Shown piece by piece: positions 1-64,000 of a DNA stretch of 64,000 nucleotides. The DNA lies in assembly GCF_014200045.1 (NCBI RefSeq), contig NZ_JACHOV010000003.1, positions 80,001 to 144,000 on the forward strand, written 5' to 3'. The DNA comes from Rhizorhapis suberifaciens. GTDB taxonomy: Bacteria; Pseudomonadota; Alphaproteobacteria; Sphingomonadales; Sphingomonadaceae. Both the position numbers and the translations under genes were made by a program. How positions within the stretch are numbered: position 1 is the first letter of the stretch; every line of letters starts with the position of its first letter. The notes under the pieces were generated by a model. That model did no database searches, was not told where the DNA came from, and saw nothing but the letters and a program-made list of their open reading frames with translations.

Positions 1-512
1 TTGGACAGAAATGGCTGGAGATGGCTCCGCTGGTAACCATTCTGGCGCTTTCCATGCCGTTCATGACGGTGCAGGTCATGTTCGCTCCTGCAAGCAACGC
101 CCTTGGTCGGCCGGGAACCACGATGCGAATCGCTGCAGCAGGTGCAGTTCTGATGCCAGCGGCCTTTTCCCTGGGCATCCGATTCGGAGCGGTCGGATTG
201 GCGACGGCCTGGGCGATTGCCTTTCCCGCCCTGACACTTGTCACGATTCGCATGGCAGGTAGGCCTATGGGCATAGGATTCATCCAGATTGGCCGCGCGG
301 CGCTTCCGGCAGTGGCGAGTTCCGCCGCAATGGCAATGCTCGTGCTGTTGCTGAAAACAGCGCTGCCGCCATTGCCCGCCCCGGTGGAGCTCGCCATTCT
401 GGTCACCGCGGGAGCGCTGGCATTCGGAATGCTTCTTTTCGGTCTGGCGCGTGAGGCGACCGACGAGCTCATTCGGTTGGTGGGCAGGAAGCAGGCCCCG
501 GCCCCGTTGTGA
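1..512 (+). CDS. C-terminal part of a polysaccharide flippase (MOP superfamily), cut by the window edge
   Basis: The reading frame is open from the left edge, starting in frame at base 3, so the N-terminus lies outside the window. About 169 residues are visible, with five hydrophobic segments of 17-22 residues separated by short basic loops such as RMAGRP, ending in a cytoplasmic tail. This pattern fits the last helices of a Wzx/MATE-like lipid-linked oligosaccharide flippase, which moves polysaccharide precursors across the inner membrane. Family assignment rests on topology and general resemblance, not on a diagnostic motif. Other multi-spanning transporters remain possible. Confidence 0.6.
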   Translation, partial: GQKWLEMAPLVTILALSMPFMTVQVMFAPASNALGRPGTTMRIAAAGAVLMPAAFSLGIRFGAVGLATAWAIAFPALTLVTIRMAGRPMGIGFIQIGRAALPAVASSAAMAMLVLLLKTALPPLPAPVELAILVTAGALAFGMLLFGLAREATDELIRLVGRKQAPAPL

Positions 513-518
513 GGAGCG

Positions 519-947
519 TCAGGCGCTCTGGATATAATCGCGCAATGCCGATGCTTCCGCCTCGATCTTGTCGATTCGGTATTTCACCAGATCGCCGATC
601 GAGATGAAACCGATCAGCCTATCCCCCTCGCATACCGGCAGATGACGCATGCGTCTTTGCGTGATGAGGGACAGTGCAGTCAGGACCGACATACCCGGCT
701 CCACGGTGTATGCAGGGGATGTCATCACCTCTGATACGGGCGCATCGAGCACAGTAGGACCCGTCTTCGCAATTTGGCGGACAAGATCGCGCTCGGAGAA
801 GATGCCTATGACCTTGCCGCCTTCCATGACGGGGACGCAGCCAATGCGCCGCTCCGCCAATAGCGTCACCACCGAGCGGACCGTTTCGCCGCTGCCCACC
901 TGCACCACTTCTGATCCCTTATTTTGCAGGATTGCCGCTATGGTCAT
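519..947 (-). CDS. Two-CBS-domain protein
   Basis: A 142-residue cytosolic protein made almost entirely of two CBS domains, roughly residues 7-60 and 72-128. The repeated pattern is visible: RRIGCVPVMEGGKVIGIFSERDLVR, then RRMRHLPVCEGDRLIGFISIGDLV in the second copy, each ending a CBS unit. Such stand-alone pairs bind adenosine nucleotides and act as energy sensors, but the partner is unknown here. The ATG at 947 is chosen because AGGGAT lies about 7 bases upstream. An in-frame start at 995 would add 16 residues with poor resemblance. It converges on the flippase gene, separated by 6 bases. Confidence 0.85.
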   Translation of the reverse strand: MTIAAILQNKGSEVVQVGSGETVRSVVTLLAERRIGCVPVMEGGKVIGIFSERDLVRQIAKTGPTVLDAPVSEVMTSPAYTVEPGMSVLTALSLITQRRMRHLPVCEGDRLIGFISIGDLVKYRIDKIEAEASALRDYIQSA

Positions 948-1017
948 AACTCGAATCCCTCCTTTTTCTTTTGTCTTCCACCTTGATGATCCCACGCTCC
1001 GTCCCCAAAGGAAAGCT

Positions 1018-1320
1018 ATGAATGATCAAAAGCCTGACTTGGACGATCCCGATTATGCGGCGTTTGCATGGGGCCGCTACTGGCGGATCATGCGCTGGAT
1101 GGGAATGGTCGCGCTTCTATGCGTGATCGTCGGTGTGGGGCTGCTTTGGTGGTGGAACGGGGTGCCGTCCGTGCATATGCTGATCGCATCTGCGGCGGGC
1201 ATCGGTTTGACTGTGTTGCTGACAGCAGCGCTCATGGGCCTTGTCTTCCTATCGAGCGGCACGGGGCATGACGAACAGATCCACCATCCACTGAAAGGGG
1301 ATAAGGACATCGATGACTGA
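1018..1320 (+). CDS. Small two-helix membrane protein, hypothetical
   Basis: A 100-residue protein with an acidic N-terminus (residues 1-15), an aromatic patch AFAWGRYWRIMRW, and two transmembrane helices near residues 30-47 and 55-79, ending in a soluble acidic tail. ATG at 1018 follows AAAGGAAAGCT, a good ribosome site. Its stop overlaps the start of the thioesterase gene by 8 bases, so the two are translationally coupled. I do not recognise a named family. Similar small inner-membrane proteins are common beside lipid-metabolism genes, but no function can be assigned from the sequence. Confidence 0.75.
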   Translation: MNDQKPDLDDPDYAAFAWGRYWRIMRWMGMVALLCVIVGVGLLWWWNGVPSVHMLIASAAGIGLTVLLTAALMGLVFLSSGTGHDEQIHHPLKGDKDIDD

Positions 1321-1708
1321 GTCGAGCGAGAAGCTGTCAGCAGGGCGGGATCCCATATTGCGGACAATGCCAGGCCCAAGAGACATCAACGCCAATGGTC
1401 ATATTTTTGGCGGATGGATTTTGAGCCAGATGGACATTGCGGGCGGGATACTGGCGGCCCGAGAGGCGGCCGGACCAGTCGCCACGGTCGCAATCGAGGC
1501 GATGGAGTTCATCGCGCCCATTCTGCTGCACGACATCATATCGATCTATGCCGAGGTGGAGCGGCGCGGGCGCACATCGGTGGCCATCCGGTTGGATGTG
1601 ATCGCCACACGCGGCCGGAAACAAGAAGAAGTGCGAGTGACCAGCGGCCTGTTTACCTTTGTGGCGCTGGATGCAAATCACAGACCAAAACCCCTCCCCG
1701 CCGTCTGA
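1313..1708 (+). CDS. yciA: Acyl-CoA thioesterase, YciA-type hotdog fold
   Basis: A 131-residue single hotdog-domain protein. The N-terminal stretch DINANGHIFGGWILSQMD is the YciA/BACH signature, where the Asn and Asp near the GHIFGGW helix take part in hydrolysis of acyl-CoA to free acid and CoA. Family members act on a broad range of short to long acyl-CoAs in the cytosol and balance the CoA pool. The gene overlaps the upstream two-helix membrane protein by 8 bases, so they form a small operon. Length matches the family (about 130-150 residues). Substrate preference cannot be read from sequence. Confidence 0.88.
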   Translation: MTESSEKLSAGRDPILRTMPGPRDINANGHIFGGWILSQMDIAGGILAAREAAGPVATVAIEAMEFIAPILLHDIISIYAEVERRGRTSVAIRLDVIATRGRKQEEVRVTSGLFTFVALDANHRPKPLPAV

Positions 1709-1756
1709 GCGGCCGGTCTGCAACAGAGCACCCTCTAAGCGGCATGTAGCGAGATG

Positions 1757-3322
1757 TTACTGCCTGCGCATCAGCGTGTAATCCAGTCGCGCGGAACCAT
1801 TGGCAGGGACCATGGCTTTCCAGAGAAGATCGCCCTCTTTTCGCGCCAATTTTGTACTGGTTCTGGAGTAGGTAAAACCATCCGATTGCTGGAGACGAAG
1901 CTCCACCGCGGCCGGACGGTTATTGGCGTTGGTAATGGTCAATCGATATGAGGATTTCGCCCCCTTTCCGCATTGGACGCATTCCAGCCGAAATTGCAGC
2001 TGCGGGCTCGCACCGACCTTAACCTCAACTTCTTCTCCGACGGCATGGTCGCGAAGCTTGTCTTCGCCCACAAGCATTTCCTGGCCGTTCACACTTTCGA
2101 ACAGGGCAAGGCCACCCGATGGCAGCGGTGCGCCCAGGCCGTCCTTTTCCCGGTTGCGCATGCGGATCAGCATTTGGAGCGGTGCCGCGTCGGTCACATT
2201 TTCCGGCCAGAGCGTCGCCCCATAAACATGTGTGAAGGGCACGCCGCGCTTTTCCAGCATCGCCATTTGCTTCTGACCATTGGCGTTGACATCGACACGC
2301 ATAGGCACGCGATAAAGCTTCAGATCGCCCAAATCTTCCTGCACAGCCTTTCGACTTTGCGCCGTGACAACGACGTCGGCGGCAGCGGCTTCCATCCGCG
2401 CCATCATCGGCGCTGGGGGTGGCGCGGGCGACCCGGCCATCATTTGCTCATACATCTGTATGTCTGCGGTGCTGGTCGTATCCATCGGCCAGCAGCGCAG
2501 ATTGAGGACCGGCGAGGGTTCCGGCGCTACCAGCTCTGCAAAACTGCTCTTTCGATTAACCCGGCCAGCGACGGCTAGAAGCTGCGAATCGGCAAAGCTG
2601 ATGTCGTTGCTATTGGCCACGGTCAGCCAGCCAAGCAGGTCCAACGTCCTCCCCTCAGCATTTACGCGCGCCACATAATTGGCGGACCAGTCGAAACCTG
2701 TGGCAAGATAGGTCAGCGTCACATCGGCGGTCGTCGCCTGTTCGCTGCGGGTGGTCACGGAAAGCGTGGGCTTGGCGGAAAGTCCCTCCGGCATGGTGCC
2801 ATGGACCAGAGTTTCGGGAAGGCCCGAACATCTCAGTCCCTCAACGCCCTCGGCGGTCTGGAGCACCACAGCATTGTCCGCTCCAGAACGAATCACGGCC
2901 TCCGCCTCAATGATTTTCCCCGTCGCGATATTGGTGCGGCGGATATGGACGCGGTTCCCCAGCGCGCCATCGAGCAAGGACGCCGGAGTCAAAAGCTTCG
3001 CGTCGCGATTTTTCTGTATCACTCCGCCGGGCAGACCAGTCACCACGGCGCTCACCGCGATCATGCCGTTAGCCACCCCCTCAAAGCGAATCAGCGATTC
3101 GCCCTGTGGCACCGCGATGCGGCGATGCTCTGTAATAAGCGCGAAACCGTTGAGCCAACTAAGATCGATGCCGCCGTCACCCCGATCCGGATCGCGGTAA
3201 ATCGTGACGGATGTGGAACCCGGCGCAGGCGAGGTGATGGTCGTCTGCGAAAAGGCCGGGGCGCCGGTGAGGAGGAGAACCAAACCCAGCGCCCAAACTT
3301 TCCCGTCATTGCGGACAGGCAT
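1757..3322 (-). CDS. DUF4139 domain secreted protein, second of a tandem pair
   Basis: A 521-residue protein with a cleavable signal peptide (hydrophobic residues 9-25, ending near GAPAFS-Q), then an N-terminal beta-rich region and a C-terminal DUF4139-type domain. The motif ATGFDWSANYVARV is shared with the upstream neighbour (TPGLGWSADYVALY), as is the closing LDYTL-type beta strand. Its ATG follows the stop of that neighbour by one base, so the pair is co-transcribed and probably translationally coupled. DUF4139 proteins are periplasmic or surface-exposed and uncharacterised in most bacteria. It differs from its neighbour by a long insert with a Pro/Met-rich patch (PAPPPAPMM) near residue 300. 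Confidence 0.82.
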   Translation of the reverse strand: MPVRNDGKVWALGLVLLLTGAPAFSQTTITSPAPGSTSVTIYRDPDRGDGGIDLSWLNGFALITEHRRIAVPQGESLIRFEGVANGMIAVSAVVTGLPGGVIQKNRDAKLLTPASLLDGALGNRVHIRRTNIATGKIIEAEAVIRSGADNAVVLQTAEGVEGLRCSGLPETLVHGTMPEGLSAKPTLSVTTRSEQATTADVTLTYLATGFDWSANYVARVNAEGRTLDLLGWLTVANSNDISFADSQLLAVAGRVNRKSSFAELVAPEPSPVLNLRCWPMDTTSTADIQMYEQMMAGSPAPPPAPMMARMEAAAADVVVTAQSRKAVQEDLGDLKLYRVPMRVDVNANGQKQMAMLEKRGVPFTHVYGATLWPENVTDAAPLQMLIRMRNREKDGLGAPLPSGGLALFESVNGQEMLVGEDKLRDHAVGEEVEVKVGASPQLQFRLECVQCGKGAKSSYRLTITNANNRPAAVELRLQQSDGFTYSRTSTKLARKEGDLLWKAMVPANGSARLDYTLMRRQ

Positions 3323-3323
3323 C

Positions 3324-4733
3324 TCAATACCGCGTGTCGAAGGTCGCGGTCACGGTCGCGCTGCCATTGGCTGGCACATCGACCGTCCAGCGCGTGGCAT
3401 CGCTGCTCACCCGCTGGCTCTTCTGGCTTTCCTCCACGATCCGCGTGTCGACCAGGTAAAAATCCAAGCCTGATTGAGTCAGATCCACCTGCACCGGCTG
3501 AGCCTTTGCATTGGTGATTTCGTAGCGCATCGTCGAACGCCATTTGACGGGAGACAGGCGCTCCCGCTTTTCCACCACCGTCTTGACCTTGACGTCAAAT
3601 GCTTGCCCGGTGGCGAGCGCCAATTCGCTGCCCATCGGTGTGTGGCCGATATTGCTTTCGCCGATGAACTGCGGCGCTCCGCTCGCATCCTTCATGTAGA
3701 AGCGTACCGTACCGGCGGGCAATGCATCACCCAGCCCGCCTTTGCTGCTGGAAGAAAATTTAAGAACGGTGTTGAAGCTTTGAGGCTCCTCGACGTTTTG
3801 CAACCAGTCGACCCGATATTCGTAGGCGCGGCGAGCCGGAACCCCCTGCACATCCAGGAAGCTGACCTGCTTGGTCTGACGATCCGCAATCGTGGTACGG
3901 CCGCTGATCGGATAGAGGTAATAATCGCCAAGCTGTTCCCGCCCCGCCGTTTCCGTTCCGGCTTGGCGAATATTGCTGACCTCCGGCTGCGGAGGATAGA
4001 TCATCGGGCGAGGGCGGCCATTACGGCCCTGATTGACGCTGCCGGCTACCAACAGGGTATCGGCCTCATTATAAGTAATGCCGCTGTTGTTGGTCAGCGT
4101 GACCCAGCCCTGCACGTCAATACGGCCGGCTTTTTCATCATAGAGCGCGACATAATCGGCGCTCCAGCCAAGACCGGGGGTCAGATATCGGAGCGAAGCT
4201 GGTCGCGATCCGCCCTGCTGGCTGTCCACGGTAATCGACAGCGTGGGTCGCGACCGCAAATTGGGTGGCACCTTATCAAAGATCACACGAACCGGGAGGC
4301 CGTCGTCGCGCAGCACCTCAATCTGATTGCCGATTTGAAGCACGACTCCGCCATTGACGGCCAGCGCCTTGGCCTGCTGACGCGTTTCAGCGCCGGTGGC
4401 GGGATTGGTGCGCACGATGGTTATGGTCTGCCCCACAGCCTTTTCCATCAACTTGTCGGGAGAAAGCAGATCGAAGTCGAAGTTCTGCTCGACGATGGAC
4501 GCGCCCGCAGCGTTGAAGGACACCGTTTCAGGACGAATCTGAGCGGAGACGTCGGGAAACTCGATCCGGTTCGTCCCCGCCGGGATATTCAGTTGCCGCA
4601 CGTCCTGCACCAAGGCCAGATTGTCATTATAGATCGTGACCGATACATTGCCCTGCGCGTTAGGACTGGTCTGAGCGCATAAAGCCGTCGGTGCTGCCGC
4701 AAGAAGAAGAGGCAGGAGGCGGGCAGCATTCAT
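3324..4733 (-). CDS. DUF4139 domain secreted protein, first of a tandem pair
   Basis: A 469-residue protein with a signal peptide (MNAARLLPLLLAAAPTALCA, cleavage near AQT). It carries an N-terminal region beginning VSVTIYNDNLALVQDVR and a C-terminal DUF4139 domain ending in a beta strand with ATVTATFDTRY. The conserved LGWSADYVALYDEKAGRID segment is the family's best recognised block. Start at 4733 is preferred because AGGGAGA lies 8-14 bases upstream; a longer frame to 4784 reads a polar, unlikely leader. The two paralogues share architecture but are clearly diverged, implying an old duplication. Function is unknown; an envelope role is inferred only from export. Confidence 0.85.
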   Translation of the reverse strand: MNAARLLPLLLAAAPTALCAQTSPNAQGNVSVTIYNDNLALVQDVRQLNIPAGTNRIEFPDVSAQIRPETVSFNAAGASIVEQNFDFDLLSPDKLMEKAVGQTITIVRTNPATGAETRQQAKALAVNGGVVLQIGNQIEVLRDDGLPVRVIFDKVPPNLRSRPTLSITVDSQQGGSRPASLRYLTPGLGWSADYVALYDEKAGRIDVQGWVTLTNNSGITYNEADTLLVAGSVNQGRNGRPRPMIYPPQPEVSNIRQAGTETAGREQLGDYYLYPISGRTTIADRQTKQVSFLDVQGVPARRAYEYRVDWLQNVEEPQSFNTVLKFSSSSKGGLGDALPAGTVRFYMKDASGAPQFIGESNIGHTPMGSELALATGQAFDVKVKTVVEKRERLSPVKWRSTMRYEITNAKAQPVQVDLTQSGLDFYLVDTRIVEESQKSQRVSSDATRWTVDVPANGSATVTATFDTRY

Positions 4734-4832
4734 AAATATAATCTCCCTGTCTTCTGTTGGGTGGGCAATCTTGACCGTGGGCACTTATCACCAGGCAGAC
4801 GCCCCAAACAAATTTCGTCATCGTACAGACAC

Positions 4833-4865
4833 AAAAAAAGAGCGACACCAATGATGGCGTCGCTC
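4833..4865 (-). terminator. Rho-independent terminator after the DUF4167 gene
   Basis: On the minus strand a GAGCGAC/GTCGCTC stem of 7 bp (arms 4859-4865 and 4840-4846) is followed at once by seven T residues (complement of 4833-4839). It lies 57 bases downstream of the DUF4167 stop and closes that transcript before the DUF4139 pair. Confidence 0.85.
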
Positions 4866-4921
4866 CTTGATTATTATCGCTTAATTGACCCTGCGATGAA
4901 CAGAGTGAATGGCGCGGTGAA

Positions 4922-5707
4922 TTATTCCGCGGCTTCTGCTGCCTGCCGCGGCCGGCGGGTGCGTTTACGAGGCGCTGCCTCTTCGCTGTCATTATCCGCG
5001 CGCGAGATTGATGGCGGCAATATCGCCGCGTCCATGGCGTGATTCTCGTCCGTCGTATCCGCTTTGGTCACTCGCTTCTGGCGCAGTGCGCGCTTCGGCT
5101 TGGATGCAGCTTCCTCGGCCATCGGCTGCGGCTCTACCGCTTCTACGACAGCATGATCCGCCGCCTCTACAGGGGCAGGAGCCTCATCGCGGTCACGGCG
5201 AGGACGACGAGGCCCACGATCATTTTGACGTTCGTATTGGCGTTCGTTCTGGCGCTCGCCCGATCGTTCGCTCTGGCGATCATTCGAGCGGTCGTTCCAG
5301 CCCTCTGACCGACGCTCATCGGATTGAACCCGCTGCTGAAGATATGGCTGAGCTTCCACCGGGCCGGTTTCCAGTTCGCCTTCCATACCGAGATCTTCTT
5401 CGTCATCCATGTCGAAGCGATTGTCGTCGCGATTGCGACGCCAATTCTGCTGCTCTTCCTGACGAGCGCGATTGTCGGCAAGGACGCGGAAATAATGGTC
5501 GGCAAACTGCAGAAAATATTCCGCATTCACTCGATCGCCCTGAGTCTGAGCGTCGCGCGCCAGATTCTTGTACTTTTCAAGCAACTGAGCAGCGTTGCCG
5601 CGGGCACGGCTGTCAATGCGGTTACCCTGATCACCGCCCCGGCCATTTCCCTGAGGGCGCGAATTATTCCGACCGCGACGGCGGCCGGCCTGACGATTAT
5701 TGATCAA
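4922..5707 (-). CDS. DUF4167 domain protein
   Basis: A 261-residue, strongly charged protein. Residues 1-30 are rich in Arg, Asn and Gly (RRRGRNN type), followed by the conserved DUF4167 core near residues 38-80, LEKYKNLARDAQ plus the NAEYFLQFADHYFRVL helix. The rest is low-complexity, with many Arg/Asp/Gln repeats (for example SNDRQSERSGERQNER) and a Lys/Arg-rich tail. The start codon is TTG at 5707, supported by AAGGA about 8 bases upstream and by family alignment, since the conserved N-terminus begins at INNRQAG. The family is nearly confined to alphaproteobacteria; the basic disordered ends suggest nucleic-acid binding, but this is inference. Confidence 0.88.
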   Translation of the reverse strand: MINNRQAGRRRGRNNSRPQGNGRGGDQGNRIDSRARGNAAQLLEKYKNLARDAQTQGDRVNAEYFLQFADHYFRVLADNRARQEEQQNWRRNRDDNRFDMDDEEDLGMEGELETGPVEAQPYLQQRVQSDERRSEGWNDRSNDRQSERSGERQNERQYERQNDRGPRRPRRDRDEAPAPVEAADHAVVEAVEPQPMAEEAASKPKRALRQKRVTKADTTDENHAMDAAILPPSISRADNDSEEAAPRKRTRRPRQAAEAAE

Positions 5708-6064
5708 CGTCTAGTCCTTGCTTCAATAACATCCCAAAAAAGCGCCGCTTCCGATGTGGATGCGTTTTCCCCAATGGCGCCGGCCCCGCGTCATGCAAAT
5801 GCCGATCCGTTCGTTCGCCAGAGCCGCCGGACATCAGCGTCTTCTTGACTGTGGGAGCAGGTGTGCGGGTAAATCCGTCCTACCGGATGAAGCCGCCCCC
5901 TTTGACCGCTGTTAACCTGTCCGCGATCAGAAACCAAGAGATAATTTCCTGCACTTACGAAAAAGCAAGCGCTGAAAAGAATATAAGTTTTACGAACCGA
6001 CTTTTGAACCCTCAGAGGGATTTCAAGTGGAAAAATCATTTGCCGGTTCTGAACTCAATCGAGT
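5708..6064. other. Intergenic stretch of 357 bases
   Basis: No convincing gene is seen between the DUF4167 start and the prmC stop. Bases around 5930-6010 are clearly more AT-rich than the surroundings, which is compatible with a promoter for the DUF4167 gene reading leftward, but no clean -35/-10 pair stands out. A short inverted repeat CCCTC-A-GAGGG lies near 6009-6019, without a T tract. Confidence 0.4.
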
Positions 6065-6883
6065 CTATGTCGTAACGACCAGACAACGGTCGCGCCCCGC
6101 CAAGTCCCGTCGGCACCTGACCTGAAGACCCACGGCGCGAAACAAATCGGCGGCGCTTTGCCCCTGATCAAAGCCGATTTCGATAGCCGCCATGCCCTGG
6201 GGCGTCAGCAGAGCAGGCAGTTGCGGGGCAAGCCGCCGGTAATCGTCAAGACCGTCCACTCCGGCAAAAAGTGCGCCATGCGGTTCATACGCGGCCACAT
6301 CGCGGGGAAGCATGGCGCGACTACTTATATAAGGAGGATTAATGAGAATAAGGTCAAAGCGCTCATCAATTTTTCCGGCCCAATCCCCGACCAGCAATTC
6401 TGCTCGCGACGCAAGGCCCAGCCGCTCTGCATTCGCCTGAGCCACCGAAAGGGCTTCGGGCGAGATATCTATGCCAAGGCCCGTGGCTTGCCGCCATTCG
6501 TCAAGAGCAGCCAGAAGCAGCGCGCCCGATCCGGTGCCAAGATCGAGGATACGGTGCGGCGCACGTCCCTGGAAATGCTCGACGGCGGCCTCGATCAGGG
6601 TTTCGGTGTCAGGCCGGGGAATGAGGACCGCCGGGCTCACCTGAAGGCTGATGGTCCAGAAGTCGCGGACCCCGGTTATATAGGCGACTGGCTCGCCGGC
6701 GACGCGGCGTTTGATAAAAGCGTCGAATCCAGCGGGAACCAGAAGATCGCGAAGCTTCAGGAGCAGTTCTTCGCGTTCAATCCCCAGTGCATGCGCCAAC
6801 AACAACTCGGCGTCCAGGCGAGGGGTGTCGCTATGGCCGGCAAGCCGCTCGGCGGCAGCGCGGAGGGATTGGGAGGGAGTCAT
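6065..6883 (-). CDS. prmC: Release factor glutamine methyltransferase PrmC
   Basis: A 272-residue SAM-dependent enzyme that methylates the Gln of the GGQ motif in release factors 1 and 2, needed for efficient peptide release. The N-terminal helical release-factor-binding domain covers about residues 1-75. The Rossmann SAM site shows ILDLGTGSGALLLA near residue 112, and the amide-binding motif NPPY is at residues 182-185, almost exactly where E. coli PrmC has it. It lies downstream of prfA, its substrate gene, in the usual hisS/prfA/prmC order. A palindromic repeat pair sits between prfA and prmC. Length is normal. Confidence 0.95.
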   Translation of the reverse strand: MTPSQSLRAAAERLAGHSDTPRLDAELLLAHALGIEREELLLKLRDLLVPAGFDAFIKRRVAGEPVAYITGVRDFWTISLQVSPAVLIPRPDTETLIEAAVEHFQGRAPHRILDLGTGSGALLLAALDEWRQATGLGIDISPEALSVAQANAERLGLASRAELLVGDWAGKIDERFDLILINPPYISSRAMLPRDVAAYEPHGALFAGVDGLDDYRRLAPQLPALLTPQGMAAIEIGFDQGQSAADLFRAVGLQVRCRRDLAGRDRCLVVTT

Positions 6884-6896
6884 TGGACCTCCTGTA

Positions 6897-6984
6897 TTTC
6901 CATTCCCGCGAAAGCGGGAATCCAGCTGCCTTCTTTATGCGTCATATAAGAAAAATTGGATCCCCGCATTCGCCGGGACGACGA
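6897..6984. repeat. Inverted palindromic repeat doublet between prfA and prmC
   Basis: Two arms in opposite orientation, 6897-6926 and 6955-6984, each carrying a hairpin of the type CCCGCGAAaGCGGG. Both are diverged copies of the 30-base end sequence seen perfectly at 61339-61368. About 28 bases separate the arms. The doublet lies between the prfA stop and the prmC start inside an operon, so it would fold in the messenger RNA. Confidence 0.85.
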
Positions 6985-7002
6985 CAAAAAAACCGACCGG
7001 GA

Positions 7003-8085
7003 TCACCCCGCCCCATCCAATTGCAACAGGCGCGCAGCTTCATCCTCGGCAATCAGCGCAGAGATCACTTCCTGCAGCCCCGGCCCTTCCAGTATTTCCG
7101 GCAGACGGTGGAGGGTCAGGTTGATGCGGTGGTCCGTCACGCGGCCTTGCGGGAAATTGTAGGTGCGGATGCGCTCCGAACGGTCGCCCGAACCGACCAT
7201 GGCCTTGCGCGCTCCCGCCTGTTCGCTTTGTGTCCGCTCGCGCTCCAGCTCATAGAGGCGGGCGCGCAGCACCTTCAGGGCCTTGGCCTTGTTCTTGTGC
7301 TGGGACTTTTCATCCTGCTGAGAAACTACAAGCCCTGTGGGCAAGTGGGTGATCCGCACCGCGCTGTCGGTGGTGTTGACATGTTGCCCGCCTGACCCCG
7401 ATGCGCGAAAGACATCGATGCGAAGGTCCTTGTCAGCAATCTGCACATCCACCTCTTCGGGTTCCGGCAAAACCGCTACTGTAGCGGCGGAGGTGTGAAT
7501 GCGGCCCCCGCTTTCAGTCACCGGGACGCGCTGGACCCGGTGGACGCCGCTTTCGAACTTCAGCTTGGCGAACACGCCGGTCCCGGTCACGCTGGCGACC
7601 ACCTCCTTATAGCCTCCGACATCGGAGGGGCTGGCGGAAATGGGCTCGACCTTCCAACCCTGTTCTTCGGCATAGCGCGCATACATGCGAAACAGGTCGC
7701 CTGCGAACAGTGCTGCTTCATCCCCCCCAGTGCCCGCGCGGATTTCGAGCATGGCAGGACGCGCATCTGCTGCATCCTTCGGCAGGAGCTGGAGGGCCAG
7801 CGCCCGTTCGGCCTCGGGAAGCTGCTCACGGATGAAACGCATCTCTTCTTCGGCCATCGCGCGCATGTCAGGTTCGCCTTCGGGACCGGTCATGAACTCA
7901 AGAGACTTTAATTCCTGATGCAGTCGGCGGACTTCACGTGCGGCCTTGGCCACCGGCTCCAACTCGGCATATTCCTTGGACAGGCGGACAAATTCCTCCG
8001 GCGCAAGGTCGGGGCGAGCCATATTGGCTTGAACCTCGTGGTGACGCGCCTCAATGGCGCGGATGCGCTCGGGAGAAATCTGCAT
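7003..8085 (-). CDS. prfA: Peptide chain release factor 1
   Basis: A 360-residue class I release factor that reads UAA and UAG and triggers peptide hydrolysis on the ribosome. The anticodon-like tripeptide region reads [17 protein letters not shown] (PVT, the RF1 type, rather than SPF of RF2). The catalytic GGQ is at residues 232-234 within [12 protein letters not shown]. The C-terminal basic helix ends LLQLDGAG. The ATG overlaps the hisS stop by one base (TGATG), so translation is coupled to hisS, and the modifying enzyme gene prmC follows. Length equals the family norm. Confidence 0.97.
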
Positions 8086-9335
8086 CAGCGCGTGCCCAGC
8101 ATCCCTGCAACTTTGCCGATCGCCACCATGTGCTGCTCCCCATTGGTGAGATTTTTCACGGCTGCTTCTCCTCGCGCCAGCTCGTCCTCGCCAATGATAA
8201 TAGCAAAGGCGGCGCCGCTTGCATTGGCGCGCTGCATCCGCTTTTTCATATTGCCACGAAAACCCATATCAGCGGCAATTCCTGCCCGGCGAAGATCGGC
8301 AAGGAGACCAGTCGCCGCTTTTTCCGCCGCATCGCCCATTGGAATGAGGACGGCCTGCGGCTTTTCCTCGTGCGGCGCGTCGATCAGCATGGCGAGCCGC
8401 TCAATTCCCGCCGCCCAGCCGACGCCGGGGGTTTCCGGGCCGCCCAGCGCCTCGATGAGGCCGTCATAGCGCCCGCCGGCCAGAACCGTGCCCTGCGCGC
8501 CCAATCTGTCAGTGACGAATTCGAACGCCGTGTGGCGGTAATAATCAAGTCCGCGTACCAGACGCGCATTGCGGGTCCAGGCCACGCCGGCGGCATCCAG
8601 GCCCTCGGTCACCTTTGCAAAGAAATCCGCCGCTTCCGTGGTCAAATAGCCATCAATGTCGGGCGCGCTGTCAGCCGCCGGACGGTCGCGCGGGTCCTTG
8701 CTGTCCAGAATGCGCAGCGGATTGCGCGAAAGACGGTCGACGCTGTCTTCCGACAATTCCGCCCGATGCGCTTGGAAATGATCGACCAGCGCAGCGCGCC
8801 AGGCTTCGCGCGTCGCGGCATCGCCCAGCGTGTTAAGTTGCAGCGTCACACTGCCGGCGATCCCCAACTCGCGTAGCAACTGGTCCGCAAACACCAGTAG
8901 TTCGATGTCAGCCAGCGGTTCGCCCGCGCCGATAATTTCCGCGTCAATCTGATGGAATTGGCGGTAGCGCCCCTTTTGGGGGCGTTCATAGCGGAACACC
9001 GGCCCGGAGGCGGCAATCTTCAGCGGAGCGAATTGCTGCCAGCCCTCGGTCAGATAAGCCCGGGCCAGTCCGGCGGTGAATTCCGGCCGCAGGGTCAGGC
9101 TGTCGCCGCCACGGTCCGGAAATGTGTACATTTCCTTCGACACGACATCGGTCGTTTCGCCAAGCGATCGCGCGAACACCGCCGTTGCTTCGAACACCGG
9201 CACTTCGACCCGTTGAAAACCATAGAGCCGCCGCACATGATCGAAGGCCGCGGCCACATGGGCAAAGCGCGCCTGCGTCTCACCAATCATGTCCTGCGTG
9301 CCGCGTATCGGGCGTGGGGTCTCGATCCTGCTCAT
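8085..9335 (-). CDS. hisS: Histidyl-tRNA synthetase
   Basis: A 416-residue class II synthetase that charges tRNA-His. Motif 1 begins near [11 protein letters not shown]. Motif 2 is seen as [18 protein letters not shown]. The HisA signature is [15 protein letters not shown], and motif 3 is [15 protein letters not shown]. The C-terminal anticodon-binding domain contains [18 protein letters not shown]. Start at 9335 is chosen because [14 protein letters not shown] matches family N-termini; the frame extends 36 codons further but with non-family sequence. It is the first gene of hisS-prfA-prmC and is divergent from the M61 peptidase gene. Confidence 0.96.
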
Positions 9336-9476
9336 GGCAGCGCCCTCTAGCGGGATTTTGAAGAAAGGGGAATGGCTCAGTTCCGTGCCCCGCTGCGCTT
9401 GAGGCCAATTTGGGTGCTGGACCTTATGTCTCTCACTCGCCATGCTAAGCGCTTAAAAGAATGGGAGAGTAACCCT

Positions 9477-11402
9477 ATGCGCCTTGCGCCGATCGTCGTC
9501 ATCGCCGCCCTCCTCATTACGCCCGCCTCCGCTCAGAACAGCAAACCAGCCGCCGCCCAGCCGATCGCCAACGACATTCCTGCCGCGCAAGATGTTGCTT
9601 ATCCTGGAACGATGCGGCTGATGGTGGATGCGACAGACATCAACCAGAATATCTTCCGTGTGCGCCAAGTCATTCCCGTGGCGGCGGGGCCAATGGTGCT
9701 GCTCTACCCCGAATGGCTGCCAGGCAATCATGGGCCGCGCGGACCCATAGACAAGCTGGTCGGGCTAAAGATCAGCGCGGGGGGCAAGACTGTGCCATGG
9801 GTGCGCGATCCCGTCGACGTCTACGCCTTTCACATAGATGTGCCGCAGGGATCCAAGGAGTTGAACCTGGAGTTCCAGTTTGTTTCGGCGACGGAGGATG
9901 ACCAGGGACGTATCGTCGTCACGCCCAATATGCTGAACCTGCAATGGTCATCGGTTTCACTCTATCCGGCGGGATATTACGTCCGCAACATTCCTGTGCA
10001 GGCGAGCGTCACCTACCCGGCGGGTTGGCAAGCAGCGACGGCGCTTCGGCCGACGAGTATGTCGGGAAACACAGTCACTTATGAGACGAGCGATTATGAC
10101 ACGCTGGTCGATTCGCCGGTTTTCGCGGGGCGTTATTTCAAGAGCGTGGCGCTAAGTCCGAAGGTGCGGCTCAACATGGTCGCCGACGAAGCTGCAGACC
10201 TGGCTTATACGCCCGCGCAGATGGCGCTCCATCAACGGCTGGTCGAAGAAGCACGAGCGCTTTTCGGCACTGAACATTATGACCATTATGATTTCCTGCT
10301 GGCGCTGAGCGAAAGCCTTGGCGGCATCGGCCTGGAACATCATCGCAGTTCCGAAAACAGCGTGGACCGGGAATATTTTTCCGGATGGGACAAGGGCCCC
10401 GGCCGCCGCAATCTGTTGCCCCATGAACTGGTCCACAGCTGGAACGGCAAATACCGTCGGCCGCAGGGCATCTGGACGCCTGATTTCCGGACGCCAATGC
10501 AGGACAATCTGCTTTGGGTTTATGAAGGGCAGACGCAATTCTGGGGTTATGTGCTGGGTGCGCGATCCGGGCTTTATTCCAAGGACCAGACGCTCGACGC
10601 CCTAGCCGCCATTACAGCAGGATTGGACCAGCGGGTCGGACGGAGCTGGCGGCCGCTGGAGGACACGACACATGATCCTATCATCGCTGCCCGGCGGCCC
10701 AAGCCCTGGACCAGCTGGCAGCGCTCTGAAGATTATTATAATGAGGGACTGCTGATCTGGCTGGAGGTCGATGGCCTGCTGCGGGAGCTGACACGAGGCC
10801 GCCGGTCGATGGATGATTTCGCGAAAGCCTTTTTTGGCGGACGTGAGGGAGACTGGGGCGTATCGGCCTATAACCTCAACGATGTGGTGACAGCGCTCAA
10901 TGGCCTGGCCCCTTATGATTGGGACGGCTTTCTGCATCAGCGGGTAAACCAAACCAATGCCGAGGCGCCCAAAGGGGGCCTTGCCAAAGGAGGATATCGT
11001 CTTGTTTATACCGAACAGCCCAACAGCACGGTCGCTCATTCCGAGGAGCGTACGGGCGCGGCCGATCTGATTTATGGGCCAGGAATTATCCTTTCCAAAT
11101 CGGGAAAAGTGACCGCCGTCATCTGGGACAGTCCAGCCTTTGACGCCGGACTTGCCGTGGGGATGAACGTGGTCGCGGTAAACGGCACGGCTTATTCTGC
11201 CGAACGCATGAAAAAGGCCATTTCGGAGAATAAAGGGCGCAAAAGTCCAATTGTGCTGTTGGTGCGATCGGGCGATAAATATCGTAATATTGAACTCGAT
11301 TATTCAGGTGGACTGGTTTATCCGCACCTGCAAAAGATAGAAAGATCAAGACCAGGTGAGGGTGAAAGCGGTATCGACCTGCTCCTGAAGGCGGCCAGCT
11401 AG
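9477..11402 (+). CDS. Secreted M61-family metallopeptidase with PDZ domain
   Basis: A 641-residue exported zinc peptidase. The signal peptide is residues 1-20 (MRLAPIVVIAALLITPASA). The N-terminal beta domain is followed by the thermolysin-like catalytic domain with HELVH at residues 316-320 and the likely third zinc ligand E350 in VYEGQTQFWG. A C-terminal PDZ domain runs from about residue 535 (GPGIILSKSGKVTAVIWDSPAFDAGL...). M61 enzymes are glycyl aminopeptidases acting in the periplasm or outside the cell. The ATG at 9477 follows GGGAGAG by about 7 bases and starts the signal peptide, so longer forms are rejected. Confidence 0.92.
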   Translation: MRLAPIVVIAALLITPASAQNSKPAAAQPIANDIPAAQDVAYPGTMRLMVDATDINQNIFRVRQVIPVAAGPMVLLYPEWLPGNHGPRGPIDKLVGLKISAGGKTVPWVRDPVDVYAFHIDVPQGSKELNLEFQFVSATEDDQGRIVVTPNMLNLQWSSVSLYPAGYYVRNIPVQASVTYPAGWQAATALRPTSMSGNTVTYETSDYDTLVDSPVFAGRYFKSVALSPKVRLNMVADEAADLAYTPAQMALHQRLVEEARALFGTEHYDHYDFLLALSESLGGIGLEHHRSSENSVDREYFSGWDKGPGRRNLLPHELVHSWNGKYRRPQGIWTPDFRTPMQDNLLWVYEGQTQFWGYVLGARSGLYSKDQTLDALAAITAGLDQRVGRSWRPLEDTTHDPIIAARRPKPWTSWQRSEDYYNEGLLIWLEVDGLLRELTRGRRSMDDFAKAFFGGREGDWGVSAYNLNDVVTALNGLAPYDWDGFLHQRVNQTNAEAPKGGLAKGGYRLVYTEQPNSTVAHSEERTGAADLIYGPGIILSKSGKVTAVIWDSPAFDAGLAVGMNVVAVNGTAYSAERMKKAISENKGRKSPIVLLVRSGDKYRNIELDYSGGLVYPHLQKIERSRPGEGESGIDLLLKAAS

Positions 11403-11431
11403 AACACTGATAAAGACAGGATTTGCTTGAA

Positions 11432-11974
11432 ATGAATATCGATCTGATCCCGGTCGGAGACGATCCGCCCAACAGCCTCAATGTAATAATTGAGGTGCCA
11501 GTCGGCGGCGAACCGGTCAAATATGAATTCGACAAGAAGTCGGGCGCGCTGTTCGTTGACCGCATCCTGCACACGCCGATGCGCTACCCCGCCAATTACG
11601 GCTTTGTTCCGCACACCCTTTCGCCCGATGGCGATCCACTTGATGCGCTGGTGGTGGCGCGCTCTCCCTTCGTGCCGGGCTGCGTCGTACGCGTGCGCCC
11701 GATCGCGGTGCTAAAACTGGAAGATGAAGCGGGCGGCGATGAAAAACTGCTGACTGTTCCGGTCGACGGCACCTTCCCTTATTACAGCAAGGTCGACGAG
11801 AAGGACGATTTGCCAGAGATCGTCATGCAGCAGATCGAGCACTTCTTCACCCACTACAAGGATCTGGAAGCCAAGAAGTGGGTGCGTATCGGCACTTGGG
11901 GTGATGCCGATGAGGCGCGCCGCGTCGTGCTGGAAGCTATAGACGCCGCTAAAAAGGCCAAAGCAGCGGCGTGA
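11432..11974 (+). CDS. ppa: Inorganic pyrophosphatase (family I)
   Basis: A 180-residue soluble enzyme hydrolysing pyrophosphate to two phosphates, pulling biosynthetic reactions forward. The Mg-binding block SPDGDPLDALVV gives D66, D68 and D71. Other active-site positions include E21, K30, E32, R44 and Y56 in NYGFVP. These match the bacterial hexameric enzyme. ATG at 11432 is taken as the start; a TTG nine bases upstream sits too close to the AGG ribosome site. A strong terminator hairpin follows the stop by 7 bases. Confidence 0.96.
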   Translation: MNIDLIPVGDDPPNSLNVIIEVPVGGEPVKYEFDKKSGALFVDRILHTPMRYPANYGFVPHTLSPDGDPLDALVVARSPFVPGCVVRVRPIAVLKLEDEAGGDEKLLTVPVDGTFPYYSKVDEKDDLPEIVMQQIEHFFTHYKDLEAKKWVRIGTWGDADEARRVVLEAIDAAKKAKAAA

Positions 11975-11981
11975 GAATGTT

Positions 11982-12007
11982 GATCCTCCCCGTTTACGGG
12001 GAGGATC
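11982..12007. terminator. Shared hairpin between convergent ppa and kinase genes
   Basis: A perfect 11-bp stem (11982-11992 with 11997-12007) closes a TTTA loop. It sits between the ppa stop and the stop of the leftward kinase gene. There is no long T run on either side, so it may act in both directions with Rho or protect 3-prime ends. Confidence 0.7.
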
Positions 12008-12013
12008 CAATTC

Positions 12014-13033
12014 CTAAGCCTTTGGCATCAATGCCTTCAGATCGGCTTCTGCTCGCGCGCCATAATGCGAAATGACTTCCGCCGCAGCGATCGCTCCCAT
12101 GGAAAGGCTTTCGCCAACCGGGCGGCCGCTCAGATAACCTGTAAGGAAACCGGCGGCGAAAAGATCTCCGGCTCCGGTGGTATCGACGACCTGCGGCACC
12201 GGTTCGGCGGCGACCTCGTACCGACTGCCATCCTGTACTGCGATAGCCCCCTTTTCACTGCGCGTCACAACCAGCGTCCGGACCTTGCCGGCAGTCGCAG
12301 CAACAGCCTTTTCGAAATTGTCCGTTTCGTTGAGCGATTTGATCTCGCCCTCATTAGCGAACAGGACATCGATTTGTCCATTGTCGATGAGCGCGCAGAA
12401 ATCGTCACGATGGCGCGCGATGCAGAAATTGTCCGACAGTGTGAAGGCGACCTCCCTACCCGCCTCGCGCGCCAGGGCGATGGCGGAGCGCATCGCCTTG
12501 CGCGGCTCCTCCGGGTCCCAAAGATAGCCTTCCAGATACAGCATCCGCGCCGAGGCAATCAGCTCTGGATCGAGGGCCGAAGCCGGAAGATATTGCGACG
12601 CCCCCAAAAAGGTGTTCATCGTGCGCTGCGCATCCGGCGTCACCAATATCAGGCAGCGGGCCGTTGGCACGCCTTCGTTACTTGCCGGCGTGGTGTAATG
12701 GATGCCGAGCGCGCGTATGTCATGCGCGAACACGCCACCCAGCTGATCCTCGCTGACCTGGCCAATGAAGCCGCACTTCATGCCCAAGGCCGCCATTCCC
12801 GCCAGCGTATTGGCGGCTGATCCTCCGCTCACTTCCAGGCCCGGTCCCATCTCGCCATAGAGGAGTTCGGCGGTTTCCGCATCGACGAGTTGCATAGCCC
12901 CCTTGTTGAGCGCGTGGCTGGCAATGAAGGCGTCGTCCGATTGTGCGATCACATCCACAATGGCGTTGCCTATGCCGACGATGTCCAGAGTAGCTTGGGT
13001 CACGGGATCTCCTGTCTTCAAATCATCCGCCAT
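12014..13033 (-). CDS. PfkB-family sugar/nucleoside kinase, adenosine kinase-like
   Basis: A 339-residue ribokinase-fold enzyme. The N-terminal substrate side shows VVGIGNAIVDVI-type sequence (here IVGIGNAIVDVIAQ) and GGSAANTLAG. The C-terminal ATP site has DTTGAGDLFAAGFL with the catalytic Asp and the anion-hole GAGD. The N-terminal layout resembles bacterial adenosine kinase-type PfkB proteins, which phosphorylate the 5-hydroxyl of adenosine or a related nucleoside. Substrate is inferred from similarity only; a ribokinase or carbohydrate kinase role is possible. It is monocistronic and convergent with ppa. Confidence 0.85.
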   Translation of the reverse strand: MADDLKTGDPVTQATLDIVGIGNAIVDVIAQSDDAFIASHALNKGAMQLVDAETAELLYGEMGPGLEVSGGSAANTLAGMAALGMKCGFIGQVSEDQLGGVFAHDIRALGIHYTTPASNEGVPTARCLILVTPDAQRTMNTFLGASQYLPASALDPELIASARMLYLEGYLWDPEEPRKAMRSAIALAREAGREVAFTLSDNFCIARHRDDFCALIDNGQIDVLFANEGEIKSLNETDNFEKAVAATAGKVRTLVVTRSEKGAIAVQDGSRYEVAAEPVPQVVDTTGAGDLFAAGFLTGYLSGRPVGESLSMGAIAAAEVISHYGARAEADLKALMPKA

Positions 13034-13115
13034 TCAACTCACATGGCCTATAGCGCGGATTGTTGCGATGCAATGTGGATTGACCAGGCGTGCGACCTTG
13101 CGCAATGGAAGCACG

Positions 13116-13487
13116 ATGATTGATCGTCGTTTCGTTGCGGCCTCGCTTGCGCTGCCGCTCATATTGTCTGCCTGCGTTTCCGCCCCCGTCAGCAAGGCGC
13201 CCACCTCTGTTCCTGATCGCAGCGCCGCTGCCTATGGCAAAGCGCCCGTGGGCCTTGCCGGTGCGGATGCGCGCAAATTGGTGGCGTTGTTTGGGCAACC
13301 CCGGCTGGACGTGCGCGAGCGCACCGTAAGAAAGCTGCAATTTTCCAATGGACGATGCGTGCTCGACGCCTATCTTTATGTGCTCGGCAACAAGCGGGAG
13401 CCCGTCGTCACCCATGTCGATACCCGCCTGGCGACCGGAGCAGATGTGGATCAGAACAGCTGCATCCAGTCACTAAGGGCGGAATAG
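13116..13487 (+). CDS. Small putative lipoprotein
   Basis: A 123-residue exported protein with a basic N-terminus, a hydrophobic core (FVAASLALPLILS) and a lipobox LSAC, so the mature N-terminal Cys would be lipidated and membrane-anchored. The mature part has a conserved-looking LVALFGQPRLDVRERTVRKLQF segment and two further Cys residues (RCVLDAY and SCIQSL) that may form a disulfide. The gene divergently faces the kinase gene and converges on the cyclophilin with 5 bases between. The segment resembles small SmpA/OmlA-like lipoproteins in its LFGxP motif, but this is weak. Confidence 0.8.
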   Translation: MIDRRFVAASLALPLILSACVSAPVSKAPTSVPDRSAAAYGKAPVGLAGADARKLVALFGQPRLDVRERTVRKLQFSNGRCVLDAYLYVLGNKREPVVTHVDTRLATGADVDQNSCIQSLRAE

Positions 13488-13492
13488 CGCGC

Positions 13493-13945
13493 TTATTCGG
13501 GCACGCGCATCTTCACGATCTTGCCGGGATTTGCTGGCGGCTCACCCTTCGGCAGCGCATCAATGTGCTCCATGCCTTCGATGACCTCACCCCAGACGGT
13601 ATATTGGCGGTCGAGGAACGTCGCATCATCGAAGCAGATGAAGAACTGGCTATTGGCGCTGTTCGGGTTCGACGAGCGCGCCATCGAGCAGACCCCCCGG
13701 ACATGAGGTTCACTGTTGAACTCAGCCGGCAGGTCGGGTCGCTGAGAACCGCCCATGCCGGTCCCTGTGGGGTCGCCGCCCTGCGCCATGAAACCGGGGA
13801 TGACCCGGTGGAAGACGACGCCGTCATAAAAACCCTCATTGGCCAGCTCGCTGATCTGCGCGACATGTTTGGGCGCAAGGTCGGGCCGCAGCTTGATGAC
13901 GACATCGCCGCCATCCAGGGTCATGATGAGAGTGTCGCCGGCCAT
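13493..13945 (-). CDS. Cyclophilin-type peptidyl-prolyl isomerase, cytosolic
   Basis: A 150-residue single-domain cyclophilin catalysing cis-trans isomerisation of prolyl bonds. The catalytic block FHRVIPGFMAQGGD is at residues 45-58, with R47, F52 and Q55 in the expected places. NSQFFICFDDATFLD gives the second half of the active site. There is no signal peptide, so it is the cytoplasmic (PpiB-like) form. Length is typical of compact bacterial cyclophilins. Transcription is leftward, away from mgtE. Confidence 0.95.
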   Translation of the reverse strand: MAGDTLIMTLDGGDVVIKLRPDLAPKHVAQISELANEGFYDGVVFHRVIPGFMAQGGDPTGTGMGGSQRPDLPAEFNSEPHVRGVCSMARSSNPNSANSQFFICFDDATFLDRQYTVWGEVIEGMEHIDALPKGEPPANPGKIVKMRVPE

Positions 13946-14125
13946 GATCGTCTCCTAAAGTGAGAGTCTTGAATGAAGTGAATGCGCCGATATAGAGCCT
14001 GTCAGCCGGTTTGGAACCCCCCTTCTACCGCTTTCTGGGCGCTTCATTGAACAGAGCCCAAGCATTGCAATTATATGTTCCTTGGGCGAAAGGGAGCGGA
14101 CCAAGGGCGCAAAAGGGAGACGGCG

Positions 14126-15550
14126 ATGAGCGATACCGATGTCACCCAGTCGCCGCCCGAAGCGGAAGAGCTGCCCCATGACACCCGGCTCGATGAGGAC
14201 GACCGGCTGAAACCGGAGTTTGTTTCCTCCGTTCTCGATCATGTCGAAGAAGGACAGGACGAAGAGGCGCGGGACCTGGTCCGTCCCCTGCACCCTGCCG
14301 ATATCGCGGATTTGTTCGAACTTACGCCCTCGGACCGCCGCGCCTCGCTGGCCGGCGCGTTGGGCGAGTTGGTGACGGCAGAAGTGCTGTCCGAACTTAA
14401 CGATTATGTCCGTGAAGACCTGATCGGCGCGTTGGCGCCCGAGCAGGTGGCCGAATTCGCAACCCAGCTCGATACTGACGACGCCGTCGCGATCATTGAG
14501 GACATGGAGGAAGAGGACCAGCAGGCGGTCCTGGAAGCGCTGGACCCCGAAGATCGCGCCGCGATTGAGGACGCCCTTTCCTATCCTGAAGAGTCCGCCG
14601 GCCGCCTGATGCAGCGCGACCTGGTCGCGGTGCCGGAATATATGACCGTGGGGCAGGTCATCGACTATCTGCGTGAGCATGGCGACCTCACCACCGATTT
14701 CTGGGAAATTTTCATTGTCGATGAGCAGCATAAGCCCATCGGCACCTGTCAGCTGAGCTGGATCCTGCGCTGTCCCCGCGGCGTTCCACTTTCCGACGTC
14801 ATGAAGCGGGAGCAAACGCTGATCCCGGTCGATATGGATCAGGAGGAAGTGGCGCTCCGTTTTCAGAAATACGCGCTGATCTCCGCCGCAGTCATTGACG
14901 GCAATGGCCGTCTGGTCGGCATGATCACAGTGGACGACATCGTTCACATCATTCAGGAAGAAGCCGGCGAGGACATCTTGCGGCTGTCCGGCGCTGGCGA
15001 AGGCGACATCAACGAGCCGATCCGCGACAGTTATAAGAGTCGCGTTCGCTGGCTGGTGGCCAATTTGGGCACCGCCCTTGTGGCATCGTCAATCATCGCT
15101 TTTTTCGAAGGTGCCATCGAACAGATGGTGGCGCTGGCGGTGCTGATGCCGATCGTCGCCTCCATAGGCGGCAACGCCGGCACGCAGACAATGGCGGTCA
15201 GCGTTCGCGCGCTAGCCATGAACCAGCTTACGCAATCGAATACCTGGCGCATCGTCGGGCGGGAAATCCGCGTGGCGATGCTGAACGGGTTCACAATCGC
15301 GATGCTGATCGGTTTGGGCGTGGGGTTGGTCTTCGGCAACTACATGCTGGGGCTGGTGGTAGCGTGCGCCATGCTGATCAACATCGTGGTGGCGGGATGC
15401 GTTGGAGTCATGGTGCCGGTCCTGCTGGAACGGTTCGACCAGGACCCTGCGGTCGCCTCTTCGGTATTCGTGACGATGATAACCGACTCCATGGGCTTCT
15501 TCGCCTTCCTGGGGCTCTCGGTGGCAAGCGGCATGGTTAGCTTGGGCTAA
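14126..15550 (+). CDS. mgtE: Magnesium transporter MgtE
   Basis: A 474-residue Mg2+ channel. The cytosolic N domain (about residues 45-150) is built of short helical repeats. A CBS pair follows (about 155-275, with HKPIGTCQLSWIL and GRLVGMITVDDIVHII), then a plug helix and five C-terminal transmembrane helices beginning WLVANLGTALVASSII. The pore segment includes the signature PIVASIGGNAGTQTM. MgtE closes when its cytosolic domain binds Mg2+. ATG at 14126 follows AAGGGAGA; an upstream in-frame start gives a poor leader. No Mg riboswitch-like structure is evident in the 180 bases upstream. Confidence 0.95.
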   Translation: MSDTDVTQSPPEAEELPHDTRLDEDDRLKPEFVSSVLDHVEEGQDEEARDLVRPLHPADIADLFELTPSDRRASLAGALGELVTAEVLSELNDYVREDLIGALAPEQVAEFATQLDTDDAVAIIEDMEEEDQQAVLEALDPEDRAAIEDALSYPEESAGRLMQRDLVAVPEYMTVGQVIDYLREHGDLTTDFWEIFIVDEQHKPIGTCQLSWILRCPRGVPLSDVMKREQTLIPVDMDQEEVALRFQKYALISAAVIDGNGRLVGMITVDDIVHIIQEEAGEDILRLSGAGEGDINEPIRDSYKSRVRWLVANLGTALVASSIIAFFEGAIEQMVALAVLMPIVASIGGNAGTQTMAVSVRALAMNQLTQSNTWRIVGREIRVAMLNGFTIAMLIGLGVGLVFGNYMLGLVVACAMLINIVVAGCVGVMVPVLLERFDQDPAVASSVFVTMITDSMGFFAFLGLSVASGMVSLG

Positions 15551-15694
15551 AGCGGTTTCGAGGAAGAGGGAATCATCTGCCAACTCGAAAATCGCGCAAA
15601 ACCGATAAATCTTTGACTTGATCCGGTTCAACCTGAACGGGATCCAGATTGAGTCCCGCTTGATCCCGGGGCTCGTCACGGCCATCTTTATCCC

Positions 15695-16096
15695 ATGTCC
15701 CTGCATATCACCAAAATTGCGTTTCGATGCGAAAGCATTGCCGAACTGCGCGAATGGTTGGAAGCAAAGGCCGATATTGGCGAGGCATATCTCACCACGC
15801 GCTATCTACCCAAGCGGCAGGAGGAGATGACGGGCGGCTCGCTCTATTGGATTCTGAACCACCGCTTTGCCGGGCGCAGCCCACTCTTGGGCTTTGCCGA
15901 CGCTCCGGACGGCCGGATAAGAATCCGGCTGGAACCGCGCCTCATTGCAGTACAATCCGTTCCAAGGCGGGCACATCAGGGTTGGCGGTATCTGGAAGAG
16001 GCAGATGCTCCACCCGACCTCACAGGATCGGAGGACGGCATCTCCGAAATGCCGCCACGCCTGTTGGGAGAACTGACGCGCCTGGGGCTAGTCTGA
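15695..16096 (+). CDS. DUF1489 family protein
   Basis: A 133-residue cytosolic protein matching the alphaproteobacterial DUF1489 family. It begins with MSLHITKIAFRCES and carries the hallmark VPRRAHQGWRYL near residues 88-99, which is where the family is most conserved. The central TRYLPKRQEEMTGGSLYWIL segment is also typical. Function is unknown. It lies 144 bases after mgtE in the same direction and converges on eipA. An AAAGCGGTTT/AAAACCG pair in the upstream gap could fold but has no T tract. Confidence 0.85.
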   Translation: MSLHITKIAFRCESIAELREWLEAKADIGEAYLTTRYLPKRQEEMTGGSLYWILNHRFAGRSPLLGFADAPDGRIRIRLEPRLIAVQSVPRRAHQGWRYLEEADAPPDLTGSEDGISEMPPRLLGELTRLGLV

Positions 16097-16164
16097 ACCG
16101 CTTTTGCTGCCGTGGTTGGCGTGCCGTCAGACGAGTCCGTCTCGCTCGCAATCGCTTTAACCGA

Positions 16165-16932
16165 TCAGAAAGGCAGCCAGTTCGATTTCTCGGTGAACTT
16201 CATATAGCCGACATTCGCCCCCAGCCGGTAGCCGACGCCCAAACGAATGGGAATGAGCACCACGTCGCCGCGCCGCAGGTAACTGGCCGTAAAACCGCCG
16301 ACCAGATAGGCCGCGCCTTCGCCGGCCGGATAGCGCTTAAAGATATCCTGGGTGTCGTAGAGGTTATAGACAAGCACGAAACTTTTTGATGCATTACCGC
16401 CGACGTCGAATCCGACTGACGGGCCGGTCCAATAGACCTCTCTTTGACCTTCCACCTTGTGATAGAGCGTGCCGGAGCCATAGCGAAGGCCCACGACGAA
16501 CGCGCCGCTCGCCTCTCGTCCAGCGACATAAGCATTGGGTTCGCCCTGGTCGTTCAGGATTTTCTCGATAATGCCGGCGAGCCCTTCGGCCCCCTTTCCG
16601 AAAACACCTTCAGCGGCGCCAATCAAATCGTCTTTTTGATAAACTTGAGACGATGCTGCCGCGCCATGCGCTGAAGGGGGCGCCGCACCGGCAGCATTGC
16701 CCTGAGTATCTGCCTGTTGATTATACACACTGCCGTCCACCGGCATGTCTTGCGCCGAAGACGTCGCGGGCGGCGTGCTTGGAGCATTCTCAGAAGGCAC
16801 AGGTGCAAGGTCGGCGTCGATAGCGCTATTGGGGTCCACCGACCGCACCTGCGCCTGCACGGGCGATATTCCGACCGAGAGCAAGGCGGCTAGGCCGGCA
16901 AGTCCAGTGACAAAAGCACGCATGATATTCAT
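16165..16932 (-). CDS. eipA: EipA-like (DUF1134) periplasmic envelope protein
   Basis: A 255-residue exported protein. The signal peptide covers residues 1-27 (ending PVQA). A Pro/Ala/Gln-rich linker of about 70 residues follows. The DUF1134 domain occupies roughly residues 95-255, with DLIGAAEGVFGKGAEGLAG, the SVGFDVGGNASKSFVLVYNL block and a VGYRLGANVGYMKFTEK ending. EipA of Brucella is a small beta-barrel periplasmic protein needed for envelope integrity. The linker is longer than in many relatives. It is monocistronic. Confidence 0.88.
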   Translation of the reverse strand: MNIMRAFVTGLAGLAALLSVGISPVQAQVRSVDPNSAIDADLAPVPSENAPSTPPATSSAQDMPVDGSVYNQQADTQGNAAGAAPPSAHGAAASSQVYQKDDLIGAAEGVFGKGAEGLAGIIEKILNDQGEPNAYVAGREASGAFVVGLRYGSGTLYHKVEGQREVYWTGPSVGFDVGGNASKSFVLVYNLYDTQDIFKRYPAGEGAAYLVGGFTASYLRRGDVVLIPIRLGVGYRLGANVGYMKFTEKSNWLPF

Positions 16933-17118
16933 ATCCCCCGCAAAAATCTTTGGTCCCGATTATCTCCGCGCAACATGAAACAGCAATGAACGGGCGGCGA
17001 CCCGAGTCGAATTTACGCCAGACGGCGCGAAAAGACACCCGAAAGGCGCTGGAAAACTGCGGATTCGGGAACCAAGCAAAAAAATTTGGCAACAAGCCCT
17101 CCATAGCCGCCAAGCAGG

Positions 17119-17146
17119 TTGATAAGAACCGCGGCTCTCGTTATAG
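17119..17146 (+). promoter_or_regulatory. Sigma-70-type promoter of tRNA-Ser
   Basis: TTGATA at 17119-17124 and TTATAG at 17141-17146 are separated by 16 bases. The predicted start is near 17153, about 40 bases before the mature tRNA. No experimental support; position and match make it plausible. Confidence 0.6.
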
Positions 17147-17193
17147 CCCCTGTCCTTGCAAGCCAGCGCGTCTTTGCCGCGCAGTGCCGATGC

Positions 17194-17286
17194 GGAGACG
17201 TGGGTGAGTGGCTGAAACCAGCGGTTTGCTAAACCGCCGTAGGGGTTAATTCCCTACCGAGGGTTCGAATCCCTCCGTCTCCGCCA
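17194..17286 (+). tRNA. tRNA-Ser(GCT)
   Basis: Acceptor strand GGAGACG (17194-17200) pairs with CGTCTCC (17276-17282), followed by discriminator G and an encoded CCA. The anticodon stem GCGGT/ACCGC encloses loop TTGCTAA with anticodon GCT at 17228-17230, reading AGC and AGU. A long variable arm (GTAGGGG...CCCTAC) is the class II mark of serine tRNA. The T arm has GGTTCGAATCC. Accessory genes begin immediately to the right. Confidence 0.98.
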
Positions 17287-17471
17287 CCATTTCCTTCCAT
17301 AAGCGGCTGATTTTTCTGTGAAAATGGAAGGATATAGCTCAGCGCGTGCCTGAATCGTGATCGGGAAGGAAATGCCTGGGCTGACGAACTGCCAGATCGC
17401 CACACCACCGCATCCTTTGACAAAAGACTTTTTGCGAAAGATAAAAATGATCATGATCCTGAAGGCAAGTC

Positions 17472-17852
17472 ATGTTCACGCACATCATGGTAGGCGCTGA
17501 TGATATCGAGGCTTCGAAGGCATTCTATGATGCCATATTCCAAGTCTTGGGAATAGCTGCTGGCGAGAGGGATCCATTAGGCCGGATATTCTACCGGACG
17601 CCCACTGGATCATTCGGAATCACCAAGCCGATCGACGGCCAAAGGGCGTCGGCAGCAAATGGGGGAACAATCGGCTTTGCGGCCGTCTCGCGGGAGCAGG
17701 TTGAAGCATGGCACGATGCCGGCGTAAAGGCGGGGGGCGTCACTTGCGAGGCGCCGCCCGGCGTTCGGGAACCTTTCAGGGCTTATGCAGCCTATCTTCG
17801 CGATCCCGTCGGTAATAAGCTTTGTGTATCATGCATGTTAGGAGGGGATTGA
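17472..17852 (+). CDS. VOC (glyoxalase/dioxygenase fold) family protein
   Basis: A 126-residue single VOC-fold protein. The N-terminal MFTHIMVGADDIEASKAFYDAIF and C-terminal YAAYLRDPVGNKLCVSC are the two halves of the beta-alpha-beta-beta-beta fold. H4 is a likely metal ligand, while the usual last Glu ligand appears to be replaced in the DPVGNKLCV strand (K/L region). Such orphan VOC proteins act as small metal-dependent lyases, dioxygenases or binding proteins; the reaction is not predictable. It is the first gene right of the tRNA. Its last bases abut a decayed transposase fragment. Confidence 0.8.
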   Translation: MFTHIMVGADDIEASKAFYDAIFQVLGIAAGERDPLGRIFYRTPTGSFGITKPIDGQRASAANGGTIGFAAVSREQVEAWHDAGVKAGGVTCEAPPGVREPFRAYAAYLRDPVGNKLCVSCMLGGD

Positions 17853-17966
17853 TCCCATCGCCTTGCGTCCATGCCTGGCAAGGCAAACGGCGGCGGTGCT
17901 AGGCCTTTGGCGGCGACGGATGATGTAGAAGCCATTGATGTACTGGAAGATGGCAGCCTTTGCCTG
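17850..17966 (-). pseudogene. Remnant of an IS3-family transposase (orfB C-terminus)
   Basis: On the minus strand, 17966-17925 reads QAKAAIFQYINGFY, the well-known end of the IS3-family integrase core that is normally followed by NxRRRHSALG. Here the frame continues IIRRRQRP and then degenerates; a second frame (about 17885-17850) reads QAWTQGDGINP, suggesting a frameshift. A TGA directly precedes the fragment. Nothing else of the IS survives. Assignment rests on the 14-residue motif, so moderate confidence. Confidence 0.55.
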
Positions 17967-18112
17967 TCATCGGCAAACGCTCACATGTAGAGCGCACGGT
18001 TCAGCCGGACGGTGTATTCCGCATCCGGGTTGGTTGCGCTGCTGCCGCTCAACCGTTCGATTACCGCTGCAAACGCCAGATCGCGCCGCCTCTCAAACGG
18101 ACCCGATGACAG

Positions 18113-18523
18113 TCAGGCCGATACCCTTTCGGCGGGCAAGGTCTTGCGCAATATTCGCCGTGCGATCTTCCAACGTCCATCGATCTTCACATATTGATCC
18201 TCATATCGGACGTGATTTCGCTCCCGCTCGCCTGTCTTCATCATGTGGTCGACAAAGGCGAAAATGACCCCCGATGCGCTGTCGGCGGTGAGATCCCTTA
18301 TGACCAGATTGGCCATGAGGTGCGTGACATGCTGCACCGTATCGGCCAGCGACCGCCCATATCCGCGTATGGCTTCGTGGCCCACGAACAGGCCGCTATC
18401 GAATTCCCGTTCGTCGAAATAGGCGTCAGAAGTGAAGACGTCGACCCACTCGTCGATCTGAAACAAATCGATATGCAATGCATAAAGATGCGTTAGCTGC
18501 TGAATTTCCTGATAGTCGTTCAT
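18113..18523 (-). CDS. SnoaL-like/NTF2-fold protein
   Basis: A 136-residue protein of the NTF2-like fold, recognisable by the start MNDYQEIQQLTHLYALHID, the HVTHLMANLVIRDLTADSA strand pair and the end YVKIDGRWKIARRILR. Members include polyketide cyclases, ketosteroid isomerase-like enzymes and ring-hydroxylase small subunits; the sequence does not say which. ATG at 18523 follows AGGAGGTC by about 7 bases, an excellent site. It is the last gene of the leftward catabolic operon. Past its TGA the same frame stays open for 43 further codons of coding-like sequence. Confidence 0.8.
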   Translation of the reverse strand: MNDYQEIQQLTHLYALHIDLFQIDEWVDVFTSDAYFDEREFDSGLFVGHEAIRGYGRSLADTVQHVTHLMANLVIRDLTADSASGVIFAFVDHMMKTGERERNHVRYEDQYVKIDGRWKIARRILRKTLPAERVSA

Positions 18524-18579
18524 CTCATTTTGACCTCCTGCCCGCATCAGCCAACCTTCACACCCACCTCGAAGTTCTA

Positions 18580-19425
18580 TCAATCAGCAGGCGAGAAGGT
18601 CCGCGCGAAAACAGCGTCAAGTTCCTGATCGGACATGCTGCTGGCCATTGCATAAAATTGCTCAGCGTCGGGACCTGCGAGATAGCGAGGCGCCGGTTTC
18701 TCCGCATCCAGCGCTTCCACAATCACTTCCGCGATCTTTTCGGGCGGCGAATAGTCTTCGTGATAGCCGGTGGCCACAACCTTGTGGAACTGGCGATAGA
18801 GACCGCCGTAGAGCGCTTCCTCGTCCGGCGAAAGCTTTGCGGTACGCTCTTCGACATCGCGCAGTTGGTTGAGCGTCATCGTCGTCTTGACGCCACCCGG
18901 CTGGACCAGGACGACATCGACACCAGAGTTCATCGTCTCGCGCCGCATCGAGTCCGCCAGGCCTTCGAGCGCGTGCTTGGAAGCCGAATAATTTCCAAGG
19001 AACGGCATCGCGACCTGCCCGCCGATAGAGCTGATCATGATCAGACGGCCGCTCGTGCGGCGAAGCATCGGCATGACCGCCTGATAGATGGCCAGACAGC
19101 CGACGCAGTTCACCTCCATCACGCGCCGCAGCTGCGTGATCGGTGTGGTTTCGAGCGGGCCGGCAACCGACAGGCCCGCGCACACGATCACGGCGTCGAG
19201 TTCGCCAGTCGTCGCCAGAACCGAGGGCATCGCCGCAAGCAGTTCCTCGGAGCGGCCGAGGTCGAGCAGGCTGATCGATGCGAGACCCGGATTCTGTTCC
19301 TTTGCCGCTGTCGCTTCAGCATCATTGAGCACGGTCCCATGGACGCGATCGCCCCGCTGAAGAAGCGCACGCACCGTCGCCGAGCCGCTGCCTCCCGCTG
19401 CCCCTACGGCCAGAACATTCTTCAT
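18580..19425 (-). CDS. Classical short-chain dehydrogenase/reductase
   Basis: A 281-residue NAD(P)-dependent SDR. The nucleotide site is GAAGGSG at residues 8-14. The catalytic set is S132/S133, Y146 and K150 (YSASK), with N106 completing it. The usual NNAG is replaced by CAG at residues 82-84. An AGGAGG ribosome site precedes the ATG. It oxidises an alcohol or reduces a ketone on an unknown substrate. It sits between the LLM flavoenzyme and the SnoaL-like gene in the operon with 48-56 base gaps, so it probably acts on an intermediate of the same pathway. Confidence 0.88.
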   Translation of the reverse strand: MKNVLAVGAAGGSGSATVRALLQRGDRVHGTVLNDAEATAAKEQNPGLASISLLDLGRSEELLAAMPSVLATTGELDAVIVCAGLSVAGPLETTPITQLRRVMEVNCVGCLAIYQAVMPMLRRTSGRLIMISSIGGQVAMPFLGNYSASKHALEGLADSMRRETMNSGVDVVLVQPGGVKTTMTLNQLRDVEERTAKLSPDEEALYGGLYRQFHKVVATGYHEDYSPPEKIAEVIVEALDAEKPAPRYLAGPDAEQFYAMASSMSDQELDAVFARTFSPAD

Positions 19426-19473
19426 GATGGCCTCCTCTCTATCAATCCTGGAACCTGGAATTCGCCTGCGCGC

Positions 19474-20373
19474 TCAGCGCAGCAGGCCGGTGAGAGCGGA
19501 AAGGCCATCCCAATCCGCATCAACATCCCTCTCGCCCCCGACAGGTTCTCCCTCAGCGGCACGGATGGGATTGATGACGACGCGCGATGCTCCGGCCGCG
19601 GCATATTCCTCTACCCGCGCCTTGATCTTCTCGGGGCTACCCCAGGCGACGATCGCATCCATCAGCCGATCGCTGCCGCCATTTTTGAAGTCCGCATCGT
19701 TGAAGCCGATCTTCGAATAAGCGGCCTGATAGTAAGGAATCGTGATGTAGAACATCATGAACGCCCGAGCAATCCGGCGCGCCTCATCGGCATTTTCGTT
19801 CAGGATCACGGGGAAATTGGCGGTGACCTCAAGGTCTGGTCCGACATGGGCGCGCGCCTGACGCACATTTTCCGCCGGCAGAATCCAGGTGAAGATGCCG
19901 CTGGCATGCTTCATTGCCAGATTCTGAAGTCCGGGCGCATGAGCCGCCATATGGAGAGGAGCAAGTTGCGCCGGCTTCGGGTGGGCGAGTTGAACCTGCT
20001 CCATATCCTCCAGATAGGTCGTCATCTTCTTCACGGGAGGCATCCACTGCCCCTTGCGCATGCTGACGATCGTCTCGTTGGACGCACCCATTCCCATCAG
20101 GAAGCGGCCGGGATAATATTCGGACAATGTCTCGCGCGCCTGAACAGCCGCCATCGCATCGCGGCTGTAGACGGTGGCGACGCCGGTCCCGACCTTCAGG
20201 GTTTTCGTGCTGCCGAGAATGAAAGACGCGGCAAGATAGGGGTCGCGGCTGAAGGAATCGAGCAGCCATACACTTTCATAACCCAACGCCTCGACCGATA
20301 CGGCCAGTTTTGCAAGCGCCTCTGCCTGCAGATCGTAGGCGTGCTGATTAAGGAGAACTCCGATCAGTGGCAT
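19474..20373 (-). CDS. LLM-class (luciferase-like) flavin-dependent oxidoreductase
   Basis: A 299-residue TIM-barrel of the bacterial luciferase-like superfamily. The frame shows LVSVEALGYESVWLLDS-type opening (here LAVSVEALGYESVWLLD), then TLKVGTGVATVYSRDAMAAVQ and YPGRFLMGMGASN, which are family hallmarks. A C-terminal GSPEKIKARVEEYAAAGASRVVINP block is also typical. Members use FMNH2 or F420 to oxygenate or reduce substrates, including type II Baeyer-Villiger oxidation of cyclic ketones. The cofactor cannot be decided here. The gene follows the TonB receptor with a stable hairpin between. Confidence 0.85.
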   Translation of the reverse strand: MPLIGVLLNQHAYDLQAEALAKLAVSVEALGYESVWLLDSFSRDPYLAASFILGSTKTLKVGTGVATVYSRDAMAAVQARETLSEYYPGRFLMGMGASNETIVSMRKGQWMPPVKKMTTYLEDMEQVQLAHPKPAQLAPLHMAAHAPGLQNLAMKHASGIFTWILPAENVRQARAHVGPDLEVTANFPVILNENADEARRIARAFMMFYITIPYYQAAYSKIGFNDADFKNGGSDRLMDAIVAWGSPEKIKARVEEYAAAGASRVVINPIRAAEGEPVGGERDVDADWDGLSALTGLLR

Positions 20374-20435
20374 GGATAGCTCCGATATACTGGGATGAAA
20401 TGATGGCTCTACGCATTTCTCGGGGTTCGGGAAGC

Positions 20436-20480
20436 GACGGGGCGGTGGAGCCGGGCAGCGCCGGTATTCGCCGCCCCGTC
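20436..20480 (-). promoter_or_regulatory. Intercistronic hairpin between TonB receptor and LLM genes
   Basis: Perfect 10-bp arms, GACGGGGCGG at 20436-20445 and CCGCCCCGTC at 20471-20480, flank a 25-base loop that itself contains CCGG twice. It starts 5 bases past the receptor stop on the transcribed strand. No T tract follows, so it is more likely an mRNA-stabilising or Rho-related element than an intrinsic terminator. Confidence 0.65.
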
Positions 20481-20485
20481 ATCAT

Positions 20486-22732
20486 TCAGAACCGATATTC
20501 CGCGCGAACGCCGTAAGTCCGTGGCTTTGCGGCATTGAAGTTCACGCCATAAGGCTGTCCGGTGGTGCGGTTGACGGCATATTGCTTGTCGAACGCGTTA
20601 TCCAGATAGAAGCCCAGACGCAGTTGCTCACCCGGCGGGCTGACATAGCCTGAGAAGTTCGCGACGACATAATCGTCTTCCTGATCATATTTCAGATCGC
20701 CGCCGGCTCCCGGCCAGAACAGGAAGCGCGAACGGTATTGCGCGACCCCCGCCAAGTTCGCGGTCCAGCTTCCAATATCGAACGTATAGCTGGCGTTGAG
20801 CGAAGCGGTCAGGCGTGGCGCGTGTGGAACGCGGCTGCCCGACAGATCCGCTGCGCACTGATACAGCGTCGCGTTCGGGAAAAGCACATTGGACGCGCCC
20901 GCCGGATCGAAGCAGATCTGCGACGCCACGGGATAGCTTACATATTCGGCGTGCAGATAGCCGATCGAGCTACCGACAACCAGGCCTTCCATCGGATCGC
21001 CATTGATCTCAAGCTCGGCGCCATAACCTTCGGCGGCACCGACATTCTCGGTTTTCGTGCCCGACCCGGTGGCATCGATGGTCTGCTGCTGAAGGCCCTT
21101 GTTCTTGTAGTAGAAGACTGCAAGGCTGGTCCGCAGCTTTCCGCCGAACATCGAATTCTTGATGCCGACTTCGTGGTTGAAGACCTTCTCGGGATCGACC
21201 GATTCGCCGGGGAATGGTGAGGGAGTAGAGAAGCCGCCCGCCTTGAAGCCGCGCGTAAAGCTATAGTAGATGTTGGTGGGACCATTGTCCCAGGCGAGGA
21301 CGAAGCGCGGCGTAAAGGCCCGGAACGAGGCGGAGCCGGTGAAGCTCGCCGGCGCGCCGAAAAGCCCGAAGCCGGCGCTGTTGTTCACGGAGATGTCGCG
21401 CTTGTCATAGGTGTAGCGCCCGCCGGCCGTCACCTTGATCTGGTCGGTCAGCTCATAGGTGCCCTCGACAAAGGCGGACACGGATTCGGTCTTCACACTG
21501 TTATTGTTCCGTGGATAGGTCCCGGTTGCCGCCACCGCGAAATCATAGGCCGAACCGGTCAGCGAGAAGTCGATGAAGCTCTTGTCATAGAAATAGTTCA
21601 CGCCAAACAGATAGTTGAACGGGCCATCCAGATTGGACGTCAGCTGAAACTCTTGCGAATAAGCCTTGCCGCCATTGCGATGGACGGTGAAGTTGAAGAC
21701 GGGACTGGGCGTGAAATCATTGTCCGCGTTCTGGCGGCTGATGTTGTTCAAATAGGTGGTGGTGCTGGTCAGGTCGAACTGGCCCAGGCTGAGGCCGATG
21801 CGCAAGTCGGACCGGAACATGCGGTTATAATAAGGTCCCGTATCGTTCTGGACCGCCTCGTAGAAACCAGGCGCGGTCTGCCCGGTTGATAGGCACACAT
21901 AGCAAGAGGGCGCACCCAGGCCTAGGGCGTCATTGTAGGTGCGCGCGTTGCTGCGCTGCCATTCAACGCCGCCGGTGATGCTCAGGACATCGCTGGGGTC
22001 CCATTTGAACCGGCCGCGCGCGGTATAGTTGTTCGTCGCGGCCAGCTTCGTGCCGTCGATGTTGGTGATATAGCCGTCTTCTTTCTTGTAACGGCCCGCG
22101 AGGCGAACGCTCAGCGTGTCCGACACCGGCACGTTCAGCATTCCGTCGACCTGCTTATGATCGAAGCGGCCATATTCGGCCAGAATCCGGCCCTCGAGCT
22201 TATCCGTAGGGGCCGCGCTGTTGACCCGGACGACACCGCCGGTGGCGTTTCTGCCGTACAAGGTCCCCTGCGGACCGCGCAGCACCTCGATGGTGCCGGG
22301 GTCGACGATGTCGAGCAGCGAGTTCACGCCGCCCGCCCTCGGAATATACCCGCCGTCCATATAGATTGCGATCGACGATTCCAGCCCGGGCGTAGCGTAT
22401 TGCACGCCAACGCCACGAATGAACAGCGCCAGGAAGCCGCTGGCCACCGTGAAATCGGTGCCCGGCATGGCCAGGGTAACGTCACGCATGTTGCGTAGGC
22501 CGAGTTGGGTCGCAGCCTCGGCGGACACCGCAGTGATCGCAAGAGGGACATCCTGCAGACGCTCGGAACGGCGTTGCGCGGTCACGATGATATCTCCGGT
22601 CGTCTCGACCGGTTCCGCTGTTGGCGAGGTCTCGGTCGCCGGCACCTCCTGCGCATGGGCGGACATAGTCGCCGCAGCGAACAGCAGGCCAGACGCCCCA
22701 CAACAGAGCGCGCTTCTCAATTTCATCTTCAT
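20486..22732 (-). CDS. TonB-dependent outer-membrane receptor
   Basis: A 748-residue gated porin. The signal peptide runs to about residue 27 (MSAHA). The plug domain follows, opening with DIIVTAQRRSERLQDVPLAI and including IEVLRGPQGTLYGRNATGGVV near residue 140. A 22-strand barrel ends in the outer-membrane signal YGVRAEYRF with terminal Phe. No N-terminal sigma-regulator extension is present. It would import a large or scarce substrate using TonB energy. In sphingomonads such receptors often travel with catabolic genes; here it is fifth in the operon. ATG at 22732 follows AAGGGGA; a second Met at residue 3 is an alternative. Confidence 0.93.
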   Translation of the reverse strand: MKMKLRSALCCGASGLLFAAATMSAHAQEVPATETSPTAEPVETTGDIIVTAQRRSERLQDVPLAITAVSAEAATQLGLRNMRDVTLAMPGTDFTVASGFLALFIRGVGVQYATPGLESSIAIYMDGGYIPRAGGVNSLLDIVDPGTIEVLRGPQGTLYGRNATGGVVRVNSAAPTDKLEGRILAEYGRFDHKQVDGMLNVPVSDTLSVRLAGRYKKEDGYITNIDGTKLAATNNYTARGRFKWDPSDVLSITGGVEWQRSNARTYNDALGLGAPSCYVCLSTGQTAPGFYEAVQNDTGPYYNRMFRSDLRIGLSLGQFDLTSTTTYLNNISRQNADNDFTPSPVFNFTVHRNGGKAYSQEFQLTSNLDGPFNYLFGVNYFYDKSFIDFSLTGSAYDFAVAATGTYPRNNNSVKTESVSAFVEGTYELTDQIKVTAGGRYTYDKRDISVNNSAGFGLFGAPASFTGSASFRAFTPRFVLAWDNGPTNIYYSFTRGFKAGGFSTPSPFPGESVDPEKVFNHEVGIKNSMFGGKLRTSLAVFYYKNKGLQQQTIDATGSGTKTENVGAAEGYGAELEINGDPMEGLVVGSSIGYLHAEYVSYPVASQICFDPAGASNVLFPNATLYQCAADLSGSRVPHAPRLTASLNASYTFDIGSWTANLAGVAQYRSRFLFWPGAGGDLKYDQEDDYVVANFSGYVSPPGEQLRLGFYLDNAFDKQYAVNRTTGQPYGVNFNAAKPRTYGVRAEYRF

Positions 22733-22883
22733 AGACGTCCCCTTTTCTTCAAGTTTCCAGCTACGGCGCCGTTCTCGACGCCCTATCTGCTCCACACCGA
22801 CCGACTTTTTTGTGCCTTAGGATGGTCAGTAATATGGGTACTACATACTAACGCCGGATTGGCGATGGTTCTAGTTTTTTTGC

Positions 22884-23279
22884 TCACAGCATCTCGCCGT
22901 TCAGGCCTGGGCCGAAAAACTCGTCCGCAACCCCTTCAACCGTAGCCGCACGGTCGCAGAAGCGCTCCTCGTCCTCGGTGATGATGCGCTGGAATTCGGG
23001 GTCTTGGCCAATCCTGACAAGTTCCTCCAACGCCTGTTCATCCTTGATCGTATAGATGGCGATCGCGTCGTAGCGGGTGCCGCCTTCGTAGCCCGCATCC
23101 GCGTCGGCTCGCCCATGATAGAGATTGTTCAGGTTCTGCGGATAATATCGCCTGAAATCCTGGATGAGATGCCCAATCCGTTCTCCACAAAGCGGAACAT
23201 GGACGTTTTCATAGTGATTGCGAAAATCCTCGAACGACATTCCTTCTTTCTTCTTTATAAAAAGAATCATTTTCTTCAT
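22884..23279 (-). CDS. EthD-domain protein
   Basis: A 131-residue dimeric alpha-beta barrel type protein. The opening MKKMILFIKKKEGMSFEDFRNHYENVHVPL is the EthD signature, with the conserved H in NVHVP. The middle RYDAIAIYTIKDEQALEEL and the end VADEFFGPG fit the ferredoxin-like fold. EthD was first seen with a P450 system for ether degradation, and relatives act in aromatic and polyketide pathways, often as decarboxylases or cyclases. ATG at 23279 follows GGAG by 7 bases. It lies between the NmrA-like gene and the TonB receptor in the operon. Confidence 0.85.
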   Translation of the reverse strand: MKKMILFIKKKEGMSFEDFRNHYENVHVPLCGERIGHLIQDFRRYYPQNLNNLYHGRADADAGYEGGTRYDAIAIYTIKDEQALEELVRIGQDPEFQRIITEDEERFCDRAATVEGVADEFFGPGLNGEML

Positions 23280-23325
23280 GATGAACTCCGTCAAAATCGA
23301 TTACTGGTTCCGCTGACGTCGATTT

Positions 23326-24267
23326 TCACCCCGACGGGGAACCGACCGCTTCCGCCTCGCGCGACCAGTCCTGTCGAGCCGCCCATTCCCGCAGCGTGAT
23401 CATGCGGATCGGAATCTCCTCGATCACCGGTTTCATATCGACCTCAAAAGGCCTGTGGGGCGATTCATTGTTGAAGGTATAGAAGCTTCCCATCGCTTCC
23501 GCGTAGACTTCACGCGGCATGAGATCGGAAAGACCTACTTCGCCATGGACCCGCGCGCCCCAGTCATACGGATCTTCATATTCATAGGTGATCGGGCGCC
23601 CGAGAACCTCGGACATGATCTGAACCACCTCCTCAACCGCAAGGGTTTCCGGTCCCCCGATAGCGATGCGTCGACCGACGAGGTCATCCCGCGCCAGAGC
23701 CGCCACCATGAATTTCGCGACATCGTCCATCGAGATCCAATTCGCCAACATACCGGGCCGCTGGCAGTAGCGATAAAGACCGTGATTGACCAAGTTAGGC
23801 TTGGCGAAACGCGTCAGCAGATTGTCCATGAAGAGCACGGGGCGGAAGATGGTCACGTCAAGGCCCGACTTGGCGATGATATTCTCCAGACCCAGAACCC
23901 CATCGTAAAAGGGCTCGCCGCATGGCTCATCCGGGGCCCACATCATGGAGTTGTGGATGATCCGGCGCACGCCCGCCTGCTTTGCCGCCTCGACAAGGTT
24001 TTGCGCATATTGGGGAGACTTCTCGCCCGCGAGCGAAGGGATAGCGCTCAAAATAGCGTCGGTTCCGGCGAAGGCAGCCTGCAACGCGTCGACGTCCAAA
24101 AAATCCGCGCTGACGACTTCCGTGCCGCGAAACTCGTCCCGCATGAAGATGTCGCGATTTCGCGAGATCGCGCGGGGAGAATGGCCCTGGGCGAGCAGTT
24201 CGCGAATCTCGGCCTGTCCCATGCGGCTGCTCGCACACAATACCGCTACAGTCTTTCTTCCGGTCAT
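23326..24267 (-). CDS. NmrA-like atypical SDR, NAD(P)-binding protein
   Basis: A 313-residue extended Rossmann protein. The N-terminal strand VAVLCASSRMGQAEIRELL carries a variant of the glycine motif. The segment SADFLDVDALQAAFAGTDAILSAIPS and the later GLDVTIFRPVLFMDNLL match the NmrA/isoflavone-reductase branch. The classical YxxxK is absent from its usual position. Family members range from redox sensors to reductases such as ethers or lignan-type reductases. In this operon a reductase role is inferred. It overlaps no neighbour and lies 37 bases after the flavoenzyme gene. Confidence 0.82.
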   Translation of the reverse strand: MTGRKTVAVLCASSRMGQAEIRELLAQGHSPRAISRNRDIFMRDEFRGTEVVSADFLDVDALQAAFAGTDAILSAIPSLAGEKSPQYAQNLVEAAKQAGVRRIIHNSMMWAPDEPCGEPFYDGVLGLENIIAKSGLDVTIFRPVLFMDNLLTRFAKPNLVNHGLYRYCQRPGMLANWISMDDVAKFMVAALARDDLVGRRIAIGGPETLAVEEVVQIMSEVLGRPITYEYEDPYDWGARVHGEVGLSDLMPREVYAEAMGSFYTFNNESPHRPFEVDMKPVIEEIPIRMITLREWAARQDWSREAEAVGSPSG

Positions 24268-24304
24268 TTCTCAATTTCTCCCCTTGGGTTCAACAGGGCC
24301 ACCA

Positions 24305-26275
24305 TCAGACCGTCGCACCGGCAAGATAGCCTTCGCGGATCGCAGTCTGCAGATAGCGGGGCGAACTGGCGTCGCCGACAAGGTGCAGGTGCGCGATTCG
24401 CCCCAACAACCCGTCATATATGTCGCGATTCTGACGATTGCTGGACACGAGTATCACCGTGTCCGCCGCCAGCTCGGTCGAATCCTGCAGCGTGGCCTGC
24501 AGATGCGCGGGTCCCACTATGACCCGCCCTTCCTCGATAGCGATGCCGCGCGTCCGGATCATGAAACGGAAAGGCTTGCCCTGCATCCGCTGCAGAAAAG
24601 GCTCGAGCATCAGCGTTGCCCAAACATGGGGCGCAATCTCGCGCTTGGGCGTCACATAGGTGACTTCAAGGCCCTGGCTGACCAGAAACTCTGCCGAGCC
24701 AAGGCCTTCATAATGACCAACATCATCGATCACGACGGCCGTCCGCCCGAGATTGGCGGGCGTCATCATGAAAAGCTCGGTCGATGAAATGACGCCGCGC
24801 CGTTCCACGCCCTTGATCGGCTCGCCCGGGTGGGAGATCTGCATGCCGTCCATCCGCTCCATCGCGCCGGTGGCGACGATGACCGCATCGGGGTCGGTGG
24901 CAAGAACGTCTTCGGCGTCAACATAAGTGCTGAGCTGGACATCCACCCCCAAGCGGTACACCTCTTCTTCGAGCCAGGTGACAATGTCGATCATCTGATG
25001 CCGCGTGGGCGCCTTGGCCGCAGCGCGCATGGAGCCGCCGAGATGGGAATTGGCCTCCATCAGCGTGACCTTGTGGCCGCGCAGCGCCGCCACACGGGCA
25101 GCCTCCAGACCCGCCGGCCCGCCGCCCACAACGACGATATGGCCTGGTTCCGGTGCAGGTTGCAGCAGATGGTCGCCGCGTTCGAGCTCATGCCCGGCGC
25201 CCGCATTGACCGCGCATTCGATCGGCAGGCCATATATCTGCTTGGTCACGCACGCCTGATTGCAGGCGATACAAGGGCGCACCCTGTCCGCCTCACCGGC
25301 CAGGCTCTTGGTCACCAGATATGGATCGGCGATCGTCGCCCGAACAAGACCCACCATGTCCGCATCACCCGCACGGATGACCTGGTCACATTCCTCCAGC
25401 GTCCGGAATCGACCCGTGACCAGCGTCGGCAGCTGGACGTGATGGGTGATCGGAATGCCGTAAGGCAATTCGTAGCCGACGGGCTCGTTCATGCCGCCGA
25501 TCATCTTGTCGTTGCGATTGTAGCTGCCGACCGACAAGTTCACATAGTCGATGAGCGCCTCGGCCTCGAGCATATGCGTCAGCTTGAGATAGTCCTCAAT
25601 GCTGAGGCCATTTTCGATAAGATCGGTACCGACGCGAATCCCGACGACGAAGTCCCTCGAAACCGCATTCCGGATCGCCCGCATCAGTTCCATGATGAAG
25701 CGGGCGCGGTTCTCAAAGCTGCCGCCATATTCGTCTTCGCGCTTGTTGCTGTTGGGAGAGAAGAACTGAGCCGGCAGATAGCCGTGCGCGCCATGTATAT
25801 CGACGCCATCCAGGCCATATTGCTCCATACGGCGCGCGCAATCCGCATAGGCGCCGACGATCTCATCGATCATGTCCTTGGTCATGGGCGTGGGAACGAC
25901 GCCGTTCGCGACATTGGGAATGTCGGACGCGCTCCACGGCGGCGAACCGTCGTGCGGGCCAAAAGCGGCGCCGGCGTGCCAGAGCTGTTGGAACACCGCC
26001 GTCCCGTGTCGTTTGATCCGCTCAGCAAACGCGCGCATGCCGTCTTCGATCTCGGGTTTATATATATCGAGGTTGAATGCCGTTGAAGGGTGCACCGAAC
26101 CGACTTCGCTGATGATCAGTCCCACGCCGCCACGCGCGCGCTCCTCGTGATAGGCGATCAGCGCATCAGTCATCGCGCCCCAACCGATGCCCGTGCCATG
26201 GGCCGGCCGGAACGTCCGGTTCTTCACTTCAAGATTGCCGAGCCGGATCGGCTTGTCTACATGGGTATAGCTCAC
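24305..26275 (-). CDS. Old Yellow Enzyme-type oxidoreductase with Fe-S and FAD domains (2,4-dienoyl-CoA reductase family)
   Basis: A 656-residue three-part enzyme. Residues 1 to about 335 form an FMN TIM barrel, with QLWHAGAAFG and GVDIHGAHGYLPAQFFSP. A 4Fe-4S ligand set follows in RPCIACNQAC, spaced C-x2-C-x3-C-x11-C. The C-terminal half holds FAD- and NAD(P)H-binding folds (VVVGGGPAGLEAARVAA near residue 385). The architecture is that of FadH, trimethylamine dehydrogenase and enoate reductases, which reduce an activated C=C bond. In this cluster it probably reduces an enone or dienoyl intermediate. Length is normal for the family. Confidence 0.92.
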   Translation of the reverse strand: MSYTHVDKPIRLGNLEVKNRTFRPAHGTGIGWGAMTDALIAYHEERARGGVGLIISEVGSVHPSTAFNLDIYKPEIEDGMRAFAERIKRHGTAVFQQLWHAGAAFGPHDGSPPWSASDIPNVANGVVPTPMTKDMIDEIVGAYADCARRMEQYGLDGVDIHGAHGYLPAQFFSPNSNKREDEYGGSFENRARFIMELMRAIRNAVSRDFVVGIRVGTDLIENGLSIEDYLKLTHMLEAEALIDYVNLSVGSYNRNDKMIGGMNEPVGYELPYGIPITHHVQLPTLVTGRFRTLEECDQVIRAGDADMVGLVRATIADPYLVTKSLAGEADRVRPCIACNQACVTKQIYGLPIECAVNAGAGHELERGDHLLQPAPEPGHIVVVGGGPAGLEAARVAALRGHKVTLMEANSHLGGSMRAAAKAPTRHQMIDIVTWLEEEVYRLGVDVQLSTYVDAEDVLATDPDAVIVATGAMERMDGMQISHPGEPIKGVERRGVISSTELFMMTPANLGRTAVVIDDVGHYEGLGSAEFLVSQGLEVTYVTPKREIAPHVWATLMLEPFLQRMQGKPFRFMIRTRGIAIEEGRVIVGPAHLQATLQDSTELAADTVILVSSNRQNRDIYDGLLGRIAHLHLVGDASSPRYLQTAIREGYLAGATV

Positions 26276-26359
26276 CGGTTGATCTCCATAATTCCCACGA
26301 TTGTCACGAAGGTCGCGACGCGCGCGCGTGGCTTCTCCGCGACATCATGTCATGCCTGC

Positions 26360-27112
26360 CTAAGCCGAATAGGCGCCGTCGATCGCCAATGTCGCGCCCG
26401 TGATATAGGCTGCGTCGGGACTGGCGAGGAATGTCACCAAGGCGCTGATCTCGCTCAATTCCCCGAAACGCTTCAGCGGAATGGCGGCGCTGATACGCGC
26501 CTTTTCGCTTTCGGGCATGCCGTGCGCCATTTCGGTGTTCATCATGCCTGACTGGATGACATTGACCGTGATCTTGCGTGGGGCAAGGTCATGGGCGGCG
26601 CCACGGCTGTAGCCGGCGACCGCCGCCTTGCTGCCACAATAGTCGGCAGCCGTCGGCATGCCGGCACGGCTGCCGCTGCCGGAACCTATGGTTATGATGC
26701 GCCCCTCGTCGGCCATGACATGCGCAGCTGCGCGGATCGTGGCGACGACACCCAACGTGTTGACGGCCCAGATGCGGTCGAGCTCGCTATAATCATGCGC
26801 TTCGCCCAAGCGCTGCAGATGCGCAAGGCCGGCATTATTGACCAGTATATCTAGCCGACCGAATGCCTCCACCACGTCGTCGACAAGCTGCTGCGCAGCA
26901 CTGGGGTCACCCTGGTCCGCTTGAAAAGCTTTGGCGCGCACGCCTTGCCGCTCCAATTCGGTGACGATTGCCTCCGCCTCGGCTGCTGACGAATGATAGC
27001 TGAACGCAACGCTCGCGCCTTTGGCAGCCAGTGCGAATACCACCGCCTTGCCAATACCGCGTGTTCCGCCAGTCACCAGGGCGCACTTCCCCTCCAACTC
27101 TCTTTCGTTCAT
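26360..27112 (-). CDS. SDR family oxidoreductase, FabG-like
   Basis: A 250-residue classical SDR. TGGTRGIG at residues 14-21 binds NAD(P), NNAG is at 92-95, N118 is present, and the catalytic Y158 and K162 appear as YCGSK. The C-terminus ends TGATLAIDGAYSA as in FabG-like enzymes. It is the first gene of the leftward operon, downstream of the putative operator pair at 27307-27348, so its transcript should carry the whole cluster. Substrate unknown; oxidation of a hydroxyl or reduction of a keto group in the pathway is inferred. Confidence 0.9.
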   Translation of the reverse strand: MNERELEGKCALVTGGTRGIGKAVVFALAAKGASVAFSYHSSAAEAEAIVTELERQGVRAKAFQADQGDPSAAQQLVDDVVEAFGRLDILVNNAGLAHLQRLGEAHDYSELDRIWAVNTLGVVATIRAAAHVMADEGRIITIGSGSGSRAGMPTAADYCGSKAAVAGYSRGAAHDLAPRKITVNVIQSGMMNTEMAHGMPESEKARISAAIPLKRFGELSEISALVTFLASPDAAYITGATLAIDGAYSA

Positions 27113-27523
27113 CCTCTCACTTTCATTAAGAAGCTTCGGCTGTCGGTAACCGGCAGCGGACTCCGTACGTGTCGGTAGATCTCCTTACTGTCGTGCCGAG
27201 CTCATGCATGCACACTCCCGGCTGACAGGACTTGTACTAGAGCATGAGCCCTTCCCTCATGCCATCCTTCGAACATTTTGTCTGCGCTTACCGAATGTTT
27301 TCGCTATTAAGGTAATCGCCTTAAACGCACGCTAAGGCAACTGCCTGAATGAGTCAAGGCGAGGAAATGAACTTACACTGGGTGGAGGCGCGGACCCATT
27401 TGTCATCACGCCGACAGCGCCATTCTATTCCTGCAAGGGCTGGCCATCATGACAGACATCCGCACGCCGGTCCTTAATATCACACGCCACGCTCCCGGAT
27501 GCGGGGCGGACGGCTCGACCGGA
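27113..27523. other. 411-base regulatory gap between SDR operon and TetR gene
   Basis: No gene is seen. The stretch is less GC-rich around 27280-27330 than its surroundings and holds two spaced inverted repeats (27307-27324 and 27333-27348), described separately. The promoter of the leftward operon should lie here, but no clear -35/-10 pair could be chosen by eye. Confidence 0.5.
27307..27348. promoter_or_regulatory. Pair of inverted repeats, candidate TetR operator
   Basis: TTAAGG-TAATCG-CCTTAA (27307-27324) is a perfect 6-6-6 palindrome. A second, imperfect copy, TAAGG-CAACTG-CCTGA (27333-27348), starts 25 bases on. Both share TAAGG-N6-CCT. Tandem palindromes upstream of a TetR-controlled operon are the usual arrangement. 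Binding is inferred. Confidence 0.55.
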
Positions 27524-28204
27524 TCATTTATCCAGAAACAGGAGATGAGCGGACGCGCTCAACCCATCTTCGAATATCTTGTTCGCCAGAACCGGATCAG
27601 GGCTTGCAGCGAGCCGATTGTCATCCTGATCGGTCATCGCTGCGTGGCAGATTTCGTAGATCAGCCTCAATCTTGCGTCCAACAGGTTTTGCGGCAAATG
27701 GCTCGCCTGCTTTCTCAATGACTCCAGTACAAAATAGCCAGTGGGAGAAAACTCACGGGTCGCCGCACCATTGTCGAACTGTGGAAAGTGAATGAGCGCG
27801 CGCAGGAAGGACGCATAGATGTGGCGTCCATGGCGATCAACTTCTTCAAGGATCGGCTTGAACACTATACGCAAAAGCGTCACCGGCTCATCGAGCTTGC
27901 CCTCTGCCTTCGCAGCCTCGAGGAGTGACCGGCGACGCCCCTCTACCGCTGCTTCGCGCCAGCGACAGATCGCGTCGATCAGGCCACTCTTATTGCCGAA
28001 ATGGTAGCCGACAGAGGATTTATTGGCCGAACCGGCAGCGACCGAGATTTCGCGCAAGGATGCGCCCTCAATTCCACGCTCACCCCATAGCCGTTCGGCC
28101 GCTTCCATGATCGCTTCGACCGTCCCCATTCCTCTCGGTGCGATAGGTTGGACTTCGCGCCGGCGCTCGACACGCTGGCGAATTTGCTTCGAATTCGTCT
28201 CCAT
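27524..28204 (-). CDS. TetR-family transcriptional regulator
   Basis: A 226-residue regulator. An N-terminal basic stretch precedes the TetR helix-turn-helix near residues 25-75: VEAIMEAAERLWGERGIEGASLREISVAAG, then NKSSVGYHFGNKSGLIDAI, where the recognition helix is SVGYHF-like. The rest is an all-helical ligand domain. The gene is upstream of, and co-oriented with, the eight-gene catabolic operon, with two palindromes between. It is therefore the likely ligand-responsive repressor. Start at 28204 is preferred over 28243, since neither has a strong ribosome site but the later one has AGG nearby. Confidence 0.87.
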   Translation of the reverse strand: METNSKQIRQRVERRREVQPIAPRGMGTVEAIMEAAERLWGERGIEGASLREISVAAGSANKSSVGYHFGNKSGLIDAICRWREAAVEGRRRSLLEAAKAEGKLDEPVTLLRIVFKPILEEVDRHGRHIYASFLRALIHFPQFDNGAATREFSPTGYFVLESLRKQASHLPQNLLDARLRLIYEICHAAMTDQDDNRLAASPDPVLANKIFEDGLSASAHLLFLDK

Positions 28205-28488
28205 TATGCCTGAATATCCCACATCCTGGTTAGAGAACTGCATTTTTTAGGTGGCTTCATACGGGGGAGCTATCATGACGATTCGTGGCAGTCATGCGAA
28301 CAAATTCGTGATCCGGCGTTCTGTAGAACGCCTGGTGACGGCGGCGTCTCCAGCCGGCGCACATATCGTGGTCGACGGGGCGTCACCGCAAAGTAAGGCC
28401 CGTCCCGCCGGCTGGCGGGCTGCACGCTCAGTGAGCCGCTTGCCGGAGGCCGTCTAAACCGGTTCCAATTTCTCCTGCCGTTCTTCCG

Positions 28489-29658
28489 TCACAGTGGCAA
28501 GCCCACGTAGTTTTCCGCGATTGCGGTCTGGGCCGCGACGGACGAGGCGATATAATCCAGATCGGCGAGTTGCATGCGCCGGTCGAAGGCATCGTTTTCC
28601 GGGAAACGATGCATAAGGCGCGTGAGTTGCCAGGAGAAGCGTTCAGCCTTCCAGACGCGGGCAAGCGCCCGGTCGGAATAGCGTGCGACTGCGTCGTTAT
28701 CGGACGATTGAAAGAAGCGCAGCAGAGCGTCGGACAGATAGGCGACGTCGGATGCCGCGAGGTTCAGGCCTTTTGCGCCAGTCGGCGGCACGATATGCGC
28801 GCTGTCCCCCGCCAGGAACAAACTGCCATGACGCATCGGTTCGAATACGAAGGAGCGCAGCGGCGCGATGGACTTTTCCTGCGCCGGCCCACGCGTAATA
28901 TTCGCCGCGGCTTCGGGTCCCAGCCGCACCGCCAATTCATCCCACAGTCGATCGTCCGGCCAATTTTCGAGCTTATCGTCGAGCGGCACCTGGATATAAT
29001 AGCGGCTGCGCGTCTCCGACCGCATTGAGGCAAGCGCGAAACCGCGCTCATGATTTGCATAGATTAGTTCATGGTTGCAGGGCGGCACGTCCGCGAGGAT
29101 GCCGAGCCAACCGAAGGGATAGACCTTTTCGAATGTGGTCGCGATGGAGGCGGGGATCGCCTTACGGGACGGCCCGTGAAAGCCGTCGCAACCGCAGATG
29201 AAGCGTGCATCGATGCGGTGAGTTGCACCATCCTTGTCGTAGGTGATGTAGGGTGCGTCGCTGTCGACATCGTGCAATGCGACATGGTCTGCCTCATAGA
29301 TGATCTCGAGGCCCCGTTCAGGCGCAGCCTCCATGAGGTCGCGCGTGATTTCGGTCTGCCCATACACCACGATCTGTTTCCCGGTAAGCGCCGCGATGTC
29401 GATGCGGATCAGCCGGTCGCCATCCGCAAGATGGAAGCCGTCATGGGGCAATCCTTCGGCGTGCAACCGTGCACCAAGGCCAAGCTGGTCCATGAGGTCA
29501 GTGGTAGTGCGCTCAAGCACGCCGGCACGGATACGGCCAAGGACATAATCTGCCGAGGAGCGTTCAATGATGATGACCTCCAATCCCCCGGCACGCAATA
29601 AATGGCCGAGCAGCAGGCCAGATGGGCCGGCGCCGATGATCGCGACCTGGGTTTTCAT
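28489..29658 (-). CDS. pobA: 4-Hydroxybenzoate 3-monooxygenase
   Basis: A 389-residue FAD monooxygenase converting 4-hydroxybenzoate, NADPH and O2 to protocatechuate. The dinucleotide site is VAIIGAGPSGLLLG at residues 4-17. The second motif FICGCDGFHGPSRK contains the DG fingerprint, and FLAGDSAHIVPPTGAKGLNLA is the GD motif. RIRAGVLE near residue 42 is the PobA flavin-side block. ATG at 29658 follows GGGGAGA. It is divergent from the AraC-type gene that presumably activates it. The downstream ring-cleavage genes are not in this window. Confidence 0.94.
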   Translation of the reverse strand: MKTQVAIIGAGPSGLLLGHLLRAGGLEVIIIERSSADYVLGRIRAGVLERTTTDLMDQLGLGARLHAEGLPHDGFHLADGDRLIRIDIAALTGKQIVVYGQTEITRDLMEAAPERGLEIIYEADHVALHDVDSDAPYITYDKDGATHRIDARFICGCDGFHGPSRKAIPASIATTFEKVYPFGWLGILADVPPCNHELIYANHERGFALASMRSETRSRYYIQVPLDDKLENWPDDRLWDELAVRLGPEAAANITRGPAQEKSIAPLRSFVFEPMRHGSLFLAGDSAHIVPPTGAKGLNLAASDVAYLSDALLRFFQSSDNDAVARYSDRALARVWKAERFSWQLTRLMHRFPENDAFDRRMQLADLDYIASSVAAQTAIAENYVGLPL

Positions 29659-29776
29659 GAATCTCCCCTGGAACATGGTTTCAACCGATTTCTAGATGGG
29701 CGCAGAGAGGCTTGCAGGCCATGGCATTACCAGCCTATTATTTGGACAATTCAGCAAACATCGCAGGATCAGGCGC

Positions 29777-30697
29777 ATGTCTACGACAGCCGACCCCCAA
29801 GTCTTTCCAAGCTTCTATCTATATGGAGAGCCGCAGCGTAGCGTGGCTGAAGGCTTCGTGCACGTGGAGAGTCTGGATGATCGCTCTCGCCCAAGCGAAT
29901 GGACGATACGATCACATGTGCATGGCGAGCTCAACCATATCATTTTGATCGCGGAGGGCGGCGGCTTGATGCTTGCAGAGGAGATAAGGGTCAACTTCGA
30001 AGCGCCCTGCCTGCTGCTGATCCCCGCCGGGATAGTGCATGGGTTCAGCTGGCTACGGGAATCGCGTGGGCAGGTCGTAACCATCGCCGACAGCTATCTG
30101 CATGACCTGACCGATCGGGATGCGGATTTCGCGCTCCTCTTCCGCCGAGCGATCGCAGTCGCCCTGCCGAGAGATGGGTGCAGGGCGGCGGAGGCGTCCC
30201 TGCGCGGAATGAGTAGGGAACTAAGCTGGTCTGGACCGGGACAGCGCGCAGCTGTCGAGTCCGGGCTGCTTGGCCTAATGGTTTTGGCGCTAAGGGGGGC
30301 TCGATTGGAGGAAATTGGGCGGACTGGCAAACCGCGCCAGACCGAACTGGTCGGACGACTGCGCGAGCAGATCGAACAGCGCTTCCGACTTCGCGAACCT
30401 GTGGATTTATTTGCTAAGGCGCTGGGGGTGAGCCTGACGGCACTTCGCATCGCTTGCGCCCGGAGCGGAGTGGCCCCTCCCGCCGCCATGCTCGACGAGC
30501 GCGCGCTGCTGGAGGCACGCCGTTTACTGCTCTATTCCGACCTTTCCGTCGCGCAAATCGCCCACTCGATCGGTTTTGGCGATCCGGCCTACTTCTCCCG
30601 CTTCTTCACACGTCATGTGGGCCAGCCCCCCCGCGCATATCGCGCGGCGAAGGGCCGGTCCATATCTACCGCCGCCAGGCCATGTCAGCCTTCATGA
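29777..30697 (+). CDS. pobR: AraC-family regulator of pobA
   Basis: A 306-residue AraC-type activator. The N-terminal cupin-like ligand domain (about residues 10-170) starts FPSFYLYGEP and shows HVHGELNHIILIAEGGG. Two C-terminal helix-turn-helix units follow, the second ending SVAQIAHSIGFGDPAYFSRFFTRHVGQPPRAYR, the AraC signature. Divergence from pobA and the YGEP start match PobR proteins that respond to 4-hydroxybenzoate. The ATG at 29777 gives the family-like N-terminus. The shared promoter region is 118 bases; no clear operator repeat was seen. Confidence 0.88.
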   Translation: MSTTADPQVFPSFYLYGEPQRSVAEGFVHVESLDDRSRPSEWTIRSHVHGELNHIILIAEGGGLMLAEEIRVNFEAPCLLLIPAGIVHGFSWLRESRGQVVTIADSYLHDLTDRDADFALLFRRAIAVALPRDGCRAAEASLRGMSRELSWSGPGQRAAVESGLLGLMVLALRGARLEEIGRTGKPRQTELVGRLREQIEQRFRLREPVDLFAKALGVSLTALRIACARSGVAPPAAMLDERALLEARRLLLYSDLSVAQIAHSIGFGDPAYFSRFFTRHVGQPPRAYRAAKGRSISTAARPCQPS

Positions 30698-30944
30698 TCG
30701 CGATGCTGGGCCGCCTGTAGAAGGTAACCATTGCGCCGTTGACGAGACATGGCCGCCGAGGAGATCCCAATGCCAGCAGCGGTTTCAAATGACGGACTTT
30801 GCTGGGCCGGATTATTTGGGCAACCAGATGCGCAACGCTCCCAAGACGACGCTGAACCTGGGATATCGGCACCGTTACCCTGATTGCGCAAAGCCTCCTT
30901 GGCGCGGGGGCGTGGACCTGGCCAGGGCGACTAAGCCCAAGGAT

Positions 30945-31844
30945 TCACGCCTCACAGCCGACTTTGATTGCGGCCAGGGCCACACGAAGATTGCCGCCGG
31001 CTGCGGACAAGATAGCCGCGCTTTCTTCGGGGGACTGCTCAAGCGCTATCAGTACCGCCAGCTTGATCCTGCCATTGGCGGCCTTGAGCGCAGCGGTGGC
31101 GGCCGCCTCGTCAACTCCGGCCATGTCACGAATCATTGCGATGGCGCGCGCGCGGAGCTTGGCGTTCGAGACGTGCATGCCGACCAGACGGCCCCCATAC
31201 ACGCCGCCGAGCCGCAACATCAGCGCGGTCGAGAACAGATTGAGCGCGATCTTCTGCGCTGTTCCGGCTTTCATCCGTGTCGATCCGGCGACAACTTCGG
31301 CACCGGTATCGAGCAAAATGGGGTGCGTTGCTGCCTCAAGCAGCGGTGTATTGGGATTGTTTGCGAGGCCGACCGTCATCGCGCCGCTGGCGCCGCCCTG
31401 GCGAACGGCGGCTACGGTGTAGGGCGTCGTACCACTCGCCGCGAGGCCAACAACCACGTCGTTTGCAGTCGGGACCAAATGTCGCATAGCAATCTCGGCC
31501 GCCGTCGCGTCATCCTCGCTTCCTTCAATACTGGCAATGAGCGCATCATCGCCGCCCGCGATGAGGTAGGCTGTGCGCTCCCGAGCCCAGCCATAAGTCG
31601 GTGTCAACTCGACGCCATCCTGCACAGCAAGGCGCCCCGAGGTTCCCGCACCGACATAGATGAGTCGACCTGTCGGGTTCGCCAAACGCTTTGCCGCCTC
31701 CTCTGCCGCCGCCGCAATGACTGAAACCTGCGGTTGAACTGCGGCAGCGGCAGAAAGCTGCCCCTCCAGCATTGACTGCACGGCCTCGCTCGTGGACCAC
31801 AGATCCAGCTCGTTAAAGCGCAAGCTTATGTCTTCGGTGGGCAT
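30945..31844 (-). CDS. murQ: N-Acetylmuramic acid 6-phosphate etherase
   Basis: A 299-residue SIS-fold enzyme that removes the lactyl ether from MurNAc-6-P to give GlcNAc-6-P. The signature GRLIYVGAGTSGRLAVQDGVELTPTYG lies near residues 60-86 and includes the catalytic Glu. LAASGTTPYTVAAVRQGG and ETMPTR-like GTAQKIALNLFSTALML are further family blocks. It works with the kinase and NagA genes next to it in recycling cell-wall amino sugar. It is divergent from the kinase gene, so both may share control. Length is typical. Confidence 0.95.
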   Translation of the reverse strand: MPTEDISLRFNELDLWSTSEAVQSMLEGQLSAAAAVQPQVSVIAAAAEEAAKRLANPTGRLIYVGAGTSGRLAVQDGVELTPTYGWARERTAYLIAGGDDALIASIEGSEDDATAAEIAMRHLVPTANDVVVGLAASGTTPYTVAAVRQGGASGAMTVGLANNPNTPLLEAATHPILLDTGAEVVAGSTRMKAGTAQKIALNLFSTALMLRLGGVYGGRLVGMHVSNAKLRARAIAMIRDMAGVDEAAATAALKAANGRIKLAVLIALEQSPEESAAILSAAGGNLRVALAAIKVGCEA

Positions 31845-31948
31845 CGAAGCCTCTCTTCACATATAGGTCGCGATTCGTTCGCTCATCCCTTAAACCGGGG
31901 TTTCACGACATCTTGCCACAGATATCGGTTAAGGTATTCGAGGACATC

Positions 31949-32821
31949 ATGGATTTATACCTCGGAATAGACGCTGGCGGCAGCCGTACCCGAGCCAGGC
32001 TGGTTTCGGCCGAAGGCAAGGTCTTGGGCATTGGCGAAGGCGGACCGGCCAATACCCCGGCGGGGCTGATCCGGGGTCTCGTGGCTATTGAGGAGGCTTG
32101 GTCCCAGGCCGCCGCCGCGGCGGGGCTGACCAAGACGGAGGTGGCCTCAATCCGTGCCGGGCTCGGAATGGCGGGTCTCAATCGCCGTGGCGTGCTCCAA
32201 GGCCTTACGGACCATCAATTCCCATTTCGATCAATCGCCCTTGCGAGCGACGCTGCCATCGCGAATCTCGGCGCGCATGCCGGCGCCGATGGGAGTGTGG
32301 TCATTCTCGGCACCGGTAGCGTCGGCTTCGGGCGCGTCGGCGAGAAGGTGTTCACGATTGGCGGCTATGGCTTTCCGGTTTCGGACGAGGGCAGCGGTGC
32401 CGAACTGGGGCTGCGGGCCATTCGCAGGGCCTTGTGGGCACGCGATGGACGCATCCCGCATTCGCCCCTAACCCGCGAAGTGCTCGATCGCTTCCATGGC
32501 TCGCCCGGTGAGATTGTTGACTGGACCGCATGTGCGACCCCGGGCGACTATGGGACTTTCGCACCCATGGTGCTCGACCATGCGTTGGCGGGCGACGCGA
32601 CGGCGGAACTCATCGTTCAGGAGTCCGCGCGGCGGATCGACGCCATGATCCGTATGCTTTTCGATCTTGGCGCACCTCATTGCTGCCTGATAGGGGGTGT
32701 CGCCGAACGAATGCGCGACTGGTTGGCCGCCAGCATTCGCGCACGTCTGCGTGATCCGCTTGGAGATTCCCTCGACGGCGCTATCCTCCTTGCCCGCAAG
32801 CGGATGGAACAAGAGGGCTAG
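31949..32821 (+). CDS. BadF/BadG-type ATPase, probable N-acetylhexosamine kinase
   Basis: A 290-residue actin-fold kinase. Phosphate-1 motif LGIDAGGSRTRARL, phosphate-2 VILGTGSVGFGR, and the family block PVSDEGSGAELGLRAI are visible. Its position among murQ, nagA and the SIS deaminase suggests phosphorylation of GlcNAc, MurNAc or glucosamine; NagK and MurK both belong to this fold. Which sugar is used is not decided by sequence. ATG at 31949 follows GAGGA; a longer frame from 31913 is rejected because family N-termini start at YLGIDAGG. Its stop overlaps the nagA stop region by 4 bases. Confidence 0.83.
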   Translation: MDLYLGIDAGGSRTRARLVSAEGKVLGIGEGGPANTPAGLIRGLVAIEEAWSQAAAAAGLTKTEVASIRAGLGMAGLNRRGVLQGLTDHQFPFRSIALASDAAIANLGAHAGADGSVVILGTGSVGFGRVGEKVFTIGGYGFPVSDEGSGAELGLRAIRRALWARDGRIPHSPLTREVLDRFHGSPGEIVDWTACATPGDYGTFAPMVLDHALAGDATAELIVQESARRIDAMIRMLFDLGAPHCCLIGGVAERMRDWLAASIRARLRDPLGDSLDGAILLARKRMEQEG

Positions 32822-33954
32822 CCCTGTTCGCCGTTGATCCACGTCTCGACAACTCTCCCGCTGGCATCGGCAAGAACCAGATCGGCCCGTAACCCCGCGG
32901 TGATCGAGCCGATCTCGTGCGACAGGCCCAGAATTGAGGCTGGAGTCGCGCTTGCCATCCGGACTGCTGTCGCCCGATCCACTCTCATAAGGCGTTCGGC
33001 ATTGCGCACGGCCTCAGCCATATTCAGGTTCGATCCTGCCAAGGTTCCGTCGGGAGCCGTGCAATACCCGTCCTTGGCGACGACGCGGACGCCGCCGAGC
33101 CGGAACTCCTTTCGGCTCCAGCCCATGGTAGGCATGGCATCCGTCACCAGCGCCAGACGCTCCGCACCGACAGCGGCGAGCGCGATGCGGAGCGTCGCAG
33201 GATGGACATGATGACCATCGACGATGAGGCCGCACCAGCTTTTGCCATCCTCGAGCGCTGCTCCGACCACACCCGGTTCGCGACTCCCCAGCTGAGTCAT
33301 TGCATTGAACAGATGCGTGAAACCGCACAGCCCCTCGGCGAAAGCAGCTTGAATGTCCTCGTATGAAGCAGCTGTGTGGCCTGCGGCGACGATCACGCCT
33401 CGATCCACGAGCGTGCGTATAGCGCCTCGCGGCACCCGTTCGGGCGCGAGCGTTAAGAGCGTTCGGCCACGCTTAAGCGAAGAGAACATATCTATCGATT
33501 CTGCATCGAGAGTTCTGAACTTCGCAGCGTCGTGAACACCCTTTCTTGCGGGATTGAGGAAAGGCCCTTCGATGTGGATACCGAGGACGCCGGGGAGGCC
33601 TTGGCCGATCGCGGCATCCACCGCCGCAATCGCGCACTCGATAACCGTTAAATCGTCGCTTATCAGTGTAGGCAGGAAGCCTGTGGTGCCGAAGCGTCGA
33701 TGCGCTCTTCCAATGGCCGCGATGCCGTCAACCGTGGGATGATAGTTGAAGAGGACGCCCCCGCCGCCATTTACCTGAAGATCGATATATCCGGGAAGCA
33801 GGTCGCCCTCGAGGGTCCTCTGGCCGATGTTCGGCGGACATTCGCTGGACGGTATGACTGCCGCAATGCGGCCCTGATGCACAAGGACGCTGCGGTCGGC
33901 CTCATATCCGGCCGGTGTCAGGACACGTGAAGGCAGCAGCGCGATGGGGTTCAT
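32818..33954 (-). CDS. nagA: N-Acetylglucosamine-6-phosphate deacetylase
   Basis: A 378-residue amidohydrolase removing acetate from GlcNAc-6-P. Metal and active-site blocks: GYIDLQVNGGGG near residue 53, GIHIEGPFLNPARKGVH (metal Glu), VAAGHTAASYEDI and GFTHLFNAMTQ (His ligands), and LVTDAMPTMG (catalytic Asp). The end LRADLVLADASGRVVETWINGE is typical. The ATG overlaps the upstream SIS-domain gene by 4 bases (ATGA), so the two are coupled. Product glucosamine-6-P feeds that neighbour. Confidence 0.95.
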   Translation of the reverse strand: MNPIALLPSRVLTPAGYEADRSVLVHQGRIAAVIPSSECPPNIGQRTLEGDLLPGYIDLQVNGGGGVLFNYHPTVDGIAAIGRAHRRFGTTGFLPTLISDDLTVIECAIAAVDAAIGQGLPGVLGIHIEGPFLNPARKGVHDAAKFRTLDAESIDMFSSLKRGRTLLTLAPERVPRGAIRTLVDRGVIVAAGHTAASYEDIQAAFAEGLCGFTHLFNAMTQLGSREPGVVGAALEDGKSWCGLIVDGHHVHPATLRIALAAVGAERLALVTDAMPTMGWSRKEFRLGGVRVVAKDGYCTAPDGTLAGSNLNMAEAVRNAERLMRVDRATAVRMASATPASILGLSHEIGSITAGLRADLVLADASGRVVETWINGEQG

Positions 33955-34985
33955 CGGGTCTCGGTCACCTTTCGGATATTAGGCGGGAGATCCGGATCGC
34001 GCCCCCGCGCCAGGCTCAGCTCGACCGCGAACCGATAGAAGCTCTGAATCACGGCGAGTGGAGCGACCACGGGATGCAGACCGGACAGTGCCGGGAGTGT
34101 CAGCGCACCAGAGCATGCTTCGCCCGCCATTATCACTTTCGCTTTGTGGCGGACAAAATCCTCCGCCAACTGGCCAAAGCTATCATGTGCTGTATCTGCG
34201 GAGGCCAACATGATGACCGGGAATCCGGGCCCGACGAGTGCCATTGGACCGTGCCGAACCTCCGCTGCACTGAAGGCTTCCGCGTGCAGGCCGCAGATTT
34301 CCTTCAGCTTCAGGGCCGCTTCCTGGGCAATGGCGAGGCCCAGTCCGCGGCCAAGTACGAAAAGGCTGTTGGCGCCAGCCAAGCTGTCGACCGCCGGGGA
34401 CCAGTCAAGCTCCCATGCGCGATGCAGCAACCGCGGAACCCCTCCCAAAGCGCGGAGCATATCCGCGTCTTGCGTCCAGACCGCGACAAGCTTCTGAATG
34501 GCGAACAGCGAGGCAATGAACGACTTAGTCGCGGCCACGCTCTTCTCCGGCCCGGCGAGCATAGGAATGGAGATTTCGGCCGCTTGCGCCAAAGGCGAGT
34601 CCGGATCGTTGACCACCGCGACTACCAACGCGCCGGCGTCTCGCGCCGCCTGTGCGGAAATCACGATATCTGGACTCTGGCCCGACTGCGAGATGGCGAG
34701 GAAGAGAGCGCCGCGAAGCTTTTGCCAGGGCGTCGCATACAGGGACGACACCGATGGCGGGTACGAGCCGACAGGCGTCAGGGCACGAGTCTCGATCAAA
34801 TATTTGGCGAAAGTTGCTGCGTGATCGGAGCTTCCCCGCGCGCAGGTGAGAACGAATGGCGGATCCAGTTCACGCAGCCTCAGCCCCAGAATACGCAGTG
34901 GCGCATCGAGTTCAGCGACCTGGCGCTCCACGACGGCAGGCGCTTGGGCTGCTTCGGCGAAAGTGAGCGTCTGCTGGGCGTTCAT
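33951..34985 (-). CDS. SIS-domain aminosugar isomerase/deaminase (NagB-II type)
   Basis: A 344-residue protein with two SIS domains. The first holds LTCARGSSDHAATFAKYLIE and LFLAISQSGQSPD, the second GLGLAIAQEAALKLKEICGLHAEAFSAAEVRHGPMALV. These are the sugar-binding halves of the GlmS isomerase domain without the glutaminase part. Placed directly before nagA, it should be the alternative glucosamine-6-P deaminase (NagB-II) giving fructose-6-P. GGAGG lies just upstream of ATG. A 10-bp palindrome ATCATATGAT at 35016-35025 is 30 bases upstream. Confidence 0.9.
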   Translation of the reverse strand: MNAQQTLTFAEAAQAPAVVERQVAELDAPLRILGLRLRELDPPFVLTCARGSSDHAATFAKYLIETRALTPVGSYPPSVSSLYATPWQKLRGALFLAISQSGQSPDIVISAQAARDAGALVVAVVNDPDSPLAQAAEISIPMLAGPEKSVAATKSFIASLFAIQKLVAVWTQDADMLRALGGVPRLLHRAWELDWSPAVDSLAGANSLFVLGRGLGLAIAQEAALKLKEICGLHAEAFSAAEVRHGPMALVGPGFPVIMLASADTAHDSFGQLAEDFVRHKAKVIMAGEACSGALTLPALSGLHPVVAPLAVIQSFYRFAVELSLARGRDPDLPPNIRKVTETR

Positions 34986-35015
34986 CCTCTTTGCCTCCTT
35001 CGCGCGGTCTATAAT

Positions 35016-35025
35016 ATCATATGAT
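35016..35025. promoter_or_regulatory. Palindrome upstream of the nag genes
   Basis: ATCATATGAT is a perfect 10-bp palindrome about 30 bases before the SIS-domain gene start, in AT-rich sequence that includes a TATTAT element. It could be an operator or part of the promoter. No regulator gene is adjacent, so this is tentative. Confidence 0.3.
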
Positions 35026-35072
35026 TAGACATTGGAGACGAAGTGTCAGCGACTGTCGCAACCGTAGAAAAG

Positions 35073-35561
35073 CTAATCGATCCAAAGGCCGTGCGCCCGG
35101 TGCCAATCCTCCAGCGCATTGTCCGGATACTCCTCGAAACACTGGTCGTCAGGCCCAACTTCAGGCTCAACCCAGGCGGCCTTTGACGAAAGCATCATAT
35201 GGACGAGCGAGGGCGCTTTCGGCAGTTCGCTATCGATGGCTGACGCGAAGGGATGAACGAGCTCAGGATATTCCGGGCTGAACACCCACAGCGCGCTGGC
35301 GCAGATGGGACAGAAATGCCGTTCACCCGTGCTGACGCGGCACCCGCCATGGCCATCGTCAAGCTCTGCGTGAAACACGGCGGTCTTCCCCTCGACCTTT
35401 AGCGTGCGCTTGTTGGCGTGAAGATTGACTGCGTATCCACCGCTGCCCGCAGTCTTCCGGCATATCGAACAATAGCAGCGCATGAACGGTACCGGCGCGT
35501 GGCTGTCGACGGAAAAGCGTATCTTACCGCAGAGGCAGGACCCGCCGAGCTTGATGGGCAT
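35073..35561 (-). CDS. GFA-family zinc protein
   Basis: A 162-residue protein of the glutathione-dependent formaldehyde-activating (CENP-V/GFA) fold. Cys clusters for two zinc sites are visible: GGSCLCGKIRF at residues 5-15, RCYCSICRKTAGSGG near 28-42, and FCPICASALW near 95. Most members have no proven enzyme role despite the name. ATG at 35561 follows AAAGGA by 7 bases; the longer frame adds unrelated sequence that overlaps the upstream gene. It is co-oriented with and 11 bases after the SRPBCC gene. Confidence 0.87.
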   Translation of the reverse strand: MPIKLGGSCLCGKIRFSVDSHAPVPFMRCYCSICRKTAGSGGYAVNLHANKRTLKVEGKTAVFHAELDDGHGGCRVSTGERHFCPICASALWVFSPEYPELVHPFASAIDSELPKAPSLVHMMLSSKAAWVEPEVGPDDQCFEEYPDNALEDWHRAHGLWID

Positions 35562-35572
35562 GGCCAGTTCCT

Positions 35573-36055
35573 TTATTTGTACATGTCGGCCCGCAAATTG
35601 ATCCCATGCTCGATCCAGACTTTCAGCGCACAGAGCATCTGAGACCAGCCTTGGCAATTTCCATAGCTGGCCTGTAGCGCGCCCTGATTTTCCCGCCAGC
35701 CTTCCTCCGCGATTTCGACGAGGGTGCGGCTCTGTTCAATGGCCGTGAACCTGATCGTCACGCGGGTCTTGTAATCGGTAGCCGTCATTCCTCCGCCTTC
35801 GACATTTGGCGCTTCACCTTCATTTGCCTTCCAACGCAGCACGATCTTTTCGTCAGGCACGACCTCTTCCACCTCGACCGGGAATGCGCCGGGGTAATCA
35901 TGGAAATCCCAAGTAACGGTCTTGCCGCTTTCCAAGCGCCCCGCTGCTCCACCGGTGGTGAAATAAGCGGAAAGCTTGTCTGGATCGGCTATCGCTTCAA
36001 ATACGTCGTGCACCGGCCGGGCAATGCGTGCCGCCACTTTGAACTTCAGTTCCAT
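35573..36055 (-). CDS. SRPBCC/AHSA1-like protein
   Basis: A 160-residue START-like fold protein. It begins MELKFKVAARIARPVHDVFEAIADPDKLSAYFTT, the standard AHSA1 opening, and ends WSQMLCALKVWIEHG. Such proteins form a hydrophobic pocket and serve as small-ligand binding, co-chaperone-like or stress proteins. Start at 36055 is chosen over the ATG at 36061 because GAGGAGG touches the earlier codon and is correctly spaced for the later. It probably forms a two-gene operon with the GFA protein. Confidence 0.85.
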   Translation of the reverse strand: MELKFKVAARIARPVHDVFEAIADPDKLSAYFTTGGAAGRLESGKTVTWDFHDYPGAFPVEVEEVVPDEKIVLRWKANEGEAPNVEGGGMTATDYKTRVTIRFTAIEQSRTLVEIAEEGWRENQGALQASYGNCQGWSQMLCALKVWIEHGINLRADMYK

Positions 36056-36086
36056 CGCCATCCTCCTCGACTCGGGAGCCCCTTTC

Positions 36087-36605
36087 CTAAAGGTAAAGCG
36101 CTACGGTCTCGAACGTCGACTGCAATTGCTCGTAAAGGATGGTCGCCGCGATGGCGGCCGCGGTTAGGCTGGAGACCATGATGACACTGAATTCCAGGGC
36201 GGCAGAGATGCGCCGGTTTCGTTCAAGCCGGCGGCATATGTCATCCGCTTTCGAAACATACCGCTTTCCCATAGGCTGAGCGGCGGCATCAAGACGTTTG
36301 GGTGATGCCCACCCGCTGTTCATCCCCGCAATGGCATCGATGTTCATTGCTTCCCTTGTCTGTACGCCAAACCGTCTTTCCTTTGTCCAGACAACGCGAG
36401 CGACAATCATGTGGCGGGCGAGATGAACCTCGATATAAGTCCCTCTGGGCGGAGGATTGGCAGCCTGCAGCAGCATGCCTCGCGCCGAAATATTTCGGAC
36501 ACAGATGTCAGTCGGCCGGCCATCTGCACGCATCTTGGCCCTTAGAAACACCTGCCGTCTGGCCTCGCGTTCCCTAATGCCGGAGGTCCCGATCAAATGA
36601 GCCAT
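36087..36605 (-). CDS. PilZ-domain membrane-anchored protein
   Basis: A 172-residue protein. The N-terminal PilZ domain starts near REREARRQVFLRAKMRADG, where the RxxxR-like cluster contacts cyclic di-GMP, followed by ICVRNISARGMLLQ and IVARVVWTKERRFGVQ, the D/NxSxxG-type block (here NISARG). A C-terminal hydrophobic helix (SVIMVSSLTAAAIAATILY) would anchor it. Start at 36605 is uncertain, with a weak ribosome site; a frame to 36707 exists. The partner or output is unknown. Confidence 0.8.
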   Translation of the reverse strand: MAHLIGTSGIREREARRQVFLRAKMRADGRPTDICVRNISARGMLLQAANPPPRGTYIEVHLARHMIVARVVWTKERRFGVQTREAMNIDAIAGMNSGWASPKRLDAAAQPMGKRYVSKADDICRRLERNRRISAALEFSVIMVSSLTAAAIAATILYEQLQSTFETVALYL

Positions 36606-36957
36606 TGCCGCTCTAGTCGATAAGACCTGCAGGTTGAGTAAACCGGGCGAACATATATGTCGGCCTCGTAATATTCGATCCGCAAGCAGCAGAGCGCGCC
36701 CTCCCATCGCGTTCTATTGATAGGAAATATTGTGGTGCTGGCCATTCTTGGCAGCAAAATCCATTTTCGCTATTCGCGATATTCGTAGAGATACCTATGT
36801 TTATCGGAATGCTGAGACCAAGCGCGCCTTTCGTTGAGCGCCGGACAGGTTTTCAGGCATCGGCGCGGCTGCCATAAAGCTCTTGCGCTGCGGCGCTTAT
36901 GGGTTGATCCTCCGAGTCTCGATTAAACGCTCTGGCCGCAGGACTGGGAGAGCAACT

Positions 36958-38991
36958 ATGGTCGGACCAAATAATGCCCAAGATGGAAAGAAGGTAAGGG
37001 CTGTCGCTCTTGTCGGCCCGGCGGGTTCAGGCAAGACCAGCCTTGCCGAAGCGCTGCTGTTCGCAGCCGGAGCGATTGACCGACAGGGTTCAGTGGCTGC
37101 GGGAAGCAGTGCCGGCGACGGCAGCCCTGAAGCGCGTGCGCGAGGCAGTTCGACCGAACTCAACCTGCTCCGATATGAATGGCTTGGCGATCCTTTCATC
37201 ATATTGGATGCGCCGGGGTCTGCCGGTTTCGCGGCGGACGCAGCCCTGGCGGTCAAGGCGTGCGACCTGGCGCTGGTGGTGATCGATCCTGATCCTGCTC
37301 GGGCTCTCTTGGTGGAACCGGTGCTGCGCCAGTTGGAGTCAGCAGGCGTTCCGCACGCGCTGTTTGTCAACAAGATCGAACAGGCTCATGGCAGTATCGA
37401 AGATTTGCTCATGGCGTTGAAGCCACTGAGCGCTGCGACGATCGTCGCCCGTCAAATTCCCATTCAGGAAGACGAACAGGTCACCGGCTTTGTCGATCTA
37501 GCTTTGGAACGCGCCTATCATTATTGCCACGGCAAGCCTTCGGAGCAGTTTCCGCTGGACGATGCGCTACGCCAGCAAGAGGAGCGCGCGCGTTTGCTAA
37601 TGCTGGAAACACTTGCGGATCATGACGATATCCTGCTTGAGCAGCTTCTGTCCGACGAGATACCCAGTCTGGACCTGGTCTTTGGTGATCTGGCGCGCGA
37701 GACGCGAAGCGGGCTTGTGGTGCCGGTTCTGTTCGGTTCAGCGCTCAATGGCCATGGCGTCCGGCGTTTGTTGAAAATGCTGCGGCATGATGCACCTGCG
37801 CCTGAGCAAACAGCGGAACGGCTGAACATTGGAAACGCTTCCGGGCTGGTGCTGAAGGTCTCGCATGGCAGCGCCATTGGCCGGCTGGCTCTGACCCGTG
37901 TCTTCGACCGCGCTCTTGCAGAGGGGGCAGAACTTACCGGCGGCCCCGAGGGCCAGGCCATAAGGGCAGGCGCGCTCTTTGCCATTCAGGGCGCTGCCAC
38001 CACCAAGGTCGGGCGAGCAGAGCCCGGCGATATTGTGGGCGTCGCGAAAATGGATTCGCTGCGCGCGGGCGACTTTCTGGGATCGAAAGGAAGGTTGGCG
38101 CTCGAACGACCGATCGCGAATTGCGCGCTCGCAGTGGCAGTGGAAAACCACAAGGACGAGGTACGGCTTTCGACAGCGCTTAATAGGCTGGCGGAAGAGG
38201 ACCCGGGATTACGCTGGGGCCAAAATGGCGGTTCCAACGAAACCCTGCTGCATGGCATTAATGACGAGCATCTTGCGGTTGCGCTGGATCGGTTGAAGCG
38301 GCGCTATGGCGTGGGGGTGACGGCTCATAAACCCGGCACCTCCTACAAGGAGTCGGTCCGTAAACCCCTGACGCAGCGGGGCCGTTACAAGAAGCAGTCC
38401 GGTGGGCACGGGCAGTTTGCCGACGTGACGATCGAGTTGCGGCCGCTGGAACGGGGCGAAGGTTTTCATTTCGCCGATCGCATCACCGGCGGGGCTGTGC
38501 CGAAACAGTGGATTCCGGCCGTGGAGCAGGGCGCCCGGGATGCTCTGGTGAAGGGGCCGCTAGGATTTCCCGTCGTGGATGTGGCGGTGACCTTGGTGGA
38601 TGGCCAGTTCCACAGCGTGGACAGTTCAGAGCTTGCCTTCAGAACCGCCGGCAGAATCGCGGTCTCAGATGCACTCGCCGCCGCAGCGCCTTATCTTTTA
38701 GAGCCTGTGGCTCATGTGACAATCCACAGCCCCGGCTTTGCTAGTTCGCGTATCGGCTCCTCGGTCGCCAGCCGAAGAGGTCAAATGCTGGGCATGACGC
38801 CATTGGATGGCTGGTCAAGGTGGGACGTGATTGAGGTGCTGCTGCCCGAGTCAGAACTGCACGGTCTTGAGGCGGAATTGCGGTCATTGAGCCAGGGCAT
38901 GGCCCGCTATGAAGCGCATTTCGATCATCTGGCGGAGGTCGGACACAAGCTTGCAGGCGAAATTGTCCAGCGGCAGCATGAACTGACCTGA
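36958..38991 (+). CDS. Elongation factor G-like GTPase
   Basis: A 677-residue translational GTPase paralogue. G1 is GPAGSGKTS at residues 20-28 instead of the canonical GHVDAGKTT; G3 reads DAPGSAGF in place of DTPGH; G4 is NKIE rather than NKxD. Domain II (about 270-370), III, IV (RGRYKKQSGGHGQFADV) and V (SRRGQMLGMTP) are all present. The departures in G3 and G4 suggest a specialised, non-canonical role rather than standard translocation. ATG at 36958 follows GGGAGAG. It is monocistronic, followed at 39109 by a strong terminator. Similar EF-G-like proteins of unknown role occur in alphaproteobacteria. Confidence 0.9.
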   Translation: MVGPNNAQDGKKVRAVALVGPAGSGKTSLAEALLFAAGAIDRQGSVAAGSSAGDGSPEARARGSSTELNLLRYEWLGDPFIILDAPGSAGFAADAALAVKACDLALVVIDPDPARALLVEPVLRQLESAGVPHALFVNKIEQAHGSIEDLLMALKPLSAATIVARQIPIQEDEQVTGFVDLALERAYHYCHGKPSEQFPLDDALRQQEERARLLMLETLADHDDILLEQLLSDEIPSLDLVFGDLARETRSGLVVPVLFGSALNGHGVRRLLKMLRHDAPAPEQTAERLNIGNASGLVLKVSHGSAIGRLALTRVFDRALAEGAELTGGPEGQAIRAGALFAIQGAATTKVGRAEPGDIVGVAKMDSLRAGDFLGSKGRLALERPIANCALAVAVENHKDEVRLSTALNRLAEEDPGLRWGQNGGSNETLLHGINDEHLAVALDRLKRRYGVGVTAHKPGTSYKESVRKPLTQRGRYKKQSGGHGQFADVTIELRPLERGEGFHFADRITGGAVPKQWIPAVEQGARDALVKGPLGFPVVDVAVTLVDGQFHSVDSSELAFRTAGRIAVSDALAAAAPYLLEPVAHVTIHSPGFASSRIGSSVASRRGQMLGMTPLDGWSRWDVIEVLLPESELHGLEAELRSLSQGMARYEAHFDHLAEVGHKLAGEIVQRQHELT

Positions 38992-39013
38992 ATTCAAATG
39001 GAAATCTTCACAG

Positions 39014-39029
39014 CGTGATCTGTGTCACA
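39014..39029. promoter_or_regulatory. CRP-like palindrome
   Basis: CGTGA-TCTGTG-TCACA matches the TGTGA-N6-TCACA pattern in 9 of 10 half-site positions. It lies 23 bases after the EF-G-like stop and 80 bases before the terminator at 39109. Chance occurrence cannot be excluded. Confidence 0.4.
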
Positions 39030-39108
39030 GATTCGCCCTGAAACTTTGGTAATGGGCATCTTGCGACCCGAGGGGCGCCGGACTTTTTTTCGGCGTCTCA
39101 ACTCTTTG

Positions 39109-39138
39109 CCCGGCGAATTTCGGTTCGCCGGGTTTTTT
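39109..39138 (+). terminator. Strong Rho-independent terminator
   Basis: CCCGGCGAA (39109-39117) pairs with TTCGCCGGG (39124-39132) across a TTTCGG loop and is followed by six T residues (39133-39138). It terminates rightward transcripts from the EF-G-like gene or from a short RNA starting after 39030. Confidence 0.93.
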
Positions 39139-39180
39139 GCAGCAGGCCGGTTTGGACTGGATGCCTCCCTCCGAAGCACG

Positions 39181-40557
39181 TCAACCGAGCAAGGAATATA
39201 AAATACCGCTCGCTGAGCATCCGGCCAGCAGCGGCAGGATGCCGATTTTCAGTCGAAACACTGCCGCTATTGCCAAAAGCGCCAGCAACGCCCCAGCCAC
39301 GTTGAGGGAAGTGGGATCGGGTATCTCGACGGTCGCTCCGGCAAAGCGCACCATTTCCACCCTGGCAAAAAGCGTATGAATTGCGAACCAGAGCGCCAGA
39401 TTGGCGATAACGCCCGCGACCGCCGCTGTAATCGCCGCAAGTGCAGCCGACAGGGCCACATTGCGCCTCAACCTTTCTAGAAAGGGCGCGCCTGCGAAAA
39501 TCCACAAGAAGCAGGGTGTGAAGGTGACCCAGGTGGTAAGAAGGCCGCCCAAGGCAGCGGCAAACAAGGGATTCAGGCTGCCGGGATCCCGGAAAGCGGC
39601 CATAAAGCCGACGAACTGCGTAACCATGATCAATGGTCCGGGGGTGGTTTCCGCCATCGCAAGGCCGTCCAGCATCTCGCCGGGCTTCAGCCAGCCATAG
39701 CCGCTCACGGCTTCCTGCGCGACATAGGCGAGCACGGCATAAGCGCCGCCAAAGGTTACAACCGCCATCTGGCTGAAAAATCCCGCGATACGAGTGAAGA
39801 CGTTATCAGAGCCAAGAAGCAGGAACAGCAAGGCGACCGGGACAAGCCAGAGCAGAAGGAACGTAATCGAAATCTTGATTGACCAGCGCAAGTCCGGTCT
39901 GGCGTGCGGGGGAAGTTCTTCGCCTAAAGCGGTATCTTTATCAGGAACGGCTTTCCCTGACGCGGCATGCCCATTGCCTCCGTGGAACGCAAAGACGCCG
40001 GCGCGCGCGGCTACATAGCCGGTCAGAGCGGCGCCCAGTATGATCAACGGAAAAGACGCATCGAGCAGGAAGATCGCGGTGAAAGCAATAGCGGCAAGAC
40101 CCCGCATGGCGTTGTTCCGCAAGGCGCGGGAACCGATGCGCACCACGGCTTGCAGCACAATCGCAAGCACTGCCGCTTTCAATCCGAAAAACAATCCTTC
40201 CACTGCTCCTAAATGGCCGAGCAGCGCATAGGCGTAGCTGAGAACCATGATGGCGAGCAGGCCGGGCAGCACGAACAATATACCCGCAATCAGCCCCCCC
40301 TTCGTCCGGTGAAGCAGCCAGCCGATATAGATGGCAAGCTGCTGCGCCTCCGGTCCTGGCAGCAGCATGCAATAGTTGAGCGCGTGCAGGAAACGATCCT
40401 CGCCGATCCAGCGCTTTTCCTCCACCAGGATGCGGTGCATGACAGAAATCTGTCCGGCGGGTCCGCCAAAACTCAGTGCTGCAATGCGCGCCCAGGTCAC
40501 CACTGCCTCACCAAAGGAGATGGAATGATGACCTTTTGGAGCGTCCGGATATTTCAC
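39181..40557 (-). CDS. chrA: Chromate transporter ChrA, two-domain type
   Basis: A 458-residue inner-membrane protein with two CHR domains joined by a hydrophilic loop near residues 205-230. Each half holds the ChrA hallmark: SFGGPAGQISVMHR in the first, TFGGAYAVLAYVAQEAV in the second, plus PGPEAQQLAIYIGW and ETTPGPLIMVTQFVGF. It exports chromate by proton-linked antiport. The start codon is GTG at 40557. It follows corA by 16 bases on the same strand, so the gene is probably the last of a three-gene PPTase-corA-chrA operon. Confidence 0.93.
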   Translation of the reverse strand: MKYPDAPKGHHSISFGEAVVTWARIAALSFGGPAGQISVMHRILVEEKRWIGEDRFLHALNYCMLLPGPEAQQLAIYIGWLLHRTKGGLIAGILFVLPGLLAIMVLSYAYALLGHLGAVEGLFFGLKAAVLAIVLQAVVRIGSRALRNNAMRGLAAIAFTAIFLLDASFPLIILGAALTGYVAARAGVFAFHGGNGHAASGKAVPDKDTALGEELPPHARPDLRWSIKISITFLLLWLVPVALLFLLLGSDNVFTRIAGFFSQMAVVTFGGAYAVLAYVAQEAVSGYGWLKPGEMLDGLAMAETTPGPLIMVTQFVGFMAAFRDPGSLNPLFAAALGGLLTTWVTFTPCFLWIFAGAPFLERLRRNVALSAALAAITAAVAGVIANLALWFAIHTLFARVEMVRFAGATVEIPDPTSLNVAGALLALLAIAAVFRLKIGILPLLAGCSASGILYSLLG

Positions 40558-40573
40558 GCCGTCCCGCCGGGGA

Positions 40574-41542
40574 TCACAGCCATCGCGCCTTTTTGAAACG
40601 GAAATACAGCGTTGCGCAAATTAGGGCGATGACCCCCAGAACCACGAAATAGCCGTCATGGGTTCTGAGCTCCGGCATGTTGCGGAAGTTCATGCCATAT
40701 ATGCCGGCAATGGCCGTTGGCACCGCCAGTATCGCCGCCCATGCGGCAAGCTGGCGTGTGATGGTGCCCTGTCGCTGCTGTTCCAGAAGATTGCTGGCTT
40801 CAAATACGGACGTCAATATTTCACGAAGACCGCCCACGCGGGTATCCACCCGTCGGACATGATCCAGCACGTCCCGGAAATAGGGGCGGACCTCCGGATC
40901 GAGATAAGGAAGGTCAAGATGCGTCAATCGCGTGCAGACCTCAGCCATCGGACCCATTACGCGTTGAAACCGGATGAGTTCACGCCGGTGCGTAAATAGC
41001 CTCCGGACTTCCTCTCTTTCCAGAAAAGCGTCCAGCGTGCGCTGCTCGGTGTCGAGCACCTCTTCCTCGATGGCTTCGACAATCGGCAGATAACCGTCGA
41101 CAATAAAGTCCAGGATGGAATGGAGGACATAATCCACGCCGTGCCTCAGCAGATGGGGCGCAGCCTCAAGTTGATTGCGCAGTTCGGTATGGGCCCGGGC
41201 CGAACCGTGACGCACGGTGATGATGTGATCTTCGCTTACGAATATGGCCGTTTCGCCATAGGCGATATGGTCGTTTTCCAGATGAGCGGTGCGCGCCACC
41301 ACAAATAATTGATCGCCGAAAACGTCGACCTTGGGCAATTGGTGCGCCTTCAGCGCATCTTCTATGGCGAGGGGATGGAGATCATAATTCTCCTGAAGCT
41401 GCCGTAGCTCCGCCTCGGACGGTTCGAACAGGCCGATCCAGACAAATTCCGAGCGGTCGTCAGCACAACGCACGGGTTTATCCAGGCTTACTGGACCAAC
41501 CCGCTTCCCATCACGATAAAGATAAGCCGCGACGACGGTCAT
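40574..41542 (-). CDS. corA: CorA magnesium/cobalt channel
   Basis: A 322-residue channel subunit. A large cytosolic alpha-beta domain leads into a long stalk helix, then two transmembrane helices at the C-terminus. The selectivity motif GMN is at residues 283-285 within IAGIYGMNF, between the helices. The C-terminus RFKKARWL is basic as usual. ATG at 41542 follows AAGGGGG by 6 bases. It is the second gene of the PPTase-corA-chrA set with 10- and 16-base gaps. Substrate could be Mg2+, Co2+ or Ni2+. Confidence 0.95.
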   Translation of the reverse strand: MTVVAAYLYRDGKRVGPVSLDKPVRCADDRSEFVWIGLFEPSEAELRQLQENYDLHPLAIEDALKAHQLPKVDVFGDQLFVVARTAHLENDHIAYGETAIFVSEDHIITVRHGSARAHTELRNQLEAAPHLLRHGVDYVLHSILDFIVDGYLPIVEAIEEEVLDTEQRTLDAFLEREEVRRLFTHRRELIRFQRVMGPMAEVCTRLTHLDLPYLDPEVRPYFRDVLDHVRRVDTRVGGLREILTSVFEASNLLEQQRQGTITRQLAAWAAILAVPTAIAGIYGMNFRNMPELRTHDGYFVVLGVIALICATLYFRFKKARWL

Positions 41543-41552
41543 TATTGCCCCC

Positions 41553-42287
41553 TTACAACTGGACGTCATGCGCCGCCCGTGCGGTTTCCACTACGTCATG
41601 ACTTAACCCGACGACAGCGCAAATGCAGATATCTTCTACATTGATATGAGCGACCTTGAAGGTGGGATGAACATCGTGCGGAGAAAATCCGATTTCGGCC
41701 CGACGCCCATCGTCCTGGACGACGAGACTGTCGAGCGGTAACGCCAGTCCAAGGCCCAGCGCCTTGCTGAAAGCTTCCTTCGCCGTCCAAAGCCGCATGA
41801 AAGCTTCATCATATTGATCCGGCCGTAGGTTCGAAAGAACTTGGCGCTCCTTAGCAGAAAAGAAATTTTCTGCGATTTCGCGAGCGCCCTGATCAGATGA
41901 GATGCTTTCTATGTCGACCCCGACGCACCGCCGTTCGGAGATAGCCACGGCGACATGTGACCGGCAATGAGAAAGGCTTAGATGCAGGGCAGGCGTATTT
42001 TCGCTTGAGCTAAGTTCAGGGCGGCGGTTTTCGATTGTCGAGAGGAGCAGCGTCGCGGCGGGCAGTCTCGTATGTATTTCCACGATGCGGCGCAAATAGG
42101 CATGGGCCAGAATGAAGCGTCGGCGATCCGGTTCGAAAACAAACCGATCCGCGCGCGCTATCTCCGCTGCGCTCAGCAATGCCCGGGGATTGGGTTCCTC
42201 GCTTTCGAGGGCGTTATAGCTGGCGCCATAGACCAGCCAGTCCTCAGTCGCGTCCTGAAGCAGCGGAACGAAGGGTGAGGCGGTCAA
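41553..42287 (-). CDS. 4-prime-phosphopantetheinyl transferase (Sfp type)
   Basis: A 244-residue two-lobed enzyme that transfers the phosphopantetheine arm from CoA to acyl or peptidyl carrier proteins. The Mg site is GVDIES with D125 and E127. The second motif is RLWTAKEAFSKALG, with W167, K170, E171 and K175. FSAKER lies at 143-148. The size, twice that of AcpS, marks the Sfp class, which activates PKS, NRPS or lysine-biosynthesis carriers. No synthase is present in the window, so its partner is elsewhere. Confidence 0.92.
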   Translation of the reverse strand: MTASPFVPLLQDATEDWLVYGASYNALESEEPNPRALLSAAEIARADRFVFEPDRRRFILAHAYLRRIVEIHTRLPAATLLLSTIENRRPELSSSENTPALHLSLSHCRSHVAVAISERRCVGVDIESISSDQGAREIAENFFSAKERQVLSNLRPDQYDEAFMRLWTAKEAFSKALGLGLALPLDSLVVQDDGRRAEIGFSPHDVHPTFKVAHINVEDICICAVVGLSHDVVETARAAHDVQL

Positions 42288-42569
42288 GAACTGATCCCTT
42301 CCACTCTGCCAAGGGGGTGCGCGTTGGAAGCGCCCTTGGCCTCGCGCGCTGCTGAGCGTGGTGGAAACAAGGCGTGCATCAAACCTCCGGACACCAGGAT
42401 AGCAGACAAGGAATTGGGAACAATCTTAACTGCATTGCGTCTGATCGCCTGATACAAATTGCGACAATTTCAGGCGGCATCTGACATAATTTGAGGACAA
42501 TGACAGGTCATAAACCGGATTAAGGCGGGACCGATTGGCCCGGCTGAGATCAATGATCAAGGATTCATT
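42288..42569. other. 282-base gap upstream of the EF-hand gene
   Basis: No gene is seen between the divergent PPTase and EF-hand genes. An inverted repeat AAATTG-CGA-CAATTT (42456-42470) with outer CCTGA/TCAGG half-sites lies about 100 bases before the EF-hand ATG and may be a regulator site. Confidence 0.4.
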
Positions 42570-43175
42570 ATGAAGAAGACATGGCTTATCGGCTCTGCGA
42601 CACTTGGCGGGCTAGTTCTCGCTAGCGGACTTGCGCTGGCGGCGCCGCAGGGCAAACATTTTGGCGCTGACGCCAATGGCGACGGCAATATCACTCGGGC
42701 GGAACTCTCCGCATCCCTGGAGAAGCGGTTTGCCCAATTCGACAAGAATGGAGATGGCAAAGTTACGCAGGAGGAGCGTGATGCCTCTCGCCAAGCGCGT
42801 TTTGACAAGCATTTCGCGGCAATGGACAAGGATAATAACGGTCAGATCAGCAAAGCTGAAATGCAGGCCGCTCATGAAGCCCGCAAGGACCGCCGGAATG
42901 AGCGCCATGGCGCGGGTGGACCCGACGGCAAAGGCAGTCACGGGGGCGGCCATTGGGGCATGCGCCATGGCGGCATGCACGGTGGCCGAATGGCCATGAC
43001 CGACGCCAACAAGGATGGGGTCGTGACCAAGGCCGAATTCCAGGCAAACGCATTGGAAATGTTCGATCGTTCCGACGCCAACAAGGACGGAACGGTCACT
43101 CAGGCAGAACGCCAGGCGGCACGGCAAAGCATGAAACAACAGATGCAGGAACGCGCAAAGACGCCTTCGAACTGA
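42570..43175 (+). CDS. Exported EF-hand protein with His/Met-rich linker
   Basis: A 201-residue secreted protein. The signal peptide is residues 1-24 (ending LALA). Five EF-hand loops can be read: DANGDGNITRAE, DKNGDGKVTQEE, DKDNNGQISKAE, DANKDGVVTKAE and DANKDGTVTQAE. Between the third and fourth lies a Gly/His/Met-rich stretch of about 30 residues (HGGGHWGMRHGGMHGG is its core), a likely transition-metal binding segment. It sits just before an OmpR-type two-component pair in the same direction, so it may be a target or accessory of that sensor. Calcium binding is predicted; metal binding by the linker is inference. Confidence 0.85.
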   Translation: MKKTWLIGSATLGGLVLASGLALAAPQGKHFGADANGDGNITRAELSASLEKRFAQFDKNGDGKVTQEERDASRQARFDKHFAAMDKDNNGQISKAEMQAAHEARKDRRNERHGAGGPDGKGSHGGGHWGMRHGGMHGGRMAMTDANKDGVVTKAEFQANALEMFDRSDANKDGTVTQAERQAARQSMKQQMQERAKTPSN

Positions 43176-43240
43176 GCCGCCCCCTCTCCTCTTGGGTTCT
43201 GACCCCAGGGATCGGTTGAAACGGGAAGGGCGGAGGCCAT

Positions 43241-44008
43241 ATGCCTTCGCCCTTTCTTGTTTCGGGTCCCGATGACGTTAAAGATCCTGTTATGAACGAC
43301 AGACCTCATTTGCTGCTGGTGGATGACGAGCGCTCAATCCGCGAGCCGCTGTCGCAATATCTTTCCCGGAACGGCTTTCGCGTCACGGCTGCGGCAAATG
43401 CCGCGGAGGCCCGCACAAGGCTTGCGGCCGGCACGATCGACCTGGTGGTGCTCGATATCATGATGCCGGGCGAAGATGGCCTCAGCCTGTGTCGCCATAT
43501 TCGTGAGAATCGCGACCTGCCCGTAATCCTGCTGACTGCCAAATCAGAGGAAACCGACCGCATCGTAGGGCTGGAAATCGGCGCGGATGATTATGTGCTG
43601 AAACCCTTTTCCCCGCGGGAACTCGTGGCCCGTATCAAGGCGATTTTCCGTCGGGTGGCTACAGGCGGCATGCGTCAGCACCTCGATGGCGCAAATTATG
43701 CCTTTGACGCCTGGGTGCTCAAGACAGGGGAACGGACGCTTGTGGATAGGGAGGGGGTAGCCGTTCCACTCAGTACGGCTGAGTATAATCTGATGCTGGC
43801 TTTTGCGACGCGACCAAATCAGGTGCTGAGCCGCGACCACTTGTTGGATATTACGCAAGGCCGCGAAGCGAATATCTTCGACCGAGCTATCGATAATCAG
43901 ATCAGCCGCCTGCGCCGCAAGATCGAGGAAGATCCGAAGAACCCGCGTTTGATCAAGACCGTTTGGGGCGGCGGCTATACGCTGGCGGCCGACGTGCGGA
44001 CGATGTGA
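43241..44008 (+). CDS. OmpR-family response regulator
   Basis: A 255-residue regulator. The receiver domain holds the phospho-acceptor D72 in VVLDIMMPGEDG, acidic VDDE near residues 27-30, and the conserved Lys in VLKPFS. A C-terminal winged helix ends VWGGGYTLA. The start at 43241 has GGAGG 5 bases upstream. A second ATG at 43292 would remove 17 residues and give a family-typical N-terminus but has a weak ribosome site. It overlaps the histidine kinase gene by one base (TGATG), so the pair is coupled. Confidence 0.92.
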   Translation: MPSPFLVSGPDDVKDPVMNDRPHLLLVDDERSIREPLSQYLSRNGFRVTAAANAAEARTRLAAGTIDLVVLDIMMPGEDGLSLCRHIRENRDLPVILLTAKSEETDRIVGLEIGADDYVLKPFSPRELVARIKAIFRRVATGGMRQHLDGANYAFDAWVLKTGERTLVDREGVAVPLSTAEYNLMLAFATRPNQVLSRDHLLDITQGREANIFDRAIDNQISRLRRKIEEDPKNPRLIKTVWGGGYTLAADVRTM

Positions 44009-45354
44009 TGGGATTTCAGCGGCGCTTTATGCCCTCCAGCCTCGCAGGGCAGATCATTTTGGTCGTGGCCGTCGCCCTGTTCGTGGCGCAGGCGTTGAAT
44101 TTTGCGCTCCTCTATCGGGAAAGAGAACGGCAGTTGCTGGCAATTGCAAGCGCCCCGGCGGCGGCCCGGATTGTCGATGCGATCGACAGGCGGGAGGCGC
44201 GCTCAGGCAGGATAGAACGCGTTCAATGGTCAAGCGGGGCTCCCGATATAACCGGGAAACGGCGTTTGGACATTGAACGGCGCGCGCAGAACATGCTTGA
44301 AGACGCCGGGGTGACGGTTTTATCCATCCGAGCAGTGGAACAGGAAAGGCGGCACTTCCGCGAGCCCTCCTGGCGGGACGAGCATCGCCGCTTCATGCGG
44401 GGTGACCGGGGCCCCCGCGATGCTTTGTTCCTCTCAGTGAAACTTGCTCAGGGCCGCTGGGTTACGGCGGAATCGCGGCTTCCCCGCGATCCGCCCAGAT
44501 TCCTGGGTTGGCTTATCGGCCAAACGCTGGTGCTCTATGTCATTGTGCTTGTGCCGTTGTTGATCGTCGGACGGCGGATCGCTCGGCCTTTGGAGGACCT
44601 CACGCAATCGGCCCAACAATTTGCCAGCACCGGCGCTGCCGAACCCGTCCAGGAGCGGGGGCCCGGCGATGTGCGGCGGCTGACGACCGCATTTAATGCC
44701 ATGCGGGCGCGGCTGCTTGCCATGCTGACGGAAAAGGACCGAATGCTAGGTGCAATCGGCCATGACCTTCGCACGCCCCTGGCCTCCCTCCGCGTGCGCG
44801 CGGAATCGGTTGAGGATGAAGGGGAACGAGCGCGCATGACCGAAACCATTCTGGAAATGAACCGCACGCTTGATGACATTTTGTCGCTGGCCCGCGCGGG
44901 ACGCAGCATGGAGCCACTCCAGAGAGTTGATCTTGCCGCCTTGGCCGACGCCGTCGTCGAAGATTTCGTGGAACTGGGTCATCAGGTGGAACTAGCGGAA
45001 AGCCTCCGGGTGGTGGTGTCGATCAAGCCCCAGCTGATGCGGAGGGCGCTGCGTAACCTTATCGAGAACGCCACAAAATATGGCCAGCGCGCCTATGTGG
45101 AGCTGGTGAGGAACGGAAACGAACTACGCGTCGACGTCAAGGATGACGGCCCCGGAATGCCCGAGGAACGCATGGCGGAGATGATGGAGCCCTTCACCCG
45201 GATGGAGGCGTCTCGTAGCAGGGACACAGGTGGTACAGGCCTCGGCCTAGCCTTAGTGCGGGCGATCATGAGCGAACATGGCGGAGAATTGAGACTCGCC
45301 AATCGGCCGGAAGGCGGTTTGTGTGCCAGTCTGCTGTTACCGCTGACCGTGTGA
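44008..45354 (+). CDS. Membrane-bound sensor histidine kinase
   Basis: A 448-residue kinase. Transmembrane helices at residues 13-35 and 168-188 enclose a periplasmic sensor of about 130 residues rich in Arg, His and Glu (for instance EQERRHFREPSWRDEHRRF). A HAMP linker follows (190-240). The H-box IGHDLRTPLASLR carries H252, then N-box LRNLIENATKYG, G1 DDGPGMPEE and G2 GTGLGLALVRAI. It should phosphorylate the coupled response regulator. The stimulus is unknown; the basic, His-containing sensor and the neighbouring metal-binding EF-hand protein hint at a cation. Confidence 0.92.
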   Translation: MGFQRRFMPSSLAGQIILVVAVALFVAQALNFALLYRERERQLLAIASAPAAARIVDAIDRREARSGRIERVQWSSGAPDITGKRRLDIERRAQNMLEDAGVTVLSIRAVEQERRHFREPSWRDEHRRFMRGDRGPRDALFLSVKLAQGRWVTAESRLPRDPPRFLGWLIGQTLVLYVIVLVPLLIVGRRIARPLEDLTQSAQQFASTGAAEPVQERGPGDVRRLTTAFNAMRARLLAMLTEKDRMLGAIGHDLRTPLASLRVRAESVEDEGERARMTETILEMNRTLDDILSLARAGRSMEPLQRVDLAALADAVVEDFVELGHQVELAESLRVVVSIKPQLMRRALRNLIENATKYGQRAYVELVRNGNELRVDVKDDGPGMPEERMAEMMEPFTRMEASRSRDTGGTGLGLALVRAIMSEHGGELRLANRPEGGLCASLLLPLTV

Positions 45355-45359
45355 AGGCA

Positions 45360-45968
45360 TCAGTCGAAGTTTGGGTGTTTCAGCAGTGTATCGACCCAGC
45401 GGATGGCGATGGCGCTAGCTTGCTGGCCGGAAAGGGTTGACGCATCGAGCGACAGTTCAAGCCAGAGGCCATCCACCAACGCGGTAAGGGCGATCGCGAT
45501 CGGTCCGGTCTGCGCCGGGGGCATGCCGCAATCGGCGAGCAGTATCTCCAGTTCCGCCCGAAACGCAGCATAGCTTTCCTTGTGAATTGACGCGATGGCT
45601 GGATCACTGCGGATCAGGCTCCAAAAGGCGATCCACGTGGCCAGCACCCCTGGATCGGCAATTGGAGGATGGAAATTCGCGGTGATATAGGCGATGAGGC
45701 GAGCCCGCTTGTCTTCCCCCGCCTGCGCAACCGCGGCGGCGACAGCTCGGGCCATGCGGTCGGTGGTGGCCCGGTAGGTCTCGGCGATCAGTGCATCGAC
45801 GCCTTCGAAATAATGGCGCAGTAATCCCGGCGATACCCCCGCGCGCATGCAAATCGCTCGAACAGAAGCGCCTGCCGCTCCTTTTTCGGCCAGGCAAGCC
45901 GCCGTGGCGTCGATCATGGCCTGTCGCCGGACGTCAGCAGTCTCACGAGAAAAGGATGCCCTGTTCAT
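45360..45968 (-). CDS. TetR-family regulator, BetI-like
   Basis: A 202-residue repressor. The helix-turn-helix spans about residues 14-62: RRQAMIDATAACLAEKGAAGASVRAICMRAGVSPGLLRHYF, with the GLLRHYF motif found in BetI-type proteins. The C-terminal domain is helical and includes GLWLELSLD, also seen in BetI. No betaine gene is nearby, so choline regulation is not implied. It is divergent from the FAD-oxidoreductase gene, with inverted ATTGT/ACAAT repeats in the shared promoter, making that gene the likely target. Confidence 0.88.
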   Translation of the reverse strand: MNRASFSRETADVRRQAMIDATAACLAEKGAAGASVRAICMRAGVSPGLLRHYFEGVDALIAETYRATTDRMARAVAAAVAQAGEDKRARLIAYITANFHPPIADPGVLATWIAFWSLIRSDPAIASIHKESYAAFRAELEILLADCGMPPAQTGPIAIALTALVDGLWLELSLDASTLSGQQASAIAIRWVDTLLKHPNFD

Positions 45969-46003
45969 GCCCTATAGCTTTTCCACATTGTGCCCCATTT
46001 TCA

Positions 46004-46030
46004 ATTGTTATACAATCGTAAAACAATTGT
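46004..46030. promoter_or_regulatory. Inverted repeats in the BetI-like/FAD-oxidoreductase intergenic region
   Basis: ATTGT-TAT-ACAAT is a perfect repeat at 46004-46016, and a palindromic ACAATTGT follows at 46023-46030. Together they lie midway between the divergent starts in AT-rich DNA containing TTATAC. They are a candidate operator for the TetR-type repressor. Confidence 0.5.
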
Positions 46031-46092
46031 CGAGGATGTCGGCGCGTGACCTATACGGAACCTCTCGGTAACGCCATAGAAATAGGGTGGTG

Positions 46093-47751
46093 ATGCATCC
46101 CGGTTTTTGGTCAAAGCCTGATGTCCTGATCATCGGCGGTGGGCATAATGGCCTTGTTTGCGCTTTTTACCTCGCTCGCGCGGGACTCAAGGTCCGCATC
46201 CTGGAGCGCCGCCACATCGTCGGCGGCACTGCGGTAACGGAGGAGTTCTTCCCCGGATTCCGCAACAGCACCGCCAGCTATACCGTTGGCCTGCTCCAGC
46301 CCAAGGTGATCCGGGACATGAGGCTCGCCCGTCATGGTTATCGGGTGATCGAAAGGCCTATCGCCAATTTCCTGCCGCTGGATGGTGACGACTATCTGAA
46401 ATTGGGTGGCGGACTGGAACGCACGCAAGCCGAATTTCGTCGTTTCTCAGAACGCGATGCGGCAGCACTTCCTGCCTATTATGACGCGTTGGGGGGCGTC
46501 GCCAAGGTCATGCGCGACTTTGTGTTGCGCGCGCCGCCCAACGTGGGGGATGGGCTTCAGTCGCTTTATGACGGCGCGGCGCAGGCATTGCGGCTGGGAA
46601 GGCTTACGCTTGGGCAGCAGCGGGACCTTCTGGACCTCTTAACCAAAAGCGCGCGCGATTTCCTGAACAATTGGTTCGAAAGCGAGCCTATCAAAGCCGC
46701 CTTCGGGTTTGACGCCATAGTGGGCAATTATACGAGCCCGGACGCGCCCGGCAGCGCCTATGTGTTGCTGCATCACGTGTTTGGAGAGGTGAATGGCAAG
46801 AGGGGCGCGTGGGGACATTGCGTGGGCGGCATGGGTGCCCTTACGCAGGCAATGGCGAACGCTTGCCGCCGCGTGGGAGTGGACATTCAACTCGTAGCGC
46901 CTGTGCAGCAGGTGCTCGTCGATGGCGGCAGGGTTTCTGGCGTTCGCCTGGAGAGCGGGGAGGAAATCGTCGCGACCACGGTCATCGCCAATGTGGGGCC
47001 CCGCTTGCTTTATGGGAAAATGATGCGGTCCCATGATCTGCCGGCTGATTTCCGCCGTCGTATCGGGGGCTATAAAGTGGGATCGGGCAGCTTTCGGATG
47101 AATGTCGCGCTTAGCGAACTGCCACGCTTCGTCTGCCTCCCCGAACCGGGGGAACATCACCGTTCAGGCATCATTATCGCGCCGTCCCTTGACTATATGG
47201 ACCGCGCCTTTGCCGATGCGAAGCGCTATGGCTGGTCCAGGCAGCCCATTGTAGAAATGCTGATCCCTTCCACTGTCGATGACAGCCTCGCCCCGGCCGG
47301 ATGCCATGTTGCCAGCCTCTTCTGCCAGCATTTCGCACCGGACCTGCCGGAAGGCCGCGACTGGGATGCCGAAGAGGACATGGCGGCCGAGACCGTGATC
47401 GACACGATAGAGGCGCATGCGCCCGGTTTTCGCGCCTCCATCCTTGGCCGGTCGGTACTTTCGCCCAAGAAGCTAGAGCGCGTCTTCGGCCTGTCGGGAG
47501 GGGATATCATGCATGGCCGCATGACGCTGGACCAGTTATGGGCCGCGCGCCCGATACTGGGGCATGGCAGTTATCGGGGGCCGATCGAAGGACTCTATAT
47601 GTGCGGGGCAGGCACGCACCCGGGGGGCGGCGTCACGGGCGCGCCGGGGCATAATGCCGCGCATGTCGTTCTGGCGGATCGCAGTCTGCTTGGCCGGATC
47701 AGGGCGTTTTCCCGCTATCGGCCTCTTCGATCCAATCCTCAGGATCGATAA
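46093..47751 (+). CDS. FAD/NAD(P)-dependent oxidoreductase of the phytoene desaturase-like superfamily
   Basis: A 552-residue flavoprotein resembling PYROXD2 and carotenoid desaturases. The FAD site is VLIIGGGHNGLVCAFYLARAG at residues 10-30, then the ILERRHIVGGTAVTEEFFPGF block. The C-terminal GLYMCGAGTHPGGGVTGAPGHNAA is the family end motif. Substrate is unknown; no carotenoid genes are adjacent. The ATG at 46093 is preferred over GTG codons at 46087 and 46090, given AGGG about 5 bases upstream. The last 53 bases overlap the opposite-strand acidic protein gene. Confidence 0.88.
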   Translation: MHPGFWSKPDVLIIGGGHNGLVCAFYLARAGLKVRILERRHIVGGTAVTEEFFPGFRNSTASYTVGLLQPKVIRDMRLARHGYRVIERPIANFLPLDGDDYLKLGGGLERTQAEFRRFSERDAAALPAYYDALGGVAKVMRDFVLRAPPNVGDGLQSLYDGAAQALRLGRLTLGQQRDLLDLLTKSARDFLNNWFESEPIKAAFGFDAIVGNYTSPDAPGSAYVLLHHVFGEVNGKRGAWGHCVGGMGALTQAMANACRRVGVDIQLVAPVQQVLVDGGRVSGVRLESGEEIVATTVIANVGPRLLYGKMMRSHDLPADFRRRIGGYKVGSGSFRMNVALSELPRFVCLPEPGEHHRSGIIIAPSLDYMDRAFADAKRYGWSRQPIVEMLIPSTVDDSLAPAGCHVASLFCQHFAPDLPEGRDWDAEEDMAAETVIDTIEAHAPGFRASILGRSVLSPKKLERVFGLSGGDIMHGRMTLDQLWAARPILGHGSYRGPIEGLYMCGAGTHPGGGVTGAPGHNAAHVVLADRSLLGRIRAFSRYRPLRSNPQDR

Positions 47752-47992
47752 AAGGCTCGTCGGTATCTTCTATGATGTCGAGTTGATCCTCATCATCCTC
47801 GATCTCGTCATCATCCGTCAGGTTGCCGCTGGTATCCGGCGGAATATCGGTTTGGATGACGCCGTCGGTAGGGCCAATGCCCTCGGCCTCCAATATTTCC
47901 GCGCGCTGGGCTTCATCATAATCCTCATCAGGAGGAAGGTCGATTGGTCCCTGGTCGTGCCGGGGTCCGGAAGTTTTGCGATTGTCGGACAT
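47699..47992 (-). CDS. Small acidic protein, hypothetical
   Basis: A 97-residue, strongly acidic protein (middle DDDEIEDDEDQLD) with Pro-rich DLPPDEDYDEA near the front. No membrane segment, no recognised family. GAGGAACC, 8 bases before the ATG, overlaps the stop of the upstream 58-codon membrane protein, so the two are probably co-translated. Its end overlaps the FAD-oxidoreductase gene by 53 bases on the other strand. The good ribosome site and codon use support it; it is likely a lineage-specific protein. Confidence 0.65.
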   Translation of the reverse strand: MSDNRKTSGPRHDQGPIDLPPDEDYDEAQRAEILEAEGIGPTDGVIQTDIPPDTSGNLTDDDEIEDDEDQLDIIEDTDEPFIDPEDWIEEADSGKTP

Positions 47993-48004
47993 GGGTGGGG
48001 TTCC

Positions 48005-48181
48005 TCAAACGATGTAGGGAATGGGCGCGAACCAAGTGACGGCAATCACAAGGACCACGATGAAAAGAGCGAAGGCGACTGCCGCCTGTCGGCTGAGTTT
48101 TCCCCGTCGGCGCGCCGCATAGATGCCGCCAAGGATCGCTGCTCCAATCAGCAGGCTGACAAGAAACGGCGCTACGAACAT
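48005..48181 (-). CDS. 58-residue two-helix membrane protein
   Basis: A short frame reading MFVAPFLVSLLIGAAILGG at its start, then the basic loop YAARRRGKLSRQ, then AVAFALFIVVLVIAV and TWFAPIPYIV. Two hydrophobic helices (about residues 5-20 and 34-49) flank a positive cytosolic loop. Its TGA merges with the ribosome site of the acidic-protein gene (TGAGGAAC). Start ATG at 48181 has no clear ribosome site. I do not recognise a family. The coding call rests on hydrophobic pattern and coupling. Confidence 0.6.
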   Translation of the reverse strand: MFVAPFLVSLLIGAAILGGIYAARRRGKLSRQAAVAFALFIVVLVIAVTWFAPIPYIV

Positions 48182-48360
48182 GGGTTGAAATTAAAAGGGA
48201 CCGCGAATCGATGCAGTATCACATGTTATATTGCGTGACCTGATGCCCTCTTCGCTCTTCCGCCCTTTCCTTACCAACGCAGGTTAATGTCACGGACCCC
48301 GGTTGTCTGAAATGTGTTCTGGCAGGGCAAGGCAACTGCCGATGCAAGAGGAGAGGCCAG

Positions 48361-48588
48361 ATGAGAACTTCAAGGATCCTGATAGCCGGTGCCGCCATAA
48401 GCGCGGCGGCTGCCATGCTGTGGAGGAATAGGCGGCGCGAGATCGGTTATGTCGCGCGGGCGCACCGGGCGGATGGGAGCGACGATTCCGCATCATTTTC
48501 AGCCGGTATCGCTGATGAGGGCACAATCCCCGATGGCCAGCGTCCGTCAGCCGGCACTGACCTGCATGTCCGTGGAGTAATGAAATGA
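48361..48588 (+). CDS. Small membrane-anchored protein, hypothetical
   Basis: A 75-residue protein with one N-terminal hydrophobic helix (ILIAGAAISAAAAMLW, about residues 6-21) followed by RRRREIG-type basic residues and a soluble tail. ATG follows GAGGAGAGG, a strong ribosome site. Its stop overlaps the next ATG by 4 bases (ATGA), so the pair is an operon. No family recognised. The placement upstream of the acidic protein and the SOS cassette does not by itself suggest a role. Confidence 0.65.
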   Translation: MRTSRILIAGAAISAAAAMLWRNRRREIGYVARAHRADGSDDSASFSAGIADEGTIPDGQRPSAGTDLHVRGVMK

Positions 48589-48821
48589 GTAAAATCCTGG
48601 CGCAATTCACCATCAGCCGCTCGCGTGATGGTTATGTCCTGCATCTCGAAGATGAGGATGGAGATACGGCGGATTTCAATGCCACTTATGAACAGCTCGA
48701 CCTGATCAGCGAAGCAGTGGAGGATCAGTTGAATACCGATGAGGAGGCCGCTCTCGGCCTCGACGAAGAGGAAGATGATGAAGAGGATATGGACGACGAC
48801 GAGGATGATGAGGAGATGTAA
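48585..48821 (+). CDS. Small protein with poly-acidic tail
   Basis: A 78-residue protein. The first 50 residues look folded (KILAQFTISRSRDGYVLHLEDEDGD, then ATYEQLDLISEAVEDQL), and the last 24 are nearly all Asp and Glu (EEEDDEEDMDDDED). GGAG precedes the ATG by 7 bases, and it overlaps the upstream gene by 4 bases. It is followed by the imuA promoter. Unknown function; the acidic tail could mimic nucleic acid or bind cations, which is speculation. Confidence 0.7.
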   Translation: MSKILAQFTISRSRDGYVLHLEDEDGDTADFNATYEQLDLISEAVEDQLNTDEEAALGLDEEEDDEEDMDDDEDDEEM

Positions 48822-48923
48822 CGGGATTGGAATTGGCAGCGGACAATATTTTCTTCTCCTTTGAGGAGGGGGCAATACGGCTCCCTCCGTTTCTGCAAAA
48901 GCAAAGGGCTATGCGCACGAATC

Positions 48924-48969
48924 TTGACTCTCATTCCGAATATGCTGTTATGGAGAACATAACAGGAAC
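48924..48969 (+). promoter_or_regulatory. imuA promoter with LexA (SOS) box
   Basis: TTGACT (48924-48929) and TGTTAT (48946-48951) are spaced by 16 bases. A perfect GAAC-N7-GAAC (48955-48969), the reverse complement of the alphaproteobacterial LexA box GTTC-N7-GTTC, covers the expected start site, 5 bases before the imuA ATG. This is a clear repression arrangement. Confidence 0.9.
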
Positions 48970-48974
48970 ACGAA

Positions 48975-49733
48975 ATGGATGAGTCGGCTTTCAAACTAGC
49001 GGCATTGCGGCAGGCGGAAATGCCCGTGCCATTCTCCACCGGGCATAAGGCGCTGGACACAACATTGGGCGGTGGATTGGCGCAGGGCCGAGTGCATGAA
49101 TTATTTGCCGCGAGTGTCGATGATGCCGCCAGTGCGACAGGTTTCGCGGCCATGCTGGCGCTGCGGGCGCTGCAGCCGGGTAAGGTGCTGCTATGGCTGC
49201 GGACGGATACAGCCGAGCGGCGCGGTGGAAGCTTCCATGCGCCGGGTTTTGTAGAACTGGGCGGGGATCCAGACGCGCTGTTGCTGGCGCTTGCTCCCGA
49301 TGATGTGACCATGCTGCGTTGCGCGGCCGATGCGGCGCGCTGTGCAGGCTTGGGCGTAGTGGTGACCGAATGCTGGGGAACCCCCCGTGCACTTGACCTG
49401 ACCGCCAGCAGGCGACTGGCGTTGGCGGCGGAGAAATCGGGCGTCACGCTGTTGCTTCTGCGCATGGATGCGCAGGCCTCGCCCAGTGCGGCCGAGACGC
49501 GCTGGCAAGTGATGGCTGCGCCATCGCAGGGGTTAGAGGCGAATGCCCCGGGTCCTGCGGTTCTGGAAATTGAATTATTGCGCCGCCGCGCCGGTCCTGC
49601 CGGCATGCGCTGGCGCGTGGAGTGGGATCGTGACGAACGCAGCTTCCGGGAAGCGGCGCTACCTGGCGCTGTGGTTCCCCTTCCTCTCGGCCGACCGGCT
49701 GCGGATATGCCGCCGCTCCACCGTACGGCCTGA
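48975..49733 (+). CDS. imuA: ImuA, SOS mutagenesis accessory protein
   Basis: A 252-residue RecA/SulA-like protein, first gene of the imuA-imuB-dnaE2 mutagenesis cassette. The start PVPFSTGHKALDTTLGGGLAQGRVHEL is typical of ImuA, matching RecA N-terminal core without a working Walker A. The C-terminal RRAGPAGMRWRVEWDRDERSF is also family-like. It is transcribed from a LexA-controlled promoter and is presumed to act with ImuB and DnaE2 in translesion synthesis. Its last 104 bases overlap imuB. Confidence comes from both sequence and context. Confidence 0.93.
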   Translation: MDESAFKLAALRQAEMPVPFSTGHKALDTTLGGGLAQGRVHELFAASVDDAASATGFAAMLALRALQPGKVLLWLRTDTAERRGGSFHAPGFVELGGDPDALLLALAPDDVTMLRCAADAARCAGLGVVVTECWGTPRALDLTASRRLALAAEKSGVTLLLLRMDAQASPSAAETRWQVMAAPSQGLEANAPGPAVLEIELLRRRAGPAGMRWRVEWDRDERSFREAALPGAVVPLPLGRPAADMPPLHRTA

Positions 49734-51177
49734 CGCGCCGCTCGCTTTTGTCGAGAAAGTCAGGGGTACGATGCGCCTGATGGCGGTGGATCGGACGGCG
49801 CTGTCGCTTGGACTTTCGCCGGGGCTGATGCTGGCCGATGCGCGCGCGCGTGTGCCGGACCTGGAGGTGACGGAACAAGATGCCCGCGCCGATCAGGATT
49901 GGCTGGAACGCCTACAAATCGGATGCATCCGCTATACGCCGACGGTGGCGCTGGATGCGCCCGATGGGCTGGTGCTCGACATTACCGGCTGCGTGCATCT
50001 TTTCGGCAGCGAGACGGAGCTTGCGGAGGATGTGGAAATACGGATGGCGCGGCTTGGCATGACATTGCGCCATGCCATTGCCGGGACGCCTGAAGCGGCG
50101 CTGGCTCTTGCGCGCTTCCAGACCGCTCCATCGGCGGATGAAGCGACTGCCGTGCGCCGTTTGCCCGTTGCGGCCCTCAGGCTGGAGGCGGAGAGCGAAA
50201 CCGCCCTCAACCGTGCGGGCTTGAAGACCGTGGGGGATGCGGCCAGCCGCCCCATGGCCACGATTGCCGCTCGCTTTGGCGAGGAAGCGGCAACGGCGCT
50301 CCGGCAGATCACAGGCGAAGTGGAAAGCCCGCTCATCCCCCGCCGGCCTTTAGCCCCGATCATGGCGGAACGCCGCTTTGCCGAACCGGTGGCCAGAACG
50401 GAATATGCTCTCCTGATCCTTGAGGAACTTGCGCATGAGGCAGGGCAGCGGCTGGAGGAACGCAAACAAGGTGGCCGCCGGTTTGAGGGGATATTCTTCC
50501 GCACAGATGGTCTGGCCAGGCGGCTGACGATCGAAACCGGCTTGCCGACACGAGAGGCGGAGGCGGTGATGCGGTTGTTCCGGGAACGGCTCGACAGCCT
50601 TTCCGATCCGCTCGACCCCGGTTTCGGCTTCGACATGATCCGCCTGTCTGTTGCCTTCACCGAGAATTTGGCCCCGACGCAGTTGAGGCTGGAGGGCGGC
50701 AGCGTCAGCGAGGGAGAAGTGGCGACGCTGGTCGACCGGCTGAGCACTCGCCTTGGGCGGGGGCGTCTGAAGCGCTTCCGTCCGCGCGATAGCCACATCC
50801 CGGAACAGGCTCAGCTTGCTCTTCCCGCTGCAGATGCGTTGGGGCAGCCTCCGGCCGAATGGACTCTTTCCGCTCCGGGGGAACCGGCGATGCGGCCTCT
50901 CCATATGTTCGACCCACCCCAGCGGATCGAGGTGCTGGCCGAGGTTCCGGACGGTCCGCCCCATCGCTTTCGCTGGCGACGGACCTTCCATGAGGTACGC
51001 CGTTTCGAAGGACCGGAGCGGATCGCGCATGAATGGTGGCGGCAGGATAACGGCCTCACCCGCGATTATTACCGCGTCGAGGATGCTCACGGCCGCCGTT
51101 ACTGGATCTTCCGCCACGGACTGTACGGCAGCGAGGTGCGGAATCCGGATTGGTATATGCACGGGGTGTTCGCATGA
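49630..51177 (+). CDS. imuB: ImuB, Y-family polymerase-like protein without catalytic residues
   Basis: A 515-residue protein of the DinB/UmuC-like family. The opening YLALWFPFLSADRL stands where active Y polymerases have a catalytic Asp (DMDAFYASVE), and the palm DE pair is not apparent, as in known ImuB. A helix-hairpin-helix region lies near VGDAASRPMATIAARFG. The C-terminus DYYRVEDAHGRRYWIFRHG is characteristic. It bridges DnaE2 to the sliding clamp. Start is GTG at 49630, with GGAG 7 bases before; longer forms are not family-like. It overlaps imuA by 104 bases and dnaE2 by 4. Confidence 0.92.
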   Translation: MTNAASGKRRYLALWFPFLSADRLRICRRSTVRPDAPLAFVEKVRGTMRLMAVDRTALSLGLSPGLMLADARARVPDLEVTEQDARADQDWLERLQIGCIRYTPTVALDAPDGLVLDITGCVHLFGSETELAEDVEIRMARLGMTLRHAIAGTPEAALALARFQTAPSADEATAVRRLPVAALRLEAESETALNRAGLKTVGDAASRPMATIAARFGEEAATALRQITGEVESPLIPRRPLAPIMAERRFAEPVARTEYALLILEELAHEAGQRLEERKQGGRRFEGIFFRTDGLARRLTIETGLPTREAEAVMRLFRERLDSLSDPLDPGFGFDMIRLSVAFTENLAPTQLRLEGGSVSEGEVATLVDRLSTRLGRGRLKRFRPRDSHIPEQAQLALPAADALGQPPAEWTLSAPGEPAMRPLHMFDPPQRIEVLAEVPDGPPHRFRWRRTFHEVRRFEGPERIAHEWWRQDNGLTRDYYRVEDAHGRRYWIFRHGLYGSEVRNPDWYMHGVFA

Positions 51178-54100
51178 AAGAGGGTACTGGTTTCGCCGAA
51201 CTCCTTGCCGCGACCAATTTCTCCTTCCTGCGCGGCGCATCGCATCCATCCGACATGGTCGGCCGGGCATTGGAACTCGGCCTTGCCGGAATAGGCATTG
51301 CCGATCGCAACAGCGTGGCTGGGGTGGTCCGCGCTCATGTGGCCTTGCGCGATGCCGGGGAGAAGGACTTCAAGCTGGCGGTAGGCGCGCGGTTGGTCTT
51401 TGCCGATGAAACCCCGGACATCGTCGCCTATCCCGAAACGCGCTTTGGCTGGGGACGGCTCACCCGGTTGCTGACGGTCGGCAATCGACGGGCGGAAAAG
51501 GGAGATTGCATCCTCTATCTCCCGGATTTGCTGGAGCATTGCCAGGATCTGCTACTTATAGTTCTTCCTTCGTCATTCCCGCGAAGGCGGGAATCCATTT
51601 CCCAGCCTAATGGCCAGCGGATGGTTCAGGAGATAGATCCCCGCCTTCGCGGCGATGACAAAAGCGGAGGCGATGAGAAAGTTTTGACTTCCATCATCTC
51701 CCAACTCACCCAAACCCGTCCCAATGCGGTCTGGATCGGGGCCAGCATGCACCGCATTGGTCCAGACCGCCGCCGCCTCGCCGGGCTCATGCGCCTCAGC
51801 GCAGCGACTGGCGCGCCGCTACTTGCCACCAATGACGCTCTCTATGCGACGCCGGGGCAACGGCAGTTGCACGACATCATCACCTGTATTCGCGAAGGCG
51901 TGACCATAGCCGGGGCGGGCCGCCGCCTTGCCGTCAATGCGGAGCGGTATCTCAAAACACCACAGGAAATGACCCGGCTGTTCCGCGACTGTCCGGAGGC
52001 CGTCAGTGAGAGCGTGCGTCTTCTTTCACGCATCAACTTCTCGCTCGATCAGTTGCGCTATGAATATCCGCATGAGCCAGTGCCCCAGGGTTGGACGCCG
52101 CAGGATTGGCTTGAACATCTGGTGATGGTGGAGGCCCGCAAGCGGCATCCCGATGGCTTGCCTGAAAAGCTGCGCGACATATTGGACGAGGAGTTCACCC
52201 TCATCCGCAAACGCAATTATGCCTATTACTTCCTGACCGTCCACGACATCGTGCAGTTCGCGCGCACGCAGCACCCGCCCATCCTTTGCCAGGGCCGGGG
52301 TTCGGCCGCCAATTCCACCGTTTGTTATCTGCTCGGCATCACTTCGATTGATCCGGTTGAGAACAACCTGCTCTTCTCCCGCTTTCTTTCTGAAAAGCGC
52401 GGCGAGCCACCCGACATTGATGTCGATTTCGAACATGAGCGGCGTGAAGAAGTGATGCAATATGTCTATCGTCGCTATGGCCGCCATCGCGCGGGGATCG
52501 CCGCCACGGTCATCCACTATCGGTCGCGCAGTACCGTGCGCGAAGTGGGTAAGGCGCTTGGTCTTAGCGATGATGTGACCGCCCGCCTGGCGGGTACGGC
52601 CTGGGGCAGCTATTCCAGCGACATGCCGGAACAGCGCTTCATAGAAGCGGGCTTCGACCCAGCCAATCCGGAAATGGTGCGGTTGCATCGGCTGGTGGGG
52701 GAATTGCTGGAATTCCCTCGCCATCTTTCGCAACATGTCGGCGGTTTCGTCCTGACCGAGGATCGGCTGGACGAAACTGTTCCCATCCACAATGCGGCAA
52801 TGAAGGATCGCACCTTCATCGAATGGGACAAGGACGATATCGACGCCCTTGGCCTGATGAAGGTCGATGTGCTCGCGCTCGGGATGCTGACTTGCATCCG
52901 CAAGAGCTTCGAATTGATTGATAAGTTTGGCCTGCTGAATAAAACCATCGACGACGTTAAAGGAGAGCCGGGAAAACTTACCCTCGCCACCGTCCCTGCG
53001 GAAGATTCCGACGTCTACGACATGCTTTGCAAAGGCGACAGCATCGGCGTTTTTCAGGTGGAAAGCAGGGCGCAGATCAACATGCTGCCGCGCCTCAAGC
53101 CTCGTGAATTCTACGATCTTGTCATTCAGGTCGCGATTGTCCGCCCCGGCCCCATAGAAGGCGACATGGTGCATCCCTATCTGCGGCGGCGCAGCGGCAA
53201 GGAGGCTGTTGTCTTTCCATCGCCATCGCCGCCTCATGACGCCAATGAGTTGAAGGAGGTTCTGGGCCGCACCAAAGGCGTGCCGCTATTCCAGGAACAG
53301 GCGATGAAGCTTGCCATCACCGCCGCCGAATTCACCCCCGATGAAGCCAATGGCCTGCGCCGGGCGATGGCGACCTTCCGCAATCTGGGCAAGATGCATG
53401 TCTACAAGGACAAGCTGATCGGTGGCATGACGGCACGTGGTTACGAACGCGACTTCGCCGAGCGCTGCTTCAAGCAGATAGAGGGCTTTGGCAGCTATGG
53501 CTTTCCTGAAAGCCATGCGCAGTCCTTTGCCAAGCTGGTCTATGTTTCCGCCTGGATCAAATGCCATCATCCGGCGGTCTTCGCCTGCGCTCTATTGAAT
53601 TCCCAGCCCATGGGCTTCTACGCTCCGGCCCAGATCGTCCGTGACGCACGCGAACATGGCGTGGAGGTGCTCGCGGCCGACATCAATGCGAGCGATTGGG
53701 ATAATGGATTAGAAACAGAGGACAAGAATGCCAGCAAGCCCGCCCTTCGCCTCGGCTTCCGCCAAATAGACGGCTTTCGCGAGGAATGGGCAAAGGCATT
53801 GGTTACCGCGCGTCAGGATGGACCGTTCGACACTATGGAAACACTCGCCCGTCGAGCCGCACTTCCGGGAAGGGCGTTGCGCTTGCTTGCTGATGCGGAC
53901 GCCTGCCGCTCCATCGGCCTCGACCGCCGCCAGGCGCTATGGGAGGTAAGGCGCATGCCTAATGGCGAATTGCCCCTCTTCGCTGCTGCGCAGGCGCGCG
54001 AATTGGCGCAGGAGCCCGGCGCCAATCTTCCTGCCATGGCCGCTGCCGAACATGTGGTGACGGATTATCAGACCACGCGCCTGTCCTTGAAGGGCCATCC

Positions 54101-54554
54101 CATGGCTTTTCTTCGCCCTGTCTTCCAGGCCGAAGGGGTGCTGAGTTGTGCCGAGACCACCGCTGCCAAAAATGGTGCGCGGGTGCGAACAGCTGGCGTG
54201 GTTCTTGTTCGTCAGCGGCCAGGCAAGGGCAATGCCATCTTCGCCACGCTTGAGGATGAGACTGGCATCACCAACATACTCATCTGGGCCCGCCTGTTCG
54301 AACGGTATCGCCGAGCCGTCATGGCGTCGCGGCTAATGCTGGTGGAGGGGGAGGTGCAGCGCAGCGAAGAGGGCGTCGTTCACCTGATGGCGTCGCGCAT
54401 CATTGACCGCACGGCCGAGCTCGATCGGCTTTCGGATGACCGGCGGGCAAATGTGGAATTGTCACGGGCGGACATCTTCACTCACCCCCTATACCCTCGT
54501 GCCGCCCATCCCCGCGATGTCCGGATATTACCCAAATCTCGGGATTTCCACTAA
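51174..54554 (+). CDS. dnaE2: Error-prone DNA polymerase DnaE2, carrying a translated palindromic repeat
   Basis: A 1126-residue C-family polymerase. The PHP domain starts FAELLAATNFSFLRGASHPSDM. The catalytic DIDVDF has aspartates at 414, 416 and 418. The OB-fold and the SRDFH end are intact. Residues about 133-163 are encoded by a 92-base palindromic repeat (51570-51661) and read FPRRRES ... RLRGDD, a foreign insert between LLLIVLP and the next PHP helix. The insert preserves the frame. DnaE2 without it would be about 1095 residues, the family norm. It works with ImuA/ImuB in SOS mutagenesis and overlaps imuB by 4 bases. Confidence 0.95.
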   Translation: MKEGTGFAELLAATNFSFLRGASHPSDMVGRALELGLAGIGIADRNSVAGVVRAHVALRDAGEKDFKLAVGARLVFADETPDIVAYPETRFGWGRLTRLLTVGNRRAEKGDCILYLPDLLEHCQDLLLIVLPSSFPRRRESISQPNGQRMVQEIDPRLRGDDKSGGDEKVLTSIISQLTQTRPNAVWIGASMHRIGPDRRRLAGLMRLSAATGAPLLATNDALYATPGQRQLHDIITCIREGVTIAGAGRRLAVNAERYLKTPQEMTRLFRDCPEAVSESVRLLSRINFSLDQLRYEYPHEPVPQGWTPQDWLEHLVMVEARKRHPDGLPEKLRDILDEEFTLIRKRNYAYYFLTVHDIVQFARTQHPPILCQGRGSAANSTVCYLLGITSIDPVENNLLFSRFLSEKRGEPPDIDVDFEHERREEVMQYVYRRYGRHRAGIAATVIHYRSRSTVREVGKALGLSDDVTARLAGTAWGSYSSDMPEQRFIEAGFDPANPEMVRLHRLVGELLEFPRHLSQHVGGFVLTEDRLDETVPIHNAAMKDRTFIEWDKDDIDALGLMKVDVLALGMLTCIRKSFELIDKFGLLNKTIDDVKGEPGKLTLATVPAEDSDVYDMLCKGDSIGVFQVESRAQINMLPRLKPREFYDLVIQVAIVRPGPIEGDMVHPYLRRRSGKEAVVFPSPSPPHDANELKEVLGRTKGVPLFQEQAMKLAITAAEFTPDEANGLRRAMATFRNLGKMHVYKDKLIGGMTARGYERDFAERCFKQIEGFGSYGFPESHAQSFAKLVYVSAWIKCHHPAVFACALLNSQPMGFYAPAQIVRDAREHGVEVLAADINASDWDNGLETEDKNASKPALRLGFRQIDGFREEWAKALVTARQDGPFDTMETLARRAALPGRALRLLADADACRSIGLDRRQALWEVRRMPNGELPLFAAAQARELAQEPGANLPAMAAAEHVVTDYQTTRLSLKGHPMAFLRPVFQAEGVLSCAETTAAKNGARVRTAGVVLVRQRPGKGNAIFATLEDETGITNILIWARLFERYRRAVMASRLMLVEGEVQRSEEGVVHLMASRIIDRTAELDRLSDDRRANVELSRADIFTHPLYPRAAHPRDVRILPKSRDFH
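51570..51661. repeat. Palindromic repeat doublet inserted in dnaE2
   Basis: Left arm 51570-51598 is a near-exact copy of the 30-base end at 61339, and right arm 51632-51661 is an inverted, slightly diverged copy (GATaGATcCCC type). The 33-base middle differs from the other doublets. The insert is in frame and interrupts the PHP domain. Confidence 0.93.
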
Positions 54555-54609
54555 CGCGCCGCGTTCCTGTATCGTCACAGGGGAACATCGGTTCTGAAGG
54601 GGGGTTTCC

Positions 54610-55251
54610 GTGGCATACATAATAGTGGGTCGCGCCGCTGATTATGAGGAACCCGTGGCCGATATAGAGATGAGGAACAAGGTGCCGGGTGCCACCGCCC
54701 TATTGATCATCGACATGATCAACGATCTGCAATTCGAAGAAGGATCGACCATGTCATCGGAAGCCTTGTGTGCTGCCCTCACCATAACCAAGCTTCGCGC
54801 CGCAGCCACCAAGGCAGGAGTACCGGTCGTCTATGTGAACGACAATTTCGGCCTGTGGCATGGAGACGTAGCCTCCATTGTCGAACATTGCCTGCGCCCG
54901 GACAGCAAGGGTCAGCAAATCGTTCGCAAGCTGCGGCCGCGTAAACGGGACTATTTCGTGGTGAAGCCGCATTTTTCCGGCTTCTACGCGACCAACCTTG
55001 CGGCATTGCTGCCACGCTTGGGGGTAAGCCGGCTGATCCTAACGGGGATTGCGGCCGATGTTTGCCTGTTGTTCACCGCCGCGGACGCTCATATGCGTCA
55101 ATATGACATTTGGGTGCCCGCAGACGCCACGGCAGGGATCAGCCCGGAGCGCAAAAACTGGGTCCTCGACATTGTTCGGCACAGCATGCGAGCGGAAACG
55201 GAACCGACAAGCGCCTTTAGCCTGCAGCAGTGGATCAGCCGCGCGAGCTAG
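54610..55251 (+). CDS. Isochorismatase-like cysteine hydrolase
   Basis: A 213-residue alpha-beta hydrolase of the isochorismatase superfamily. The triad is readable: D35 in LLIIDMIND, K119 in FVVKPHFSGF, and C152 in GIAADVCLLFTA. Family members hydrolyse amides, N-carbamoyl compounds or nicotinamide; the exact substrate is not evident. The start is GTG at 54610, supported by AAGGGGGG; an internal Met at residue 21 is a shorter option. It lies 55 bases after dnaE2 and converges on prfC with 6 bases between. Confidence 0.87.
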   Translation: MAYIIVGRAADYEEPVADIEMRNKVPGATALLIIDMINDLQFEEGSTMSSEALCAALTITKLRAAATKAGVPVVYVNDNFGLWHGDVASIVEHCLRPDSKGQQIVRKLRPRKRDYFVVKPHFSGFYATNLAALLPRLGVSRLILTGIAADVCLLFTAADAHMRQYDIWVPADATAGISPERKNWVLDIVRHSMRAETEPTSAFSLQQWISRAS

Positions 55252-55257
55252 TCCGCC

Positions 55258-56823
55258 TTATCGCTCGCGGGTGGCGCTAAACCTAACATCGGGGTTGCGG
55301 TCCTGCACATAGCCCACGTCCCATGCGCTCTTGGCCAGATAGACGGGATTGCCATCCCGATCCTTGGCCATGTTGGCGCGATTGATCTCAGCGAAATTCT
55401 TCATCGCCGCGTCATCGCCGCTGATCCAGCGAGCAGTTTCGAAGGGCGCCATCTCCAGCCGCGCGTCCACCTTATACTCGGCCTCCAGGCGCGACAGCAG
55501 CACGTCAAGCTGAAGCTGTCCCACGACGCCGACGACCCAGGCTGAACCGATTTCGGGATAGAAGACCTGGATCACGCCCTCTTCCGAAAGGTCGTCCAGC
55601 GCCTTGCGCAGCTGCTTGGTCTTGGTCGGATCTTTCAAGGCCACGCGCCGCAATATTTCCGGCGCAAAGTTGGGAAGACCGGTGAAGCGCACATCGGCCT
55701 TCTCGCTCAGCGTATCGCCTACGCGCAAGGTTCCGTGATTGGGAATGCCGATTATGTCGCCGGGATAGGCTTCGTCCGCCAATTCGCGGTTCTGCGCGAA
55801 AAACAGGATCGGACTATGCACCGCAATCGGTTTGCCATGGCCAGTCGGCGTCAGCTTCATGCCGCGTCGGAAAGTGCCGGAGCATAGCCGCATGAAGGCG
55901 ATCCGGTCGCGGTGCTGCGGGTCCATATTGGCCTGTACCTTGAAGATAAAGCCGGTCACGTCATTGCGCTCAGGATCGACAGCAGCAGGCTCTGCCGGTT
56001 GAGGCCGGGGTGGCGGTGCGTGTTTGCCAAGCGCCGCGATCAGTTCGGAAACGCCGAATTGCTTAAGCGCCGATCCGAAATAGACCGGCGTCAAATCACC
56101 ATGGCGATAAGCGGCCGGGTCGAATGCGGCATAGCCCGCCTGCGCCAGCTCCGCTTCCTCGCGCAGCCGTTCCAGTCCCTCGGCTGACAGCGTTTCGGCG
56201 AGCTTGGGATCACCAAGACCACTAAACTTGAAGCTCTTGCCTTCGAAGTTCCGGCTGTCGCCCGTCGGTTGCATCAGCCGGTTGGCATAGAGGTCGTAAA
56301 TGCCCTCAAACTGCCCGCCCATGCCGACCGGCCAGCTCATCGGGCACACGTCGAGCGCCAGCATGTCGGCAATCTCGTCAAGCAGCGCAAAGGCGTCCCG
56401 GCCCTCGCGGTCCACCTTGTTGACAAAGGTGATGATGGGAACCGAACGCAGGCGACACACTTCGAACAGCTTTCGGGTCTGTGGCTCTATTCCCTTGGCG
56501 GCGTCGATCACCATCACCGCACTGTCGACGGCGGTGAGCGTGCGGTAGGTGTCTTCGGAAAAATCCTCGTGCCCCGGCGTATCCAGCAGGTTGAAGGTCA
56601 GCCCGTCCTTTTCAAAGGTCATGACAGAGGACGTGACGGAAATGCCGCGTTGCTGCTCAATCTTCATCCAGTCGGACCGGGCGCGGCGGTTTGCCCCTCG
56701 CGCCTTCACTTCGCCCGCAAGGTGAATCGCCCCGCCTTCCAGCAGCAGCTTCTCCGTAAGCGTGGTCTTGCCGGCGTCGGGGTGGGAGATGATCGCGAAG
56801 GTGCGGCGGGTGAGAATGGTCAT
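55258..56823 (-). CDS. prfC: Peptide chain release factor 3
   Basis: A 521-residue GTPase that recycles RF1 and RF2 from the ribosome. G1 is SHPDAGKTT near residues 14-22, then QRGISVTSS, DTPGHEDF (G3) and NKVDREGRD (G4). Domains II and III follow, with the LQLDVLLSRLEAEYKV block near residue 430. ATG at 56823 starts MTILTRRTFAIISHPDAG; longer frames do not fit the family. The ribosome site is weak (AGAGAA). A palindromic repeat doublet lies directly upstream. Confidence 0.95.
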   Translation of the reverse strand: MTILTRRTFAIISHPDAGKTTLTEKLLLEGGAIHLAGEVKARGANRRARSDWMKIEQQRGISVTSSVMTFEKDGLTFNLLDTPGHEDFSEDTYRTLTAVDSAVMVIDAAKGIEPQTRKLFEVCRLRSVPIITFVNKVDREGRDAFALLDEIADMLALDVCPMSWPVGMGGQFEGIYDLYANRLMQPTGDSRNFEGKSFKFSGLGDPKLAETLSAEGLERLREEAELAQAGYAAFDPAAYRHGDLTPVYFGSALKQFGVSELIAALGKHAPPPRPQPAEPAAVDPERNDVTGFIFKVQANMDPQHRDRIAFMRLCSGTFRRGMKLTPTGHGKPIAVHSPILFFAQNRELADEAYPGDIIGIPNHGTLRVGDTLSEKADVRFTGLPNFAPEILRRVALKDPTKTKQLRKALDDLSEEGVIQVFYPEIGSAWVVGVVGQLQLDVLLSRLEAEYKVDARLEMAPFETARWISGDDAAMKNFAEINRANMAKDRDGNPVYLAKSAWDVGYVQDRNPDVRFSATRER

Positions 56824-56846
56824 TTGAAGTTCTCTACAATTGAATT

Positions 56847-56937
56847 TCGGCATTCCCGCGAAGGCGGGAATCCATCTCTGGGTATTGAACCGAGGAGATG
56901 GACAAGAAATGGATACCCGCCTTCGCGGTAAATAACG
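56847..56937. repeat. Palindromic repeat doublet upstream of prfC
   Basis: Left arm 56847-56876 matches the 30-base consensus with one difference near its outer end. Right arm 56908-56937 is inverted and more diverged. The pair lies between the aldose epimerase stop and the prfC start, close to the ribosome site. Confidence 0.88.
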
Positions 56938-56946
56938 GGGACCTGG

Positions 56947-57825
56947 TTAGTTTTCGGCCAACCGGACGTTCATATGAAATTCCCGCTGCGCTCCCGGAGC
57001 CAGGCGATTGATCCCCGGCTTCATCCAGATATCGCCGTCAAAATCGACCGGATCGGCCATGCCTGCCCAAGGTTCAATGCACAGATAGTTCGCCCGCGGC
57101 TTCTGCCAGATGCCGAGCCAGGGCGTATCGGGGAAGCCGATGTCGAGCGATGGCCGTCCCGGCACGCCCCATTTGAGCCGGCGGCTTTCAAGCTGGTCCC
57201 AGATCAAAGCGTCGGCTTCAAACATTTCATGCGTCGGAACAAGAGCATTGTTCGTGATCGGTGAAGGGAAGTGCTCCGGCGCGAGCAGGCCGGTCTCACC
57301 TTTCAACCGCCTGATGGGCGCGGGTTCATCCTGTTCGAACAGGATCATATGCTGATGTTTGCCGCCCCCATAAGGCAAGGGCCAGGCAAAGGCGGGATGG
57401 AAACCAAAGCTGAACGGCATGTCTATGCGGCCCTGGTTGATCACCGTGACCGTCATAAAAAGGGTTGTGTCTTCGACCACAAAAGTCGCCTCGAGCCGAA
57501 AGTCGAAGGGATAGACGCGCCGCGTCTCCTCATCGGCATCCAGGCGGAACCGCACCGACATATTGTCCTGTTCGACGACGCCAAAAGTCATCCGCCGCGC
57601 AAAACCATGTTTGGCCAGGGCATATTCCCGCCCTTCCAGCAAATAGCTGTCCCGGTTCAGCCGGCCGACAATAGGAAAAAGCAACGGCGCTCGGCCGGTC
57701 CAGTAAGCCGGGTCGGCGTCGGTCATCAATTCCCGGCCCTTGGCATCGATCAAGGACCAGAGCTCTGCACCCAGCGGGTTGATGCTGGCGGTGAACTTCC
57801 CGGTGGTGATCTGGACGTGAGTCAT
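56947..57825 (-). CDS. Aldose 1-epimerase family protein
   Basis: A 292-residue beta-sandwich epimerase. The front INPLGAELWSLIDAKGRELM and the core GFHPAFAWPL match the GalM/YeaD family, in which a His and a Glu interconvert sugar anomers. Candidate active-site residues are the H in FGFHPAF and the E in CIEPWAG. It is most like the YihR/YphB-type hexose epimerases, and the substrate is not defined. ATG at 57825 follows AAGGGGG. Co-oriented with pheT, 70 bases downstream of it. Confidence 0.88.
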   Translation of the reverse strand: MTHVQITTGKFTASINPLGAELWSLIDAKGRELMTDADPAYWTGRAPLLFPIVGRLNRDSYLLEGREYALAKHGFARRMTFGVVEQDNMSVRFRLDADEETRRVYPFDFRLEATFVVEDTTLFMTVTVINQGRIDMPFSFGFHPAFAWPLPYGGGKHQHMILFEQDEPAPIRRLKGETGLLAPEHFPSPITNNALVPTHEMFEADALIWDQLESRRLKWGVPGRPSLDIGFPDTPWLGIWQKPRANYLCIEPWAGMADPVDFDGDIWMKPGINRLAPGAQREFHMNVRLAEN

Positions 57826-57845
57826 CGCATCCCCCTTTGCCGTCC

Positions 57846-57867
57846 GTGTCGAGCGAAGTCGAGACAC
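57846..57867. repeat. Short inverted repeat, second repeat type
   Basis: GTGTCGAGCGAAGTCGAGACAC has GTGTC/GACAC outer arms around an imperfect core. It lies between pheT and the epimerase gene. Only one copy was seen in the window. Confidence 0.45.
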
Positions 57868-57895
57868 CTTTGCGCTAGGGACGAACGGGTCCTTC

Positions 57896-60259
57896 TTAAC
57901 CCCTTAACGTCCCGCCCAGCTTGTCGGCGGCCTTGACGACTGCCGCGCTGATTGCGTTCAACTCCTCCTCGGTAAAGCTTTTCTCGCCCGGCTGCAGCGT
58001 CACTTCTATTGCGAGCGACTTCTGTCCTTCGGGCACGCCCGGTCCTGCAAAGACGTCGAAGAGGCGAGCATCGACGATCGCCTTTTTGTCGGCATTGCGG
58101 GCGGCGCGGACAAGCTGTTCGGCTTCCAGCGCCTGGGGCACCAGAAAGGCGAAGTCGCGCTTTACCGCCTGCAATGCGGGCGGCGAATAAGGCGCGCGCA
58201 TGAAGCCGCTCTTGCGCTTGACCGGTATGGCATCAAGGAAAATTTCAGCAGCGACAATGCTGCCCGACAGGTCGAACTGCTTGATCATGTTCGGGTGCAG
58301 CACGCCATATTCGGCCAGCACATTCTTGGGTCCCAGGCGCAATGTGCCCGACTGGCCGGGGTGATAGGCGGCGCTTGCCTCACCCATCATCTGCAAATTT
58401 TCAACGGGCGCCCCTGCCGCGGCGAGCAGTGCGACCACTTCGGCCTTGATGTCATAGGCATCGAACAGGCTTGCCTTGCCGCTATTCCAGTTGCGCGGCG
58501 TCTTGTCGCCCGCAAGCACAATGCCCACCGTCGCGCGTTCGCCATCTGAAAAGTAGCGCCGCCCAACTTCGTACAGCCGGACCGAAGATGCGCCCCGGTC
58601 GGCATTGCGCTGCGTCGCCGATAGCAGCCCAGGCAGCAGCGAAGGCCGCATGACCTTCAGTTCTTCCGATATGGGGTTGGCGAGCGTCCAGTCGCCGCCG
58701 CCGACAGAGGCGGCCTCCCTTTGCGAGATGAAAGACCAGTTCACCGCTTCGTTCAGGCCGCGTGCGGCGGCTGCGCGGCGAACGCGGCGTTCCGTCATCT
58801 GCTGCGGCGTCGCCGTGGGTTTCGCGACCCCGGCTGCGCGGGGAAGGGGTATCGACGGAACCTTGTCGATGCCATGGATACGAACGATTTCTTCCACGAT
58901 ATCCGCACTGCCCTCAACGTCACGGCGCCATGAGGGAATGGAGATGGTCCAGCTTTCACCAACGCCGAAACCCAATTTCTCGAGAATCGCCCGCTGCATG
59001 TCGCGGCTGACCTCGACCCCGGCGAGCGATAAAACCGCTGCCGGATCGAAGGCGATACTCCGCGTGTCCAGCGGCGGTTCGCCGGCATAGGTCGCCTCGC
59101 TTGGGCTCCCGCCGCAGAGTTCCAGCACCATCTGCGTCGCGATGGACAGGCCATCGTCCAGGAATGCAGGGTCCACTCCCCGTTCGAACCGGCTGCGCGC
59201 GTCGGAGGCGAGCGCCAGCTTCTGGCCTGTGCGGGCAATGGCTTCGGGAGTGAAATAGGCGCATTCGATAAGGACGTCGGTCGTGCCTTCCTGCGCGCCG
59301 GAATGCTCGCCACCCATGATCCCGCCAATGTCGTGCACGGTTTCGCTGTCGGCAATGACGGTCATCCCGTCGTCCAGCGTGTAGGTCTTGCCGTTGAGCG
59401 CCACCACTTCTTCGCCGGCCTTCGCCTTGCGCGCCACGAGGCCGCCCTTCAGCGTCGCCATATCGTAGACGTGCAGCGGCCGGCCAAGGTCGATCATGAT
59501 AAAGTTGGTGATGTCTACCAACGCGGAAATCGGCTTCTGTCCGATTGCTTTCAGTCGTTTCTGCAGCCATTCGGGCGAGGGGCCGTTCTTCACGCCCCGA
59601 ACAGAACGCGCGAAGAAGGCGGGACAGCTTTGGATATCGTCCGTGCGCACATCCGGCCCCAAAGCTTCGCCCTTGATCGTGGGCACCTTCAATGGCTTCA
59701 GCGCGCCGAGGCCCGCCGCCGCCAGGTCGCGCGCAATGCCGCGCACGCCCATGCAATCCTGTCTGTTGGGCGTGATGGCCACTTCAATGACAGGGTCGTT
59801 GAGCCCCGCCCATTGGGCATAAACCGCACCTACCGGAGCGTCGGCGGGAAGCTCGATAATGCCGTCATGGTCCTCGCCCAACTCCAGTTCGCGTGTGGAA
59901 CACATCATGCCGCTGGATTCAACGCCTCTGATCGCCGCAACTTTCAGGGTGATGCCGCTGCCGGGCACATAAGCGCCTGGCATGCCGAATACGCCAACCA
60001 GGCCCTCGCGCGCATTGGGCGCACCGCAGACGACTTGGAGGGGGCCTTCCCCGGCATCTACCGAAAGCACCTGCAGCTTGTCCGCCTGCGGGTGCGGCGC
60101 GGCCGAAAGCACCTTGGCAATGCGAAAGGGCTCCAGCTTCTCCGCCGGATTTTCAACGCCCTCAACCTCCAGGCCGATGGCATTAAGCTTTTCCAATATC
60201 TGTTCCAGCGTCGCGCCGGTTTCGAGATGCTCTTTCAGCCAGGACAGGGTGAACTTCAT
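57896..60259 (-). CDS. pheT: Phenylalanyl-tRNA synthetase beta subunit
   Basis: A 787-residue subunit. The N-terminal EMAP/OB tRNA-binding domain is at about residues 40-150, and B3/B4 editing domain (KLALASDARSRFERGVDP) follows. B5 and the catalytic-like core come next. The C-terminal FDX-ACB domain ends AAVVKAADKLGGTLRG. It pairs with PheS to charge tRNA-Phe and edits Tyr-tRNA-Phe. ATG at 60259 overlaps the pheS stop by 4 bases. Length is near the family norm of about 795. Confidence 0.96.
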   Translation of the reverse strand: MKFTLSWLKEHLETGATLEQILEKLNAIGLEVEGVENPAEKLEPFRIAKVLSAAPHPQADKLQVLSVDAGEGPLQVVCGAPNAREGLVGVFGMPGAYVPGSGITLKVAAIRGVESSGMMCSTRELELGEDHDGIIELPADAPVGAVYAQWAGLNDPVIEVAITPNRQDCMGVRGIARDLAAAGLGALKPLKVPTIKGEALGPDVRTDDIQSCPAFFARSVRGVKNGPSPEWLQKRLKAIGQKPISALVDITNFIMIDLGRPLHVYDMATLKGGLVARKAKAGEEVVALNGKTYTLDDGMTVIADSETVHDIGGIMGGEHSGAQEGTTDVLIECAYFTPEAIARTGQKLALASDARSRFERGVDPAFLDDGLSIATQMVLELCGGSPSEATYAGEPPLDTRSIAFDPAAVLSLAGVEVSRDMQRAILEKLGFGVGESWTISIPSWRRDVEGSADIVEEIVRIHGIDKVPSIPLPRAAGVAKPTATPQQMTERRVRRAAAARGLNEAVNWSFISQREAASVGGGDWTLANPISEELKVMRPSLLPGLLSATQRNADRGASSVRLYEVGRRYFSDGERATVGIVLAGDKTPRNWNSGKASLFDAYDIKAEVVALLAAAGAPVENLQMMGEASAAYHPGQSGTLRLGPKNVLAEYGVLHPNMIKQFDLSGSIVAAEIFLDAIPVKRKSGFMRAPYSPPALQAVKRDFAFLVPQALEAEQLVRAARNADKKAIVDARLFDVFAGPGVPEGQKSLAIEVTLQPGEKSFTEEELNAISAAVVKAADKLGGTLRG

Positions 60260-61332
60260 GCGCCCACTCCTCCCGAAAGCGTGGGTACATCAAGAGACGA
60301 GAAGCCATAATGCCGCAGCCAGCGCAGATCGCCGTCGAAGAAGGCCCGCAAGTCATTCATCCCATATTTCAGCATCGCCAGCCGGTCGACGCCGGTGCCG
60401 AAGGCGAAACCCTGCCACTCCGCCGGATCAAGGCCGCAGGCGCGAATGACATTGGGGTGGACCATGCCGGACCCCAGCACCTCCATCCAACCTTCCGATC
60501 CGCCGATGACGCGCTGACCCTTTTCCATGGAGTAGCCGACATCGACCTCCACCGACGGTTCGGTGAAGGGAAAATAGCTGGGGCGCAGGCGCAGCACGAT
60601 GTCTTCGCGCTCGAAAAACGCTTTCAGGAATGTCTCCAAGGTCCATTTCAGATGACCAAGATTAATGCCTCGGTCGATCACCAGCCCCTCAATCTGATGG
60701 AACATCGGCGTATGCGTGGCGTCACTGTCCGATCGATAGACCCGACCGGGCGCAATGATACGGATTGGCGGCTCTTCCGATGTCATTGTCCGGATCTGAA
60801 CCGGCGAGGTATGCGTGCGCAGCAGCATCTTGCGGCCGTCGCGCTCATCAGGGAAGTAGAACGTGTCGTGCATCGCCCGCGCCGGATGGGTTTCGGGAAT
60901 ATTGAGCGCACTGAAATTATGCCAGTCGTCTTCGATCTCTGGTCCCGTTGCGACCGAAAAACCAAGGTCCGCAAAGATTTCGGCCAATTCGTCCATCACC
61001 TGGCTCACCGGATGCACCGAACCCTGCGGATCGGGAAGAGCCGGGAGGGTCATGTCCAGCTTTTCGGAAGTCAGCCGCTCCTGAAGGATTGCTTGTTCGA
61101 ACATGGCTCGCTGGGCTTCGATTTTGCCGCTCAGCGCTCCTCTCCAGCCCTGATATTTCGGGGCTAGCGCGAGGCGCTCTTCGACCGGCAGGCGCCCCAG
61201 GCTTTTCAAGAGATTGGTTATAGTGCCGTTTTTGCCTAACGCAGTGATTCTGGCGGCTTCCAATTCCTCCAGATTCTTGGCGCTCTCAATCTGCGCCATA
61301 AGGCTTTTTCCGACCTCGTCGATATTCACCAC
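60256..61332 (-). CDS. pheS: Phenylalanyl-tRNA synthetase alpha subunit
   Basis: A 358-residue catalytic subunit. A coiled-coil N-terminus binds tRNA-Phe. Motif 1 is near HPVSQVMDELAEIF, motif 2 includes GRVYRSDSDATHTPMFHQIEGL, and motif 3 is GFAFGTGVDRLAMLKYGM. The start is GTG at 61332, followed by a second GTG, with GAGGA just upstream. One inverted arm of the GIY-YIG element begins 7 bases before the start region, so the element lies in the leader. Normally rplT lies directly upstream, as it does beyond the insert. Confidence 0.96.
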   Translation of the reverse strand: MVNIDEVGKSLMAQIESAKNLEELEAARITALGKNGTITNLLKSLGRLPVEERLALAPKYQGWRGALSGKIEAQRAMFEQAILQERLTSEKLDMTLPALPDPQGSVHPVSQVMDELAEIFADLGFSVATGPEIEDDWHNFSALNIPETHPARAMHDTFYFPDERDGRKMLLRTHTSPVQIRTMTSEEPPIRIIAPGRVYRSDSDATHTPMFHQIEGLVIDRGINLGHLKWTLETFLKAFFEREDIVLRLRPSYFPFTEPSVEVDVGYSMEKGQRVIGGSEGWMEVLGSGMVHPNVIRACGLDPAEWQGFAFGTGVDRLAMLKYGMNDLRAFFDGDLRWLRHYGFSSLDVPTLSGGVGA

Positions 61333-61338
61333 TTTTCC

Positions 61339-61766
61339 TCGTCATTCCCGCGAAGGCGGGAATCCATCTCCCGGCCTTGCCCATTTGGTGCCATGCTTAG
61401 TCGACGCGCCGCGAAGGCAGCGCTTCAAATCCGAACGTAACAGCTAAATCGTTCCAGTCCGGATTGTCCCGTTCTATCAGATCGATTTTCCATTGCCGTT
61501 TCCATTTCTTGATCTGCTTTTCCCGGCCGATAGCGTTTTCCATTGTCCCGTGCTGTTCGAAGTACACCAGCCGCTTGACGCCGTAGTCCGTCGTGAAGCC
61601 GGGAATCAAGCCCAAACGATGTTCGTGGACACGCTTAAGGAGGTTCGAGGTTACTCCGGTGTAAAGTGTTCCATTCCTGTGGCTGGCCATGATGTAGGCC
61701 GTCGGTTGAAAGTCGGCGCTCATAGGTTGGCTCGGGGATGGATTCCCGCCTTCGCGGGAATGACGA
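61339..61766 (-). mobile_element. Putative GIY-YIG element with 30-bp inverted ends
   Basis: Perfect 30-base inverted repeats at 61339-61368 and 61737-61766 bound a 428-bp unit that contains only the GIY-YIG gene. Each end holds its own hairpin (CCCGCGAAGGCGGG). The unit lies between rplT and pheS, genes usually adjacent in this lineage. Gene-free relatives with the same ends are at 6897, 51570 and 56847. No target-site duplication was identified by eye. Mobility is inferred. Confidence 0.75.
61397..61723 (-). CDS. GIY-YIG endonuclease-domain protein
   Basis: A 108-residue single-domain nuclease of the YhbQ/COG2827 type. The motif appears as AYIMASHRNGTLYTGVT: Y10 stands for the GIY Tyr and Y21 for the YIG Tyr (YTG). 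R31 in LLKRVHEH and E68 in GREKQIKKW fit the catalytic Arg and Glu, and N87 or N91 in DNPDWNDL the last position. The ATG at 61723 begins the family-like N-terminus; translation upstream would read the repeat. It is enclosed by 30-bp inverted repeats. Whether it cuts DNA or moves the repeats is unknown. Confidence 0.88.
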   Translation of the reverse strand: MSADFQPTAYIMASHRNGTLYTGVTSNLLKRVHEHRLGLIPGFTTDYGVKRLVYFEQHGTMENAIGREKQIKKWKRQWKIDLIERDNPDWNDLAVTFGFEALPSRRVD

Positions 61767-61789
61767 AATTGAGGGATGCATGAACCAAG

Positions 61790-61821
61790 AAAAAAGGCGC
61801 CGGAACCATCGCCCCGGCACC
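61790..61821 (-). terminator. Rho-independent terminator after rplT
   Basis: On the minus strand GGTGCCGG (61821-61814) pairs with CCGGCGCC (61803-61796), one G-U pair, around a 10-base loop, then six T residues. It lies 25 bases downstream of the rplT stop and should reduce read-through into the GIY-YIG gene and pheS. Confidence 0.85.
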
Positions 61822-61845
61822 CTTGTCTCTTCAGCAATCGCCGGT

Positions 61846-62208
61846 TCAAGCCTGCGGCAGGGCCGCCTGTGCCTGTGCAACAATGGCCTTGAAGGCATCG
61901 CCTTCATGCATCGCGATGTCGGCCAGGACCTTCCGGTCAAGGTCGACGCCCGCGAGCTTCAGGCCATGCATGAACTGACCATAGGTGAGGCCTTCCATGC
62001 GAACCGCGGCGTTGATGCGCTGGATCCACAGGGCGCGGAAGCTGCGCTTCTTAACCTTGCGGTCGCGATAGGCGTACTGGCCGGCCTTTTCGACGGCCTG
62101 ACGGGCGATGCGGATCGTATTCTTGCGACGGCCATAATAGCCCTTCGCCTGATCCAAAATCCGCTTGTGCTTGGCGCGGGTGGTTACACCCCTTTTTACG
62201 CGTGCCAT
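61846..62208 (-). CDS. rplT: 50S ribosomal protein L20
   Basis: A 120-residue basic protein that binds 23S rRNA early in assembly. The N-terminal [28 protein letters not shown] is the rRNA-binding tail. The globular part [39 protein letters not shown] is the family hallmark. It follows rpmI by 18 bases. The C-terminus ends ALPQA. It may also repress its own operon as in E. coli, but no leader structure was confirmed here. Confidence 0.98.
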
Positions 62209-62226
62209 ATCTCTCTAGTCCTTCTC

Positions 62227-62430
62227 TTATTTCAGGCCGTAGGGAGCCCACAGGCGAATGTGCGCGACGTCGGCGTCGGACAGCACTTCGGTGCCGCGGT
62301 TCTGGCGAATATATTTGGCGTTATGGCTGATCAGGCGGTGGCGCTTTCCGGCGACACCATGCTTGACCTTGCCGGAGGCGGTGAATTTGAAGCGTTTCTT
62401 CACACCGCTCTTGGTCTTGAGCTTGGGCAT
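62227..62430 (-). CDS. rpmI: 50S ribosomal protein L35
   Basis: A 67-residue basic protein matching L35: MPKLKTKSGVKKRFKFTASG at the start, then KRHRLISHNAKYIRQNRG. AAGGAGACG precedes the ATG at 62430. The longer frame that extends to 62736 reads through hisN and is not coding. It is transcribed with rplT from a promoter inside the hisN-rpmI gap, since infC is not directly upstream here. Confidence 0.98.
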   Translation of the reverse strand: MPKLKTKSGVKKRFKFTASGKVKHGVAGKRHRLISHNAKYIRQNRGTEVLSDADVAHIRLWAPYGLK

Positions 62431-62527
62431 TTTCGTCTCCTTGGATCTGACGATTGCGGACGGACTCGGCAGCCCTACTGGCCGGACCATCCCTTCAGAA
62501 TCCCGCAATTTCTCGCAGGAAGGCGCG

Positions 62528-62556
62528 CCTATAGGCAGGAACGCAGGCTTTTGCAA
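62528..62556 (-). promoter_or_regulatory. Promoter for rpmI-rplT
   Basis: On the minus strand TTGCAA (62556-62551) and TATAGG (62533-62528) are spaced by 17 bases, ideal for sigma-70. The predicted start lies near 62521, about 90 bases before the rpmI ATG. Confidence 0.65.
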
Positions 62557-62566
62557 GGCATAACCC

Positions 62567-63352
62567 TCAATGGCCTTCATGCCCGTGGGCCAGAGCCTCC
62601 AATATATCGTCCATGCGCGCAATGTCGCCCATGGCGATGACATCGCCCTTGCTGTCGCGGTCGAGCGGATTGCCTGTCCAGTCGCACATATGCCCGCCCG
62701 CGCCCTCAACGACCGGCACCAATGCAGCGATATCATAGAGTTTCAGTCCCGACTCCACGACCAGGTCGATTTGGCCGCTCGCCAGGAGCGCATAATTATA
62801 ACAATCGCCGCCCCAGACAGTGTCTCGGCACTGCCCCGCTAGGATAGAGAAATGCTCGCCCGAGCAGCCGGGAAAATATTGAGGTCCAGTGCTGGCCAGG
62901 ATCGCCTGATCCAGCGCGCGGCAAGGTCGCGTACGAACGGGCTGACCGTTGAGTGTAGTCGGCTGGCCCGCCATGCCGCACCAGCGTTCGCGGCTGATCG
63001 GCTGATCGATAATGCCCAGGATCGGCCAGCCTTCCTGCATCATGGCCACAAGAGTGCCGAAAATCGGCCGTCCGGCAATGAAGCTGCGCGTGCCGTCTAT
63101 GGGGTCCAATACCCACACGCGCCCCGCATCTTCGCGGACCGTTCCATATTCCTCGCCAACGATGCCGTCCTGTGGCCTTTCCTTTTCGATGATCGCGCGC
63201 ATCGCGGCTTCGGCGGCACGGTCGGCCTGCGTCACCGGCGACAGGTCGCTCTTCGATTCGATGTCGAAACGCGCCCGATAAAAGGGTCGGATGGCCTCGC
63301 CCGCCGCATCGGCGAGGCGCTGGGCGAAATCAAGATCGTCCCTGATCGTCAT
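62567..63352 (-). CDS. hisN: Histidinol-phosphatase, inositol monophosphatase family
   Basis: A 261-residue Mg-dependent phosphatase. The IMPase motif VLDPIDGTRSF holds D83, D86, G87 and T88, and E67/E68 in GEEYG provide further metal contacts. The second motif is LYDIAALVPVVEGAGG. The family includes the HisN type used for histidine synthesis in alphaproteobacteria and the related inositol phosphatases. Assignment to HisN comes from overall resemblance and is not certain. It lies 3 bases downstream of prs on the same strand, so the two may be co-transcribed. Confidence 0.85.
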   Translation of the reverse strand: MTIRDDLDFAQRLADAAGEAIRPFYRARFDIESKSDLSPVTQADRAAEAAMRAIIEKERPQDGIVGEEYGTVREDAGRVWVLDPIDGTRSFIAGRPIFGTLVAMMQEGWPILGIIDQPISRERWCGMAGQPTTLNGQPVRTRPCRALDQAILASTGPQYFPGCSGEHFSILAGQCRDTVWGGDCYNYALLASGQIDLVVESGLKLYDIAALVPVVEGAGGHMCDWTGNPLDRDSKGDVIAMGDIARMDDILEALAHGHEGH

Positions 63353-63355
63353 GCC

Positions 63356-64000
63356 TCAGTCAAACAAGCTGGAAACCGACGTCTCTTCCGCAATGCGCTT
63401 GATGGCTTCGCCCAAAAGCGGGGCGATGGGGAGGTGACGGATGCTAGCCGATTCGCGCTGGGCATCAGTGGCGAGGATCGAATCGGTGACAACCAGTTCA
63501 CGGAGTTCGGAAGCATTCACGCGAGCGACTGCACCGCCGGAAAGAACGCCGTGGGTCACATAGGCGACAACATCCTCGGCTCCCTCTTTCTTAAGGGCGG
63601 CGGCCGCGTTGCACAGCGTGCCGGCGGAATCCACGATGTCGTCGATCAGGATGCAGAAGCGGCCTTTGACGTCGCCGATGATATTCATCACTTCCGATTC
63701 GCCTGCCCGCTCACGGCGCTTGTCGACAATGGCCAAAGGTGCGTTGTCCAGCCGTTTGGCCAGCGCCCTGGCGCGCACCACGCCTCCTACGTCGGGCGAA
63801 ACGACGGTGATATTCTTGTCGCCGAACCGCGCCTGGATATCAGCCGACATGACCGGCGCGCCATAGAGATTGTCGGTCGGAATATCGAAGAAACCCTGGA
63901 TCTGACCAGCATGCAGATCGACCGACAATACGCGGTTCGCGCCCGCGACGGTAATCAGGTTGGCCACGAGCTTGGCGGAAATAGGTGTGCGGGGGCCGGG
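63356..64000 (-). CDS. prs: Ribose-phosphate pyrophosphokinase, C-terminal part cut by window edge
   Basis: About 214 of roughly 311 residues are visible; the frame stays open to the right edge and reads [35 protein letters not shown], a Prs hallmark. The PRPP-binding loop [14 protein letters not shown] lies near the C-terminal third. The enzyme makes PRPP from ribose-5-P and ATP for nucleotide and histidine synthesis, which suits its proximity to hisN. The N-terminus lies beyond the window. Confidence 0.95.

Follow-up and report, generated by a model that had tools for sequence, protein, structure and literature searches.

A GIY-YIG nuclease gene boxed by inverted REPs

The window, by which we mean the whole 64,000-nucleotide stretch analysed (G000:C3:80001-144000), belongs to a genome of 3.36 Mb and harbors a 428-bp unit composed of one small GIY-YIG nuclease gene and two inverted palindromic arms. 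This unit lies between two ORFs which, from their sequences, we take to be rplT and pheS. The features are as follows, the last three being related repeats elsewhere in the window:

61339..61766: whole unit, arms plus GIY-YIG gene, 428 bp (from the sequence and a repeat search)
61339..61371, + strand: left arm, a REP of CGTC-1 type with its tag facing out, plus a 7-nt extension, CATCTCC
61734..61766, - strand: right arm, a REP of CGTC-1 type with its tag facing out
61397..61723, - strand: GIY-YIG nuclease gene, 108 aa, ATG start (ORF list, PF01541, AlphaFold2, Foldseek)
61846..62208, - strand: flanking gene, presumably rplT (ORF; query for the junctions of relatives)
60256..61332, - strand: flanking gene, presumably pheS (ORF; tblastn match in the junctions of relatives)
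61793..61824, - strand: terminator-like hairpin after rplT, just beyond the unit (1 found, 0.8 expected in shuffles)
6899..6982: gene-less REP pair in the unit's orientation, left tag decayed
51572..51659: gene-less REP pair, tags outward as in the unit
56849..56935: gene-less REP pair in the unit's orientation

The repeat search delimited inverted arms at 61339-61376 and 61729-61766 (38 nt, 92% identity), of which the outermost 30 nt are identical, with 32 identities over the outer 33. Each arm reads TCGTC, then a hairpin with a GAAG loop, then CCATCTCC or CCATCCCC, and folds as DNA with 8 base pairs and a loop of 4 nt (free energy of -8.9 kcal/mol; z-scores of -3.84 and -3.24), in agreement with the earlier note, which had described identical inverted 30-base hairpin ends around a single 108-residue GIY-YIG gene; the ORF and the Pfam match bear out the gene as well. 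With up to three mismatches allowed, the 31-nt end occurs four times in the window, the two arms of the unit included, where 0 are expected. In the genome, a 24-nt core has 34 copies at up to three mismatches and a reversed-pattern control has none, and these two counts against empty controls exclude a chance origin of the arms.

The GIY-YIG gene is on the same strand as rplT and pheS, and the right arm ends 10 bp upstream of its ATG. We found no promoter-like site in 61300-61900; with an arm this close to the start codon, the gene may therefore need read-through past the rplT terminator, a hairpin for which a similar sequence is present in the corresponding junction of a genome of the same genus (G075).

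The arms are CGTC REPs with gene-less counterparts

Two REP superfamilies were defined in 2013, and the available part of that survey describes CGTC-1 and CGTC-2 repeats by a CGTC tag, an 8-bp stem starting with AT, a 4- or 5-nt loop and a CCA tail, occurring in pairs of inverted orientation, with the dRS3 repeats of Neisseria assigned to CGTC-1 (Di Nocera, De Gregorio and Rocco 2013, PMC3733652). The arms of the unit show the superfamily's CGTC end, stem, loop, CCA-type tail and many copies, and fit CGTC-1 in detail (tag CGTC, 8-bp stem beginning with AT, loop of 4, tail CCA). Inward of the tail, the repeats of this genome continue into a consensus CATCTCC (17-27 of 28 distinct tails per position), an extension that the gene-less pairs and the arms of the unit have in common. 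The terminal inverted repeats are likewise common to the unit and its gene-less derivatives, a feature by which IS elements and MITEs are recognised. Outward, a C precedes GTC in 28 of 31 REPs of this genome and in 102 of 116 arm flanks from the 58 boxed units described below (L034-L123), and the outer flanks of these units are pyrimidine-rich beyond the tag; the C and the pyrimidine-rich flank may belong to the end itself or reflect a target preference.

The pairs at 51572-51659 and 56849-56935 closely match the end sequence of the unit. We considered and dropped the idea that single REPs are strand-biased along the replichores: a longer REP list mixes strands, and the impression had come from list order. 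A second GIY-YIG gene of this genome (L003, G000:C8:175060) is frameshifted and adjoins a different hairpin, GTGCTCCTGCGAAAGCAGGAGCC, giving it the look of an old unit, of a different type.

The protein is a bare GIY-YIG domain

Pfam GIY-YIG (PF01541) matches the window protein with 50.7 bits (cut-off 22.6) and is its sole Pfam match at E up to 10, so that no known transposase class is matched. Residues Y10, Y21, R31 and E68, which the earlier note had singled out, are where it placed them and are invariant among 29 aligned sequences including the window's own, an alignment in which their numbers are higher by two; the catalytic residues are invariant in a 36-sequence alignment as well. The AlphaFold2 model of residues 7-108 (102 residues, mean pLDDT 95) predicts the GIY-YIG domain alone, with helices at its C-terminus, and the protein has the marks of the superfamily, namely the GIY and YIG tyrosines, the central Arg, the C-terminal Glu and the fold. 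No NUMOD-like tail was found, either by Pfam up to E 10 or in the single-domain model.

The closest sequence-profile match in the PDB is to UPF0213/Slx1-like proteins (1zg2, 1ywl; E 5.4e-5), and the closest solved fold found by Foldseek is UPF0213 BH0048 (E about 1e-3, none lower; TM 0.52), followed by Slx1 and UvrC. Slx1 works on branched DNA, which, together with the Slx1-like predicted fold, makes recognition of a hairpin or cruciform by the GIY-YIG protein plausible. The window protein resembles these stand-alone, single-domain proteins; its group differs from them by an Asn near the C-terminus that is invariant in the 29-sequence alignment, by being boxed by REPs and by often having several members per genome. 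An Asn is described as absent from the Slx1-type group in the available part of the GIY-YIG phylogenomic study PMC1564403, and may be at another position than the invariant one here.

NCBIfam returned nothing for the window protein, and 12 of 36 aligned relatives weakly match its group I intron endonuclease model (best E 2.4e-4). Two further readings were set aside. One is a defence system: at E 0.01, PADLOC gave nothing for the window protein, and among 36 relatives 11 have a weak match to one PDC-S14 model (best E 0.001). The other is carriage by phages: a search of the phage collection was negative at E 1e-6, and the best PHROGs E is 0.37.

Boxing of the gene is systematic in the family

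When the 149 genomes of the sphingomonad family were searched with the protein, 105 gave matches, as many as 12 in a single genome; part of these matches may represent other GIY-YIG proteins. Boxing was scored on 93 matches from 30 loci of this search and 60 hand-chosen regions of up to 20 kb, a sample that leans to close relatives as the regions were picked down the match list. REPs were called by a detector blind to the gene (GTC, 8-bp stem, loop of 4 or 5, C-rich tail), which found 177 REPs in the 60 regions (1.17 Mb) and 14 in the reversed sequence.

By this detector, 58 of the 93 homologues are boxed on both sides within 250 bp with tags outward, and 72 have a REP on at least one side. 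In the 60 long regions, boxed matches amount to 33/62, against 0/25,603 random intervals, 5/858 other ORFs and 2/282 short ORFs. The reverse tag orientation on both sides was seen 11 times, ten of these genes being boxed outward as well, and 23 of 25 close gene-less REP pairs are in the orientation of the unit. Some genes failing the tag test have other palindromes as arms, for instance of the ATTGCGAG/GCAATC type, and a generic inverted-arm score was passed by 71 of 92 genes and by 4 of 3,000 random intervals. One or the other test was passed by 76/93 genes; the remaining 17 count against the protein being a mobiliser of the repeat, the reading developed below. The median length of the boxed units is 401 bp, with 44 of 57 within 350-430 bp (one short match of the 58 omitted). 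The earlier note had staked its reading on the GIY-YIG genes of this clade having such ends, and most sampled homologues do have them: the pairing of GIY-YIG gene and REPs is systematic.

The two arms match one another, and their hairpin class follows the protein. The same stem is present in both arms of 32 of 56 boxed pairs (2 of 58, with unequal loops, omitted), against a mean of 12.9 and a maximum of 22 in 2,000 shuffles within loop class. We built a protein tree of 174 genes (4 of 178, shorter than 240 bp, omitted), which is poorly resolved with 102 columns, and labelled 102 of its rows by loop class, leaving out 70 that have no class and 2 that have both. The class, 4 or 5 nt, changes 8 times on the tree, against 34 with shuffled labels (minimum 26), and within the family 44/52 proteins share the class of their closest relative from another genus (shuffled mean 26, maximum 40). 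Genus labels barely cluster on the same tree (44 changes; shuffled mean 46, minimum 44), and 6 of 9 genomes with at least two labelled genes have both classes. Hairpin loop class follows the GIY-YIG protein tree. A derivation of the arms from REPs of their own genome was tried and not retained, the signal being weak (best identity 0.73 versus 0.71 in size-matched draws; own-genome identity higher for 36 of 52 arms from 24 genomes), a point that counts against the mobiliser reading.

REP number follows the gene

REPs counted by two patterns have a median of 12 in the 93 genomes with a strong homologue, 9 in the 12 with a weak one and 0 in the 44 without, of which 28 have none and 16 have some. 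Within genera, we used only the 13 pairs in which one species has a strong homologue and the other none; the gene-bearing species is richer in REPs 12:0 with one tie, and, once two arms are deducted for every match, in 11 of 13 pairs, with one against and one tie. Three observations count against the mobiliser reading: eight genomes without a homologue, confirmed by profile, have at least 10 REPs (two of them are under 90% complete); the two patterns detect no REP in five genomes that have a strong homologue; and 48/84 REP-poor genomes have a GIY-YIG match. Among the 65 genomes with at least 10 REPs, 57 have a GIY-YIG match and 14 a Y1_Tnp match (PF01797); the latter is found in 10 of the 84 others and has no match in the genome of the window.

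Multicopy units, filled and empty sites

Copies of the unit within a genome were compared in nine genomes and are near-identical in two: G111, in which three units on one contig are 83-94% identical, and G135, a fragmented assembly in which four of the five units compared are 86-94% identical. In the other seven, the copies are less than 70% identical over the unit or cannot be aligned, which counts against mobilisation. The similarity of near-identical copies comprises the unit and some 25-45 bp on the upstream side of the gene. For the pairs L122/L269 and L262/L264, ~40-100 bp are common on the other side too, so that these may be duplications of a larger piece.

In 30 genomes including the window's, rplT and pheS are in line at 24 of 28 loci. 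Three of these junctions contain a GIY-YIG gene (the window included), one contains only a REP pair, three have long inserts of other kinds, and 17 have a gap of 67-186 bp with no CGTC-1 match. The gap is 87 bp, without the unit, in G075, of the same genus, and 513 bp in the window, which minus the 428-bp unit leaves 85. Empty junctions, which the earlier note had made a touchstone of mobility, do therefore exist, including in the sole other same-genus genome of that search (G075). In G012 (L239) a gene-less REP pair is found where the window has the gene. A comparable situation is observed in Azospirillum lipoferum 4B, with a REP pair, the gene and another REP pair within the 617-bp gap between sufB and sufC. 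All four Azospirillum records compared are empty there: the gap is 91 bp in A. ramasamyi (flanks 98% identical), 87 bp in A. oryzae and 129 bp in B510, and A. brasilense has no insert. As the empty state is the commoner, gain is the likely direction. No target-site duplication was obvious by eye at the window unit or in Azospirillum.

Many sphingomonads have a GIY-YIG gene at the rplT-pheS junction: genes beside pheS make up 21 of the 174 tree genes and require 6 changes on the tree, against 20 when shuffled, and eight Sphingomonas copies between rplT and pheS have no matching arms within 170 bp, which again counts against a mobiliser. Part of the occupancy of this junction is inheritance and looks resident rather than freshly mobile, the arm-less Sphingomonas copies behaving as if settled. 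On the tree, the three closest relatives of the window's gene sit at other loci.

Two candidate empty sites were rejected. In Rhizobium CIAT894, an IS4 gene lies beside the unit and there is no clean empty site. In Sinorhizobium, both aligned records have the gene, and they differ only in the number of palindromic units upstream. This palindromic unit upstream of the GIY-YIG gene varies in copy number between the megaplasmids L281 and L289, and parts of the stretch are found at 764 places in 134 plasmid records (megablast).

Relatives beyond the sphingomonads

We scanned species genomes with the 29-row alignment and analysed the best 80 loci of at least 587 relatives. Matching inverted arms were found at 55 of the 85 genes of these loci, against 1 of 3,200 random intervals. 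When tagged pairs in either orientation are added, 30/44 genes pass in loci titled Sphingomonadales and 30/41 elsewhere; the random-interval control applies to the narrower rule alone, the label was set by hand from titles, and some of the other loci are MAGs with broad names. Those passing outside Sphingomonadales among the best 80 loci include Rhodanobacter, Pseudoxanthomonas, Methylomonas and Kaistia, as well as a Desulfobacterales MAG, a Planctomycetes chromosome and a Phycisphaerae MAG; three Anaerolineae genes fail the wider rule. At 8 of the 85 genes, the tags point inward only, which counts against the mobiliser reading. In the phylum, 217 of 398 genomes gave a profile match, many of these matches being weak.

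By eye, an unannotated GIY-YIG relative lies between CGTC-1 (dRS3-like) hairpins in a Neisseria gonorrhoeae record (L282, ~3001-3267), which is classed as a plasmid although its size is that of a chromosome. On a Planktothrix plasmid (L286), a GIY-YIG gene between an MmeI-type restriction gene and DISARM drmA has a different repeat, TGTCATTCTGAG, downstream.

A candidate mobiliser for CGTC REPs

We propose that the GIY-YIG enzyme mobilises REP-bounded DNA in cis and in trans, as the counterpart for CGTC REPs of the RAYT transposases, and consider this explanation probable with moderate confidence. The element would be a minimal selfish one, with two inverted CGTC REPs as its ends and one GIY-YIG endonuclease gene between them. 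The enzyme would recognise the tagged hairpin, as a single strand or an extruded cruciform, and cut each end at its C/GTC tag or next to it; the cut would start excision or copying of the DNA between two such ends. Its cargo would be either its own gene or gene-less REP pairs with the same ends, served in trans. The steps that we infer are that the enzyme binds the hairpin, cleaves at the tag and mobilises DNA in trans, and that the ends are then rejoined. The mobile-element reading of the earlier note is strengthened by the wide linkage of gene and repeat, the co-variation of arms and protein, the multicopy units and the filled and empty sites; the 'transposase-free mobile element' that it proposed stays conjectural, as does movement of the repeat by the protein. 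Whether GIY-YIG nucleases are the dedicated mobilisers of the whole CGTC superfamily, with dRS3 of Neisseria and further types of palindrome among their substrates, and in several phyla, we hold to be an evenly balanced question.

The closest parallel is the REPtron, in which GTAG REPs flank a RAYT gene (TnpA-REP, a Y1 HUH enzyme): there as here, a small nuclease gene is flanked by REPs, gene-less dimers are present elsewhere in the genome and the enzyme lineage is matched to the REP type. The unit differs by its GIY-YIG rather than HUH/Y1 fold, and by CGTC rather than GTAG repeats. With the CGTC-1/CGTC-2 REPs, the arms share tag, stem, loop, tail and inverted pairing. In the available part of the 2013 survey, GTAG REPs are associated with RAYTs, no associated enzyme is reported for CGTC REPs, which are said to 'apparently lack a dedicated transposase', and no CGTC-flanked tyrosine transposase was found (PMC3733652); here, a GIY-YIG gene lies between the repeats and is a candidate for the missing mover that the survey left open. 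The pairing of enzyme lineage and hairpin type makes this candidate testable by cleavage, and if the proposal holds for the whole superfamily, the only enzyme of a class of transposable elements would be a GIY-YIG nuclease acting on hairpin ends.

The alternative that retains most weight, which we nevertheless judge unlikely, is a homing parasite: a free-standing GIY-YIG gene would cut gene-less REP pairs and be copied into them by recombination, the REPs themselves spreading by other means. It explains the same anatomy as mobilisation does, the domain is the classic homing one (PMC1564403), and the weak matches of 12 of 36 relatives to an intron-endonuclease model, not seen for the window protein, point the same way. 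The gene-less REP pair at the G012 rplT-pheS junction would be its target, and 16 of 44 genomes without the gene do have REPs. The window protein has the catalytic domain, and possibly the mode of spread, in common with the free-standing homing endonucleases of the I-TevI group, from which it differs in that no NUMOD-like tail was found and that the phage collection contains nothing matching it at E 1e-6. Against homing stands the bare domain of the protein: according to the available part of PMC1564403, GIY-YIG homing enzymes typically, although not obligatorily, carry NUMODs, and none were found in Alphaproteobacteria. Moreover, REPs are mostly absent where the gene is absent (zero in 28/44 genomes; 12:0 between congeners), whereas a pure parasite predicts otherwise, and a search for Y1_Tnp, the only one made for another REP mover, found none in this genome. 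In Legionella pneumophila, the intergenic flanks of GIY-YIG genes are 11 mutation hotspots and the genes have been read as homing endonucleases (PMC12308824). These multicopy genes with recombination-prone-looking flanks are similar to the unit and lend homing some credit; they differ in that the available part of that paper, whose authors give no experimental confirmation of the variants, names no REP.

It is far less probable that the protein has a housekeeping role, as a UPF0213/Slx1-like structure-specific repair nuclease that trims REP hairpins and is kept nearby by regulation or selection, the REPs spreading otherwise. The closest solved folds (UPF0213, Slx1, UvrC) and the arm-less, apparently inherited rplT-pheS copies suit such a caretaker, but it needs no matching boundary repeats, multicopy units or empty sites. 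Movement of the repeats by RAYT/IS200-type transposases, as proposed for GTAG REPs (PMC3733652), is hardly credible: the absence of a Y1_Tnp match rules it out in this genome, and such matches are found in just 14/65 REP-rich and 10/84 other genomes of the family. The last alternative, an equally slight one that we strongly disfavour, is that the gene is a passenger, small and dispensable enough to tolerate REPs inserting at gene ends, in keeping with their preference for intergenic space near 3' ends (PMC3733652), but other ORFs at the same loci are rarely boxed (5/858; short ones 2/282), and the arms match one another and the protein clade.

Among the matches listed by our literature search (titles, starts of abstracts and term counts, subscription papers and preprints lying outside its scope), no publication links GIY-YIG proteins to REPs. 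The available parts of a 2025 REP survey (PMC12306157) and of PMC1564403 mention no transposase or nuclease and no palindromes, respectively, and a MITE review (PMC10969869) does not mention REPIN, RAYT, REP sequence, nuclease or CGTC.
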